From Notamacropus eugenii (taxonomy: Eukaryota > Chordata > Mammalia > Diprotodontia > Macropodidae): DNA of 64,000 nt. The stretch is from NCBI RefSeq assembly GCF_028372415.1, contig NC_092875.1:436549377-436613376 (forward strand). The letters run 5' to 3'. This document shows, one piece after another, positions 1 to 64,000 of this stretch. The number at the start of each line of letters is the position of its first letter. The first letter of the stretch is position 1. Under the pieces are notes generated by a model. That model saw nothing but the letters and a program-made list of their open reading frames with translations. It made no database searches and was not told the origin of the DNA. The position numbers were made by a program, and so were the translations under genes.

Positions 1-250
1 AGCTCATCGAAGTCTTCTCAAGTTCCTCTGAATTATGCCTATTTGTCATTCATCACAGTGCAATAATATTCTATTACATTAGTGAATTACAATTTGTTTA
101 CTCTTTTGCCAGTTGATAGATACCTGCTCTAGTTCTAGTTCATTGCTAACACAAAACAGCTATAAATATTTGATATATATATGACCTTTATTTTTATCTT
201 TGATTTTCTTGGTTTGTTAATGCTTAGCAATAAGATTTCTGGGTAGAATA
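1..250 (-). mobile_element. L1 ORF2 3' fragment (old, cut by window edge)
   Basis: On the minus strand this matches the C-terminal ORF2 region of marsupial L1. The run 'ctattacattagtgaattac' and the later 'agctataaatattt' follow the order seen in better copies at 22,500-22,630. It is heavily diverged and its 3' end lies left of the window, so the length cannot be judged. No reading frame survives. Confidence 0.5.
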
Positions 251-589
251 GTTGTTTTGTCCCCCCTCCTTTTTTTTAGGACTTTAAAGTTTATTTAAAA
301 TTATTTTAAGAAATTCTGTTAACAAATATCTCAAAACAGAGTCATACAAGAAAATGAAAATTTCTATCAAATTGTCTACACACACAGTATATACGAAGTG
401 TTGCAAAAGTCTAAGTGGAGGAGCTGCACTATAAACTTAATTAGGTAGTAATAATTTGTCCTATTTTTGCCCTTTTCTGGATCTCCCTTCCCTTATATCG
501 TCACATCTTTTATTTTTTAAAACAATTTTGTATAGAGTTTTATTGATGTGTTTAAATTCTATTTTTTAAAATAATTATACTTTGTTTAA
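251..589. other. AT-rich stretch, unassigned
   Basis: Holds several T-runs and A-runs but no repeat I can name. It may be decayed L1 3' UTR or the old host sequence between two L1 fragments. Confidence 0.3.
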
Positions 590-1665
590 ACATTCTTTTT
601 TTTTTAATTTAGGGTTTACAATTCTCTCTCCTTCCTGCCTCTTTCCAACTCATTTAGAACCAATATGATATGAATTACACATGTGAAGTCATGCAAAACG
701 TTTCCATATTAGTTGTGTTGCCAAAGGAAAAAAAAAGACAATTTAAGTGAACACGTGTGCTTCAATCTGTACTCAGAATTCATCTGGTTTTTTTCTGAAT
801 GTAAAAGGCTTTTTTTCTTTGTGAGTCTCGGAATTATTTTGGATCATGGTGTCAATTAGGGTAGGTAAGTTTTCATAGTTGATCATCATTACAATATTGT
901 TGTTGCTGGGTACAATGTTCTCCTGGTTCTGCTCACTTCACTTGATAAAATTTCATATAAGTCTTCCCAGGTTTTTCTTAAATCGTTCCATTCAGTGCAT
1001 AAAAGTATTCCATCATAATCATCTGCCACAACTTATTCAGCCATTCCCCAAGTGATGGTGATCTTCATAACTCCTGGATCTTTGCCACTATGAAAAGAGC
1101 TGCTATAAATATTTTTGTATACATATATATATATGTGTGTCCTTTTTCTTTGATCTCTTTGGGATACAATAGTGTTGTTATTGCTGAGTCAACAGGTATG
1201 CACAGTTCTATAGCCCTTTGGGCATAGATTCAATTGTCTCCAGAATGGTTGAATCATTTCACAACTCCACCACCAGTAATACAATGCTTAAGATTCTTTA
1301 TTGATGCCCTTTTCTTTTCATGTCTATCATTGCCCACAATTCTACTCTTTCCTCCCCCTAAGTAGAAACAACAAATATAAGCATTTCCATATACAAAGAA
1401 CAAGAAAGAGGTTTATGTAAGAAACTGTAAAATTTTGGACACTGTTTGCTTGGAAAGAAGTAGATGTGTGGGTAAAGACATATATATGTATATCTGTCTA
1501 CTTACCTATCTGCATATATGTGTAATTCAGATCAGTCTTCCAAATGGTTATTAACAAATTGACATTCTTTCTGAAAACTATTCCTATCTTTTGTCCACTT
1601 ATGTAATGGAGGAGTTGATCTTTATTTTTTCTATTTGTTACCATGCATAATTTGAAGAATCCTCT
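590..1665 (-). mobile_element. L1 3' end fragment (3' UTR plus ORF2 C-terminus)
   Basis: A T-run at about 595-605 is the complement of the poly(A) tail. It is followed by a typical marsupial L1 3' UTR ('acacatgtgaagtcatgcaa') and then ORF2 C-terminal sequence ('gttctgctcacttcact', 'agagctgctataaat', 'ccagaatggttg'). From about 1,300 the match weakens, but 'ttttgtccacttatgtaatg' near 1,595 still fits the next ORF2 segment. It is 5'-truncated. The HAL1 that begins at 1,670 abuts it, so the HAL1 may have inserted here. Confidence 0.65.
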
Positions 1666-1671
1666 CTCCAT

Positions 1672-2545
1672 TTTTAAAATTAATTTATTTTTAGTTTTCA
1701 GTATTCACCTCCACAAGATTTTGAGTTCCAAATTTTCTACCCATCTCTTCCCTCTGTCCACCCCAAGAGATTCTGCATTCTGATTACCTTTTCCTCCAGT
1801 CTGCCCTCCCTTCTTTCATCCCCTTCCCCTCTATTTTCTTGTAGGGCAAGATAGATTTCTATGCCCTACTGCTTGTATGTCTTATTCCCCAGTTGCATGT
1901 AGAAATGATTTTTTAACATCCGTTTTTAAAACTTTGAGTTCCAACTTCTCTCCTTTCCTCCCTCTCCATCCATCTCCATTGAGAAGGCAAGCAATTTGAT
2001 ATAGGTTATACATGTGTAGTCATGAAAAACACTTCTATATATTCATGACATGAAAGATTAACTATATTTTCCTGCATCCTATATCCTGCCCCCCATTCTT
2101 TCTTTTCTGTTCTTTCTTTTGACCCTGTCCCTCCTCAAAAGTGTCTACTTCTAATTACCCCCTCCTCCTATTTGCCTTCCCTTCTATTATTCCTCCACAC
2201 CCACTTATCCCCTCCCCCTACTTTCTTAGGGTAAGATAGATTTTCATACCAAATTGAGTGTGCATTCCCTCCTTAAGCCAAATCTGATGACAGTAAGGTT
2301 CACTCTTTCCCTCTCACCTCCCTCACTTCCCTTTCACTGAGAAAGCTTTTTTCTTGTCTCTTTTTTGTGAGAGATAATTTACCCCATTCTGTTTCTTCTT
2401 TTCTCCTCCCAATATATTTCTCTCTTACCCCTTAATTTTATTTTTTAGATATCATCCTTTCATATTCAACTCACCCTGTGCCCTTTGTATATAAACAGTT
2501 CAACTTTAGTAAAAACCTGATGATTTCTCTTTGCTGCTTACCTTT
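1672..2545 (-). other. HAL1 3' UTR with two end-like modules
   Basis: Two segments, near 1,690-1,860 and 1,925-2,070, each contain the antisense form of a 'ggaactcaaa' motif followed by a pyrimidine-rich tract. Each resembles an L1 3' terminus. The rest is a long polypyrimidine tract on the plus strand with 'gataatttaccccattct' near 2,375. Confidence 0.55.
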
Positions 2546-3583
2546 TCATGCTTCTCTTGATTCTTGTGTTTGAAAGTCAAATTTTCTATTCATCTCTGGT
2601 TCTTTCATCAAGAATGCTTGAAAGTCCTCTATTTCATTGAATGACCATTTTTTCCCCTGATGTATTATACTCAGTTTTTCTGGGTAGGTGATTCTTGGTT
2701 TTATTCCTAGCTCCTTAGACCTCTGGAATATCATATTCCAAGCCCTCCAATCCCTTAGTGTAGAAGCTACTAGATCTTGCATTATGCTGAACGTGTTTCC
2801 ACAATACATGAATTGTTTCTTTCTGTCTGCTTCAACGTTTTCTCCTTGACCTGAGAACTCTGGAATTTGGCTGCAAAAATCTTAGGAATTTTCCATTTGG
2901 GATCTCTTTCAGGAGGTGATTGGTGGATTCTTTCAATATCTATTTTGCCCTGTGGTTCTAGAATATCAGGGAAATTTTCCTTGATAATTTCTTGAAAGGT
3001 GATGTCTAGGCTCTTTGTTAGATCATGGCTTTCAGGTAGTCTAATAATTTTCAAATTGTCCCTCATGGATCTATTTTTCCAGGTCAGTTGGTTTTCCAAT
3101 GAGATATTTCACATTGTCTGCTATTTTTTTATTCCTTTGGTTTTGTTTTGTAATTTCTTGATTTTTCATAAAGTCATTAGCTTCCATGCACTTCATTCTA
3201 ATCTTTAAGGAATTGTTTTCTTCAGTGAGCTTTTGGACCTCCTTTTTCTTCTGGCCAATTCTGCTGTTTAAGGCATTCTTCTCCTCATTGACTTTTTGGA
3301 TCTCTTTTGCCATCTGGGTTAGTCTATTTTTAAGGTGTTATTTTCTTCAGCATTTTTGGGTCCCCTTTAGCAAGCAGTTTTGTTGTTTTTCATTGTTTTC
3401 TTGTATCACTCTTTTTTCTCTTCCCAATACTTGCTCTACTTCTCTTACTTGATTTTCAAAATCCTTTTTGAGCTCTTCCAAGACCTGAGACCAATTCATG
3501 ATTTTTCTTGGAGGTTTTGGATGTAGGAGCTTTGACTTTGTTATTTTCTTCTGTTTGTATATTTTGGTCTTCATTGTCACCAA
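2546..3583 (-). pseudogene. HAL1 ORF1 remnant (L1 ORF1p-like RNA-binding protein)
   Basis: L1 ORF1 protein is a trimeric, nucleic-acid-binding chaperone. Fragments in consecutive pieces give its order: an N-terminal segment with 'MNWSQVLEELKKDFENQ' (3,583-3,347), a heptad-rich coiled coil with 'KKKEVQKLTEENNSLKIR' (3,313-3,071), an RRM-like middle with 'FPDILEPQGKIDIERIHQ' (3,099-2,782), and a C-terminal domain with 'ELGIKPRITYPEKLSI' (2,809-2,546). Stops and frame changes separate the pieces, so it is not translatable as one protein. The C-terminal 'RITYPEKLS' corresponds to the well-conserved end of L1 ORF1. Confidence 0.82.
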
Positions 3584-4443
3584 AGTAAGATTCTATAATC
3601 TGATTCTTTTTCTGGATTTTGCTGTTTCCCCAGCCATTTTCTTGACTTTTGAGCTCTTTGTCAAGATAGGTCTCTGCTTCCAGTGGAGGTAGGTGAGTGT
3701 ACTGTCAAATACTTGATTCCCCCACAATCTCTGGGCCTAGAGCTCCAGAAACAGCTGCTGCTACTGCCCTTGCTGCTGCTGTGGCTTCTGCGGGCTCCTC
3801 CACTGCCATCACTGTCCTAGGACTAAGGCTGAACCACTGCTCTCTCACACATGTCCCATAGGTTTTTTTTCTACTGACCTTCCAATTTATCCTTGGTGTT
3901 TTGGGGTTGAGAAGTCTGGAAACCACCACATGGTTAAGAGTTTCAGTCTACCCAAGGCCTGCTCATGTTCTGTCTGTACTGGTGTATCCTAGCTGGACTG
4001 CACTCTACTCCTAACACTGTGTTATAGATACTTCCCATTGACCTTTCAGGCTGTCTTGAGCTGGAGATTTGCTTCACTCTGTCTTTCTGTGGGTTCTGCA
4101 GCTCCAGAACTTGTTTAGAATCATTTTTTGCAGGTATTTAGCTGGGCTTAGGGGGAGAGCTCTAGCAAATCTCTACTTCTACTCTACCATCTTGGTTCCA
4201 CCCCACTCTTTCGTTCTTAAGATATTGGGACGTGTCCTTTTCCTTGTCTTATTTTACTTCTCCTGTTGTCCACATCTGCAAATTCTTGTAGTTTTCTGAC
4301 ATAAGTAGCTTGTCAGGACTTGGACACCTGAACTCATTGAAGGCAGCCAGATGCTACCTTATTATTTTTCACTTATCTTGGACTCTAATTTTTTCCTCTC
4401 TCTCTCTTCCCTCCCTCCATTCTCTTCTTTTTCATTTCTTTTT

Positions 4444-4517
4444 CTTCCTTCCTTCCTTCCTTCCTTCCTTCCTTCCTTCCTTCCTTCCTTCCTTCCTTCC
4501 TTCCTTCCTTCCTTCCT
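4444..4517. repeat. (CTTC)n microsatellite
   Basis: About 18 uninterrupted tetranucleotide units, with a slightly impure polypyrimidine flank on both sides. Such a tract is expected to vary in length between individuals. It produces spurious 'SFLPSFLPS' reading frames on the plus strand. Confidence 0.98.
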
Positions 4518-4559
4518 CCTTTCCTGCCCAACAGCAATAGTTGGTTTATTTCAATGACC

Positions 4560-5215
4560 CTTAGGTGTCCCTTGCAACAATTTGTTCATTTTCCCTTACT
4601 TGACAATCACAATTTTTATACTCAGGAAAACCTGGACTTCAGCCAGCATCCTGATACTAAGTACTCTCAAACATAACATTCATATTCCCCATTTTACAGA
4701 TCTAAAACTATATTCATAATATTTGAGCAATGTGGACCAGCTTTGCAAAAGCCATCTCTTAAACTGATCTAAATGTCTAACAAAGCTTACAAAGAATATT
4801 TAGTGCCTATGACTGGGCTGCAATAATTACAGTATTACAAAAGTAAAAACAAGGTTTGAACAATTTTATCTATTAAGATTAACAATCTTATCTAGAAATA
4901 TTTTTTTCACTCTATAACCATAGTCACTTATCTGTTTCATGTTGTACCTCACTTACACCCATTACGTGCCTCTCTGTTGCCCTTTTTAGTGACACTAATT
5001 TTTAATTATTCAGAGTATTTTATTCCAATCAAGTAGACATGAAACAACATTGATAGAATATTGATATTAAAATGATAGGGAGAAGGTTGGAGTGATCCAA
5101 AGAGTGTTATAATTTCCTAAAGGAAACTCAGCCTATTCTCTTCTGCCTAATTCTGGGGTCAACTCTTTGTATTTTGGCACTATATGTTAAAGATAGATCT
5201 TTTCTAACTCAAAAT
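4560..5215. other. No recognisable repeat or gene
   Basis: AT-rich sequence without an ORF of note, an RNA gene signature or a named repeat that I can see. Confidence 0.4.
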
Positions 5216-5221
5216 CTTTGA

Positions 5222-5318
5222 TCTTAAGATCTAAACACTAATATGCCATCAAGTCCAACTCTCACATTTTACAGTTGATGCAATAGACTGAGAGAAATGA
5301 AATGACTCTTCCAAGGAT
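5222..5318 (-). repeat. MIR/THER-type SINE fragment
   Basis: Carries 'catcaagtccaactctcaca', the ACAGTTGATG variant of the 'cattttacagatgagg' block, and 'gactcttccaagg'. This is the antisense 5' half of a CORE-SINE. It is cut at 5,318 where the next SINE-like element begins. Confidence 0.6.
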
Positions 5319-5735
5319 GTTGTTGTCCTTCATGCTTGACGAAGATGAAAATGACATCACTATAATACGGTAAAATTGTATGAGTGATGCATTTTGACTC
5401 ATGCATAAATTGGATGTAAGTGAGGCAGAGTTGCTCAAAGTTGTTGACTTTAATTTCTCTTCCAGAGTCATTGAAGTCCAATGGCAAGACAAAAGTCAAG
5501 ACAATTAGTCATGGCCTGGTATGCAGTGAACGACCTTGTTGTTTTCAATGTATGACCAAGCTCCAAGTGCTCCACAGCTCCAGAGAAAATGCTCTTCAGC
5601 TTTTTCATGGCTCTTGGAACAAATAGTTCTCATCTGCTCCTTCCACAAGGAGAAGTCTTCACATGCTTATGGTAGACATCCCTCTAACTAACTGATGGGA
5701 TTGAGGCCCTCTCGGCTACCCTTGACCCTTACCTT
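5319..5735 (+). repeat. Marsupial SINE-like element, family X, copy 1
   Basis: Starts 'gttgttgtccttcatgcttg', passes 'gtgaggcagagttgc' and 'gaacaaatagttctc', and ends after 'aagtcttcacatgctt'. The same order of blocks recurs at 21,238, 25,735 and 38,090. I recall this as a marsupial SINE linked to RTE-type elements but will not assign a library name. Confidence 0.65.
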
Positions 5736-5851
5736 TCCCAACGTAATGTTTATAGATCCAGTACTCTGTTCACTAGACCACCTATTTTCTGCAACTACAT
5801 ATAATGATAATAATAATACTTGATCTTCCTACCTAATCTGAGAAGAATATG

Positions 5852-6020
5852 GTTCAGTCAAAACAGCTCTAGACTTTGGAGTCAAAGGACTTGGGTTCAA
5901 GTTCTGGTTCTGCATGTGACTTTGGTCAAGTGACTTTACTCTTCTGGGACCCATTTCTCTACTGTCAGATGCGAGCTGGGACATTAAAAGTCCCTTCCAG
6001 CTCTACATCTATGGTTCTAA
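5852..6020 (+). repeat. MIR/THER-type SINE, plus
   Basis: Shows 'ggagtcaaaggacttgggtt' with the A/B-box-like head of a tRNA-derived SINE, 'gtgactttggtcaagtgac', and a tail like 'cccttccagctctacatcta'. Confidence 0.75.
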
Positions 6021-6075
6021 AGCCTAGGTTAGAATTCTGCTCCATCACTGACTATATGTATGACATCACTGAAGA

Positions 6076-6230
6076 CAACTAGATGATGCAGTAGATAGTG
6101 CCCAGGGCTGGAATGATGAAGACCCGAGTTCAAATCCAGCCTCCAACACTTCCTGTCTGCCTAACCTTGGGCAGGCCACCTAGAAACTTTATTCTGTCTT
6201 AGTTTTCTTATCTGTTAAAAAATCTAACAT
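6076..6230 (+). repeat. tRNA-type marsupial SINE (WALLSI/MAR1-like), 3' truncated
   Basis: Head 'caactagatgatgcagtaga', then 'gagttcaaatccagcctcc' and 'aaccttgggcaggccacct'. The usual 'ccccaaatggggtc' 3' part is missing. Confidence 0.75.
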
Positions 6231-6421
6231 AGCCACCTCATTTTACAGTTGAAGAAACTGATCCTCAGAGAGGCAAAACAACTTGCACAATAATTATAAT
6301 ACCTAAAATTTATATAGAGCTTATTATGTGCCAGGCATGGTGCTAAATACAATTATTATCTAATATGATCCTCACAACAACACTGGGAAGTAGGTGTTAT
6401 TACTATTCCCATTTTACAGAT
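6231..6421 (-). repeat. MIR fragments, antisense (two pieces)
   Basis: A short THER-like piece (6,233-6,289, 'cattttacagttgaagaaac') is followed by a MIR piece (6,290-6,421) with 'ttattatgtgccaggcatgg', 'ctcacaacaacactggga' and 'cccattttacagatg'. Confidence 0.75.
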
Positions 6422-6860
6422 GTCCCATTATGTCCATGTATCCCAGTTTGTTCATTGATTGGCAATCATTGGGTATCTATTTTGCTTCCAATTCTTTATT
6501 CCTACACAAAGTGCTACTGTGAATATTTTGATGTATGTGGAAGAGTACTTTTTGTCTTTGAACTCCTTGAGGCATATGCCTAGCAGGGAGATCTTAGAAT
6601 AAAATGATGTGGATATATAGTTACTTCTTAAGAATAATTTAAGTTACTTTTTAAAATTCCAAACTGCTTTGCAGAATGGCTGAAGCGATTCAGTGCTCCG
6701 TATACCTTTCTGCTTGTCGTCTGAATAGCCTTTACTGTTTTTGTGTTTTGTCATCTTTGTCAATTTTAAGGGGTCTGAGGGGATACCTCAGACTTGTTTT
6801 GACTTTCAGTTCTATTAATATTATTAGTGATTTAGAGGAGGCTTTCTTGTGGCTTTTCCC
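6422..6860 (-). mobile_element. Old L1 ORF2 C-terminal fragment
   Basis: Minus-strand L1 order is readable: 'ttccaattctttattcctac', 'agtgctactgtgaatatttt', 'ttgcagaatggctgaagc', 'gggatacctcagacttgttt', 'attagtgatttagagga'. It is much more diverged than the copy at 22 kb and has indels and stops throughout, so it comes from an older subfamily. Confidence 0.65.
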
Positions 6861-6922
6861 CTTGACAGAACTCAGTTGATTTTGTCTGTTTGTTTGTTTT
6901 TATCCTATGATGACTTACCTAT

Positions 6923-6980
6923 TGGGGAATGATAAAATTCTTGAGTTCAAATGGGGAATGATAGAATCCTTGAGTTCAAA
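6923..6980. repeat. 29-bp tandem duplication, two copies
   Basis: Units 6,923-6,951 and 6,952-6,980 both read 'tggggaatga..a.aat.cttgagttcaaa' and differ at two positions. A small local slippage event. Confidence 0.9.
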
Positions 6981-7019
6981 TGATCCATCAGCCTCAGACT
7001 TTCCTGGTAGGGAAGCTGG

Positions 7020-7735
7020 TCACCTGTACTTACAGGAATGTACCAACAGGCTTTTAAAAGCATTAAAAACTGAAGAAATGTAAGTAGGAATAAACACAGC
7101 TTTAAAGAAACTAAAGAGACAGACTGCGTTGCAGTTCTTTAGCTTTAGCTTAGAGAATTGCTATTCACAATACTTCACCACATGGCAGGAGTTTGTTTGT
7201 TTGTTTGTGAGAGGCACGAAGGGGACATTGAAGCCACCAGATGCTGCAATGGGTCTTGTAGTTCGCTAGGGGTCATTTACAGCAGAGTGGCTGATACACA
7301 GCAAGATGGAGTCAACACGTCCCGAGCTAGGCGGTTTCTAATGAGGGGAAGGTCTATGTGTTACACAAGCATTTCAGGGAAATTCATGGTGCAATACTAA
7401 CAGGTTTGGTAAGGGATGTAAAGGCAAGGGAGGGCAGGAAGCTCACTGGAAGTGATCAACCTCAGGAGATTTGCTGAAGTCTATCTCTGGGATTCCTTTG
7501 GGGAAGGTTATTTTGTCCATTTCTCCCACAAAAGCAAGTTGGAGGAGTGAGTCAAATCCAGAAAAAGAGAGGGAATGGTTTTATCCTACTCTGTATCAGC
7601 TCTATTATATATAACAAAACAACAGCTACTAAGGAGTTTTTCTCTATATGCAGTATAGGCCACAATATTTGCAATGGCCTTTCACATGTTACTTATGTTG
7701 ATCCAGATGAATTACTATAAGCTAGTACTATAAAC
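7020..7735. other. No recognised repeat
   Basis: Includes a short (GTTT)n run near 7,192-7,207 and slightly higher GC around 7,215-7,340. The reading frame from 7,158 has no familiar motif and is probably chance. Confidence 0.4.
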
Positions 7736-7736
7736 A

Positions 7737-7832
7737 GGTAGCCAGGTGGCTCAGTGGATTGAGCACTCTGCTTGGAATCAGGAAGACTGGAGTTCAAATC
7801 CAGTTATAGACACTTACTAGCTGTGTGACCCA
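7737..7832 (+). repeat. tRNA-type marsupial SINE, head only
   Basis: 'aggtggctcagtggattgag' and 'gagttcaaatccagttatag' through 'agctgtgtgaccca'. It stops just left of repeat A, which may have truncated it. Confidence 0.75.
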
Positions 7833-7839
7833 TAGGATG

Positions 7840-8497
7840 GCTGCTAGCACAAGTTCACTCTTGATCTGGTCAGACAAGAAAACAACTTCAGAGTGGGTAA
7901 TAATCTTACTTTATTCTAGTCTAGTCTTCTCAAAAGGGTTGCTGATAATGGAAGCACCAACTCCTGCAGCATTCCTTAATCACCCTTCTTGCTGGCAAGA
8001 AGAGGGGGCAACTACCCCTACATCTTAATGGGGTTAATTGAGACAAGTACAGCTTAGGTACTTGACTAAATCCTCTCAAGCCTCAATAGGGGCCAGCTGA
8101 GGCAAACACCGATTACCCCCAAGTTTTGATGGAGGCTGATCAAGGCACTCACAACATTGCAGCTTGTGCATTCAACCCTAAGTTTTCCCCACTCACTGAC
8201 CATGCCCACCTGCTTTATAGGGCAACAGACAAAGAAGGCATATTGCCAGCAATAGCCTCACCAGTTTACATTATCTCACTACTATATTTCACTGCACAGT
8301 TGCAATGGATATTTACAATTTAATCACAAATATTTACATTAATTACATAATGCTGTTGAAACACGGTGGAGATGTTTATAAGTCACGAGCCTGGGAAATA
8401 GAGTTTTTTATGGCCTTGGATTCTGGGAAACCAAACTCTAAGAAAGAATAACAAAAATCTACCTCACACACACTAAAATCCACCTTACTTTCAATCC
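7840..8497. repeat. Unclassified dispersed repeat, copy A (LTR-like?)
   Basis: Same-orientation relative of 11,029-11,797. Shared landmarks in order are 'gctgctagcac', 'gttcactcttgatctggtca', 'actttattctagtctag', 'gttgctgataatgg', 'cacctgctttatagggcaa', 'cagcaatagcctcac', and 'ctaaaatccaccttac'. No tRNA head, A-tail or protein match is visible. Length and single-unit form would suit a solo LTR. On the minus strand 'aataaagtaag' lies near the left end, where a polyadenylation signal would be expected. Contains three hairpin-forming motifs (8,023-8,043, 8,080-8,103, 8,126-8,143). Confidence 0.6.
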
Positions 8498-9717
8498 TAG
8501 TCTCAGAGTCTACCTCATCTGATATTTTGGTCCTGACCTCTGCTCATTAATGAAACCTTGCCCATTGATCCAGTATTGATTCTAATTTGTGTTTAGACTT
8601 GAGCCCTTATCTGTAACAAAACCCTTAGCTTCAGTACTACTTCTGTTCTTATCCAATCCTAATCTCTCCTTGACCAACCACCTCTTTCACTTAAGGTAGC
8701 TTCTCTCCAACTTCTCCTTCTGTTAGTAATTCCATTGCATTTCCAGCTGACAGAGCATATCTCCTGTTCCAATTCCTTAGTGACTTAATCTAGACTTCCA
8801 TGGTTTTTCAGACTGGCTTGGGCCAAGGGGCCAAAGGTTTGAGCTCCATGTGGACACAAACTCTATCCTTCATTCCAATCAGCGTTCTCAGAAATATTAG
8901 TCACAGGGGAGCCAATTCATGGGTGCATTAATTCACTTTAACTTCTCCATCCAGAAAAATGCCTCCAAGATTGTGTCATGTGATGGTGAATTAGCAGTAT
9001 ACATGGAAAGAGCAACGCACTATTGAAAATATTTGTTCCTTTGATTTAATAGTCTGATGATTCAGTGCTGTCTAAATCTCTTTGCTTAATTTCAAAAGAC
9101 AAATCCCATGGTCTGGGATACTACCACTAATAGTCTGGAATGAATTTGCTAAGTATTAATCCTCATGTTCTTTGTGTGAATCCACTCTGATTACCCAAAG
9201 GACAAAAAAAATTTTTTTCAAAAAAGTCATGTAACTTGAATCATATATAATAGTGAATCACACACCTGTCAGTCGGGATCATCTATAAACCTTCCCCAGA
9301 TTTAATTACAGGGATTTTTTTTTAATCTCACTACAAATCCATCAAAACTGAATTAGCTAAATCCTCACACATTCCATGTGTTAGAAAGGCAAGAGATGCT
9401 CTTTTCTTTAGTGGTGCTTCCCTTGTGACCTATATTCTTATAAACTCATTAATAGATTGATCACAGTGCAGCTGGAAAGAGGAACAATTGGTTGTAATTT
9501 AGTAACATATTTTGGAACTCGTGGAAGCAAAATTGCCAGTGTATGATAAAAGGTGGTGTCTGTGAGGCCAGCATTGTTCTGGAGTGTTAGACTGAGAATG
9601 TAGAATTAGCCCCTGTGATGACTTAGATATTAGTTGGAGTGTAGGAACTGAGTGCCATGAGGAGGAGGAGAGGCTGGGAATTGTAGTGGTAAGTGGCAGA
9701 TGCCATTGTGTTTTCCT
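8498..9717. other. No recognised repeat
   Basis: Moderately pyrimidine-rich up to about 8,870, then AT-rich. I see no coding signal and none of the repeat families found elsewhere in the window. Confidence 0.4.
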
Positions 9718-9862
9718 TCAATCAATTAAAAAAAGCATTTATTAAGCACCTACTATAAGCCAGCACCTACTATGTTAAGGACCTACTATGTGCTATGTAT
9801 TGAGGATACAAAGACAAACCAAAACAGCCCTTCCCTTGCCCTCAAGGAACTTACTATGCATT
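9718..9862 (-). mobile_element. L2 3' end, antisense
   Basis: 'gcatttattaagcacctact', 'ttgaggatacaaagacaaa' and 'ccttgccctcaaggaacttac' are the complement of the L2 3' terminus. The phrase 'cacctactat' occurs twice, so a short internal duplication sits at about 9,748-9,790. Confidence 0.8.
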
Positions 9863-10204
9863 GGCCCTACTTCCTCTACCAAGTCCTTAAGGCATTAGGT
9901 GGTATGCTTATGGGTGCTTATTTCAGTTGGGTTCTGGCTTGATAGCTCCACGATTCCTCCCCTTCCCCTAGAGTGTAGCAGTGCAGAGTAATCAATAATA
10001 ACAGCTGAGAGAGCTGATATTGGGCGAAAGGAGGGAGGAAGGGAGTGAGGAAGAGAAGGATGGAGGAATAGAGGGAAGGGAAGGTCATAATCTGAATTGT
10101 GCCACAGCTGAGTTTGCCTCAATTTTCTATCCCTGAAAGATACTGCCCTGGAACAATACCAGGCAACTTACCTAAAGATGGTTCTTCTTCCTCTTCTGAC
10201 TGAT

Positions 10205-11000
10205 ATGGGTTGTACCTTGACTACCTTATCTTGACTGCTTTATCTTTTCTCTACCCAGCTTTTCCCTTAGAAATTGTATTCTCTCTCATCAAGTCAAATA
10301 CCTTCTCTATACAGATGATTCCCAGCTCTATGTGTCTACTCTGGATCGTTCCTCTGAACTTAAGCCCCAATCTCTTATGCCCCTGGAAGACATCTTCACT
10401 TGAATTGTCCCAGCACAATTGTCTGAAACACAAAATGCCTAAAACTGACTTTATTATCTTTCCTCCTTAGTCTGTGCTTTCTCCTGCCTCATTTTTTTCT
10501 GTCTGTAACACAATCATTCACTATGTCTCCCATATTCAAAACCTTAGAGTTATCTCTGACTTTTCCCCTTTCCCTCTTTTCCCTCATGTCTTATATCTAA
10601 CTGATAACCAAATAATGTTGATTCCTGCTAGTATCTTTACATATGTCTGCTCCTCTCTGTCCCCACAACTTCACTCTAGTTTACGCCTCCATTGCCACCC
10701 TTCTGGATGGCACAAAATGGAAGTCTGGAAGTCACAAAAACGACTTCCTAACAAATCTTCACATTTCTACTGTGATCTGACCTTTATACTGTCTGCAAGA
10801 ATAATTTTCCTTATTCACAATCATGTGCCAAATTACAGATCTTCATCAGCTTCTTATTGCCTAGTGAACAAAATTCAAACTCATTTTCGTAGCATTTTAT
10901 ATAGGTTTTACAATCTGCTGACACCCTCACTTTCCATCCCATCTTGTATTCCCTTTGAGTTTTGTATACTCCAACCAAACTGAACAACTCTTTATCCCCG
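10205..11000 (+). mobile_element. L2 (LINE) reverse-transcriptase region, 5' part of a split copy
   Basis: Plus-strand L2. In frame, 'LYTDDSQLYVSTL' around 10,305-10,343 gives a YTDD version of the RT active-site box (YTDD at 10,308-10,319). It is followed by the thumb-side region of L2 ('VISDFSPFPLFPH' near 10,550). Numerous stops and frame changes. The element resumes at about 11,798-11,868 ('ttttctatgcctgaaacgtc' fits the L2 3' ORF) after interruption by repeat B. Confidence 0.7.
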
Positions 11001-11028
11001 TAAGATAGATAAACACAGCACACAAGCA

Positions 11029-11797
11029 GCTGCTAGCACAGGTTCACTCTTGATCTGGTCAAACAGGAAAGACACTAAGAAGAGGTTAATAATCTTACTT
11101 TATTCTAGTCTAGTTTTCTCAGAAGAGGATTGCTGATAATGGGAGTACTAACTCCTACAGCATTCCCTAATCATCCTTGCAGGGGCCTGAGAGAAGGAAG
11201 GGCAACTACCCCTAAGTCTCAATGGGGTCAATCAAGACAGCCACAATTTGTGCAACCCATAATTCCCCTCAATCCTCAACGGGGGCCAATTGAGGCAAAT
11301 ACAGATTCCTCCCAAGCCTTGATGGAGGCAATCAAGGCACTCACAGCATTCCAGTTTGCGCACTCAATCCTAAGGTTCCCCTAAAGGTTCTCCCCAAGCC
11401 TTGATGGGGGCTGATCAAGGTACACACAGCATTTGTGTATTCAACTCTAAGGTTCTCCCTAAGGTTCCCCATTCACCGACCAATGACCACCTGCTTTGTA
11501 GGGCAAAAGACAAAATAGGCATAGGGCCAGCAATAGCCTCACAAGTTTATATCACCTCATCCCTGTATCTTACTGCGCAGTCACAGTGGACATTTGTATT
11601 ATTTACCATTATATAACACTGCGCATGCCGGATGGAGATGTCTTGAACCATAACTGTGGGAACTCATATGTAATACCTGGGAACAAGAGATTATTATGGT
11701 TATGGATCCTGGGAAACTGAATTCTAAGAAATAATAACACTAATCACTTTACACACTAAAATCTACCTTATACTAAAATTCACCTTACATACAATCC
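11029..11797. repeat. Unclassified dispersed repeat, copy B (LTR-like?)
   Basis: Second copy of the repeat at 7,840. It sits inside an L2, so it is a true insertion with defined ends near 'gctgctagca' and 'ttacatacaatcc'. It is about 110 bp longer than copy A because of an extra internal unit: 11,312-11,391 and 11,391-11,470 are tandem relatives, each beginning '(t)cccaagccttgatgg'. Four hairpin-capable motifs lie at 11,216-11,238, 11,274-11,295, 11,317-11,337 and 11,399-11,420. On the minus strand 'ttatataatgg' near 11,607 and 'aataaagtaag' near 11,100 could be a TATA box and polyadenylation signal. I found no target-site duplication, so LTR identity is unproven. Confidence 0.6.
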
Positions 11798-11868
11798 CCG
11801 AAATCTGTGCTTAAATTTTTTCATTCTGTTTTCTATGCCTGAAACGTCCTTCCTATACCTCACATAAC
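11798..11868 (+). mobile_element. L2, 3' part of the split copy
   Basis: 'ttctatgcctgaaacgtcct' corresponds to the L2 ORF segment that normally follows the part ending near 11,000. It supports insertion of repeat B into this L2. Confidence 0.5.
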
Positions 11869-12035
11869 AGTGCCATGTAATGAAAAGGCCAGGGACTTGG
11901 AGTCAGAGAACCTAGGCTTGAGTCCTGGGTATACCACACCTGTGCAACTTTGGAAAAATCACTTATTTCTGGATCTCAGCTTCTTTCTGTCTTAAAATGA
12001 AGGGGCTGGACTGAGATGATTTCTAAGACCCCTTC
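11868..12035 (+). repeat. MIR/THER-type SINE, plus
   Basis: 'acagtgccatgtaatgaaaa', 'gacttggagtcagagaacct', 'ttggaaaaatcacttatttc' and a tail 'gaccccttccagca'. Confidence 0.8.
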
Positions 12036-12052
12036 CAGCAGTCTATCAACAC

Positions 12053-14638
12053 ATTTTTTTTTTTTTAATTTTTGGCATCAAGGACCAAATTACTAATACA
12101 GAATAGAGAAAAGAAACAAAACATGTCATAAACTTCAATAGTGGAACTTAAATACAAAGTAAAAAAAGGAAAATATAGTGTGTCATGTGCATAGCAGAAC
12201 CTAAGAAAGGATTCAAAATATGTAGCAATAAATTTGCATTTCAAGAAAGTCTGTATGATGAATAACACACCTTGTGTTGAGAATTGCCCATCTACTCTTT
12301 GCTTCCTTGTGAGTTTTCTTTTGTTCTCTGTTGTGCACTTTTTTTACTTTGTTTTCCCCCTTCTTCTACCCCCCAGAAGGCTACAATAAAGTTTAGATAT
12401 GCTTCTCCATAGCTATAGATATATATACACATATATACATAAATATATAGACATACACTTTCCCAAAAATATTCTACTACTGATCTTTGTTTATATGTTT
12501 GGGCTTGTCTCGTTTCCTATCCCTCCTGCCTCCTCTACTTTACTTCTACCCACGACCTTGCCCTCCTATTATTTGCCTACCCCTCTCCAAGGATCCCTTT
12601 CCTATCCTCCCACTTCCATAAATCTAAACACCCTTCTATACCCCGCTTTTACCTATTCCCTCAAACTCCCCTCGAAAGATTCCTCTCCCGCCTCCCTATG
12701 CCCCTACCATTTTAGTTCCTCTGAATTAAGAAGATTTTTATATTCTTCTAAATATATATGTATCATTCTCTCTTAAACCCATTCCCAATGAAAGTAGTTT
12801 TTCAGAACTACCAGCCCTATTCCCCTGTCTAATTCCCCCGTATCAATTCTTTCTCTTTCACCTCATTTGTACAAAATACTAAAATACTCTTTTTACCTAT
12901 TCCTAAATGGTTTTATTTTTAAATTAATATCAAGGTCAAGTTTACCCCAATCTTTGTTATGAACTACCCAATTATTAATAAGAATCTTAGACATACATTT
13001 TACATATATAAAAGGTAAACAGACTGGTAAACAGTAAACACTCATGAATCCCTTGTAATCAGTCATTGGTATATACCTTGTACGTCTCTTGGCTCTTATA
13101 TGTAGAATCTTCTATTAAGTTCAGAATATTTTTAAACAAAGTCTTGAAAGTCTGAGAGTTTATCAAATGACCATTAATTTTTTCATTCAGGACAATACTC
13201 AACTTTGCAGGGTATGATATTCTTTGGCCGGAGTCCCAGTTCTTTTGCTCTTCCACATATTGTGTTCCAAGACTTGTGGTCCTTTAACGTCTCCGCTGCT
13301 AGGTCTTGTGTGATTCTAATTGTGGCTCCATCATATTTAAATTGTTTTAGTCTTGATGCTTTTAATATTTTATCCTTGAGCTGGGGGTTTTGAAATTTGA
13401 TTATGATATTCCTATGAATTTTCCTCATAGGATCTCTTTTAAGCGGTGATCTATGGATTTTTTTCTATTTTTACTCCTCCCCCCCCTCCTTTGTTCTAAT
13501 GCTTCAGGACAATTTTCTTTAATTTTTTCTTGTATTATTGTATCAAGATTCTTTTTTTGATCGTAACTTTCAGCTAGTCCAATTATTTTTTATATTTTCT
13601 CTTCTTGATCTATTCTCCAAATCTGTTGTTTTTCTTATAAGATGTTTCACTTACTCTTCTATTTTTCATTATTCATATTTTGTTTTATTATTTCTTGATC
13701 TCTTATAATTTCACTGGTTTCACTTTGCCCAATTTTCATTTTCAAGGTGTGATTTTCTTCCTTAAGATTCTGGATCTCCCATTCTAATTGGTTGATTTAC
13801 CTTTCATAACCTTGTTTTCCTTGTAGTATTATTTTTTTTTTCATTTTTCCTCCGTCTCTGTCATTTGAATTTTAAAGTCTTTTTTAACATCTTTTGTAAA
13901 TTCTTTTTGGGCAGGTGACCATTTGACATTACTCTTTGGGGGTTTCTTTGCTTATCCTCCTCTGAAGATGATTCTGTCATCTCTACTCCAATAATAGTTT
14001 TCTATGGTTGGATTCTTTCTCCTTTGCCTGTGCATTTTTTTTGTGGTAATAGCTAATTTTTGTAATCACCTCTAGCTCTGGGGTAGAGGAAATGGTGCCT
14101 CTTGCCCTAGATCTTCCATTCTCCCCTCTAGCTTGGAACCAAAGCCAAATCTCCAACGTCCTATTAGTGCCCACAACCTGGGGCTTTCTTCCCCACTGCT
14201 TCTGCACTCACTGGGTATGTGCTGGAAGCTTCTGGCACCACCCTCTTCACAGCACAGGCTGGGGCTGGTGTTCCTTATCAGCAGAGGTTCCCTCAATCTT
14301 CCTAGGCTCAAACACCCAAATCCTCCCACTACCCTGTGGTAAAAGTTCTATTGCTGGGGCCAAGCAGCCTCCCAAACCAAATAACCCCAGGGCTTGCTGC
14401 TTAAGTTAAAACTGAACTTAGCCTGGACATATTTGCTCTTCTTGGGGACCAGATGTGTCCTGGGATTTTTCTTCTGATCTTCTTCAATTGTCCCAGGAAA
14501 ACCTTTGTTGTGCTCCTTTTTTTATTTATCTCCACCCAAACTTTGTTCATCCAAAGGTGCAATTTTAACTCTTTTGTGAGGGAAAATCTTGAGAGCGTGA
14601 ATTTTCTGACCTACTCTGCCGTCTTCCCAGAATCCTCC
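12053..14638 (-). mobile_element. HAL1 retrotransposon, apparently full length
   Basis: A T-run at 12,053-12,067 (tail on the minus strand), 3' UTR to about 13,050, ORF1 remnant to about 13,985, then a GC-richer 5' UTR ending at 14,638 in 'gaagacggcagagtagg' (minus-strand reading), the expected L1-type start. Possible 7-bp flanking repeat 'tcaacac' at 12,046-12,052 and 14,639-14,645. It is short and could be chance, although it sits exactly at both ends. No ORF2. Confidence 0.75.
13059..13985 (-). pseudogene. HAL1 ORF1 remnant
   Basis: The C-terminal domain is readable in two overlapping frames: 'NIIIKFQNPQLKDKILKA' and 'IRITQDLAAETLKDHKSW' (13,428-13,183), then 'RISYPAKLSIV' (13,256-13,059). 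These match the L1 ORF1 C-terminal domain order. Upstream (13,600-13,950) the coiled-coil region is visible only as decayed sequence. Frameshift near 13,185-13,256 and stops make it non-coding. The subfamily differs from the HAL1 at 1.7 kb. Confidence 0.78.
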
Positions 14639-14814
14639 TCAACACTTTGTTTTACAACTCCCTGAACTATCATTTAGTATTTTTACATGAAACAGCAAAT
14701 CTGTTGTGTACAATTGCTATTCCTTATAAATATATAATAAAGTTATCGAGTAACTTTCTTTTCCCCCATTTTTTCTTCCCTTCCCCTACACCCACCCTAG
14801 AGATTTAGTTAACT

Positions 14815-14962
14815 GTTTTTGTCTTATCACCCTACTTGGGTTTAGGCTCCATGTGGGTAGAGACTATCACTTATCTAAATGTTGTACCACTCCCTATGCC
14901 CAGGATAGCACTCTGTGCAGCACAGACACTTAATAAGAATGACTGAATTTTTCATTGGATAC
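14815..14962 (+). mobile_element. L2 3' end, plus
   Basis: 'ggctccatgtgggtagagac', 'cccaggatagcactctgtgc' and 'cacttaataagaatgactga' are a recognisable L2 3' terminus. Confidence 0.7.
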
Positions 14963-15144
14963 AAATATATCCTACCAATAATGCTCTATCTCTAACTTCT
15001 AATTGGATGAAGGCAAGTGAGAACACATCCTTGTAGAAGGTAAGTTGTCTAAAAGTTAAACGTGCTGCCTTGAGAGGCAGTTACTTCCTAGTCACTAGAG
15101 GTCTGGATGAACATGGTTGTAGAGGCAATTCATGTACCAGACAA

Positions 15145-15195
15145 AAGTTTGGTTGAGATGACCCTCTGAGGTGCCTTCCACTCCAAAGATTCTGA
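15145..15195 (+). repeat. MIR/THER 3' end fragment
   Basis: 'gagatgaccctctgaggtgc' and 'cttccactccaaagattctg' match the 3' end of the plus-strand SINEs at 5,852 and 56,678. Confidence 0.5.
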
Positions 15196-15199
15196 GGTC

Positions 15200-16950
15200 A
15201 CTTCCATTAAATACCAATAACTACTTATGGTGGCAAACCTCAAATGATAATTTTGCACCGGATTCCTCGTTGCATGTTTGGTTCCAAATGCTAAATAGGG
15301 TTCTTATAGGTATTTGGTATAGGATTGGCTTTGTTCTGTTAGGGTCATACTGCACACCTACACATTCCAAAACTCATCAGCTACTTCTCTTGTGACTTTG
15401 CTTCACTTCAACACTCCAAGAGAAACTAAATTACAAATTCTTCTCCTGACTAAGCAAAAATGGAGAGAAGATTGCAGGTGTGCTTATTAGCTCCATTAAA
15501 TGAAGTGGAATTTCTCAGCTACCTACGGTTAGGAGAAAAGACAATCATACTTTCACTGCATCAAGGAAAAGAGTATATCTTCTAAAAGGCCTAAACCAGC
15601 ATGAGGGAGCAGTTCAGGCATTGGAAGAAGTTGGCCCAGATGTGTTTGTGGGGGAGGACTGAACATTATCATCTGTTCTCATTTGTAACCTAATTTAGAC
15701 ATTCATTGGACTTGCAATTGTTAATATGTGCATAGGGAATACATTTTGATAACATCCATTACTGGGCTTTGCACAGTAGTAAAGAAATTGAACTTTTCAT
15801 CTGATGCCTCAACTTTACTGCAGAGCCAGAGAGAAGGATGTCTCAGGGAGTTTCAATAATATATATCTTGATCAAAAGAAGTTGCAAAGATTTTTTCCCT
15901 TAAAAGTGAAAATCCAATATAGGGAGCCATGTTCCAAGACACTGAAAATCAATATCAAAAGAGATATTTGAATACAGCATGAATTTCCATGAAAACTACT
16001 TGTTCATTTATCAAAAAATATTACCTGTTCACAGACGCTAATGAGAGATCCCATTTGGTGAGCTTTCATATGGTAATGTGGCAGCTGTAGAACATTACCA
16101 GATAATCTAATTATTTCCAAGGAGATCTTATCTATGTGTTGCAAATGAAAATGTATTCAGAGGAAGGAAACATCTCTTCATACATCAAATTGACCACAAA
16201 ATGTGGAGAGACAGCATATACCTTGTGGGCCACCTTATTCTCAATTCTTTGAAAATTAGCTTAATGGAGAGCCCAGCTCTTAAGTGGCAAAGAGAAGAAC
16301 CAAAGCAATTATATAGATAATTAAGGGGGGAAATATGTTTTTCCCCTGAATTACACAGGCAATTAGAATGGAAGTATTTTTTTCCCCAGAATTGTCTGAG
16401 TAATTGTTTTAATTTTCCATTTGGCTCTGCTAGTGGACTCCTGGCCAGTGGGAATTCTGTTTTGTGGGAACAAATTGAGTCCTGTGATATTTGTTTACTA
16501 CTAATAATTAAATTAATTTAAGCATAGCTGAAATAGAGTTACTTCCATGGGAGGAAAGTAAGACAAGAGTAAGCACTGTCATTCAAGACCTAGTCTTGGT
16601 CACATGTGAGCCTCATTCTCCCTAAGTTAATAAATCCCACTCTTGCAAGGTTTCTATCAAATCTCTTCCCCAGAAAACTTTCTCTAAGCACTCAGCCCAT
16701 TCCCCTGTTCATTATTAGAGGTGTGGCTGGTGAAAGGGTTTTTTTGTGTGTGTAGTCTGGTTTTTTGTTTAGTTGTTTCAGTAATGACCAACTCTTCATC
16801 GAGATAGTGAGAGTGCAGAGGAGACAGGTGTTAGAGACATCATAGACTGAAATTGATAGGACCTGGGTACCAACTGGATATGAGAATTAAGGGAAAGGGA
16901 AAGACCTCCCTTTATCTGAGAACCTACTTTGTACAGAGCTATCTATACCA
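15200..16950. other. Repeat-poor interval, no gene recognised
   Basis: The longest stretch where I recognise almost no interspersed repeat. No ORF with a known motif. Some segments (for example 16,080-16,220 and 16,420-16,520) read as ordinary unique sequence. Could be ancient unique DNA or a conserved non-coding element. Only comparison with other genomes can tell. Confidence 0.4.
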
Positions 16951-16984
16951 GACTCCTTGTGAAATATAATTTTTTTAATGGTTC

Positions 16985-17110
16985 TGGGTGCTCATCTCAT
17001 TTCTGCTGCTAGCTAACTGTGAACTTCATCTTGAGTCCTCAATTTCTTTACCTATAAACGAAAGGATTGGACTAGAAGACCTCTAAGGGCCCCAGTAGTA
17101 CACTGGATTA
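16985..17110 (+). repeat. MIR/THER-type SINE, plus
   Basis: 'ctgctagctaactgtgaact', 'cctcaatttctttacctata' and 'ggattggactagaagacctc'. Confidence 0.7.
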
Positions 17111-17139
17111 CAAGGTTTTAAGTGGTTTGTATATTGAAT

Positions 17140-17272
17140 ATCCTAGGTTTAGAGCCAGAAGAGATCATTTTCTAAGAATGCTTTCTCTTTTTCAAGATGA
17201 AGCCCAGAGAGTGAAGTCGTTTGCTCAAGGTCAATTTGGAATTCAAAGCCAGAATTCTTAGTCCACATCCGC
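17140..17272 (-). repeat. MIR/THER-type SINE, antisense
   Basis: 'tttagagccagaagagatca', 'aagatgaagcccagagagtg' and 'cttagtccacatccgcgg'. Confidence 0.65.
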
Positions 17273-17284
17273 GGCCTTGGTCTA

Positions 17285-17522
17285 GACAGTAATAACCATA
17301 ACAATAACAGCTACCTTTATACAGTACTTTAAGACTTGCAAAGTACTTGACATATATTATCTCACTTTCTCCACACAATGATTATTATGATGGGGCTCTT
17401 CTTCCCCCTTATTTTACAGATGAGGAAACTGAGGCAGAGACAAGTTAAGTGACTTGCTCAGGGTCACATAACTAGGTAGAATTCAAACTCAGATCTTCCT
17501 GAGAACTCCTTCCACTAACCAA
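17285..17522 (-). repeat. MIR, antisense, nearly complete
   Basis: 'acagctacctttatacagta', 'attttacagatgaggaaact', 'gtgacttgctcagggtcaca' and 'gatcttcctgagaactcct' run in the order of the whole MIR element. Confidence 0.9.
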
Positions 17523-17925
17523 GAGAAGAGTACCAGAGTGCAAATGGTGCCACTCCTTGTGCTAATCATGAGTAGAGATTATTTGATTTTACCTTTTTGT
17601 TTCACAGTTCCAGCGATCGGGATAGTCAGTCACGAAACATTTAAGAAATACTTATTGATTCCACCTCTCCCCCACTACTTTGCAGAAATGAAGGGTCTCC
17701 TGGACAGAGTTGCGTTTGAGTGACTTCAACTATGTGGTCACAATTTTCAATGTAGTGATTAGTTTTGCTGAATTTTTTTCTCTTTCCCCCATTTCGTTTT
17801 CAGACATATTCTTTGTTTGATAGCCCTCTGGGAAGGGGAAGAGGAAAGGGTACAGGAGGATATTTAGGCTATGTAGAAATGAAAGATATCAGAATAAATT
17901 TATTTTAAAAAAGAAATTATTGTTT
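17523..17925 (+). repeat. Probable retroposon, A-rich 3' end, family not assigned
   Basis: Ends in 'atcagaataaatttatttta' and an A-run (17,908-17,917), preceded by 'gccctctgggaaggggaaga'. That is a polypurine then A-tail arrangement as in L1-mobilised SINEs. I cannot name the family and see no target-site duplication. Confidence 0.35.
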
Positions 17926-18159
17926 ATCTGTTGATTGATTGCTACGTGTTGACTTGAGTCTTTCTTCATTAGCCATAACCCAGAGAGCAGGTCTAAATCT
18001 TAAAAGACTGAGTCTTTTCCCTGTTGTTGGCAATTGTGTCTTTCTACATCACAGACCATCTGTCTGTGATGCCAATGACCGGGCTCTTAAGGCAGACAAG
18101 TACCTTTGCCTTAGCTAGATGGACATAGATTTTCCTACATGCCTATGAATATAAGGTCA

Positions 18160-18345
18160 GAGGATCATAGATTTATCAGTGGAATAGACCTTTGAATAGT
18201 TCTCTAGTCCCACTCCACATCTTATTCTTCCCTTAGGACCCTAGTTCTGAAAGCTGGACTATCGAATCACATATCTTCATGACTCCTGTAGTGCCCAGTA
18301 CAGGGCTTTACGTGTATCAGGTGCTCAATAAATAATTGTTTCTTG
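18160..18345. repeat. MIR/THER fragment (-) followed by L2 3' end (+)
   Basis: 18,160-18,240: 'ggatcatagatttatcagtg' and 'ctagtcccactcc', antisense THER-like. 18,245-18,345: 'ctcctgtagtgcccagtaca' and 'aggtgctcaataaataattg', an L2 3' terminus on the plus strand. Confidence 0.65.
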
Positions 18346-18359
18346 TTTCTTAATTAATA

Positions 18360-19500
18360 TGGACTCCTAGTACAACACTCTGTCCCCAAAGTGGATTGTT
18401 TAGGAATTATAAACTATAAGATTAGTACCACATTCATAGTCTTTGTGTAACTTTTCCATTTGATTCCAGAAATCTGCAATCTGACTACAAGGGCAACTCT
18501 GGTCTACTTCACAGCCAACGAGAGTTTACAATGCACTTCATCATTAAACGAATGAAACCTGACACCCTTATTTTTATATGATGTTGTGCAGTTAGTTCAG
18601 GGTTTTGTTTCCTTTTGTTGCTTAAAATCTTCAGGAACAAGGTTTTGCAGAGAGCATCTACTAAAACCAGATAACCCATTTGTATCGGATTCCAGAGACA
18701 CTCATCTCCTACCGTGGATTTTCATTTTCAAGGCAAGCTGTATCTTAACAACCTGTAGGCAGTAACCTCATCACTTCATCAAAACATTTAGCCAGTAGCT
18801 ATTACCCCATAGAATTTAGACAGCAACCTGCTGAATAGTCTTCCAAACCAGCCCTGTCAATGGATAAGATTAATTAATAGGAGGAAGCCTGAGGGTGTAT
18901 CTCCAAGACAGAGAGTTGTATCTCCCATCTACATAAAGCCATTTAAATGATATCCCACCGTTTTTTTTATATCCAATGCCCTTGTCTCTTGACATTCAGG
19001 GAAGAATCCTTTAGGCAGAGCATTGCGTGGATAGCTGTGAGAAGTCTGTGCAGATAATTAGACATGTAGCTCCTGGCAAGATGATTTGTTATAGCAACAC
19101 TGAGGAGGCCTTGAAAGTTGGACATGGTTGTTAAGGAAATCATTGGAACTGATGCTATCAAAGTAGAAAGTCATCAGGACAGAGAAAGAATGAATAAAGA
19201 ATAATCTTTGGACTTCTTTTCCCTATAGCACTCTCTTTTTTTTAAAACTACTTCTGCTGCAAGATTTTAAATGCATAAATGCTAGTTTTTGGTAATAAAA
19301 GAAATAACAATAGCCAAGTCCCCATAATGAATGGTAATTTGCTATTAATAAGTTGTAATAGCATACTGCTGAAGTCTCTTATTCAGAGATGAGACAGCAG
19401 TCTGGTTATTGTTACTGACACTTTGATCATCATTTCCACTTGTCAGTAAAGACTTATGACCCACAAAGAAAACAATTAAATATGAATCATTTTTATGGTA
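18360..19500. other. No recognised repeat or gene
   Basis: AT-rich, with scattered T-runs (18,961-18,969 and 19,237-19,244). No ORF with a familiar motif. Confidence 0.4.
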
Positions 19501-19507
19501 AGGAATT

Positions 19508-19676
19508 CAGAGTCATAGTTTCATAGCTGAAAGGGACTTTAGATGTCATCTAGTCCAAACCTCTCATTTTATAAATGAGAAAACTAAGCCTAATGTCACC
19601 CAGGTGGTAGAACCAGGAGCTAAGCGCAGGTATTCTGACCCAAACCAGTATGTCCTTTCCATTGCAGGTGCTGCCT
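19508..19676 (-). repeat. MIR/THER-type SINE, antisense
   Basis: 'agtttcatagctgaaaggga', 'gtcatctagtccaaacctct' and 'ggtggtagaaccaggagcta'. Confidence 0.8.
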
Positions 19677-19721
19677 CCTTTAATGTGCATAGTGGCACAT
19701 AGTGGATCCTATGATGTAAGC

Positions 19722-19990
19722 TAGTGGAGAAGGAGCTGTCCTTGAAGTCAGGAAGGCCTGGGTTCAAGTGTTGTTCCAGACAAATACTTACTGTTTATAT
19801 CTGGACAAGTCACTTAACTTCTCAGTGGTCTTTGCAGTTCTCCAAGACTTGTAAGTTGTCTAGAAAGTGCTGACCAGCTTTTGTAGAGGGAGTTTTCTCC
19901 CCAGGGTGACATCCTCTATTGATGATGTCACAGGTACATCCCCTATTCCAATATAGTTTTCATGTTTACAAGAGATATAGTTACAACAGG
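19722..19990 (+). repeat. tRNA-type SINE with a distinct 3' module
   Basis: Head 'gtccttgaagtcaggaaggc' and 'caagtcacttaacttctcag', then 'ttctccaagacttgtaagtt' and 'gtgctgaccagcttttgtag', ending near 'atgatgtcacaggtac'. The 3' part differs from the 'ccccaaatggggtc' SINEs, so this is another subfamily. Confidence 0.65.
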
Positions 19991-20069
19991 CCAGCTTATT
20001 ATTCAGCTATACATTTTCATTTTTGATATAATTTGTCTACCTGGCACATGATTGATGAGAAATAACCCC

Positions 20070-20486
20070 ATTCTACTCTGGACCAGTGGGACAGACCACA
20101 TTTGGCAGATTGAGTTCTACATCAACAGATGGTAGTGCATCCAGAGGAGGTCAGACAGGATGATGAAGTACCTCCAAACCAGACCATATGAGGAAAGGTT
20201 GAAGGAAGGGAAACAGAGATGATTAGTCCAGTAAAATATCAAATTATTGTAAAAGGAGGGAGGAAATGATCTCTGTGTTCAAATATTTAGAGAGTTCTCA
20301 CATAAAAGAGAGAGTCACCTTATTCCACTTAGCCTCAGATGGCAAAAGTGGGACAAAAGTAGATACAAGTTATAGGGAAATAGATTTGGGATCAGCTGCC
20401 TTTTGAAGTTGAGGGCTGACCCACGTTGGAATGGACTGGCTCGTGTATTAATGATTGCTCTGTCTGTGGAAATGTTTAGGTAGAAA
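20070..20486 (+). mobile_element. L3/CR1 LINE 3' fragment
   Basis: 'tgagttctacatcaacagat', 'catccagaggaggtcagaca', 'tgaggaaaggttgaaggaag' and 'tggaatggactggctcg' follow the order of the L3/CR1 3' region. The segment is coding in the parent element (C-terminal part after the RT), but no open frame is left. Confidence 0.7.
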
Positions 20487-20487
20487 A

Positions 20488-20694
20488 CTTGTGTCTGACT
20501 CTTCATGACCTTATTTAGGGTTTTCTTAGCAAAGATGCTGTACTAGTTTGCCATTTCCTTCTCCAGCTCATTTTACAGGGTTAAATAACTTATACAAGAT
20601 CACACAGCTGGAAAGTGTCTGAGGCCAGATTTGAACTTAGGAAGATGACTTCCTGACTCCAGTGTCAGCACTCTATCGACTGTGTCTCCTAGGT
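20488..20694 (-). repeat. tRNA-type marsupial SINE, antisense
   Basis: 'gtgtctgactcttcatgacc', 'tttgccatttccttctccag', 'ttgaacttaggaagatgact' and 'ctctatcgactgtgtctcc'. Nearly full length. Confidence 0.9.
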
Positions 20695-20744
20695 GCATTA
20701 AAATACTTATTTCTAAAAGGCAAAAACAAACAAGAAAACAACCT

Positions 20745-20925
20745 TGGAAACAAGCTAAAGACTGGAACATTGCTGAATAAATTGTTATATTAGTTTAATA
20801 GAATTTTATGCTTCTAGAAAAAGGTTAAATATAAATACAAGGAAATTTGGAAAGATATGCGCAAAATGATGAAAAGTGAGATCCGTCAGATGGTACACAT
20901 TAACTGCAGCATTCTCTCTGTTTCT
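20745..20925 (+). mobile_element. Old L1 ORF2 C-terminal fragment, plus
   Basis: 'gctgaataaattgttatatt' and 'aatagaattttatgcttcta' followed by 'gatgaaaagtgagatccgtc' resemble the ORF2 end seen at 27,850-28,010. Highly diverged. Confidence 0.4.
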
Positions 20926-21237
20926 TCACTTTGGTTTCTATCTCTTTTTCACACTTTGCGTGTGTGTGTGGGGGGGTGTGTTCAGGAATGGAAGAGTAAA
21001 AAGGAAAAGGAAGTAATTACTTAAGACCACAAAGAATCTTAATGGTCCAGTTGAAAAGAGCTTTTTGGAGGTATGTCAATTATTCACTTTTGGACAGTTT
21101 GGATATTCTTTCTGTCCTAAAGATGTTTTCACATTCAGATCTACTTAGCAAACTGTTCTTGAGCAGAGATGCTGAAACTGTTTGCTAGCTTACTCTACAA
21201 TCGATGGTGAATATTCTTTTATCTTACCTTAAGCCTT

Positions 21238-21458
21238 GGCCTAAAGGGACCAAGGTCTCCCAGTGTACCCTGGGTCATCTCCAGTCATCCTAAGGACTAT
21301 CTGATCACTGGATTCAGATGGCTCCGGAGGAGAAGTGAGGCTGGTGACCTACACAGCCCTCCCTCACTCAAAACAAAGTCAAGTGCAAGTCATGTCATCA
21401 TTTCTCTGATGGCATGGTCTTCTTTGGCCACGAAGAATGAACGCAACAACCACAATCT
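21238..21458 (-). repeat. Family X SINE-like element, copy 2
   Basis: Antisense copy: 'gtcatctccagtcatcctaa', 'gctccggaggagaagtgagg', 'ccctcactcaaaacaaagtc' and 'gccacgaagaatgaacgcaa'. Shorter than copy 3. Confidence 0.65.
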
Positions 21459-21964
21459 ATATCTTTCCTTCCCTTCTCAAACTCCTTGAACAAGGATCTA
21501 CACTTGCCCGCACTTCCTCTTTTCTCTTTTTCTCCTCAATCTTTGACATCTGGCTTTCAACCTTATCACTCAGCTAAAACTCTTCTCTTCCCCTCTTACT
21601 CTTTCCTCTGTAGTTTTTGTGATACTCTCCTGGTTTGCCTACTACCTGTCTGATTTTCACTCAGTCTCCCTTTCTGGCTCATCACCCAGATTATACTCCC
21701 TAACTGGTTGTTCTCCAAGATTCTATTCTGGGCCCTCTTTTCTTCTCTCTATATACCCTCTCTCTTGCTAATCTCATCAGTTCCCATAACTATCATTTCT
21801 ATGTAAATAACTCCCACATCAGTAGAATCACTTCCAAAGTTCCCCCAATCTCCAGTCCCAGTTGCATGTTGGATATGTCAAACTGAATATCCTGGAATTA
21901 TCTTAAACTCCTGTCTAAAACCAAGCTCATCTGTTTTCCCCCCAAACTCCTCCATCTTCTAAAT
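21459..21964 (+). mobile_element. L2 reverse-transcriptase region, left part (host of the inverted L1)
   Basis: Translation shows 'FYVNNSHIS' at 21,797-21,823, where L2 has YADD. YVNN at 21,800-21,811 lacks both catalytic Asp residues. It is followed by the typical '..LKLLSKTKLICFPPK' segment. The copy is split by the L1 at 21,979-24,553 and continues at 24,568-24,664 ('agtgtctcagctctgtaatc'). The position of the L1 within it shows the L2 is older. Confidence 0.7.
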
Positions 21965-21978
21965 TTCTTTGTTTTTGT
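21965..21978. repeat. Target-site duplication, left copy (14 bp)
   Basis: 'ttctttgtttttgt', identical to 24,554-24,567. It immediately precedes the short spacer and T-run that mark the L1 poly(A) tail on the minus strand. Confidence 0.85.
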
Positions 21979-22375
21979 ATTTGGGTTTTTTTTTTGCTAT
22001 ACATCATTTTTTCTATGTCTATAAATATTTTTATTAATTTATTTGTTTTCAGTTTTCTATAATCACTTCCATAAATCTTAGATTTTATGCCCCTCCTTCG
22101 CTTTCTTTCTCTTTGAGACAGCATGCAATCTTATATGAGTTCTACACATACATTCTTATTAAACACATTTTCACATTAGTCATGTAGACCAGAAGAATTA
22201 AAATGAATGGGAGAAACCATGCGAAAAACCCAAACAAAACATAACACAAGAGAAAATATTCTGCTTCATTCTGTGTTCCAACTGCATAGTTCTTTCTCTG
22301 GATTTAGATGGCATTTTGCCTCAATAATCCTTTGGAAATGTTTTAAGTCCTTCTATTTCTGTGAAGGGCTGTCTA

Positions 22376-23637
22376 TCAGAAAAATTCCTCACGCACTGTG
22401 GTTGTTACTGTATACAGTGATCTCATGGCTCTGCTCCTTTCACTCAGCATCAGTTCATATACGTCCTTCCAGGACTCTCTGAAGTCTTCCTGTTTATCAT
22501 TTCTTATAATATAATAGTATTCCATTGCATTCATATACCACAACTTGTTCAGACATTCCCCAATTGATGTGCATCCCCTCGATTTCCAGTTCTTGGCTAC
22601 CACAAAAAGAGCTGCTATAAATATTTTTATACATGTGGGACCATTTCCCATTTTATGATTTCTTTGGGATACAGCCCTAGAAGCAATATTGTTGGGTCAA
22701 ATGGTATCCACATTTTTGTAGCCCATTGGGCATAGTTCCAAATTGCTATCCAGAATGGTTGGATCAGCATGTAGCTCCACCATAAATGAGTTAGTGTTCC
22801 AACTCTTCCACATCTTCTCCAACATTAGCCTTCTTCCTGTTTTATCATGTTAGCCAATCTGATAGGTGTGATGTGGTACTTCAGAGTTGTTTTGATTTGC
22901 ATCTCTCTAATCAATAGTGATTTAGAACATTTTTTCATGTGACTATAGATAGCTTTAATTTCTTCCTCTGAAAGCTCCCTGTTCGTATCCTTTGACCAAT
23001 TATCAATTGGGGAATGACTTGTATTCTTGTACATTTGACTCAGTTCTCTACATATTTTAGAAATGAGGCCTTTATCAGAGATGCTAGTTGCAAAAGTTCT
23101 TTTCCAGTTTTCTGCTCCCCTCCTAATCTTGGTTGCATTGGGTTTGTGCAAAAACTTTTCAATTTAATGTAATCAAAATTATCCATTTTATACTTCCTAA
23201 AGTTCTCTATCTCTTGTTGGGTTGTACATTTCTACATTTTCCACAAATTGAGCAAATGCACTATTCCTTGTTCCCCTAACTTGTTTATAGTGTCAGTCTT
23301 TATACCCAGATCATGTATCCATTTGGACTTTATTCTTGTGGGCAGTGTCAGGAATTAGTCTATGCACAGTTTCTGCCACACTGTTATCTAGTTTTCCTAG
23401 CAGTTTTAGTCAAACAGTGAGTTCTTACCCCAGAAGCTGGGGTCCTTGGGTTTATCAATCAGATTGATATATTCATTCACTACTGTGTCTTGAGTACCTA
23501 ACCTCTCCTCTGTTTCTTAGCCAGTACCAAGTGATTTTGATAATTGCTACTTTATAATACAATTTGATATTTGGACACCTTCCCTAGCATTTCTTTTCAT
23601 TAATTCCCTTGACATTCTGGAACTTTTGTTCTTCCAG
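22376..23637 (-). pseudogene. L1 ORF2 C-terminal region (broken)
   Basis: Downstream part of L1 ORF2 after the RT domain. 23,151-22,825 holds 'ISDKGLISKICRELSQMY' and 'MKKCSKSLLIREMQIKTT'. 22,651-22,376 holds 'IFIAALFVVAKNWKSRG' and 'LWYMNAMEYYYIIRND'. Both are hallmark L1 ORF2 C-terminal blocks in the correct order. 23,637-23,160 is also homologous ('IKSKWIHDLGIKTDTINK' in one frame) but carries frameshifts and stops, so no active protein is possible. Confidence 0.88.
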
Positions 23638-24553
23638 ATGAATAGAGATACAAAAAATTTAAATAAGATATTAGCAAAAAGAATACAGCAACTTATCACG
23701 AGTATAATACATTATGATCAGGTAGGATTTATAGCAGGAATGCAGGGCTGGTTCAATATTAGGAAAACTATCAGCATTATTGATCCTATCAACAACAAAA
23801 CTAACAGAAACCATATGATTATCTCAATAGAGGCAGAAAAAATTTTGGATAAAATACAACACCCATCCTATTGAAAACACTGGAGAATGTAGGAATAAAT
23901 GGAGCCTTCCATAAAATAACGAGCAGTATCTACCTAAAACCAGCAGCAAACATTATATGCAATAGGGTTAAGGTAGATGTATTTCCAACAAGATCAGAGG
24001 TGAAATAAGGATATCTATTATCACCACTGTTATTCAATATGGTACTAGACATAATAGCTTTAGCAATAAAAGAAGAAAAAAATTGAAGGAATTAGAATAG
24101 ACAAAGAAGAAACTGTTATCACTCTTTGCAGATGATATGATGATATACTTAGAGAATCAAGTAAAAAAAGCTACTTGAAATAATAAACAACACTGGCAAA
24201 ATTTCAGGTTACAAAATAAACCCACATAAATCATTTGCATTTCTATATATTTCTAATAAAGCCCAACAGCAAGAGATAGAAAGAGAAACCCCTTTTAAAA
24301 CTATGGTAGACACTATAAAATATCTGAGAGTCTACCTGCCAAAGCAAACCTAGGGACTATATGAACACAATTACAAAACACTTTTCATACAGATAAAGTC
24401 AGATCTAGGTAAGTGGAAAAATATCAGTTGTTCATGGGTAGACTGAGCTAATGTAATAAAAATGACAATTCTACCTAAATTAATTTACTTATTCAGTAAC
24501 ATACCAATCAAACTACCAGAAAAATATTTTCTAGAGCTAGAAAAAATAATAGC
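23638..24553 (+). pseudogene. L1 ORF2 reverse-transcriptase segment (inverted, broken)
   Basis: RT domain of L1 ORF2. The first 83 codons are open ('[13 protein letters not shown]', '[18 protein letters not shown]', '[18 protein letters not shown]'). The catalytic box FADD is intact in another frame at 24,125-24,136 ('LFADDMMIYLENQ'), and 'LPKLIYLFSNIPIKLPEKYF' lies at 24,465-24,524. Frameshifts near 23,875 and later split it. It lies opposite to the rest of its own element. Confidence 0.9.
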
Positions 24554-24567
24554 TTCTTTGTTTTTGT
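24554..24567. repeat. Target-site duplication, right copy (14 bp)
   Basis: 'ttctttgtttttgt', identical to 21,965-21,978. The L2 host sequence resumes directly after it. Confidence 0.85.
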
Positions 24568-24664
24568 CAAAGAAACTGTCATCTTCCCAGTGTCTCAGCT
24601 CTGTAATCTTGTCATTGTTCTCAAATTCTCACTCTTCTCTTCCCCATATTTCCCTACTTTCTAA
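24568..24664 (+). mobile_element. L2, right part of the split host copy
   Basis: 'ccagtgtctcagctctgtaa' and 'ctcactcttctcttccccat' continue the L2 ORF from 21,964 in the same orientation. Confidence 0.6.
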
Positions 24665-24675
24665 ATCTTGGTATT

Positions 24676-24885
24676 GACTTGGAGTCAAGAAGACTTAAAT
24701 TTAAATCTCTTCTCAGTCACTAACTGTGTGACTCTGAGCAATTCACTTAAGGTCTCTCAGTCATTGTTTCCTCATCTTTAAAATGGCACCTACCTCACAG
24801 AATAGATTAAGGGTCAAATGAGAATACATATGTAACATGTTTTGCAAACAAAAGAGTACTATAGAAATAATAGCTCTAATCATTA
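24676..24885 (+). repeat. MIR, plus
   Basis: 'gacttggagtcaagaagact', 'ctaactgtgtgactctgagc', 'tttcctcatctttaaaatgg' and 'gtttgcaaacaaaagagtac'. Confidence 0.88.
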
Positions 24886-25027
24886 TTTTATCCCAGAAGG
24901 TGATATAATGAATGTTAGACTGTTTAGAAATCAAAAGACTTTCATCTAAGGAACAGTCATGTGTTGGGAAATATCCGTTTCCCAGCGCCAAATTGCTCCA
25001 TATCACCAGTAAGTACCTTAAAAGGAC

Positions 25028-25212
25028 AAAATTTTACATAGTATTTAGATAGTGGCTTCCCCAAAACAACCCTGTGAGGTAAATAGTGTGCATATTATTA
25101 TTATTCCAGTCCACAGATTTGACTTAGCCTTGATGACATAACTATTAAGTGATAAAGCCTCCATGTGAATTCACATGGCCTGTCTCCAAATCCAGTGTTC
25201 TTTCCATTAATC
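25028..25212 (-). repeat. MIR, antisense
   Basis: 'acaaccctgtgaggtaaata', 'ataactattaagtgataaag' and 'tccaaatccagtgttctttc'. Confidence 0.75.
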
Positions 25213-25574
25213 CATAATCAAATTCTCTCTCTAGGCTCCCCCTCCCTCTAACATTGGAGATGGGCAAGAGGGTGTGGGTAATGGAATTAGCAATATGTAA
25301 CAAAATCACTACACATCTGTTTTAATAATTTCTATTGTTCCTTTTATGAGCTCATATTTCTGGTTTTGAGATAGCTAATGTAGTAAATGACATTTCAAGT
25401 AAGCCTTCACTGAATGTTAGATCTAACAGATGGGACTTTTTTACTGAGATAATTTTGGAGTGGATAATGTAATCTTTTGGGTTGTCAACTAATTTATAGG
25501 TAGAACAAAGTGAACATAAAATACTCACCGAGTCAGTTATTAAATTGCAAAAGTTTTGAATGTGGGACAAAATT

Positions 25575-25700
25575 CAATTCAATTCCACCAATATTTATAA
25601 AGTATGTAGCAGGTCCTGTGTTAGATGTTAGAGCTATGAAAATGAGGAAAAAGACACTGTCTCTGTCCTTGCAAAGCTTATGGTCCCATAAGGATTTAAG
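25575..25700 (-). mobile_element. L2 3' end, antisense
   Basis: 'atatttataaagtatgtagc', 'gctatgaaaatgaggaaaaa' and 'tgtccttgcaaagcttatgg'. Confidence 0.75.
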
Positions 25701-25734
25701 GGTTATATGGGGTATTCAAAAAGGGCTAGCACTT

Positions 25735-26250
25735 CTGGTGTGAGGGCTTACTGAGCCGTTTTCAGAGCTACTCATCATTTACCTTTGGTGTCCACCTCTC
25801 ACTCAACTCTCACCTATGGCACCAAGAAGCTGTAGCATGCACAACATCCGCACCCCAGTAAAGCTATCTGGGAAGAGAGGCTAAACCAGGTTGAGGGTAA
25901 CTGAAAGGTCTCAAAATCTGTTGATGAGTTAGGGAGATATCTATCCCAAACATGGGAAGACTTCCACTGGTGGAATGGTCAGATGAGAACAATTTGTTCC
26001 AGTGGCCATCTAGGTGACAGAAGAGGGTGACTTAGTGATGGTCAGACATGGAAGATGCCAAGGTCATCCACTGCATCCCAGACCATCGCCTTTTCCTTGT
26101 TACTGAATTTTAATGATTCTGGAGGAGAGAGTGAGGTTGATGATTTTGTGCAACTGCCTCACTTAAATTCAATTCATCCAATCAAGAAGTCACCCTATGA
26201 TGTCACTGATGTTCTTCAAAAACAAAGCATGAACAAGAACAACAAGATTT
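25735..26250 (-). repeat. Family X SINE-like element, copy 3 (longest)
   Basis: Antisense. 'gtgtccacctctcactcaac', 'gctaaaccaggttgagggta', 'catgggaagacttccactgg', 'gcatcccagaccatcgcctt', 'aatgattctggaggagagag', 'caagaagtcaccctatgatg' and the end 'aacaagaacaacaa'. This copy retains a left part that is absent from copies 1 and 4 and gives the best view of the full element, about 500 bp. Confidence 0.7.
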
Positions 26251-26827
26251 ATACAAACAACTATAATACAAAGCATATATTGCTCCATGAAATTCTTTGC
26301 ATAGGACTTTATTGTACTTATGGCTGTAATGTACATTTATTTTTCCCAGAATGCATGTTTAATTGAATTAAACTAGGGTGGCATGAATAAAAGGAGAAAA
26401 ATTCAGGCTGTCATTGACTCATAAGAAATCATATTGTTGTTTAGGGAAAAGTATATGAGCTCTTACTTTTTAATATTTCTTCACTGCTAAAATATATGTG
26501 CACAGAGAATAGGTCTGCAAATATGCATCTTGGGGGTGAGGTGGAGTTTCATTATTTATGGGGAATGTGGGCAGCCAAATGCATTGATTCTTCTATACAA
26601 GAAAACTCTAAATGTCTGGTGATTGTTTGGAAATGAAAAATGCTCATTTCTTTGTTGTGAATTAGCCTGATTTCTGCTCTATTTCATCTTCTCTTCCTAA
26701 ACATTAGCACTCATTCATTGTCAGCCAATGATGTGATTTTTCCCCTCTACTGATGAAGAGGCCCTCATTACTTAATGATTTCCTTAAGCCATCCAGTGAA
26801 AAGTCAATGGTTTCCAGAGTCTTGTGG

Positions 26828-27310
26828 AACTCATTTATTCAACAAACATTTATAAAGCATCTGATAACATGCCAGACCCTGTACTAGGAGCTGTGGATGA
26901 AAATATACAAAAAAGTCCCTGTCTTTGATAATAATAGCTAATATTTAATTGTGTTTCATGGTTTGCAAGGCACTTTATAATTATTTTATTCACACAACAA
27001 CCCTGGGAGATTGATGTTATTATTAGTCTCTTATATAGATGAGGAAACTGAGGTTGAAAGAGGTTTTCTTGCCCAGGGTCATAGAACTAGTAAAGTTGGA
27101 GGCTGACTTTGACCTTAGGTCTTCCTTTCTCCAGGTCCAATGTTTTACCCATATGGCCACCTCAATAAAGCTCCAGAAGCTTACCTTCCACTGAAAGCAA
27201 GGGATGGTGATGAGTAGGGGGTTGTGTAAACACAGGCAAATAAATGTAAAGTTAGACAGCACTAATGGCTGAAGGTATCAAGATAGACCTTATGGAGGAC
27301 TTGATACTTT
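26828..27310 (-). mobile_element. L2 3' region, antisense, interrupted by a MIR
   Basis: 26,828-26,930 ('acatttataaagcatctgat', 'caaaaaagtccctgtctttg') and 27,160-27,310 ('cacaggcaaataaatgtaaa', 'tagaccttatggaggac') are consecutive parts of the same L2. A MIR fills 26,930-27,160. Confidence 0.7.
26930..27160 (-). repeat. MIR, antisense, nested in L2
   Basis: 'ataatagctaatatttaatt', 'tagatgaggaaactgaggtt', 'ttgcccagggtcatagaact' and 'ccatatggccacctc'. Almost complete. Confidence 0.88.
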
Positions 27311-27359
27311 ACCTGCTCTCTATCTTTATCGATCCCTTGATAACAAGCTGTTCATCTGC

Positions 27360-27640
27360 AGTTATTATTGATAAGTTAATAGCTGATATTTATAGAAACA
27401 CTCTAATGTTTACAAAGTTTTTTTATATGGATTTTCTCATTTGAACCATACCACAACCCTGTGAAGTAAATAATTTAGGTATTATTATCTTCTTTTTATA
27501 GATGAGGAACCAGAGACTCAAGAAGGCCAAGGGATTAACCCGTAGACACATAACTAGTATAAGTTTTAGGGATGGTATTTGAATTTAAGTTTCACTTGTC
27601 TCCAAGTCCACCATGTTTGCTGTAATATCATACTTGGTAT
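27360..27640 (-). repeat. MIR, antisense
   Basis: 'agctgatatttatagaaaca', 'accacaaccctgtgaagtaa', 'tagatgaggaaccagagact' and 'acataactagtataag'. Confidence 0.85.
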
Positions 27641-27712
27641 TGTTGCCTCCTGGCACACTAAGAACATAATTAATCTCAGTTATATCGATTAGATTTTTAG
27701 CATTGTCTTGGA

Positions 27713-27722
27713 GCCTTTCAGT
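27713..27722. repeat. Target-site duplication, left copy (10 bp)
   Basis: 'gcctttcagt', identical to 28,465-28,474, at the 5' border of the L1 insertion. Confidence 0.8.
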
Positions 27723-28464
27723 CAAACAAATTGTCTATACCCTTTGAACCAGCAATACCACTACTTAATCTATTTCCAAAGATGCTTACGGAAAAAGGAA
27801 AACACTTGTAGTGGCTCTCTTTGTGGTGGCAAAGAACTAGAAATTGCAGGGATTCCCATCAACTGGGGAATGGCTGAACAAACTGTGCTATGTGAATGTA
27901 GTGGAATACCATTGTTCTGTAAGAAATAATGAACAGGCAGACTTTGGAAAATCCTGGAAAACCTTACATGAACTGATGCTGAGTGAGGGGAGCAGAACCA
28001 GAACATTGTAGACAGTAACAGCAACACTGCGTGAGGATCAGCTTGGATAGATTTAGTTAGCTCTTCTCAGCAACACAATAATCTAAGAAAATTCTAAAGG
28101 ACTCATGATAGAAAATGCTGTCCACATCCAGAGAGAGAACTATGGAGTCTGCAGATGGAAGCACCATACTCTGTCTCTGTTTCTGTCTATCTCTGTCTCT
28201 CTCTACATATATATAAATGTATATATATACATACATACATTTCCCCTTCTCTCCCCCACCTTTTGTTCTGTCTTTCTTGTGGCTTTTCCCTTTGTTTCTG
28301 ATTCTTCCTTTACAACATGACTAATGTGGAAATATGTCTAATATAATTGTACATGTATAACCTATATCAGATTGTATGCTGTCTTGGGGAGGGGGGAGGG
28401 AAGGAGAAAAAATTGGAACTCAAAATCTTATAAAAATAAATTTAAAATTTCTTTTAAAAAGAAT
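27723..28464 (+). mobile_element. 5'-truncated L1 insertion (ORF2 end, 3' UTR, A-rich tail)
   Basis: Begins inside ORF2 ('ccctttgaaccagcaatacc', equivalent to the conserved PAIPLLG-coding region) and continues through the 3' UTR with 'acaacatgactaatgtggaa' and 'ttggggaggggggaggg'. It ends in an A-rich tail at 28,430-28,462. A 10-bp target-site duplication fixes both ends, giving 742 bp. Low-complexity (TCTCTG)n and (ATAC)n sequence lies at 28,165-28,240. Confidence 0.9.
27731..28012 (+). pseudogene. L1 ORF2 C-terminal remnant
   Basis: Translation near 27,800-28,012 gives 'LVVALFVVAKN', 'AEQTVLCECSGIPLFCKK' (frame shifted) and 'TLHELMLSEGSRT'. These are the same C-terminal ORF2 blocks as in the minus-strand copy at 22.4 kb. 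A stop follows 'KN', and frame breaks make it dead. Confidence 0.75.
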
Positions 28465-28474
28465 GCCTTTCAGT
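28465..28474. repeat. Target-site duplication, right copy (10 bp)
   Basis: 'gcctttcagt', identical to 27,713-27,722. Confidence 0.8.
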
Positions 28475-28800
28475 AAGTAATTTTGTCTATTATAAATACT
28501 CAGCTGTAATGGACATATGAAAAAAGATGCTATCTACATCCAGAGAAAGAATTGACAAATAAAAGTATGTACAGAATTACATATATATATATTTGTGTCT
28601 AAAAGCAGTCATCTCTAGGGTGGGGGGCAGGGAAGAATAAAGAAATTTATATAATCTTGTTGTATATTTGAAAGTGAGTAAGTTATACATAGTAGATTTG
28701 CAGTTTCATATATAATCATCTTTTTTATCATACTATGTTGTGGGAATGCTTGTTTTATTTCATAAATTAAAAATGAAAAAGCAAAAAAAATCAAACAAAG
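28475..28800 (+). mobile_element. L1 3' end of another subfamily (or an L1-tailed SINE)
   Basis: 'gctatctacatccagagaaa', 'ctaaaagcagtcatctctag', 'tttgcagtttcatatataat' and 'aaattaaaaatgaaaaagca' run in the order of a marsupial L1-type 3' tail distinct from that at 28,100-28,460. It abuts the younger insertion, which probably landed in or next to it. Confidence 0.6.
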
Positions 28801-28984
28801 AGAATGGTACAAAGTCTACTTCTCCTCAGATCAATTCAGGGGAAATTTATTGAAACCTTACTATCCTTAAGCCAGGTTCCTATTGGCTAAAATGGCACTA
28901 ATTCTTGGGTTGTTACATTTGGATTAAAGTGTGTTATTGACCTACTTCAGGTATACACTAATCTTTGGACCAAAAACTTTTAAT

Positions 28985-29300
28985 CGTTTAATGACTTTTA
29001 TTGTCTAGTTCCACATTATTTTCCAGGGTGGTTAGGATAATTCACAGCTCCACCTACAGTGGATCAATGTGCCTGTCTTCTCTCAGCCCTTCCCACACTG
29101 ACTCTTTCTATCTTTTATCATCTTTGCCAATTTTCTGGATCTGAGGGAATACCTTAGAGTTATTTCAATTTGTTTTCCCTTATTAGTAGTCTTTTGGAGC
29201 AGTCAATTACATAGCCATGCATCATTTTCACTTCTTCATATGAAAACTATACATATCCTTATCACTTATCTATTACATTACTTATCCATTAGGGAGTGGA
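28985..29300 (-). mobile_element. Old L1 ORF2 C-terminal fragment
   Basis: 'attcacagctccacctacag', 'ctgagggaataccttagagt', 'cacttcttcatatgaaaact' and 'ttatccattagggagtgga' follow L1 antisense order with heavy divergence. Confidence 0.6.
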
Positions 29301-29339
29301 ACTTTGTCCTTTTTCCCCCCAGTAAAATCAAGCATTGTT

Positions 29340-30110
29340 TCACCAAATCTATATGTTCTCATGTTTAAAAGTAACCATGGAGATATTGATGCCTAATGGC
29401 CTCTCCTCACAGGTATTATCGAATCTTCCATATATACTCTTGTCCATTTCTTGAATTATAGAGCAATATTTTGGTCTGGAGCTAAAGAATGAACATTTCT
29501 GATTAAGTTCTGGGAATGTGAGAGATTCTTTTTGCTCTTGTGAGAAATCTATTTCTTTTCTAATAATGTAATGACATGAATCAATCAGAAAGTACACCGT
29601 TACCTCAAACGTCAGCAACCTCTTTGACTAAAGGTTTCAGAGGATGGAGGGTGAGTGGGAGAGAAGGCTAAGGAAATGCTTATAGCTATCAGGTGGTATA
29701 TCTACTAGGCTTAAGACATAGAGTAGAAAGGCAAAAAAGGGGACAAATAAACATGTACATAGAAGAGGGAATAAGGAAACAAAGAGAAAACAAGGATGCA
29801 AATGTGTTAAGAAATGGTAGGAGAAACACACGCATTGTTTTATTTTTATTTTACATTGTAAATGTTATATTGATATCCCTTTTTTTAACATCAGTCATAT
29901 AGCCTGTGCTCAATGAGCTTTCTGGTTCTCCTAAAACAAGAAAAGCAATAATGCAAAAATCAGCTTACACAATGACATCTGCACTCAATTCCTCACCCTA
30001 TTCCCTTGTCTCTCTACCAAAAGGAAGGAGGCACATTTGAGTGTGTTTTCTCTTGGATCAAGATTGATCGTTGAAGTTACTTTGAGTTTGACACCCACTT
30101 AGTATTTACT
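29340..30110. other. No recognised repeat or gene
   Basis: AT-rich. The short frames on both strands show no familiar motif. Confidence 0.4.
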
Positions 30111-30112
30111 TT

Positions 30113-30343
30113 ATAGTGATAATAATAGCTAGCATTTCTATATTGCTTTAAGATCTGCAAAGAACTTTACATGTATTCTCACATTTTATCCGCACAGCAA
30201 TCCTTAGAAGTAGGGGCAATCATTATTGAAACAAAGTGAACTGCCTATTCCAAGGTCACACAAGTACTAAAGGTCAGCAGGTTTCACTCAGGTCTTCTTG
30301 ACTCCAAGTCCAGTATTCTATCTATCGCCACCTCATTGCCTCT
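30113..30343 (-). repeat. MIR, antisense, nearly complete
   Basis: 'aataatagctagcatttcta', 'cgcacagcaatccttagaag', 'caaggtcacacaagtactaa' and 'tcttgactccaagtccagta'. Confidence 0.88.
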
Positions 30344-30635
30344 GGTAGTTTTGTATATGTTGTTCTCCTTGTACCACTTTCTTTACTTGGCATCAGTTTA
30401 TACAAGTCTCTCCATGTTTCCCTGAATTCCTCATATTCAGTGCTTTTTATTAGTTATTTTCATTAGTCATATATCTCCATTTTTCAACCAATCCTCAATT
30501 AATAGGGATCCTGTTTGTGGGTCTTTGTTGTGGTTGCTTGCCACCTTAAACAGTGCTGCTGTGATTGTTCTTGGTCTGTCTGAGGCCTTTCTGTCTTTGA
30601 CCAGCTTGGGATATGTGTCTAGTGGTAACTCTTGA
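30344..30635 (-). mobile_element. Old L1 ORF2 C-terminal fragment
   Basis: 'ttggcatcagtttatacaag', 'tctccatgtttccctgaatt', 'aaccaatcctcaattaatag' and 'acagtgctgctgtgattgtt' are L1 antisense landmarks. The best ORF2 frame is broken. Confidence 0.6.
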
Positions 30636-30659
30636 GGGCACTTGAGGAACGGTTTCATT

Positions 30660-30728
30660 TTTGTACCTAGCATAGAACCTGGTATTTTGCAACTTCTGAA
30701 TAAGTGCTTGTGAATGAATGAATGAGTA
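30660..30728 (+). mobile_element. L2 3' terminus, plus
   Basis: 'cctagcatagaacctggtat' and 'aataagtgcttgtgaatgaa' resemble the very 3' end of L2, with its short terminal tandem repeat 'gaat'. Confidence 0.6.
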
Positions 30729-30859
30729 GCACCCACCAACTATTTTAGATTCCATTCAGTGCATATCTCTTCTGTGGCTCCTTATTCTATAAAGAGACAG
30801 AGGGGAAAGAGAAAAAGGTAGAGACAGAAAGAGAGAAGTAACAAGAGAAAGAGGAGAGA

Positions 30860-31130
30860 GAATGAACATTTATTAAGTGCTTACTATGTACCAGAAATTT
30901 TGGTAAGCACTGGGGATATGAATTCAAGCAAGTAAAAAGTCCCTGCATTTGAGAAGGGAGTGGTCGGGAGAAGATAACATATAAAGGGGAGCTAGAAAGG
31001 TGAGGGTATAAAGGAGAGGGAAGGTAAGGATGATGGCAGAGATGTAGGCAGCATGGTGTGAAAATGGTGTCTGGGAAATGATGAAGTTCAACCATATGAG
31101 TTCAAGGTCCCAAGGGCAGAGGCCAAGATC
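30860..31130 (-). mobile_element. L2 3' region, antisense
   Basis: 'gaacatttattaagtgctta', 'gtaagcactggggatatgaa', 'agtccctgcatttgagaagg' and 'gaagataacatataaa'. The purine-rich sequence to its left (30,790-30,860) is low complexity. Confidence 0.75.
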
Positions 31131-31171
31131 CTAATGATGGGACTGAAAATTAGACTGATTACTTCTACATT

Positions 31172-31388
31172 ATAGCTATTGAGTTATTTTACTTGTGTCC
31201 AACTCTACATGATCCCATTTGGGATTTTCTTGTCAAAAATACTGGAGTGGTTTTCCATTTCTTTTTCCAGCTCAATTGACAGATGAGGAGCAAATAGGGT
31301 TAAGTGACTTGCCCAGGGTCACACAGTTAGCAAGTGTCTAAGGTCAGAATCAAACTCATGAGAATGTCTTCCTTTTGACAAGCCCAGT
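31172..31388 (-). repeat. tRNA-type marsupial SINE, antisense
   Basis: 'ttgtgtccaactctacatga', 'tcccatttgggattttcttg', 'gttaagtgacttgcccaggg' and 'caaactcatgagaatgtctt'. Confidence 0.92.
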
Positions 31389-31391
31389 GTC

Positions 31392-31915
31392 CAGAAGTTG
31401 CTGGGAAGCACTTTGGAGGTCTGGCCCTGGTCATGATAAGACAAAAGCCCAATTACCAGAGTTCAGGGACTCAGAGTCAGAGTCCAGGTGGTTAACATAA
31501 TAAGGTATTGAAGAGCATGGCTGGAGTGGAAGCAGGATAATCTGGAAATGGCCAGCAAGTTACACAGAAGCCCGATTTCAGGTATAATAAGGACACTGTC
31601 GGGTGCTGAGCTGACACAATTCCTTGGTTGTAAGAGCTACTTGAGCAAGATGTGTCCAAAGTATCAACTAGTCTGCATCCCTTGTTGCGGGGGTGGTTCA
31701 TTTCCAGGAAGCCTCATTCTGAACTGTGTGGCCTTGTATTATTAGTCTTAAAACCAGCCAGTCTGCATCTTGCATGTGCCTCAATCTCTAGTCCAATGTA
31801 AAGGTCTCCCTTCCCCTATTTCAATTTAGGGAACCAGTTGGGTATATAAATCAACCCATTTTCCTATTACTATTTAACAGAATGTGAGCTTTACTCAATA
31901 AAAAGAATCAATGTA
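31392..31915 (+). other. Unassigned, possible LTR-like segment
   Basis: Bears 'gggtatataaatcaa' at about 31,838-31,852 and 'caataaaaag' at about 31,896-31,905, a TATA box and polyadenylation-signal pair about 55 bp apart, as in some LTRs. No second copy, clear TG/CA ends or retroviral coding sequence is seen here, so this is only a suggestion. Confidence 0.2.
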
Positions 31916-32194
31916 TATTGCACCATCCATCATTCCAAAGGCATTTATTGACTACTTCATGGCTAAGCATGAGTGCCAATAAATTTGTTGCTGGCCTGAT
32001 TTTGCAATTTATTCCTCCAAGGGTGGCCATGAAAAATATCTTTAAGAAGAAGCAATAAGTCAGCATCTGAGGCAAAGGGGTACATGGCTGCCGTATCTCA
32101 GAGGGGTTGGTGTAGCAATCAGAGACACTGGTTCCCAAATAAAGGAACCTAGGCACTCAGTGTGTGTCTGCTCCATAGAAGTGAATACACACAG

Positions 32195-32410
32195 TCATTG
32201 GAAGGGACCTCAGGCATCATCTTGTCCACCTTCTTCATTTTACAGAATCATTTTTTCAGTTGATTCATCCAATAGACATTTATCAGTGACTATGTGCCAG
32301 GCATTGTGTTAGGTTCTGGACATACAAAGATGAAAACAAAACAGTCTTTCAAGGTATGTATGAAAAAAATTTAAACACCCAATCAATAAGCATTTATTAA
32401 ATGCCTACAT
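32195..32410 (-). repeat. MIR/THER fragment plus one or two L2 3' ends, antisense
   Basis: 32,195-32,248 'ggaagggacctcaggcatca' is THER-like. 32,255-32,355 'tagacatttatcagtgacta' and 'ctggacatacaaagatgaaa' is an L2 3' end. 32,378-32,410 'aataagcatttattaaatgc' looks like the start of another. Confidence 0.7.
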
Positions 32411-32664
32411 TGTAGATATTTAATAGATGTGCTCACTTTTTTTTAGTTTTTGAAAAAGATATTTTAAAAAGGATTCCTGCTCTTATAAAGATCTAAATTT
32501 TTGAACGTATTAGCAAGAAGAGGCTTCTGAAATTTTTTCGTGCTTTTCAAATTGTTCTCCACCAGATGTCTCCCCTTATCCACTAAGGTCGGCTCTTCAG
32601 AAATAGTGAGAAAGATGACTCTGTCAGTCAGCTCAACTTCCCAAACCTTTATTAACTTCCTACT

Positions 32665-32800
32665 TAAAGAGGCAGTTCGATACAATGGAAAAAGCACTGG
32701 ATTTAGAATGAGAGTATCTGGGTTCGAATCCTCCCTCTGACAGTTAACTTAATCTCTCTGGGCCTCATTTAACCCTGTTAAATGGAAGTGTTGCAAGGAA
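32665..32800 (+). repeat. MIR, plus
   Basis: 'ggcagttcgatacaatggaa', 'tctgggttcgaatcctccct' (intact B-box-like GGTTCGAATCC core) and 'taatctctctgggcctcatt'. Confidence 0.85.
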
Positions 32801-33032
32801 AGGCCAACACCTATAAACTGAGTGAATTTTAAGATATTTTCCTTCGAAACACTGTTCTCTTCATTCAGTAACTTTGTATGATAACACAAGTATGTAATTC
32901 CTAGAGAAGAATCCCTCCGGAATTCATGCTGACAGTTTTAAAAAGTAATACTATGTTTAATCACATTTTTATTTATTTTGTGAACTGTTTGCCAATTACA
33001 TTACATTTACTGACAACAAGTAGCAAAATTTT

Positions 33033-33262
33033 GGGGCAGCTAGGTGGTGTAGTGGATAGAAAGCTCTGCCTGGAGTCAGGAAGACCTGAGTTCAAATGCA
33101 GCCTAGTCACTGGGCAAGTCACTTCATCTTGTTTCCCTCTGTTTCCTCATCTGTAAAATAATCTAGAGAAGGCAATGGCAAACCACTCCAAATCTTTGGC
33201 AGAAAAACTCCAAAGGGAGTCACAAGGAGTGGGGAACGCAACTGAAATGACTGAACATTACA
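33033..33262 (+). repeat. tRNA-type marsupial SINE, plus, full length
   Basis: Head 'ggggcagctaggtggtgtag', 'ggagtcaggaagacctgagt', then 'ggcaaaccactccaaatctt' and 'gggagtcacaagga', ending 'ctgaaatgactgaaca'. Confidence 0.95.
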
Positions 33263-33317
33263 CACGCAATTATATTTTATTCTGGTTCAGTATACTCAGG
33301 TCTTTATTTGACACCTT

Positions 33318-33462
33318 TGATCTAATCCAAGTTACCCCATTTTACAGTTGAAGAAACTGAGACTTTGTCACGTTAATTGACTTATCCCAGGTCCCTCAGT
33401 TAGTAAGCATCAAAGGCAGGATTCCAAACCTAGAATGAGATCCATTACACCAGCTACCTCTT
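33318..33462 (-). repeat. MIR/THER-type SINE, antisense
   Basis: 'cattttacagttgaagaaac', 'tcccaggtccctcagttagt' and 'ccattacaccagctacctc'. Confidence 0.75.
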
Positions 33463-34192
33463 ATACAGTTATTAAATATACGTGAATATATTTATATCAC
33501 ACAAGTAAGTAAGACAACCGCAGTAACTGAGACCACTTTTAATCCTTTAAGTCAGAGCCAGTTAGGAAAAGCATCCGATCCTAAAGCCCCCAAAGTATCC
33601 TCCAATGAGGAGTGAGAGGTTTCATGAAACTTAATCTTTTTAACCCATTTAGGAAACTTCCTAGGGCTCTGGAAGCATGTTTACCATTTCCCAGAACCAA
33701 GAAGCAGGACTTGGGATATCAAATCAAACTCCCCACGGAGCCAGTTACTAGAACCCTTGATCTGCAAGGTAAATATTTGATACCGGTCTAAGACAGGATT
33801 ATTGCTGAGTACAACAGGTAAAGTTTGGAAGCATTTGTCAATCCCTAAGTATTCTGCCAATCATCCCTGTGATTTAATTAAGGATTATTTGAGAGAAATT
33901 GGGATACATAGGTATTAAGTGGTTGAGTCACCAACCCCTCTTGTAAGCAACACATAGTCTGGAGTCTTGACAGAGCTTCCCTTTTGGGGGAATAGAGGGA
34001 TGAAATGTGCTAATGATGTCTTGGTGGAGGAGTGAAAGGAGGAAGAGAAAGGGAGAAGGGAATGGACTGACAACAAGGAAGCAAAATTGTTTACCACTCT
34101 TCAGCCCCCACTGAAAATCCCTGCACTTTTTGGAGAATGGTGGTAGGGTGGGGGTAATGGTGACAGAGGGAGTATTAGCAGCTGGCTTTCAG

Positions 34193-34428
34193 CCCAGCAG
34201 GTAGGTGGTCTACTGGATACAGCTCTAACCATCCTACTCAAACCCTTACTAAGTTGTGACTCTAAACAAACTGCCCTTTCAGTCTCAGTTTCCTCATCAG
34301 TGAAATGGGAGAGGGGTGTGGAATGATAATAATAAAAGATAGACAAAGCGCAAATTAAGTATTTGCAACGTGCTAGGCACTGTGGTAAGGACTGAAGATA
34401 TAAACGGAAGCAAGACAGTCACTTAATC
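34193..34428. repeat. tRNA-type SINE fragment (+) followed by L2 3' end fragment (-)
   Basis: 34,193-34,325: 'caggtaggtggtctactgga' and 'gtttcctcatcagtgaaatg'. 34,348-34,428: 'attaagtatttgcaacgtgc' and 'gaagatataaacggaagcaa'. Confidence 0.65.
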
Positions 34429-34495
34429 AGCTTTATTGGAGAAACTGCAGATGTCAGCCTAATAGTTTTTAAGATCCCCTAATTTACAGTCTCTG

Positions 34496-34741
34496 GGGGC
34501 AGTTAGGTGAAGCAGTGGATAGAGTGCTGGGCCTGGAGTCAGAAAGACTCATCTCCCTGAGTTCAAATCTGGCCTTTGACACTTATTAGCTATGTGACCC
34601 TGGGCAAGTCACTTCACCCTATTTGCCTCAGTTTCCTCATCTGGAGAAGGAAATGGCAAATCACTCCAGGATCGTTGCCAAGAAAACCCCAAATGGGGTC
34701 ACGGAGAATTGGACACAACCGAAATGATTGAACAGTAATAA
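34496..34741 (+). repeat. tRNA-type marsupial SINE, plus, full length
   Basis: 'gggggcagttaggtgaagca', 'gtgctgggcctggagtcaga', 'gaccctgggcaagtcacttc' and 'ccccaaatggggtcacggag'. One of the best-preserved copies. Confidence 0.95.
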
Positions 34742-34859
34742 GTGTATAGTCTCAAACTGGCAGAGCTGAGAATAAAGTTTTTCATTTTCAGTTTCCAAAC
34801 TTGGGCTGAAGTTTCCACGATTTGGGGCTGTCTTTTGTTGCAGGCTCCAGCCAACAGTC

Positions 34860-36080
34860 TCTAAATATTAATAACAACTGTAAAAAGAAGAATTAAGGAG
34901 ATAATTCTTTTTTGCCAACATCATCCAAAAAAGAGATTAAAATTGAATCTCTCTTAGACAGAAAACAGGGAGTGTAAATTACAGCCTGGGGGCAGATATA
35001 TTTCTTCTGTTTGCTGGTGTTTTGCAAAGTTTTATGAGCAAGATTATTACTCCATGAAGAGTGAGTTATGCGTTTTGTTCCAAACAAGTGATGGTAGGAG
35101 ATACTTCTACTCTGTAAAACAAAAAAAGATGGAGGGATAAAACTCAAAAGGATTTTTCTTCCAAAAGATACTGACTAGGCATGGAAGACAGACTGGGAAA
35201 AGTTGGTAAGTACATCTCAGAAAATTCTAGTATTGATTATTTCATTATGTTTTGTCACCTAACAGGAATGTTCCACTATTCAGATGGTCTGGAATGGGGT
35301 AGAGGAGGGAAGGGAATAAACTATTTATATAGTGCTAAGTGCTTACAAATATTAAGTACCAATTCCTTCTGATCTAGTCAAACCCCGTCATGTGCCATTT
35401 GATCAATGTTGAGTACACTGAGCTCCTTTCCTGGTTTCCCAGGAGAAAGTCTTCTGTTGATTTCTATTGGTAGGAGCAGAGGTCCTCCTTTGTCATTGTC
35501 CTTGGCAATGACAAAATACTATCTCAAGATTTTCTGGGCCTCTGGTAAAAGCTTGATCAGTAATCCAAGTTGGAAGGTGGAGTTGAGTAGCTCTGGGAGG
35601 GCAAATAATATACTGTCTGTGTTTTCCCTGGTATGCAGCTTCAGGGTGGCATCATGAACAATTTTTTGTGTTGGTGTAAAATAGATCCAGGAATGTGTAT
35701 TTACCAGCAGCATTAGCCCAATTAGAGCAGAGGATTCAAGAGAGTGAGAGGGAAACTCCTGCCCACACACTCCACACATCTATAGCTTCAGTAAATTTCA
35801 TGATGTTGTCTTGTGGGCAACTAGAAGTGGAGAATGGGCAAAACGATAAAATGGCGATTAGTTCTTTGAGACAAATGAACTAATTACCATTTTATTGCTT
35901 TCCTTGGTCAATAGAGAGTCAAATTACTGACTTCCAAAGTTAAGTTATAGGTTTGGGAATGTTTGTTGAATTAAATTGCTAGGTAAGAAAAGACCAAAAG
36001 CAATGCAATATGTGTTTTATAGCTTATTTCATCACAACATCCCTTCTCGTTCTAAATCCATGGTCTTATGACCCTGGAAT
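34860..36080. other. No recognised repeat or gene, apart from a short MIR-like scrap
   Basis: 35,320-35,350 'tatatagtgctaagtgctta' may be a MIR remnant. The frame 35,406-35,657 has no familiar motif. Confidence 0.4.
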
Positions 36081-36084
36081 CTTG

Positions 36085-36305
36085 AGGCGCTAGGTGGTGT
36101 AGTGGAGTCAGGATAACCTGAGTTCAAATATGGCCATGTCACACTAGGCAAGTTAGTTAACACTTGTCTAATTCAGTTTTATTATTTGTAAAATAGGATT
36201 AATAAGTACACCTGCTTCCAAGCGTTGTTGTAATGATGAAATATTTGCAAAGTTCCATTTTGCAAGCTTTAGGGCACTATATTAATGCTAGTGGTTAGTG
36301 TTTTT
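36085..36305 (+). repeat. tRNA-type SINE with MIR-like 3' part, plus
   Basis: 'gcgctaggtggtgtagtgga', 'tgagttcaaatatggccatg', 'gttgttgtaatgatgaaata' and 'tttgcaaagttccat'. The head is internally deleted ('gtagtggagtcaggataacc'). Confidence 0.75.
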
Positions 36306-36399
36306 ATTGTTATTATGTGTGTGTATCAACAAGCATTTATAGCACTTTCTGTTTCCCTGGCACATAGTAAGAAAAAAAGAAGACAGATAGCAATTTACT

Positions 36400-38085
36400 T
36401 GAAAGAGAATATTTGATATATCCGTGTAATATATACACAGAAGAGACTTTGATCAAGAAAAATGTTCTGTGTATCTTATCCCAGTACTTAAGTATTTAAA
36501 TGTAATTTGTCAGAAGCCTCTACGGCCTGCAAAGCAGAGTCAGATAAAAGAAGAGGTAGTCCCTGGTTACAGTCACATAACAAAGGGATCCACCTTTTCA
36601 TCCCTACCAGTTTTGACTGTAATTCTGGACTGTAGGAATTCCCCATCCCTTTCTGGCATTCAAGACTCTTCCCAATCAGATGTCTCCAACTGTATGTTCA
36701 CCAGAAAATATTTTCACCTGGGGCAAAAATAGTTATGGAGAAGCATTTGAGAGGCATAAGACATAGACAAGGGGAAGGTAAGAAGCACTGCACATATATC
36801 ATATCAGTGGGTCTTAGGATATGGTGGTCTGGCAGTAGTTATACAATCCGGTTGCCCAGACTGTGATGCAAGAGCATCTATAGTTATCATTACAGGAAGT
36901 AAACATGTACCCTCCCTCCCTACTTCCCACCTCTCATCGCAGCATCTTAGGGAAAAGCCCTATTTGCCACATGTTAGTGATAACTCTGTGTCCCACTACA
37001 AAGATCTTCTACTTCAGGCCAACATGTTTCCCAAAAGAGGTCATGTCTCTGCTTGGTAAAATCCAAAAAGTGATCATTAAAATATATGGTGGTTGTTATT
37101 ATTGATGATGGTGGTAGGAATGGGGTGAGAGCTTCTTTGGGGGAGGTAGTTTCTAAATATAGCGAGTGTACCCCACGTGAAGAGCTCTGTTTCTCTGAAT
37201 AACAACTCAAATCAAACCTATGTTCATGATTTCACTTCTTAATCATTGTGCCTCACTGCTCCCCGTATCCTGATATCCAAGTTTCTTCTCCTATCCTAGT
37301 AATAGGATCCTCACCCCTAACTCTATTTTTCTTCCATAAGAGCTCAAAAGAAGGAGCCCACACCTCTTCCCTTGATACATAATGACTGGGGTAATTATTC
37401 TAAATTTGGGGAGTATGACCAAATGGACAAGGAAATTTATGGTTTAGATTTTGACCTTTTGTCTATATTGCACACCTCCAGAGTATGACAGTCTTATTTA
37501 CTGTTCTTTAATCTAGAATGAGCTCTCCAGCTATTAACGAACTCTGTTTTCAAAACTTCAAAAAGTTCCACACCCAGCAACGTGTTTATAATTATTATTA
37601 TTCATAAAGAGGCCCACTATTCCCTCACCCATAAATCTTGTAATTTCCTTTTATGAGAATGAGTTATAGGCAGACAAGCTTCCAAAAGTTCTATAATCCC
37701 TGGGGAAGCCTGATTTAGGGAATAGGATTAGAGCCCCATTGTGACCTTCTTTTTGGACTTCCACAGGCTTGGTTTTCTCCATTAGCAGAGTGATTGCCTT
37801 GGGTTTAAAGAGAATTAAAGGTCTCCTGAGTCAATTTATTATATTCATACCTCCCATAATTCTTGAAATTTCCACCATTAAAAAACATTTTTCATGGAGG
37901 TCAAAGTAATGGATTCTGAAATAAATATCCAAAAGAGTTAATACATCAAACCATTATTGTCCAAAAATTTTCTTCATGCATTCATGACTTCTTTGATATG
38001 GTTATTTTCCACCAATTTTCACTAACCTTTAACCTTCTTTATAATCATATGTATGTTATATATAACTTTACATATAAATATACAT
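36400..38085. other. No recognised repeat or gene
   Basis: Mostly AT-rich unique-looking sequence. The frame 36,469-36,732 shows no known motif. Confidence 0.4.
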
Positions 38086-38089
38086 ATAA

Positions 38090-38470
38090 TGTTGTGTTGC
38101 TGTCTTCTGCCCTTTGCTTTTGAGGAACATCAGTGACATCACAAAAAAGTGATCTTTACTTGCATGGGAATTAGATTTAAGTGAGGCAGAGTTGCACTAG
38201 CCTCACTATTCCAAAGTCACCAAAGTTCAGTGACAGGACAAAAGTCAGAACAACCGGCAATGTAATGGATGAGTATCGTGTCTTTGATGTCTGACCAAGT
38301 TCTAAGTGTTCCTCAGTACGTGCTTCAGTTGCCTTCATGGCTCCTGGAACAAATTGTTCTCCTCTACCCATTCCACCTGAAGAAGTCTTCACATGCTTGG
38401 AGTAGGCATCCCTCTAACTCACCAACAGGTTAAAGCTTGTCAGCTACCGTTGTCTGCAGGGATGGTGCTA
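38090..38470 (+). repeat. Family X SINE-like element, copy 4
   Basis: 'gttgtgttgctgtcttctgc', 'catcagtgacatcacaaaaa', 'agtgaggcagagttgcacta', 'gctcctggaacaaattgttc' and 'gaagaagtcttcacatgctt'. Aligns block by block with copy 1. Confidence 0.7.
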
Positions 38471-38489
38471 CAGTTTTGGAGCCATAGAC

Positions 38490-38600
38490 AAGAGTTTATA
38501 ATTTATTTTAATAGATAATTTAGGTATTATATTATAATATATCTATTATAAGATATATTATGTACAATATATAACTTTATATTTTTTATTCTAATCCCTC
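38490..38600. repeat. AT-rich low-complexity tract
   Basis: Almost pure A/T with 'tatattataatatatctatt' and similar partial palindromes. Confidence 0.85.
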
Positions 38601-38889
38601 TAAACCTTAGGAGACGCTTTTCATGAATTTCTCTAGCTTAAAAAGAATGATCATCTGGAGACTAAACCTCTGGTGATAAAGCTCTTCTCTCTTATCTAGT
38701 TTGGTTCTTAGATGACAGACATGCAATCTGTCATCGAATTTGTATTCAAAATCTTTTCAGCATGGTGGAAACTGCCAGAGATTGTGCTCCACTGGCATAA
38801 TCTTCAAGAACCCAGGGTCATCTTCAAACCACAGTGAAGCATCAAAGTAGACCTTTAGTAGATCAGTGAATCACCTAGTATGTATTACT

Positions 38890-40175
38890 CTGTGTTAAGT
38901 AGTGGAGAAACAACATCTAATCTCAAGGACCTCATTTTTTAAAGGAAGATATACATCTGTCTTCCATTGGTTTTGTTTCCCCACTATATAACAAAGAGTA
39001 ACAAATGCTTGTTGATTTATTGATAGATATGTATGTGTGTATGTATCTATCACATGCAAAATTATTATAAGGTAATTTTTGGAGGAAGGATATATTAGCT
39101 GGAGGATCAGGAAAGGCATTATGTAGACAATTGCATCTGAGCAGCATCTTAAAGGAAGAGAGGGACTCTTTGGGGTAGAAGTGAGAGGGAAGCACCCTCC
39201 AGGCATGGTGGGACAGTCAATGCTCCAAGTCAGCCAGAATATCTGGATTTCAGAGTATGTGGGGATAGTAATGAGCAAGAAAACTGGAAAAGTGAGTTAT
39301 GAATATGCTTAAATGCCAAGGAGAGTTTATATTTGATGCGATAGGTAATAAAATGCCACTGGGGTTTAATGGGTACGGGGTGGAGAATAACCATCAGGAT
39401 ATGTTTTAGGAAAATCATTTTAGCAGCTATGTGACCCATGAATTGGAAAGGGGAGAGACTTGAGGTAAGGAGAATAAAAGAAGAAGCTATTATAATAGTC
39501 AAGGTGAGAGGTAATGAGGGCCTGAACAAGGATGGCATTTGTGTGAGTGGAAAAAAGTAGATGTCTGTAAGAGAGATTGTGGAGATATAAGTGATACAAC
39601 TTGGCAACTGATTGGATATGGAAAGTAATTGAGAATAAAGAATCAAGAAGGACACCAAAGTTGTTTACTTTGGATTACTAGAAGGATGGGATATCTCAAT
39701 AATAACAGGGTAATTCAGAAGAGTGGTGGATTTTAAGGGAAAGATGAGTCCTTCTTTGGACATGTTGAATTTGAACATATGCAACATCCAATTCAAAATA
39801 TCCACTATATAATGATGTACGGCTAGCACTCAGGAGAGACTCTGGGATGGGATATTGAGATTTGTATAGAGATGATAATTAAGCCATGAAAGCTAATGAA
39901 GTCACCAAGTTAGAGAATCAAGAGAGAAAAGTGGACCATGGCCAGAGCCTTGGAGGATACCCCCAATCAGTGAATGTGGCATGGATGATGAATCAGTTAA
40001 GAGACTAAGAGGGGGCAGTCAGACAGGTAGGAAGAGCAACAGGGAGGAAAACTATCACAAAATCCAGAGAAAAGTGAGAATCTAGATGGAGAGGATAATT
40101 TCAATTTCAAATATTACAGAGAAGTCGAGAAAAATAAGAGTGGAGAAGAGGTTGTTAGCTTTGGCAATTAAAGAT
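38890..40175 (-). mobile_element. L2 LINE, antisense, about 1.3 kb
   Basis: Minus-strand L2 covering the 3' UTR and C-terminal ORF: 'gcattatgtagacaattgca', 'gccactggggtttaatgggt', 'tataatagtcaaggtgagag', 'ggacatgttgaatttgaaca' (complement of the KLN-type motif region), 'gtatagagatgataattaag' (RT active-site region), and 'agagaagtcgagaaaaataa'. The two longest minus frames (39,278-38,895 and 39,658-39,230) are leftovers of the ORF and lack an intact active site. Confidence 0.85.
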
Positions 40176-40179
40176 CTTA

Positions 40180-40800
40180 GTACATAAAATATACACACAC
40201 ATGTTGTCACATAGACACAAATATTCTCAATTTGGAAGTTGGACTTTTATTTGAACAAAAGTTTGCAATTTTTGGTTCAATACAAGATAAACAGTTTGAA
40301 ATTTGGTTCCACATCAAGTTTGTTTCTACATTTTGAATTGATACAAGAATAAAGAGAAAATCCTTGCTCACACAAGCATGCTGGAAAACAAAGAATTCAT
40401 AAGGAAGCTCTTGCTGAGAAATGGAAATTCACGTTTTTGTTTTTAGCCACCAAATCAATCAATAAAAATGAATAGCTAATTATGCTATAAAATATTTACT
40501 TATCTACCGGTTGACAAGTGCTGTATTAGATTAAAGAGGCACTTCACTTGAACGATAAATGTACTTAAAGTTCAATTTTATATATTGCTTCATTTTGTTA
40601 GGTTCACTAAGTTTTATAAAGAATCTTCTCAAACTCTTTTCTCTTCTACGACAGGAACATTGGCTATATTCTCACGGACACTCTCCTGAGTTATTGACCA
40701 GCATTGCCAATCAGTTCTTTTGAAAATCCACCAGACAGAAAGATGGTGATATAGGCAAAGCAAAGATAAAATTAGAATACAGCCTTAATATTGCAGTGAG
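40180..40800. other. No recognised repeat or gene
   Basis: Contains short T-rich repeats such as the recurring 'tttggttc' and 'gaatt' patterns but no named family. Confidence 0.35.
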
Positions 40801-40804
40801 AGGA

Positions 40805-42880
40805 AATCTCACCTAATTTCTCTAACCCTCTTCCCCTTCAATTTTACTGTTGGGTAAGATAGATTTCTGTACACAAATGAATGTACATACATGTGTTTAT
40901 ATGTGTGTATACGTATGTGTGTCTTCTTCCCTCTTTGAACCAATTATGATGAGAATGAGATTCAAGCATTCCCCCCTTTATTCCTACTCATGTAAAATCT
41001 CTTCCTTCTGTACCTCTTCTTTGTGAGATAATTCTCCTCTTTCTTCATCTCCCTTATGCCTTCTCCCAGTGAATCCCTCTTTGTAACCTATCCATTTTTC
41101 TTTTAGATTATCCCAACTTAACTGATTCACTCCCTCTGTCTATAGAGTCCTTCTAACTGCCCTAATAATGACAAAGTTCTTAGGAATTACATTATCATCT
41201 TTCCATAAAAGATGTTAGCAGCTTCATCTTATCGATTCCTTTATGATTTCTCTTTCATGTTTACCTTGTTATGATTCTTTCAAGTTTTGTGTTTGAAAGT
41301 CAAATTTTCTATTCCTCTCTGGTTTTTGGATCAGAATGTTTGAAAGTCCCCCATTTCATTAAATATCCTTTTTTATCTCCCTAAAGGATTATACCTAGTT
41401 TTGCTGGGTAGATTATTTATTCTTGGTTGTAATCTCTTTTGATTTTTGGAATGTCATATTACAAGCCTTTCATTCCTTTGACATGGTAGCTACTAAATCT
41501 TATATGATTCCATGTTATTTGAAAGGTTTCTTTCTGACTACTTAAAGTGCTTTCTCTTTGACCTCTAGAAGCTCTGGAATTTGTCTATAAGATTCCTGGG
41601 AGTTTTCATTTGGAGTATTTTTCAGGAGATAGTCAATGGATTCTTTTAATTTCCATTTTACCCTCTGGTTCTAAGATATCTAAGTTTTCCTTTATAATTT
41701 CCTTAATTATGGTGTCTAGGCTCTTTGTTTGATTGTAGCTTCCAGGTAGTCCAAAAATTCTTAAATTATCTCTCCTCAATCTATTTTTCCAGGCCTGTTG
41801 TTTTTCTGATGAGTTAATTCACATTTTCTTCTATTTTTTTTTCATTCTTTTGGCTTTGTCTTATTTTTTCTTGATGTCTCATGGAGGCATTAGCTTCTAG
41901 TTGTCCAATTCTAATTTTTAAGAAATTATTTTCTTCAGTGAGCCTTTGGACCTCTTTTGTCATTTGACCAATATTTCTTTTTAAGGCATTATTTTCTTCA
42001 GTGGTTTTTGAGCCTCTTTTACCAAACTGTTGTCTTTTCATAATTTTCTTGTATTGCTCTTATTTCTTTTATCAATTTTCCACTTATTTGATTTTTTACA
42101 ATAACTTTAGCTCCTCCAAGAATTCTTCTTGAATTTGTGTCCAATTCATATTTTTTATTTGATTCTTTGCTTGTAGCTGTTTTGACATCATTGTATTCTT
42201 TTGAGTTTATGTCTTGATCTTCCTGCTACCATACTAACTTTTTATGATCATGTTTTTTCTCAGCCTGTTTTTTTCTTTAAACATTATGTTAAAGATGGGC
42301 TCTGTTCCTGGGACAGGAGTAGGTTGGAGGGACACTGTTCCAAGCTTCAATCATTATTTGCACTGCTGTTTTCAGAGTTAAATTCTTCCAAGGTAGTATG
42401 ATCCAGGGAAAGATAGGAGCACTGTTTTCCTGATCTGTGTTCTGGTCTCTAGCCAGGAAGGGAATTTTGATTCCTTGCAGCTGAAAGCAATGCTTCTCCT
42501 GAGGGCTCTTGTTTTCTTGGGACCAAAAGCACTAGTGCTCTTCAGGCTCCCTGCTTCCTTGGGATTGCAAGAACTCATCTACACCATCGAACCATGACCC
42601 AGAAATTAGTACAGTCATTGGAATTGCTAAGCAGTACCCAGTCCTGCTGCCAGAGCTGCCACAAGGATCCCCTGTCATCTCCTTCTGACCAGTTACCAGG
42701 TCTCCTTACCATCATTGGCTTGAGAGCTCCTGATCCTGTTGTTGCTGTCTCCAAAGCCCATCAGGTGGTTTCTGGACTGACTGCCACCCCAGCGTCAAAA
42801 ACCTTGCCTTCCAACCTCCTAAGTTTTTGGTGGGCTGGACAAAACCCTAAACTTTTGCTGGTTCTGATGTTTCAGAATTT
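40805..42880 (-). mobile_element. HAL1 retrotransposon, 3' end missing
   Basis: 5' UTR at 42,880 to about 42,240, ORF1 remnant to about 41,285, then a pyrimidine-rich (plus strand) 3' UTR to 40,805. There is no terminal T-run, so the last stretch including the tail is lost. Same gene order as the 1.7 kb copy, without ORF2. Confidence 0.75.
41285..42240 (-). pseudogene. HAL1 ORF1 remnant
   Basis: An open stretch at 42,041-41,814 reads as a coiled coil: 'NNALKRNIGQMTKEVQRL' and 'ENNFLKIRIGQLEANASM', clearly the same heptad block as in the 3.1-3.3 kb copy. The RRM and C-terminal regions (41,700-41,290) are present at DNA level ('gtttgaaagtcaaattttct') but full of stops. Confidence 0.8.
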
Positions 42881-42884
42881 GACT

Positions 42885-43370
42885 TGGGGCATTATAGTAA
42901 AATTGTTTGGAGGAGAATTGTGTTGGACATGTTGAGTTTGAGATGCCTATGAAATATCCAGCTCAAAATATGCAATAGACAAAGTTGGTGGTATGAAATA
43001 GGAGCTCAGAATAGACATTAAGACCAGATACATAAATCTGGACATCATTTGCATGGAGATAATGGTTGAATCCAAGGGAGCTAATGAAATCACCAAGTAA
43101 GAGAAAATAAGGGGAAAAGAGATAAAAGCCCAGGACACAGTCGTAGTGTGCTGATTAGCAGTATGGATGAAGAATTAGTAAAGGAGACTAAGAAGTATCA
43201 GTCATACAAGCAGGAGGAGAATCAAGAAATAGGAGAGTCAAAACAAACAAACTTATCAGCCAACACCAGACATAAGAAAGAATCCAGGAAAAGAAGGTGG
43301 TTGACAGTGGAACATGGTGCAGAGAGGTCAATAAGCTTGAGAAAAGACCTTTCTCTAGATCTAGCATTTT
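42885..43370 (-). mobile_element. L2 LINE, antisense
   Basis: 'gttggacatgttgagtttga', 'atgcatatccag'-like 'atgaaatatccagctcaaaa', 'ttgcatggagataatggttg' and 'aggtcaataagcttgagaaa'. Ends abut the HAL1 on the left and a 7SL-related sequence on the right. Confidence 0.75.
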
Positions 43371-43428
43371 AGGGGGCTGTCTAAAAAGATCATTGTTTTT
43401 CCTGATTTTTTTCAATAAAATAGATAAG

Positions 43429-43680
43429 GCTGGACATAGGTACACACCTGGAGTCCCTGCTGCCAGAGAGCTGAGGCTGGCGAATCACTTGCGTTCAGGA
43501 TTTCTGAACTGAAATGGGACCAAAACTAAAATCAAGTGTCTGCACTAAGACCAGCCAGGAGTCATCAGGCTGCCTAAGGAGGGGCAAACCAGCCCAGTTT
43601 GGTGCTGACCTGCAATGGGATTCGGCCTGTGAGTGGCCACTGCACTTGCTGCCTGGGCAAGATAGGGAGACCCAGGCTCC
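43429..43680 (+). pseudogene. 7SL (SRP) RNA-derived sequence, full span with internal deletions
   Basis: 7SL RNA is the scaffold of the signal recognition particle. The whole molecule can be followed: 5' Alu-domain start 'gctggacataggtacaca', 'gagctgaggctggcgaatca', 'gtgtctgcactaag', 'gctgcctaaggaggggcaaa', 'cctgtgagtggccactgcac' and 'gcctgggcaagatagggaga'. Two gaps of about 20 nt each remove parts of the S domain, including the apical region where SRP54 binds. Many substitutions mean it is not functional. An A-rich tail follows, so it is a retroposed copy. Confidence 0.88.
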
Positions 43681-43722
43681 AGTGATAATAACAATAATTC
43701 CAACAATGGTAATAATAATGTA
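43681..43722 (+). repeat. A-rich (AAT/AAC)n tail of the 7SL-derived copy
   Basis: 'tgataataacaataattcca' and 'ggtaataataatg' directly follow the 7SL 3' end, as expected for a decayed poly(A) tail of a retroposed RNA. Confidence 0.7.
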
Positions 43723-43724
43723 GG

Positions 43725-44285
43725 TAATGTATTGTCATAGACATAGGCTAGGGAGAAATAACATTTTTCAAAGAGAACTTGTCGATCAACCTGCATTACC
43801 TGACTGTATGATTTTAATGAATGGCTGAGACTTTCTATTACCCAGCTTGGTGACAGATGGCTTTAAAAACTGAAGGAATTTATTGGAATCTCTTTATAAC
43901 ATCATGTTCCATAGATACCAGTACAAGATAAAGCATGACTTGTGTTGGCCTCTGTCCAAGTAGGGTTATTTACAAGAGTAAGAAAATAGCCTCCTTTTAA
44001 GGCAACTTCACTTCTAAGTTGTCCAGTTCATGTATCCTAAGACCATTATACCAGCCTCCATCATTATACATGGAGAAATGCTATTACATCTTTATATAGA
44101 GAGAAGCTTTGAAAGATTTTTTAAAGAATAAAATCTAACCAAATTCTACTGCTAATTGATTTTTAACTGCATATATCCTTAAGTTTTATACATCACAATC
44201 AATATCATCAAAAGAAAATTTCAGTGGTTAAGCCCATCTTCCCTCAGTTAAACTCTTTTTTATTAACAAGTAAAAGAATGACAAT
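43725..44285. other. No recognised repeat
   Basis: AT-rich segment separating the two 7SL-related copies. Confidence 0.35.
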
Positions 44286-44291
44286 AAAAAG

Positions 44292-44388
44292 AGTGGTGAC
44301 TCACTTGAGTTCAGAATTTCTGAACTGCAACAGGATATAAAATTAATCAGATGTTTACCCTAAGACCACCTCCTGTATGGTGAGACCT
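44292..44388 (+). pseudogene. 7SL RNA-derived fragment, second copy, S domain missing
   Basis: 'gactcacttgagttcagaat', 'ttctgaactgcaacaggata', 'gtttaccctaagacca', then directly 'cctgtatggtgagacct'. It joins the 5' domain to the 3' domain, omitting the S domain. It shares non-7SL bases with the first copy ('tttctgaactg' and 'ctaagacca', where 7SL has 'gttctgggctg' and 'ctaagttcg'). The 5' end is missing and the 3' end is cut by a SINE. Confidence 0.7.
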
Positions 44389-44390
44389 AG

Positions 44391-44622
44391 GAGCAGGTAA
44401 GTGAGTGCAGTGAATAGAGTGCTAGGTCTGGAGTCGGGAAGAACTGACTCAGACATTTACTAACTATGTGACCCTGCGCAAGTCACTTAACCCCATTTGC
44501 CTCAATTTCCTCATCTATAAAATGAACTGGAGAAGGAAATGACAAGCTACTCCAGTATCTTTGCCAAGAAAGCTCCAAATGAGGTCATGAAGAGTCAGCC
44601 AAGACTCAACAACAACCATCCC
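44391..44622 (+). repeat. tRNA-type marsupial SINE, plus
   Basis: 'gagcaggtaagtgagtgcag', 'gtgctaggtctggagtcggg', 'ctccagtatctttgccaaga' and 'actcaacaacaac'. First of a head-to-tail pair. Confidence 0.92.
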
Positions 44623-44637
44623 AACCCTTATTTTAAG

Positions 44638-44890
44638 GGCAGCTAGATGGCACAGTGGATAAAGTGCCAGCCATGGAATCAGTAAAGATTCACTTTCCTG
44701 AGTGCAGCCCCAGACACTTACTAGCTGGGTAGCCCTGGGCAAATCACTTCACTCTGTTTGCCTCAGTTTCCTCCTCTGAGTTGGAAAGAGAAATGGCAAG
44801 CCACTTCAGTATCTTTTGCCAAGAAAACCCCAAATGGGGTCATGAAGAGTCAGACATGACTGAAATAACTCAACAGCAAAAACAGTAACA
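44638..44890 (+). repeat. tRNA-type marsupial SINE, plus
   Basis: 'ggcagctagatggcacagtg', 'ccagccatggaatcagtaaa', 'ccccaaatggggtcatgaag' and 'aactcaacagcaaaaac'. Second of the pair. Confidence 0.95.
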
Positions 44891-45064
44891 AAAGAAGAAA
44901 GAAATTCTCCAAACTCGTCCACTGTCCAGCCCACCCTCTTCTAGTGCTTTTAGTACAATTACAATAGTGAAATATGGTTAGTATGAACTTCTTGCCAAAT
45001 AATATTTAAAATACTTTTTCAAAAGACTCTGTGTAATCTGAGAGGAGACTGCAATTTATCCATC

Positions 45065-45318
45065 ATATTTCATCCTCCTTCTCTACGCCTTTGCCCAGAC
45101 CACCCCCCCTACCAGGAATGAATTCTTTTTCCCTGCCTCTTAGAATCCTGGCTTCCTTTAAAGCTCAGTTCAAGCAGCATGACCTCCATAAGATCCTTCT
45201 TGATTCTTCCAGAGTCTAGTGCCTCCATAAGCTCCTTGAAAGCAGGGACTTCAGTCTTATCTCCAGAGCCCTGTGTCTGGTACTTAGGAAGCATGGAACA
45301 AATGATTATTGATTAACC
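45065..45318 (+). mobile_element. L2 3' end, plus
   Basis: 'ctacgcctttgcccagacca', 'agctcagttcaagcagcatg', 'agctccttgaaagcagggac' and 'aaatgattattgattaacca'. A clean 250-bp L2 terminus. Confidence 0.88.
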
Positions 45319-45675
45319 AACTGAAAATGGGTGGATGTTCTAGGGAGGGGTTTTTTAATTCAGTATGAGAATTAACTTGGTAACAGTTAGAACTTTTCAA
45401 AAATGAATTGGTTTATCTTACAATTCAGTGAATTCATCTCTATAAAGTGTCCAGGAAGAGAGTGACTGATCATCTAGTTGTATGCAGTGAGTTAGGAGAA
45501 TATGACACAAGCACAAAAATGTGGTACAAATCTTCATTCAATAAGCAATTTTCAAGTTCCCCAAGATTTAGCTAATATTTTTATACTAATAGAACCCTAA
45601 AATGAACCCTGGTTTTAAATGCCCTTGCTGTAACATCTGGCAATTGATATTTTTAATGATTAGAAAAAAGTGCTC

Positions 45676-45926
45676 TTTTAGCTAAATAGTACAGTAAATA
45701 GAGTGTTGGGCCTGGAATAGGGAACACCTGAGTTTAAGTCCAGCCTCAGACGCTTACTAGCTGTGTGACCCTGGGAAAGTCACTGAAACCTATTTGCCTC
45801 AGTTTCTTCATTTGTAAAATGAGCTGGAGAAGGAAACGGCAAACCACTCCAGTATCTTTGCCAAGAAAATCCCCACGGGAGTCATGAATAGTTGGACATG
45901 ACTGAAAAACGACTAAATTACAACTA
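45676..45926 (+). repeat. tRNA-type marsupial SINE, plus
   Basis: 'tagctaaatagtacagtaaa', 'gtgttgggcctggaataggg', 'tgtgtgaccctgggaaagtc' and 'tccccacgggagtcatgaat'. Confidence 0.92.
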
Positions 45927-46587
45927 AGCTCTTTTTAGTGAATTGTCATGTTGCATCATTTAACAGAATCACAGAATTTGAGACAGTTCAACTCAAATAT
46001 AAAAAGAATCATGTTTGCCTTGGTTTTACAAGCCAACCTTTTAGAATCTGATTATAAGCAATCACCCATTTATAAACAGGTTGTTCAGACAAGGAGTAAC
46101 CAATGTCAGGCCTTTTTTAGGATTCAGGAAGTCAAGCAGATGGAAAGGGAAGAGGAAACTTTGCTATTGATCTCAAAGCCAAGGAACAAGTCAAGAAATC
46201 AGTCATACATAGTAACAGAAAAGAAACACGACAGCAGGCCAAATGTTTGACTAAGGTTCCTTGAAGAGCTATTCATAAGAACTGACCACATCCCTCAGCT
46301 CTGCCTCTCTGGTTCTACAAGTGTTGAAGGTCTAACCAGACCATGAGTCTGTGCAAGTTTCATATCATCACACAGTCCAACATAGTTATTAAAAGATTAA
46401 TTTAATTTCATGAGCTTTTGGAAATGAACTTTTTGATCTTGAAGCATTCAGTGTTTGGTTTGGGTGCATACATGTACGCTTTGCCCTACTCTGTAGTCGC
46501 TAGAGGCAATGGAAGAGATCATGTGGGCTGAACAAGGGCTGGATCCACAGATGAGAAAAGAAGCGTTAAAGACAGGCCGTAGAGCGT

Positions 46588-46735
46588 GACAATAGAGTCC
46601 AACCCTCTTATTTTATAGATGAGGAAAATGAGGCTTAAATGGTGATCACATAGGTAATAAATAGGTGACTGAGGGGATCTGAACTTATTTCCTCCAACTA
46701 ACCAAAGAGCTGATGATCTTTCTATGGTACCACAG
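46588..46735 (-). repeat. MIR/THER-type SINE, antisense
   Basis: 'gagtccaaccctcttatttt', 'gatgaggaaaatgaggctta' and 'caaagagctgatgatctttc'. Confidence 0.75.
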
Positions 46736-46820
46736 AAGTTCAAGGATTGAGCCCAGAGAGTCAGCAAAGACAAAACGTTGGAAATTCTCCAAACTTGCAG
46801 CAGGCAGAGGTCTGAGAACC

Positions 46821-46834
46821 AAAAAAAAAAAAAA
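46821..46834. repeat. Poly(A) run
   Basis: Fourteen A residues after 'tgagaacc'. May be the tail of a decayed retroposon, but nothing upstream is recognisable. Confidence 0.6.
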
Positions 46835-47024
46835 TGAACAAACAGACAGAAAGTAAGGCTCCCTAAAAGGAGCTGTGTATTTAGGTCATGCTTTTTTGTT
46901 TGTTTTTTGTTTTCCCATTACCATATTCTTTTTTTGGACTGAGGACGTATATCAGCTGTCTCCAAATGTTTGAAGGCCTATGATTTGAAAGAGGGAATAG
47001 TCTCATCCTATGTTGTTCTGGAAT

Positions 47025-47238
47025 AAACATTTTTAACCTGAGATCTTGTGAATTCCCAAAGTGTCTTTGGATAGATTTTAAAGGCTCTGTGAACTTGAAT
47101 GAGACAAATTAATATATATTTATCTGAAATTTAACATTTTTTTTAGTTACTTAACATTTTGTCATAAAATGGGTTTATAGGCTTTGCCAGCCTGCCAAAT
47201 GGGTCTAATATTACCAAAAAAAAAGTCAAGAACCCCTG
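47025..47238. mobile_element. Possible hAT-type non-autonomous DNA transposon
   Basis: Left end 'atttttaacctgagatc' and right end 'gtcaagaacccctg' look like decayed inverted terminal repeats of the 'caggggttcttaacct' kind found in hAT/Charlie-type elements. The interior contains 'gggtttataggctttgccag' and 'ctgccaaatgggtct', which I recall from such an ancient mammalian element. No transposase. An 8-bp target duplication was not found. Confidence 0.4.
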
Positions 47239-47827
47239 ACCTAGAAGCTTTTTTTAGTCCAGATCCTGCTAAGAGCCTTTTTTTTTGTCTGGAAAAATTC
47301 TTCTTTAGGACTCCATACCTGCATTCTTTCACAGTTAGAATGTGGCTTTGAAAAATAACTCTCCCCTGAGAATTAGTAAAAGTACCCCCAGAATGACATG
47401 CAGATTTAGTAACTTCAGTTACTGTTGAAACTTTAAGAACCAAATGCTTTCTAATTCCAAAATTTGAAATGATCTGAAGTATTTTAAAATTATTCTCTCT
47501 TTACAACCCAGATATTCTGCTATTAAAAAAATCACTGATACACTTGCCACTTAATCTAACTGCATCAGGAATTCTCCAGCTATTCAAAACAATGTGATAT
47601 AAGGCCAGAAAAGTTGGTTAGGTCCAGACTACCAAGGGCTTGAATTGTAGGTTTTCTCATAGATAACATGAACACTAAACATTTCTGAGAAAGAGAACAG
47701 TGTTTCAGAAAGCTTAAAGAATAAAGGACAGGAATTTTAGTCATTTAGGGGACTACCAGAGGAAGAAAATACCTGTGCTATTGCGGTCCAACACTGTTCT
47801 TTGAAACTACAAGCCTTCAAGAGAGAT

Positions 47828-47925
47828 GCTGACTTGCCCAAGGTAACACAGTCAGTCTATGTTAGAAGCAGGACTTGAAGTCAAGCTTTTCTGGTACTGA
47901 AGTCAGCTTTCCATCCACTGTGTTT
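47828..47925 (-). repeat. MIR, antisense fragment
   Basis: 'gacttgcccaaggtaacaca', 'agcaggacttgaagtcaagc' and 'tccatccactgtg'. Confidence 0.75.
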
Positions 47926-48194
47926 GAGCTTGCCTATTTATGTAAGGAAGCAAGCAAGAGAGAGAGACAGCCATAAGCTATTTACTTATAACCAAAAAAT
48001 TTTTAATTCCTCTAATCCATGGCTAAACCTTGGTATTCATTCCAAGATCCACACCTTTCCTTTGGTTAGCCTGGGAAAGGCTAGAAAGGGAAACATACTA
48101 AGATAGCAAAATCGGGAATCTGAAAGAGGAGTGGAGATTAGTTTCCCCTTATCCTTTCCAGTGGCATAAGCAGCTAAACTAGCGATTATAGTAG

Positions 48195-48430
48195 AAAGCA
48201 CGCTGAATGTCATGTCAACAAACCTGAGCTGGAATCAAAGGGTCAGAGATGTTTCTCTAAGGGACCTCAGAGGCCACCTAGTCTAATCCCCTCATTTTAT
48301 AGATAAGGAAACTAAGGACACATAAGAAATAAGCCTCAGAGACAGAATGTCACCCTCTGACTCCTTCTGTCACCCTTTGCTGGCTCACCCACTTAATTCC
48401 TGTGTGACCTTTGACAAATCACCCCCCTTC
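48195..48430. repeat. MIR (+) split by an inserted MIR/THER (-)
   Basis: 48,195-48,243 ('gaaagcacgctgaatgtcat', 'gagctggaatcaaa') and 48,341-48,430 ('aattcctgtgtgacctttga') are two parts of one plus-strand SINE. The antisense THER piece 48,244-48,340 ('aagggacctcagaggccacc', 'ctcattttatagataaggaa') sits between them. Confidence 0.6.
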
Positions 48431-48593
48431 CTTTAGCACTCTCCCCATAGATTCATAGTGCTCTTTTAATATCCCTTAAAGCCCCAAAGGCCACCGATTC
48501 TATGGAATACATCTTTATGGAGCCCCATGGCAGCCTCAATATGGAGAAGGACTAGATGTTATATTTGTTAAAATGAGAGCCAACCAATATTAG

Positions 48594-48862
48594 AGGCAGC
48601 TAGACGGTACAGGAGATAGCATGTTGTGCCTGGAGTTAGGAAGACCTGACTTCAAAACTAACCTCAGACACTTACTAGCTGTAAGTGACTAGCTGTGACT
48701 GAACAAATCACTTAATTTATCCGCCTCAATTTTTCCAAGTGTGAGATGAGATAAGAATAATACTAGTCTTGGGGCTGTTGTGGAAATTAAATGCAATAAT
48801 ATTGAAAAAGTGCTTGGCACAGTCGCCTGGTACATATTAAGGGCTTAATTAGTGCTTATTTC
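48594..48862 (+). repeat. tRNA-type SINE with MIR-like 3' end, plus
   Basis: 'gaggcagctagacggtacag', 'tgacttcaaaactaacctca', a small internal duplication ('tagctgtaagtgactagctgtgac'-like region near 48,679-48,700), then 'aagtgcttggcacagtcgcc' and 'attagtgcttatttccttcc'. Confidence 0.8.
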
Positions 48863-48869
48863 CTTCCTT

Positions 48870-49660
48870 TATTCCATGGAACTAGTGTACATGAATTTAA
48901 TTTGTTGTCTAGAGATATACGGCTGGTTGCATGGTGTGGGAGACCCAGGCAGTGAATCTCTTAACTGTGGATACTTTGGGAGGAATATCAGGCAAGGTGC
49001 CTGTGTGGTTTACGTACTCGACTGTATTCCTCCCTTAGGGAGAGATCCTGGGAAGAGAGAGCACTTTGTCTCTGAACCTGCCTAAGCATGGCATCAACCA
49101 GTCCCCCCCGACTTCTACTTTTCTTAAGCCTTACCCATATCAGCGGTTCCTGGGTGTGCTTTTTTATTTTTACTGCCACCTAGAGCTATCAATTCAATTC
49201 ACTTCAAAAATTTGATTCCCTAGACATTTATTAATCAGCTATGATCTTTGTTAATACCCTGCTAGGCTCATTCCTCCAAGTGTTATAATCCATTGAACTC
49301 TTCCTGACTTCTGGAGAGGTGGAACTCCCATGTGGAAGTTCCAGGTTCACTGAGTGTCTGGGCAAGTTTGTTCTCCTCTCATTCAGCCTCAACTTGGATT
49401 CAGTTGTTGCAGAATGTCTGGAATACAGCTTTGGGAAAAAAATTGTCTGTCTGTCTCTTCTCTTACATTCTTTTCTTCTTGAGTCCTACCTAAATCAATA
49501 AGAGCTTCCTAGAACCAACTGGAGCTCACCAGGGAATGGAGTAGCACCAGCCTTAGTGCGGATTGGGAAATAAACAATGGATCCATCTCCCTGTGACCTA
49601 CTTCTTTAGGCAGCTAACTCCTCTTACACTCAATGTTAACCCTTGGCTTCTCAGAATTCA
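48870..49660. other. No recognised repeat or gene
   Basis: A weak L2-like scrap near 49,200-49,235 ('gacatttattaatcagctat'). Otherwise unassigned. Short frames at 48,852 and 49,319 have no known motif. Confidence 0.4.
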
Positions 49661-49667
49661 ATACTCC

Positions 49668-49920
49668 AATAGTAGCTGATATTTATGTAATGTTTATAGT
49701 TATAGGGCACTTTACATTCATCTTTTGATACTTAAACCAACTCCATGTGGTCCATAGTTCAAGATTTCCTGTGCCAGGTTTAGAGATGAAGACAAAAGAA
49801 ATTGACGATCAGTGAGATTAGTAAGTGACTCCCAAAGTTGTCCCGCTGGTAGACAACACAACTGAAACTTGAACCCAGGTCTCTTGACTACAAGTCCAGT
49901 GTTCTAAACCCCAACACATT
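49668..49920 (-). repeat. MIR, antisense, nearly complete
   Basis: 'agtagctgatatttatgtaa', 'ccaactccatgtggtccata', 'acttgaacccaggtctcttg' and 'acaagtccagtgttctaaac'. Confidence 0.88.
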
Positions 49921-49984
49921 TTAATTATCCTCCCCAGAGACCTTTTCCTTCCAATATCAAACTTTCTCATCCTGTGATAATGAC

Positions 49985-50180
49985 AGATAATAATAGCTAA
50001 CACTTACGTATTGATTTAAGATATGCAAAATATTTTACATACATTTGTTCTTTCAATTCTGACAATAACCATATGAAGTAGGTACTATTTCCATTTTATG
50101 GGTAAGGAAACTGAGGCTGAGAGAGGTCTTTCGGGCTCCAAGTCCAGGACTCTAGTTATTATACCACCTAGATGACAGCT
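49985..50180 (-). repeat. MIR, antisense, internally deleted
   Basis: 'ataatagctaacacttacgt', 'ggtaaggaaactgaggctga', then directly 'ggctccaagtccaggactct'. The middle segment is missing. Confidence 0.88.
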
Positions 50181-50464
50181 AAATTATCTGATATTTTTTT
50201 AAAAAGTGTACACTAATGAGTTCTCATTTTCTGTCCTCCCTTACTAGGAGACTGCTTTAATTCATAATAGTGAATCTCATATTGTGGATTCCGAGTGCCA
50301 AAACAGGTCAATAGCAAATATGTTTAGGGGAAATTAGGATATCACGGCACTCTTTGAAATCATACTGTATTGCTGTATAGGTATAGGACTGGCTATGAAT
50401 CCATGGGAAGAGTGCTAACGGAGTGGTGACCTCTATTCAGTGAAGAATGTTCTCATACTTGATC

Positions 50465-53262
50465 ATGCTCTTCATGTCCCAGTGACTCTGAACTCCTGTT
50501 GAACATCAACCAAACCCCATTCCACATCCTCCAAGACCTCTTTCCCATTCCCTTCAACCTTCCTACCTCAAAATTTCAATGTAATTCTACCTAGACCTTT
50601 TATTGTGCCCTCTGGGATGCCTATTCCATTACCGGTAAGCTTCCTTGCACTTAAATCTTTTCCTCTCCTGCTGCTTTCATCAGCTACCTTTTATTAAAAC
50701 CTGGCTTCTCCATGACGACTCAGCCTTCTTGTCACCCTTTCTCATACTGGTCTCATTCATTCTCCTTGGTTCCCTGGTTGAAGAAGAGGAGTTGGAATAC
50801 TTCTTGTTGCTCATTGCCATGTGTAGGTTCTCCCACTTTCTCCATCACTAACTAATCTCTCTTTGTTTGAGGTTCATGCTATTTGTATGTATCACCCAAT
50901 CAAAATTCTGATAGCTGTAGTCTATGGACCCACAGCTCATTCCTCTTTCTTCCTCAATGAGTTCATTACCTGGCTCACAATTTTTTTTTCTTCCCCAACT
51001 AAACATGTACATTAACTCTCCATCAAATACCCTAACCACTCAGTTGCTCAATCTGTTCATCTCCCATGAGCTACTCCTCAATAACACACAAAGATGATCA
51101 TACCTTTCATTTTGCCATCACCCACCAATATACCCCATTCAGTGTCCAAAACTTCTGAAATCCCCTTATCTGACTATAATCTATTGTCTTTTCTCCTCTT
51201 CCTTAGCTTTCCCTTTCAAAACCTGACTCTTCTTCTGCACCATGTCAACCAATCCCTTGACCCCTAATTCTCTTGTAGGCTATCTCCCCTACACTAGCCA
51301 CTCTCTCTTCTTCTCCCTGTCTTGACTCCTTGGTGACCCAATTCAACTTTATACTGTTGTCCTCTCTTGAATTCCTATCCCTCTTGTCATATCACTGATT
51401 ATGCTCAGCCAAGTCTCAGTCTTGAATCACTACTACTACCCATTGCCTTTTCTCCTTCCTACACATATACTAACTACTCAATGAAAGTGAAGAAAATACA
51501 CAACAGTTTTGACTGGATCCATATCTATATTATATAACCTCAATGGAGACTTCACTGCTGCTAGGCAATCCTACTATTTATCCCTTATTAACTCACTATC
51601 TCACTCTTCATACTGGCTCTTTCAAGCCTTTTCATTCCCTCCTCAAACTTCCCATGACTCCTCCTTCCCTTAATCTCTCATCTGAGAACCCTGCCTCATA
51701 TTTAATAGAAAAAGTTAAGGCCATCCACTCTGAGTTCTCTTTTCTCTCCTCTTCCTCAGCTTCTATCACTCAGAGGCTTTTATGTTACTTTCTCTTCCTT
51801 AATCTCTGTCTCATGTGATAAAGTGCCCTTCCCCCTTACCAAGGCTTATCCTTCTAATTGTTTAAGCAATCCCATTCCATCCTGTCTCCTCCAACAGATC
51901 TGTCCTTCTTCATCCCCACTCTTTCACTTGTTTTCAATCCCTCACTCTCCATTAGCTCTTTTCCTATGGCCTATAAACATGCCCATGTCTCCCCTATCTT
52001 GAAAAAAATCTTCCCTTGGTCCTTCCAAGTAGGCTTATCATCTTACATATCTTCTGCCCGTTTGTAGCTAAACTCCTCAAAGAGGTTGTCTTCAATAAGT
52101 GTCTTGACTTGCTCTCTTCCCACTGTTTTCTCAGTCCCTTAAAATATGACTTCTGATATTATCATTCCACAAAAAGTACTCTCCAAAGTTACTAAATAAT
52201 CTCTTAGTTGATAAATCCAATAGTTTTTTCTCAATCCTCATTCTCCTTGACCTCTCTTCAGCAACTGTTAAGCACTCTTTCCTCCTTGATATTCTTTTCT
52301 TACTAGGTTTTCAGGACATCCCTTTTTCCTGGTTCTTGTCCTACCTCTCTGACCACTCCTTCTCTGTCTCCTCTTCCAGATCACACCTCTAATCCTTCAG
52401 AATTCTGTCTTGGGTTCTTCTCTCCCTCTATACTGCTTCACTGTGACCTCATCAAGTCCCATGGATTTAATTACCATTTCTATGCTGATAATTCTCATTT
52501 CTACTTTTCTAGCTGTCCTCCAATCTCACATCACCAACTGCCTTTCAGATATCTCCAACTGGATGTCCAGTAGACATTTTAACCTCAATATGGCCAAAAT
52601 GGAATTCATTTACTTTCCTCCTAAATGCCCCCCCCCCAATTATTATAGAGGACAATACTATCTTCCAGTTTATCAGGATCACAACCTAGAAGTCCTTTTG
52701 GATTACTCATTCTTTCTCCCCTCACCTATCCCCAATCTATTGCCAAGGTCTGTCAATTTCATCATTGCAACATCTGTCAAATAAGCCCCCGTCTCTCCTC
52801 TGACATGGCAACTACTCTAGTGCAGGTCCTTACCACCTCATGCCAAATTTATTGCAATACCCTGTTGTTCTGCCTGCCTCAAACCTCTCTCCACTCTAAT
52901 CCATGCTCCATTCAGCCACTCATATGAAAAGTTCAGGTCCGATCATGTCACACACCTCCACCCCCAGCTTATTAAATTCTAGTGGCTCCCTATCCCTTCC
53001 AAGATCTAAATCAAAATGCTTTTTTTGACATTCAAAGCTCTTTGTAACCTAGCCCTCTCCTACCTTTCCAGTCTTCTTACACCTTACTCCCCAACATGTA
53101 TTCCTCAACTACATGACATTGAACTCCTTGCTTGCATAAGAAAGACACGACATCTCTCAGCTCTGGGCATTTTCTCTGGTTGTCTTCTATGCCTACAATA
53201 CTCTCTCTCCTCCACTCTAACTACAGACTTCTCTGGCTTCCTTTGAGGCTTAACTAAAATTT
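50465..53262 (+). mobile_element. L2 LINE, longest copy, endonuclease plus RT region, 3' end missing
   Basis: About 2.8 kb of plus-strand L2. Endonuclease-like part: 'IAVVYGPTAHSSFFLNEF' at about 50,910-50,963. RT part: 'LLDILFLLGFQDIPFSWFL' and 'YLSDHSFSVSSSRS' (52,283-52,385), the active-site box as YADN at 52,481-52,492, then 'NCLSDISNWMSSRHFNLN' (52,536-52,590). A C-terminal region follows ('cagtggctccctatcccttc', 'tacctttccagtcttcttac') up to 53,262, where a HAL1 begins. Frameshifts and stops occur throughout. Confidence 0.88.
52281..52784 (+). pseudogene. L2 reverse-transcriptase core (dead)
   Basis: Best-preserved protein part of the long L2. The metal-binding YADD box has become YADN at 52,481-52,492. 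The upstream 'FDTVDHS'-type block is damaged ('ATVKHSFLL', the FD pair lost), and a frameshift separates the two. The second catalytic Asp being Asn would by itself abolish activity. The C-run at 52,630-52,637 adds another frame break. Confidence 0.78.
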
Positions 53263-54308
53263 CACCATCCTTTTTGAGCTTTTCTATGGTCTGAGACCAA
53301 TTCATATTTTTCTTGGAGGCTTTGGATATAAGAGCTTTGACTTTGTTATCTTTTTCTGCATGTCTGTTTTGACTTTCCAAGTCACCATAGTAATTATCTA
53401 TAGTTAGAGTGTTTTTTTCCCATTGTATGCTCATATTCCCAGATTATTAGTTAACCTTTAAAGTTTGTTAAAGTAGGTCTCTGCTTCCAGGGTGGAGGGT
53501 GCATTATCCCAAACTTCAAGGATTTTATGCAAGTATTTTCAGAAACACTTCTAGAGACCTGTAAATTTTCACTTCACCCAAAAATAGTATGATCTAGAGA
53601 AGGATATTTTCTCCTCTCCTGGCCTAGGAGTGACCACAAACACTCTTTTATGCCCTGGAACTGTCAGGAGGGTCCCCTGCTCCACTGTGGCAGCAAATCT
53701 GGTATGCTAGTACTCCTCCTACCCCTGTGACTGCCACCCAGGATGTGACCTAGATCTGAGTATTGGCAAAGCAAGAGTCCTGCCTCAGTGCTAGCAAAGA
53801 GGCCCCTGTAATTGCTTTCTGATCATTTGTTCAATTCCTTTTACTGTCTATGGGTTGAGAACTCTGGAAGCAGCTGCTGTTGCTATTGACTCAGTGCCTC
53901 CTAGAGTCAACTCTTGGTTTGTTGGGGCTATGCTGGCATGACTTGTGCTCCACTCTTATCTGAGTGTGACAGACCTTTCTTGTTGACCTTCTAAATTGTC
54001 CTTGGAGTCTGTTGGCTGAGATGTCTGGAAACCACCACTGCTGCCACAGATTCAGTCATCCTGATGCCTGTTTCTGGTTTGCTAGGGCCTGGTCTGCACT
54101 GGCACAACCTGTGGTAAACTGTACTCCTCCCTCAGCCTGATGCAGCATACCTTTCCTGCCTACCTTCCAAGTTGTCTTGGGCTGGAAAATTGTTTAACTC
54201 CATCTTTTTGTGGGTTCTGATGCTCTCCAATTGGTTTTTGGAGTCATAATTTAGTTTGGGGGAGAGCTCAGGTAAGTCTTTGTTTTTACTCTGCCATCAT
54301 GGCTCTGT
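53263..54308 (-). mobile_element. HAL1 5' fragment (5' UTR plus start of ORF1)
   Basis: The 5' end at about 54,308 has 'gccatgatggcagagt' (minus-strand reading). The 5' UTR runs to about 53,440, then ORF1 start with 'ISKASKKNMNWSQTIEKLKK', equivalent to 'MNWSQVLEELKK' of the 3.5 kb copy. It stops abruptly inside ORF1 at 53,263, where L2 sequence begins. Retaining a 5' end but losing the 3' end is not a retroposition product, so a later deletion or rearrangement is implied. Confidence 0.75.
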
Positions 54309-54311
54309 GTC

Positions 54312-54380
54312 CTCAGAGAAGTAAGTTAAATGGCTTACCCAAAGCCATTAGTAGAATCTCCATTTGAACTCCAAAATAAA
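54312..54380 (-). repeat. MIR/THER fragment, antisense
   Basis: 'aagtaagttaaatggcttac' and 'gtagaatctccatttgaact'. Confidence 0.5.
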
Positions 54381-54561
54381 GTGATAAAATGTACAATGAA
54401 AACCAATATATCTGCAACTCACCATTGGTAGAATGTATGCTTTAAGTTTTTTATTCAGATGGATTTATGGTAATATACCCACATTCTTTCCTCATTCATC
54501 CATTTGATGAATGATCAACATTTCTGAAATATCTTTCCACCATTTAATACAGTCCTTTTTT

Positions 54562-54688
54562 TGGAAGCAATTGGAGTTAAGTGACTTATCTAGGGTCACA
54601 CAGCTAGTAAGTATCTGAGGCCAATTTGAACTCAGATCCTCCTGACTCCAAGACTAGTACTCTATCCACTGTGCCATCTAGCTACACC
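54562..54688 (-). repeat. tRNA-type SINE fragment, antisense
   Basis: 'gttaagtgacttatctaggg', 'gatcctcctgactccaagac' and 'ccactgtgccatctagctac'. Confidence 0.88.
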
Positions 54689-54894
54689 ATGTAAATATAT
54701 TCTTAAAATATTCCTGATTAGTGGAGGGAGAAAGATAAGCTCTTATATTATTAAAAAATAGACTACTTGGGTAACTGAACAGAGTGAAATAGTCACATGT
54801 AGAATGCATATCTATGACCTTAGCTTCAGTGCCTTAACCAACTGAACTAACTAGACACAGATATAAGCTTTTTATACTGTTAATTAAATACCCC

Positions 54895-55480
54895 AATGGG
54901 AAGCTACTAAAGATTATTGATCAAGAAAATGACATGGCTAAACTTGTGTTTTAAGAAGTTTATTTTGGCAGCTGTGTGAAGGATGAGTTAGAGAGAAGAA
55001 CATCTAGAAGGGGAGATGTTTGAGTGGAGAGATGGGGATAGGTGAAATAGATATTGTGGAAAGAGACTTGGTACTTTATTATATATAAGGATTGAGAGAG
55101 AGGGAAGATTCAAGGGTGACCCCAAAGCTCTGGACCTGGGTGACTGGGAGGATGGTGAGACATTCCACAAAATTAAGCATATTTGCTTTACTTGTTAGTT
55201 TGGCTTAGAGGAGAATATGAAAAGTTCTGCTTTAGATCTGTTGAGTTTGATATTTCGGCAAGACATCCAGAGGAGATGTCCAGCTGGTAGCTGACAATGA
55301 GGGACTGGATTTCAGGAGGCGGGAGGGAGGAAGAGAGACAAAGAGAGAGAGACACTATAGTCTGAACATTTCAAATCAGATAATCAGATCTGGTCACAAG
55401 AAGGATATGTCTGACAAAGCTGTAAAGAGTGAATTGGGTGGAGAAGGGAAAATTGAGATGGTGAAAACTATTAAGAGGAT
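54895..55480 (-). mobile_element. L2 LINE, antisense
   Basis: 'tttattttggcagctgtgtg', 'tgggtgactgggaggatggt', 'ctgttgagtttgatatttcg' and 'ggagatgtccagctggtagc' follow L2 antisense order. The end near 55,320-55,480 is decayed and purine-rich. Confidence 0.75.
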
Positions 55481-55496
55481 GTTGTAGTTGACTATT

Positions 55497-56015
55497 GCCA
55501 GTAGAACTCGAACCAGCCTCTAACTTGAGGGTGGCTGGAATCAAGCAAAGCAGGTCAGAGAGAAGAGTCAGAAGTCAAACAGAAGTTTAATTTTGCAGTG
55601 GGGAAAACAGGTTTGCAAACCAAAGTCCTCCTGAGAAAGGAGGCCTTATGGCTTGTGGCAAGGGCAGGGTCTTTAAGAATGAAAACCCCAAAGGCAAGAC
55701 CACAATACAGACATTCTTAGATCTTGGGTAAATAGTTTCCACAGTGTTCTTGGGTCCTGTGGGAACAGTTTCTAAGTTATTAGAATTATTGAACCTTGTG
55801 AACCCTCAAGTCTTGAGGGTTACTCTGTGATAGTCCAATGGGGTACAGAACCAAAGTCAGCATGGTAGGAACAGGAGCATAGCAGCTGGTTCCATTCATG
55901 ATTTGGTGAACTTTTCCTTAAATATATACTTTAGATTAACTCAGATAAATAAAATTGAGATAATCATCCCTGAGATAATCAACCAGACTCTGCCTTAAAT
56001 GTGTAGTTTAAATTC
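55497..56015. mobile_element. Possible solo LTR, family not assigned
   Basis: Bounded by 'tgtagttgac' and 'gttgggaca', that is TGT...ACA-like ends. Contains a perfect 10-bp-arm inverted repeat (55,801-55,821) and a 12-bp palindrome 'ggtttgcaaacc' (55,611-55,622). On the minus strand 'aaattaaacttctg' near the left end could serve as a polyadenylation signal and 'tatatatttaagg' near 55,920-55,932 as a TATA box. No flanking duplication identified and no retroviral coding sequence nearby. Confidence 0.35.
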
Positions 56016-56570
56016 GGGTTGGGACAAATAGGAAAGATTGAAGAAACCATACATGGACACCAGTGTGGCCTAGCTAACGGCCTTTGGGAAACCTTGCAAA
56101 GCCAAAAGAGGTTATGGACTTTGAGAATGGGGAGATCACTGCTTCTGAACAAAGACCATGGGTCTACAGCAAATTTGAAGCAGAATCACCAGCTCAGCAC
56201 AAAGCACCTACTGAACTAAATCAAAGAACAAGCTTTCCAAGTATAGTTATCCCTTCCACATCACAGGAATAAAGTGGAGTGTCCCATGATCAGGAAAATT
56301 TTGTAAACATTTTTTGGCCATACATGAGAAGAACTCTGAATTATTTCTTTTTCTTTTATGGGATGTTTACAGCACCTTATTGTAAAATTTGGATTAAGTA
56401 TTTGGTCATAGGCTCTGCTGGCCTTGTCATCTGCAACCTGCACAAAACTCCCAAAATTCCCATATAATTTCTTATCCTGACCCACCATATATCAAAAAGT
56501 CATGATGAGTAAGGGATAACTGTATATATCTGTACATCATAGAAATAGTAATAAACATCCAAGGATTTAG
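56016..56570. other. Unassigned, repeat-like but unnamed
   Basis: Contains 'agttatcccttccacatcac' and 'ataaagtggagtgtcccatg', phrases that look repeat-derived but that I cannot place. Two overlapping plus frames (56,019-56,219 and 56,084-56,272) have no recognisable domain. Confidence 0.3.
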
Positions 56571-56574
56571 GTCA

Positions 56575-56640
56575 ACATTTATTCATTCACTCATTCATTT
56601 ACAAAGTACTGTGTTAAGCACTGGAGGCAACTTGGTATTC
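56575..56640 (-). mobile_element. L2 3' end, antisense
   Basis: 'tttattcattcactcattca' and 'gtactgtgttaagcactgga'. Confidence 0.65.
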
Positions 56641-56677
56641 TTGTCTTTACTACTTCCATAGATCCAAAGACTGAATT

Positions 56678-56873
56678 CATGGTACAGTGGAGCGAACATT
56701 GACTTTTGAATAAGAGGACCAGGGTTTAAATCCTAGATTTGCTGCCGACCACCCATATGACTTCAGGCAATCCCTTAATTCTCTGGGCCTCAGTTCCTCA
56801 TCCATAAAAATAAAAAGATTGGACTGGGTGACCTCTCCTTCCACTTCTAAATTTCTGATTCTATGATCCTATC
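56678..56873 (+). repeat. MIR/THER-type SINE, plus, nearly complete
   Basis: 'catggtacagtggagcgaac', 'ccagggtttaaatcctagat', 'ctctgggcctcagttcctca' and 'ttctgattctatgatcctat'. Confidence 0.9.
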
Positions 56874-57519
56874 TATGAATCCTCTGACCTGAATAAGCAG
56901 TCAACTGTTACATACCTATGTAGTGAACCTCCCTCTTCTCTAATAGTGGAGGCAGTTGAGGACTTCTCTTTGGGTTTATGGGTGTGGCTGAAAAGGCCTA
57001 AGTTTGACCTCCAGTCCTCTCCATGCTGTGCATGGATAAAGCATGATTTTTGACTTGAGACTGTAAGAGCTCGTTCCTACTTGTGATTCTATGTCTAATT
57101 TGCTGTTGGCCATGGAGTTTCTTCAGAAGCAACACCATCCCCATTCTCAACTCCCACACCCTCCTTTGGTTTTGCAAAGTTTCCTGAAGGTCTTTAGCTA
57201 ATATCCATATAGGGTTTCTCCAATCTTTCCTACTTGTCCAAACCCATCATTAAATGGGTAATTAATCACAGTTTTATTCATCTGGGTGAAACTAATGTAT
57301 ACATTAGTCTTTGTTTTCAAAGAGTTTGCACTTTAGTAATAACATAAAAGGAAGTCATGGACAGGGAAGGGTTATCACATGCATTCAACTTAGACATCTC
57401 CCTTAGAAAGTCTGGAATTCTAAATCAACATCTCCAGCATCTGTCCTCTCTTTTTGTAGGTTCTCACTAGTCCCCTCTCTCTCTTCTGTTCCCATAGCCA
57501 CTATCCTAGTTTAAGATGT

Positions 57520-57745
57520 ATTTAATGTTCAGAGAACATCAATCAGGCTGGTGAAGGTACCATATGAGAATTGGTTGAATGAACTGGGGACATTTAGCTT
57601 GGAGAGAAAAGACATAGTGAACACATTATAGCTATCTGTACGTATTTAAAGGGCTGTCTTATGGGAGAGGGGATTACATGTGCCCTATTCGGTTGAAGGA
57701 AGTCAAACTCAGAGCAGTGGATGAAAGTTGCAGATGAATGAAGGG
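57520..57745 (+). mobile_element. L3/CR1 LINE 3' fragment
   Basis: 'gaattggttgaatgaactgg', 'catttagcttggagagaaaa', 'gtatttaaagggctgtctta' and 'gtggatgaaagttgcaga' match the block order of L3/CR1 better than the copy at 20 kb. Confidence 0.75.
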
Positions 57746-57769
57746 ATGAAATGAATGAAGTAAAGAATG

Positions 57770-57880
57770 ACAAAGCATTTGTCAAGCGTTTACAATGTGC
57801 CAAGCATTGTCCTAAGTGTTAGGAATACTAACACAAGAGCTGAAACAGTTCCTGCTCTCTTACATTCTTAAATAGGAAGA
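57770..57880 (-). mobile_element. L2 3' end, antisense
   Basis: 'gacaaagcatttgtcaagcg', 'tgtgccaagcattgtcctaa' and 'cagttcctgctctcttacat'. Confidence 0.8.
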
Positions 57881-58007
57881 GACAATAGACACTGGAGCGT
57901 GGTAGCCAGAGAAAATAGTTTTGATCTGCAGTCACAAAGAAAGTCAGTTATTCCGTAGAACAGTCAATTAATCATTTCCAGAAGCAATGGCAAAATTTTT
58001 TTACAAA

Positions 58008-58348
58008 TCTTTTTTTTAATTTAGTAATTTATTTTCCCCCAATTACATGTAAAAACAATATTTAACATTCATTAAAAAAATTTTGAGTTCTAAATTCTCG
58101 TCTTCCCCCTTCCCTACCCCACCTCATTGAGAAGGCAAAAAATTTGATACAGGTTATATATGTGTAGTCATGCAAAATATTCATAATAGTCATGTTTAAA
58201 AGAAAACATAAACCAAAAAAACTCAAGAAAAATAAAGTTAAAAAAAGTATGCTTTAATCTGTATTTAGACACCATCAGTTCTTTGTCTAGGAATGGATTG
58301 TATTTTTCATTGTCTTGGATAGTTGCATTGCTGAGAATAGCTAAGTCA
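58008..58348 (-). mobile_element. L1 3' UTR insertion, 5' truncated
   Basis: T-run 58,009-58,017 (tail), 'cccaattacatgtaaaaaca', 'attgagaaggcaaaaaattt', 'catgtgtagtc'-type 'tatgtgtagtcatgcaaaat', and 'gttgcattgctgagaatagc'. Only the last 340 bp of the L1 are present. No target duplication found. Confidence 0.82.
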
Positions 58349-58359
58349 TGCACATCTAG

Positions 58360-59075
58360 TTACATCTCTTTCAAGGATTGTCCTTGGACACATAGTCTAT
58401 TATTAATTTAAGTTTTGGTAGCTTAAAAAGTTCTATGCAGTTTGTACCCCACTGATAAAATCTTTAAGAACCCGAAAACCCAAGGTCATTCTTATAGCCA
58501 ACAAGTCATCAGAGAAAGACTTCAGAGAAGGACACATCTAGCTTCAAGTCTAGGTGCTCCTTAATGAAAATTAGGCACCTTTGAGGATTGCATTAGATCC
58601 TCAAGGACATACAGTACAGTGAAATGTTAATTAGCAGACTGACAGTAGTCTAGTTGGGGGCTAATTGGATGTGGCTGGGAGAGAAATATTTCAAGACAGA
58701 TTGTTTCTCATTTCACCTTTTGAACGCATCCCTGCAACTTAGCTGATCATTATTTCAAGAAATTAATCAACTGGACATTTAAATTTATATACTTATTTTT
58801 TCAAGCACCTAACACATATAGAAAGATGCACCATTTAACCAACATCTCAAATTACAAAAGTATTAAAAAATATTGAATGGGTCACAAATGGAATCCCTGA
58901 AGTTGAAGAATTGTTTCATTTAATTTCTCTAAAAAAAACTGTATCTGAAGATAAACATACCATATACATAGTACCATCCATCCTTAAGGAAAACATTAAA
59001 AATAGGCATATTTTACCTCAGTCACTACATTTTACAAGTTTGTCCACTTGTAGAATCAGCTCTTAAAAGACAGGC
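58360..59075. other. No firmly recognised repeat
   Basis: 58,400-58,530 shares a short block with 38,690-38,850 (see findings). The remainder is AT-rich and unassigned. Confidence 0.35.
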
Positions 59076-59079
59076 GTAA

Positions 59080-59370
59080 ATCTAACATCTCCTCAAAGTC
59101 TTGTCTGACTCCCCTGCATCTCGCAGATCTCTCCTTTCTTGATACTTTGCTGCGTTTAGAGTCTGAACCCTACAGCTCCACATTTCTTTATTTGCAATTT
59201 TATGTTATTCTATAATATTTAAAGTCTGTTATTTTTCCCTCTCTATAAGACTATAAGCAATTTGAGGATAAGGACCATATCTGCTTCTTTTGCACCTTCC
59301 ATAAGACCTAAGACAAAGCTGGGTACACAGGAGGCAGTTAGTATATTCCTCTTGATTGACTGATTGATTT
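59080..59370 (+). mobile_element. L2 3' end, plus
   Basis: 'cttgtctgactcccctgcat', 'tataagactataagcaattt', 'gacaaagctgggtacacagg' and 'ttgattgactgattgattta'. Confidence 0.78.
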
Positions 59371-59607
59371 ACTTGAAATTCTCCAGTTTGGATCAAGATA
59401 CTAAGAATACGTGGAAGAATTCAGGGAAGATTAGAAAGGAGCCATAGAGATCACATGAGGAAAATAGGTTTTAGGAACCACATCACTACATGGGTACCTG
59501 GGGCCAAGTTCTGGCTGCTCCATATTAGTTACGGTTCTGGCTAGGCTAGTCCTTAGACACAAAGCTTTAGGGTCTATGAAACTTGGACTCCACTGGGAAA
59601 AAAAGAA

Positions 59608-59705
59608 AGTCCTCAAGAGCAGAGACTGTTTCTTTTTTGTCTTTATATGCCCAGTGACCTACATGACATAGTAAGCATCTATAAATATTTGCTAATTGCT
59701 TGACA
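59608..59705 (+). mobile_element. L2 3' end, plus
   Basis: 'tcaagagcagagactgtttc' and 'gcccagtgacctacatgaca' followed by 'taaatatttgctaattgctt'. Confidence 0.75.
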
Positions 59706-59709
59706 GATG

Positions 59710-60510
59710 GGCATAGGCTTCAAAGATCCAGAAGTGTCTCCATACTACAGTGAAACAATGGAGAGGAATTTCAGTGGAGATTTCAGCTTTTGTACCAGAA
59801 ATATCTTCTAGAAAATTGAACCATGTTTGGAAAATTGTGTTACTTCCTTATGGTCACACTGTTATTCCTTGGATCCCTTGAGCAGTAACTGGGTTCAACT
59901 TTGGTTGCCTGAAAGAGCCATGGCTGGGGATTAACCTATGTCCTGAGAGAGTAACATTTCACCAATGGCTATTTTCCTCCTCCCTTGGATGCACAGGATG
60001 CTCAGTAGACTGGTACTTGGAAGCCTCTTTCATGTGTGAAGTTCTGATTCAAAGTAAATGACAATGTTTGCACACGATTGATAGGGGAGATTGTTTTGTG
60101 GCATCACCTTCAGGTGATTCCCCCCTTCTGAATCAACCAAGAATACTGGACAGTTTCCCATTTGATACTTGGCTGGGGATAGTATGTCAGAGAGATTGGA
60201 CAATGACTCAGCTGTTCTTTCACTGATGGATCATCAGTTTTATTTGTCACCCCAAGACTTAAAATTGTTATTCATGTTGGTTGCAGTCCTTTGTCACATG
60301 CTTCACAATGGCTGTGGGTTCTGGCATATGGACTGCTTGGATTCATGGTTAACTGCAGGTAAAGAAACAACTGGTAAGAAACTGAATTCATTTGGAGAAC
60401 TACACTTCTAGGTCATGTCCTACTGCATAGAGAAACTGATTTTTGTTCTTGGAGAGTATTATTTTTAACACATTTCTCTTCTACTTCACAAAAACAAAAT
60501 GTTTACAAAA
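59710..60510. other. No recognised repeat or gene
   Basis: Unique-looking sequence. The 80-residue plus frame from 60,169 has no known motif and no supporting context. Confidence 0.4.
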
Positions 60511-60517
60511 ACAGTAT

Positions 60518-60775
60518 GTCTAAGATTCTAGAGAGGGAAGGGACTTTAGAAGACATCCGGTACACTCCTCTCATTGTCTCAATGATCCTGAGACCCAGAG
60601 AGGTTTGGTGGCTTGGGATCCTAGAGCTGGAAGGGAGCCCAGAGGTCATCTAGTGCAGCCTCCTCACTTTATAGATGCAGTTAGGTGACTTGCCCAAAGT
60701 CACATGGGTAGTAAAGGACATAGGCAGAATTTGAACCTACTCCAAATCCAGGACTATTTCCACTGACACAAAACT
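60518..60775 (-). repeat. Two MIR/THER-type SINEs, antisense, in tandem
   Basis: 60,518-60,610: 'agattctagagagggaaggg' to 'gagacccagagagg'. 60,611-60,775: 'gatcctagagctggaaggga' through 'agtcacatgggtagtaaagg'. Both begin with the same block, so the second either inserted into the first or arose as a separate copy next to it. Confidence 0.8.
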
Positions 60776-60989
60776 TCTTCTTATGACTGAATACATTTTC
60801 CTGCCAGTCCTAAAATTGAAAGACTAGTCTTAAGCCTTGATAATGACAGGTGATGATTATCTCACTGGAATTAGGTGTTGCTCACAATTAGTACTGCTGG
60901 GCTAGATTCGCAAAGAACTTCTCAAAGGAGCAGATGCCAGAAAATGCCAGACAATTTACATGTTTAAAAAAATCTTAGCACACAGGAAC

Positions 60990-61075
60990 AGAATACTTTA
61001 AGATTTACAACACGAAGTCTTCATAACAATCCTATGAGGTGGGAGAGGGACAGATTAATTATCCCCATCTCACAG
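60990..61075 (-). repeat. MIR fragment, antisense
   Basis: 'actttaagatttacaacacg', 'aacaatcctatgaggtggga' and 'atccccatctcacag'. Confidence 0.65.
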
Positions 61076-61164
61076 TTTGTTGGCTTTTTTCTAACTCACT
61101 CCTTATCAGGTTGCTTTGCTTCCTATTCTCCTTTGGGACATGGGAGATGGTACATGTTGGATGC

Positions 61165-61287
61165 CTCCTTACTAGACTGTAAGATGTTTGAAAATAAGAA
61201 CTATGCAACTATTCATCTCAAGAATATAGCACAGTGCCCTCCGTGTAGCATGTACTTCCAAATAAATGAACTGAATTGGAAGAAGTT
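61165..61287 (+). mobile_element. L2 3' end, plus
   Basis: 'ctagactgtaagatgtttga', 'agaatatagcacagtgccct' and 'aataaatgaactgaattgg'. Confidence 0.7.
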
Positions 61288-61705
61288 GTCTTCATGATTC
61301 CCAAATCAATAGTTGAAAATGAAAAATTCAGCAAAAAATTGAGTATAATACTGTACTCAATAGATGGACATCACATTATTGGTTTAATAATTTGTTATTG
61401 TTGTTACCGTTTTTGTATAAATTTAATGACCTGCATATTTTAATAAACTGACTGAACTGAATAAATGTTCAACACAAATGAGATTTTGTATTTTAAATTC
61501 GCTATAAGTTGTCTAGCCAGTTGTTTTCTGTGTGGACCTACCACTACACTCTTAAATGTAATGATTATACTTTGTAGTATACCTGTTTTTTGACAATTTG
61601 GTTTTTCTTTCTTCATTGTTAAATATAAGTTCATTGTTAAGTGTATCATCATATAGGAATTAGAATTTTCACAGTCATTTTTTGTTGTTGTTTGTTTTTA
61701 AATAG

Positions 61706-61998
61706 TCACAGTGGAAAGAGCACTACAGATCTGGGTTCTAGTCCTACTTCTCCAATCCAATCCTAATCCATTCTAATCCAATAATGACATATGAAAACCT
61801 ACTATGTGCCAGGTACTGTGAATGCAAATGCAAAAGCAAAACTGTCCCTATCTTCAAGAATCTTCCATTCGTTGGGGGATGTGACAACCTTGGGCAAATC
61901 ATTTCAACTTCCTGCATCTCAGTTTCCTATAAAATGAAGAAATTGGACTAGGTGATCTTTAAAGCTGCTTCCAGTCCTGAAACTTTACTAGTCTATGA
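61706..61998 (+). repeat. MIR/THER-type SINE, plus, split by an L2 3' end
   Basis: 61,706-61,779 ('cacagtggaaagagcactac', 'tctgggttctagtcc') and 61,887-61,998 ('ccttgggcaaatcatttcaa', 'gctgcttccagtcctgaaac') are consecutive parts of one SINE, separated by the antisense L2 end described next. Confidence 0.75.
61780..61886 (-). mobile_element. L2 3' end, antisense, nested in the SINE
   Basis: 'aaacctactatgtgccaggt', 'gcaaaagcaaaactgtccct' and 'cttcaagaatcttccattcg'. Confidence 0.75.
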
Positions 61999-62199
61999 GT
62001 TGGGTTCTGGATTTTATTCTTGAAACACATGTAAAGTATAAATACTCCCCTGGAGATATTCTCAAAAGTTATTACATATTTTTACATAGCATGTGTTTAT
62101 ACATAGAACTACAAATCATCCTGAGCACAAGACCGAAAATCAAGTGAATATTGCTATCAATTACTATGAATTAATTAAAAATTTTAAATCCATCTTCAC

Positions 62200-62680
62200 A
62201 CAACTGCCAAAACAATCTTCCTGATATGTAAGCCTGTTTTCTATTACTCCCTTGCTCAAAGTTCTTCAGTTACTTCCTATAGCCCATAGAATTAAATGAA
62301 AACTCCTTGGCATGAGTTGTAAGGCCCTCCATAGTTTGGCTCCAACTTTCCTTTCCAACTGAATTTCATGCTTCTCTATGTACAGAACAAACTAGGCTCC
62401 CACCCATTCCCCAGTCTAATCCTGTACTCTGACTTCTGTATTCATGCAGGCATTTCAATGCAAAACCATGAAGAATAATCACCTCCTCTCAGACGCCTTC
62501 TTGATCTCCCCTGGCAGCAAGATACCATTCCCTCCTGGAATTTTCCTAGAGTACTTTGTCTGACTTTCTCCTGTGTTCCTATGACATTCCACTCTTTGTC
62601 ATTCTTTCTATCCTCAGCCCTAGCCCTTAGCCAGTGCCTGGCATATATGAAGTGCTTAATAAGTATTTATTGATTGACCA
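62200..62680 (+). mobile_element. L2 3' end, plus, about 480 bp
   Basis: 'agttcttcagttacttccta', 'gagttgtaaggccctccata' and 'cagacgccttcttgatctcc' through 'ccagtgcctggcatatatga' and 'gtatttattgattgacc'. Contains the C-terminal ORF end and the complete 3' UTR. Confidence 0.88.
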
Positions 62681-62739
62681 TTCTGGGCTAGTTTGGAAAG
62701 AATAAAACTAAAAGTAAAGAGACTCATCTATTGAGATAA

Positions 62740-63165
62740 TCCCAGTGGGATAAAATGTGGACCTGAAAGGGGTGGTAGAAATAGAAATGAAATGGAGGGA
62801 GAAAATGTTAAAGAAACTGCAGAATTCATAATCAGTAGATTTGGTGATTGGTTAGATGTAGATAAGCAAAGAAACCAGAGAGGTCAAAGATGACTTAGAT
62901 ATTTTCATCTGAATAACTAGAAGGCAGTGATAGATTTAACAGAAATAGAGAAATCAGGAAGAGGGATGCAATCTGGTGGGGAAGGGAGTATTAAGATGAT
63001 TAATTCAATTTTGAACTTTTAGAGTTTGAAGCATTAACGAGATGTGCAAGTAGACCTGAATACTAGAAAGTGAGAAATGGGGGTCTGGAGAAAGCTACAG
63101 GAATACTAAGTGATTGACTTATTTTCTGGGGCTGGAAATAACATGCCTCTTCTAATATGAGTTCC
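62740..63165 (-). mobile_element. L2 LINE, antisense
   Basis: 'gatttggtgattggttagat', 'aggtcaaagatgacttagat', 'gaataactagaaggcagtga', 'atttaacagaaatagagaaa' and 'aagcattaacgagatgtgca' follow L2 antisense order. Confidence 0.7.
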
Positions 63166-63397
63166 TGATATGATATCAGGTTTATAAAAGAACTATTTAA
63201 TGCATCATTTTAAAATAATATTCAAGTGAAACTGATCACATCATAGAGTTCCCTGAATAGTTACTTAGATTTTCCTCATAACCAATGGTAAAACAAAAAA
63301 AGATTTTATTTATTCCATAACATTATAGTTAAAATGTAATCTGATTTTTCTTAAGAGGTAAAATATTACTAACAGGGGCATTAGACATGTTTTTAGA

Positions 63398-63575
63398 CAT
63401 TCATTGGCTTCTAATTCTGGTTCTGACACTAATTGGGGGTGTGATCTTAGGTATGCCATCTCCTTGGAGGGGCCTCAAATGTTTCATTTGTTAAATGATT
63501 CATTAAATTCTTCGTATGTTAAGTGAACTAAATATCCTCTAAGGTTTCTTGTAGCTCTAAACTTCTATGATTTCT
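63398..63575 (+). repeat. MIR/THER-type SINE, plus
   Basis: 'ttctaattctggttctgaca', 'gtgatcttaggtatgccatc' and 'tcttgtagctctaaacttct'. Confidence 0.75.
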
Positions 63576-63579
63576 TGAA

Positions 63580-64000
63580 AATAATCATAATATCACTTTG
63601 TTCAATGTTGTTACAATGCTTCTGTTGCTTCTCATCCATTAGGAGGGTAGTAATACTTCCCAGAAATTTCCCTTTTCCTTTTATAACTTTGGAGTTGAGG
63701 AATACTGGATTTACTCAGCACCAAATGAAAAATGAAACCCTTATTCAGATGTGGATTAAGTAGCTAATGGCTCCTTCTCTTTATAAGCTGTGTCTTTTGG
63801 AAAAATTGCCAAACATTTAAATGTTTCAACCAGAAAATATACAACTCATGTATGATGGGGAGAATTTGCCATGGAAACATATTCTCTTCCAAGTACTAAG
63901 ACTAGAAAATCACTTGATTCTTGTCATTTGTGAAAATCCCATGTGTGTTCGATGATATCTGTGCCCTTAACCCATTTTCCCCAACTCACTTTTATAATAT
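63580..64000. other. No recognised repeat or gene
   Basis: AT-rich right edge of the window. The 62-residue plus frame from 63,575 shows no known motif. Confidence 0.4.

Follow-up and report, generated by a model that had tools for sequence, protein, structure and literature searches.

Two 7SL (SRP RNA)-derived sequences in the window (the whole stretch of DNA that was analysed, 64 kb in length), referred to as copy 1 and copy 2, have in common more bases foreign to 7SL than independent decay predicts. We put at roughly one in two the probability that both are retrocopies of the P7SL_MD type, made from a single diverged 7SL source that was itself transcribed. In favour of this reading are the alignment of copy 1 with the whole RF00017 model, the A-rich stretch behind it, and the excess of non-CpG sharing between the copies. 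The main rival to this reading is an old local duplication.

Copy 1 (43429..43681, plus strand) aligns with RF00017 over the whole model, positions 1-299, at 36.8 bits (E = 6.4e-6). The gathering score of RF00017, its curated cut-off, is 70, and copy 1 is therefore degenerate. A functional SRP RNA gene would lie above this cut-off and fold intact; the RNA fold of copy 1 is no better than that of shuffled sequences (z 0.27; 116/200 shuffles at least equal). Local alignment with human 7SL gives a score of 169, compared with a maximum of 38 in 500 shuffles, and differences at 51/228 aligned bases (36/201 outside CpG and 15/27 at CpG). At columns 18, 24, 30, and 31 the human 7SL reference agrees, by eye, with the RF00017 consensus. 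Internal losses are found near 7SL 120-157, with a placement that varies by aligner, and near 7SL 198-221, while the segment 166-197 is retained. The sequence following copy 1 on the plus strand (about 43682..43720) is A-rich without a clean A run, and probably represents its decayed poly(A) tail. The best candidate for a target-site duplication at copy 1, with 11/14 matches, does not exceed chance (P = 0.33 with shuffled sequence and 0.11 with window controls). Copy 1 is a decayed, dead full-length 7SL retrocopy, and the sequence-only reading, where 43,429-43,680 was said to follow the whole of 7SL with two internal gaps and an A-rich tail (here 43,682-43,720), stands on this point.

Copy 2 (44294..44387, plus strand, the end being approximate) is a 7SL-derived fragment that spans 7SL 53 to about 139, as judged from a profile match and from its relation to copy 1. 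When copy 1 is the query, copy 2 is recovered by blastn (E = 1e-10; 76 aligned columns, 76% alike) and by nhmmer (E = 2e-7), in agreement with the earlier description of 44,292-44,388 as a shorter relative. The match to human 7SL alone is weak (nhmmer E = 0.0084, blastn E = 0.14). The plain pairwise score of 38 to 7SL exceeds those of 500/500 shuffles of the same stretch (maximum 29), and a score of 40, i.e., above that of copy 2, was reached somewhere in 1/6 shuffled whole windows. A 7SL plus copy 1 profile scores copy 2 at 34.1 bits (E = 4.9e-10), where the best of 20 shuffled windows gives 5.9 bits; the profile alignment extends to 44,397, and its last bases were assigned to the head of an adjoining SINE. 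Since copy 2 is weakly matched by 7SL alone and strongly by copy 1, its 7SL identity depends mostly on copy 1.

Copy 2 has neither the 5′ end nor the 3′ end of 7SL, nor a tail. It stops at about 44,388, where a SINE begins (44388..44612, plus strand, 3′ end approximate) that we take to be of tRNA/CORE type with an RTE-like tail; the furthest-5′ similar SINE copies in the window align from 44,387-44,395 of this element. Searches for a further 7SL remainder past the SINEs downstream of copy 2, by blastn/nhmmer and by profile, gave nothing significant. The 22 bases past CTAAG in copy 2 contain TATGGTGA, eight bases that match the 7SL S domain exactly and in register (P = 0.0009 relative to shuffles and 0.0016 relative to random window positions, with offsets ≤2 allowed). 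Reading the end of copy 2 instead as the 7SL 3′ end, which would create an Alu-like junction, gives a match of 9/11 (P = 0.045), weaker than the in-register S-domain reading. Because the octamer lies in S-domain register, we see no Alu-type deletion common to the two copies, and copy 2 is probably not Alu-like. The contention that copy 2 is an Alu-like arrangement with the S domain missing is not borne out, in view of both the octamer (P about 0.001) and the position of the end at the start of the SINE. The alignment around the CTAAG/S-domain point is ambiguous, and as an alternative, the deletion in copy 1 that joins CTAA to GACC in a pairwise alignment might be common to copy 2. The octamer is absent from copy 1, and copy 2 was therefore probably not copied from copy 1 in its present form.

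The bases common to the two copies include those of a non-7SL segment that reads gttcaggatttctgaactg in copy 1 (43493..43511, plus strand) and gttcagaatttctgaactg in copy 2 (44309..44327, plus strand). It contains 6-base arms, GTTCAG and CTGAAC, that are perfectly complementary; the corresponding arms in 7SL pair at 5/6 positions, and three common changes convert the imperfect GTCCAG/CTGGGC into the perfect pair. A single event can correct one such arm to match the other, and the arm sites are therefore perhaps not independent. An A-rich insertion is likewise common to both copies. The three-way alignment of 7SL, copy 1, and copy 2 has 72 columns up to CTAAG, of which 4 gapped ones were dropped to leave 68. 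Over these columns, in a joint alignment of a kind that can favour agreement between copies 1 and 2, the copies agree with each other at 52 positions, copy 1 with 7SL at 46 (22/68 columns differ), and copy 2 with 7SL at 43. Both copies carry the same non-7SL base at 14 of the 68 columns, 9/58 non-CpG and 5/10 CpG, against 2.07 and 2.50, respectively, to be expected if the copies had decayed independently at the rates observed. The non-CpG excess has a P value of 2e-4; the CpG excess, 5/10 compared with 2.50, is not significant (P = 0.08). Counting the shared sites in the null rates makes the test conservative, whereas the joint alignment acts in the opposite direction. The excess persists without the palindrome arms (6/55, P = 0.0016), without the insertion block (6/52, P = 0.003), and with both removed (3/49, P = 0.03).

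The sequence-only reading had listed 'tttctgaactg', 'ctaagacca', and an A-rich replacement among the common non-7SL bases, and these are seen, the last as an A-rich insertion, in the three-way alignment. It had also proposed descent of both copies from one 7SL-derived element; the excess of common bases (9/58 relative to 2.07, P = 2e-4) supports shared descent from something other than 7SL itself, and the Alu-like structure that formed part of the proposal is not supported. Overall, the observation largely holds and its interpretation is partly supported. Common changes away from 7SL are also a feature of SINE1-type elements, and are found here at 9/58 compared with 2.07, a pattern that local duplication would mimic. 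Stretching the test four columns beyond CTAAG gives 11/60 non-CpG (P = 3e-5), a value left unused as the alignment is uncertain there. We make no claim for a divergence hot spot in copy 1 (P = 0.31 with pairwise alignment, 0.06-0.08 with the three-way alignment for the block).

As judged from the sequences, a single altered source accounts for the common bases better than does direct copying of 7SL on two occasions, and it is the most likely origin because these bases are absent from 7SL. On this account, RNA polymerase III would have produced a 7SL-like RNA with a 3′ A tract, L1 enzymes would have inserted it into the genome by reverse transcription, and the resulting copies would have decayed into the old, dead retrocopies seen today. 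The source would be a diverged 7SL copy, itself transcribed, rather than the functional 7SL gene as direct parent of each copy. L1-type fragments lie in the window, and we counted them in choosing the best explanation: an L1 ORF1 fragment with a dsRBD-like domain (2546-2878, minus strand, E = 3.7e-7) and a reverse transcriptase fragment (RVT_1, 23521-23871, plus strand, E = 1.5e-6) that at 28.5 bits just misses the curated cut-off of 29.6. Several observations speak against this account. No convincing target-site duplication is found at copy 1, copy 2 is without 3′ end and tail, unlike the usual 5′-truncated retrocopy, and the match of copy 2 to 7SL alone is marginal.

A further argument against this account is that, at the published density, another copy would fall within 0.9 kb with a probability of only 0.8%, which adds weight to local duplication. 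In such a case, a retrocopy inserted at 43,429 would have decayed before a section of it was duplicated, with its orientation kept, to a point about 0.8 kb downstream, and the common bases would reflect the prior decay of copy 1. The shared orientation, the start-to-start spacing of 816, and the loss of both natural ends in copy 2 all fit this course of events. Outside a block of 76-95 bases, however, no similarity is seen, and comparison of 530-600 bases of sequence on either side of each copy gave only matches of 13-17 bases (E = 0.9-1). The octamer present in copy 2 and absent from copy 1 means that the duplication must predate that change. Local duplication also predicts even decay along copy 1, but the block differs at 22/68 columns (three-way alignment) and the rest at 32/161 (pairwise alignment), with P = 0.06; with pairwise alignment throughout, the non-CpG comparison gives P = 0.31. 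We consider local duplication somewhat unlikely.

It is distinctly less probable that the common bases belong to the host's own 7SL gene, or to a variant 7SL gene, with both copies as independent direct retrocopies. 7SL is strongly conserved among vertebrates, which we counted against this explanation, and at columns 18, 24, 30, and 31 the common bases are unlike both human 7SL and, by eye, the RF00017 consensus. A third 7SL-related fragment in the window (6963..7048) is of no help: by eye, its three readable common columns comprise one 7SL base, one shared base at a CpG, and one that depends on the alignment. A separate marsupial 7SL-derived SINE with an internal structure of its own, similar to Alu, would account for the common changes and the common A-rich insertion, and could draw on the match between the end of copy 2 and the 7SL 3′ end. 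The better-supported alignment is nevertheless without a common S-domain deletion, with 7SL 166-197 present in copy 1 and the S-domain octamer in copy 2, and we regard such an element as highly improbable. As a tentative extension of the single-source reading, the sequences allow that at least one lineage among the 7SL copies of marsupials had a source element of its own, recognisable by the GTTCAG..CTGAAC changes and the A-rich insertion. Such copies might in part constitute, beyond simple retrocopies of the 7SL gene, a true 7SL-derived SINE family that has kept S-domain sequence and originated independently of Alu/B1. A secondary source of this kind would be indicated by common changes away from 7SL in copies that are unlinked; copies 1 and 2 name the bases to look for, and as two linked copies they cannot decide the matter.

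Marsupial 7SL copies are already known by the thousand. For P7SL_MD, a marsupial 7SL retropseudogene family in Repbase, 12,942 copies are recorded from Tasmanian devil and 12,720 from wallaby (PMC3403934). The existence of such a family in marsupials is thus no surprise, and the opposite view taken in the sequence-only reading is out of date. As described, P7SL_MD is full-length 7SL plus poly(A), and its status as a true SINE is unsettled in print (PMC7245038). Copy 1 is alike in being full-length (RF00017 1-299), A-rich at its 3′ end, old, and decayed; where poly(A) would stand there is an A-rich stretch with no uninterrupted run of A. Copy 2 is a fragment, with no A-rich 3′ stretch. The host of both copies also appears to be a marsupial, to judge from the many long-tailed CORE-type SINE copies in the window, a type that points to marsupials. 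When compared by description only, P7SL_MD differs in being very similar to 7SL (PMC3403934), whereas copies 1 and 2 have 14 common non-7SL bases in 68 columns and copy 1 departs from 7SL at 22/68, a discrepancy that counts against assignment to this family. Among the matches listed in the literature search, no analysis of P7SL_MD diagnostic bases was found in titles and abstract openings, and the consulted passages of PMC5998507 have nothing on marsupial 7SL copies.

Other elements offer partial parallels. The SINE1 elements of Euarchontoglires (Alu, B1, FLAM, and kin) are 7SL-derived, as are copies 1 and 2, and descend from an internally deleted 7SL (PMC7245038); in copies 1 and 2 a common internal S-domain deletion is not established, with other alignments possible. 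P7SL_Cpo of guinea pig consists of full-length 7SL plus poly(A) retrocopies (PMC7245038), a likeness by description in another lineage. The hagfish element SINE1-1_EBu is 7SL-derived and lies outside Euarchontoglires, but its 7SL part is internally deleted and carries an RTE tail (PMC7245038), whereas copy 1 has S-domain sequence and an A-rich end. The tailless retropseudogenes of therian genomes are truncated inside the RNA and have no A tail (PMC5322556), and copy 2 is tailless too; the described set is, however, almost full-length at the 5′ end (PMC5322556), which copy 2 is not.

The third, weaker 7SL-related fragment (6963..7048, minus strand), corresponding to 7SL about 9-80, was detected with the 7SL plus copy 1 profile at 13.3 bits (E = 0.0011), compared with 5.9 bits for the best of 20 shuffled windows. 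Its pairwise score of 37 to 7SL is above 2000/2000 shuffles of its own stretch; per-strand maxima in six shuffled windows were 28-40, and 1/6 reached this score. The score to copy 1 was matched by 2/2000 shuffles. Its use as evidence on the common columns was dropped, as its state there depends on the alignment. A 29-base tandem duplication (6,923-6,982) extends at its edge into the fragment. Three 7SL fragments in 64 kb compare with 0.28 expected at the published Tasmanian devil density (P = 0.003), an excess to be read with the qualification that our search probably detects fainter copies than would a standard repeat mask, and that the window was chosen for its copies.

Sequence patterns searched in public collections (three in viral_contigs and one in genome_contigs) gave 0 matches. 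A TG/CA-rich stretch (40859-40922, plus strand) has mir-297 and mir-3149 matches that are far under the cut-offs and probably due to chance. Copies of the tRNA/CORE-type SINE with the long tail are found at 44388-44612, 44637-44880, 45680-45913, 34493-34746, 33029-33257, and elsewhere in the window, with pieces 60-91% alike. The window has a GC content of 38.1% and a CpG observed/expected ratio of 0.12, i.e., a strong CpG depletion.
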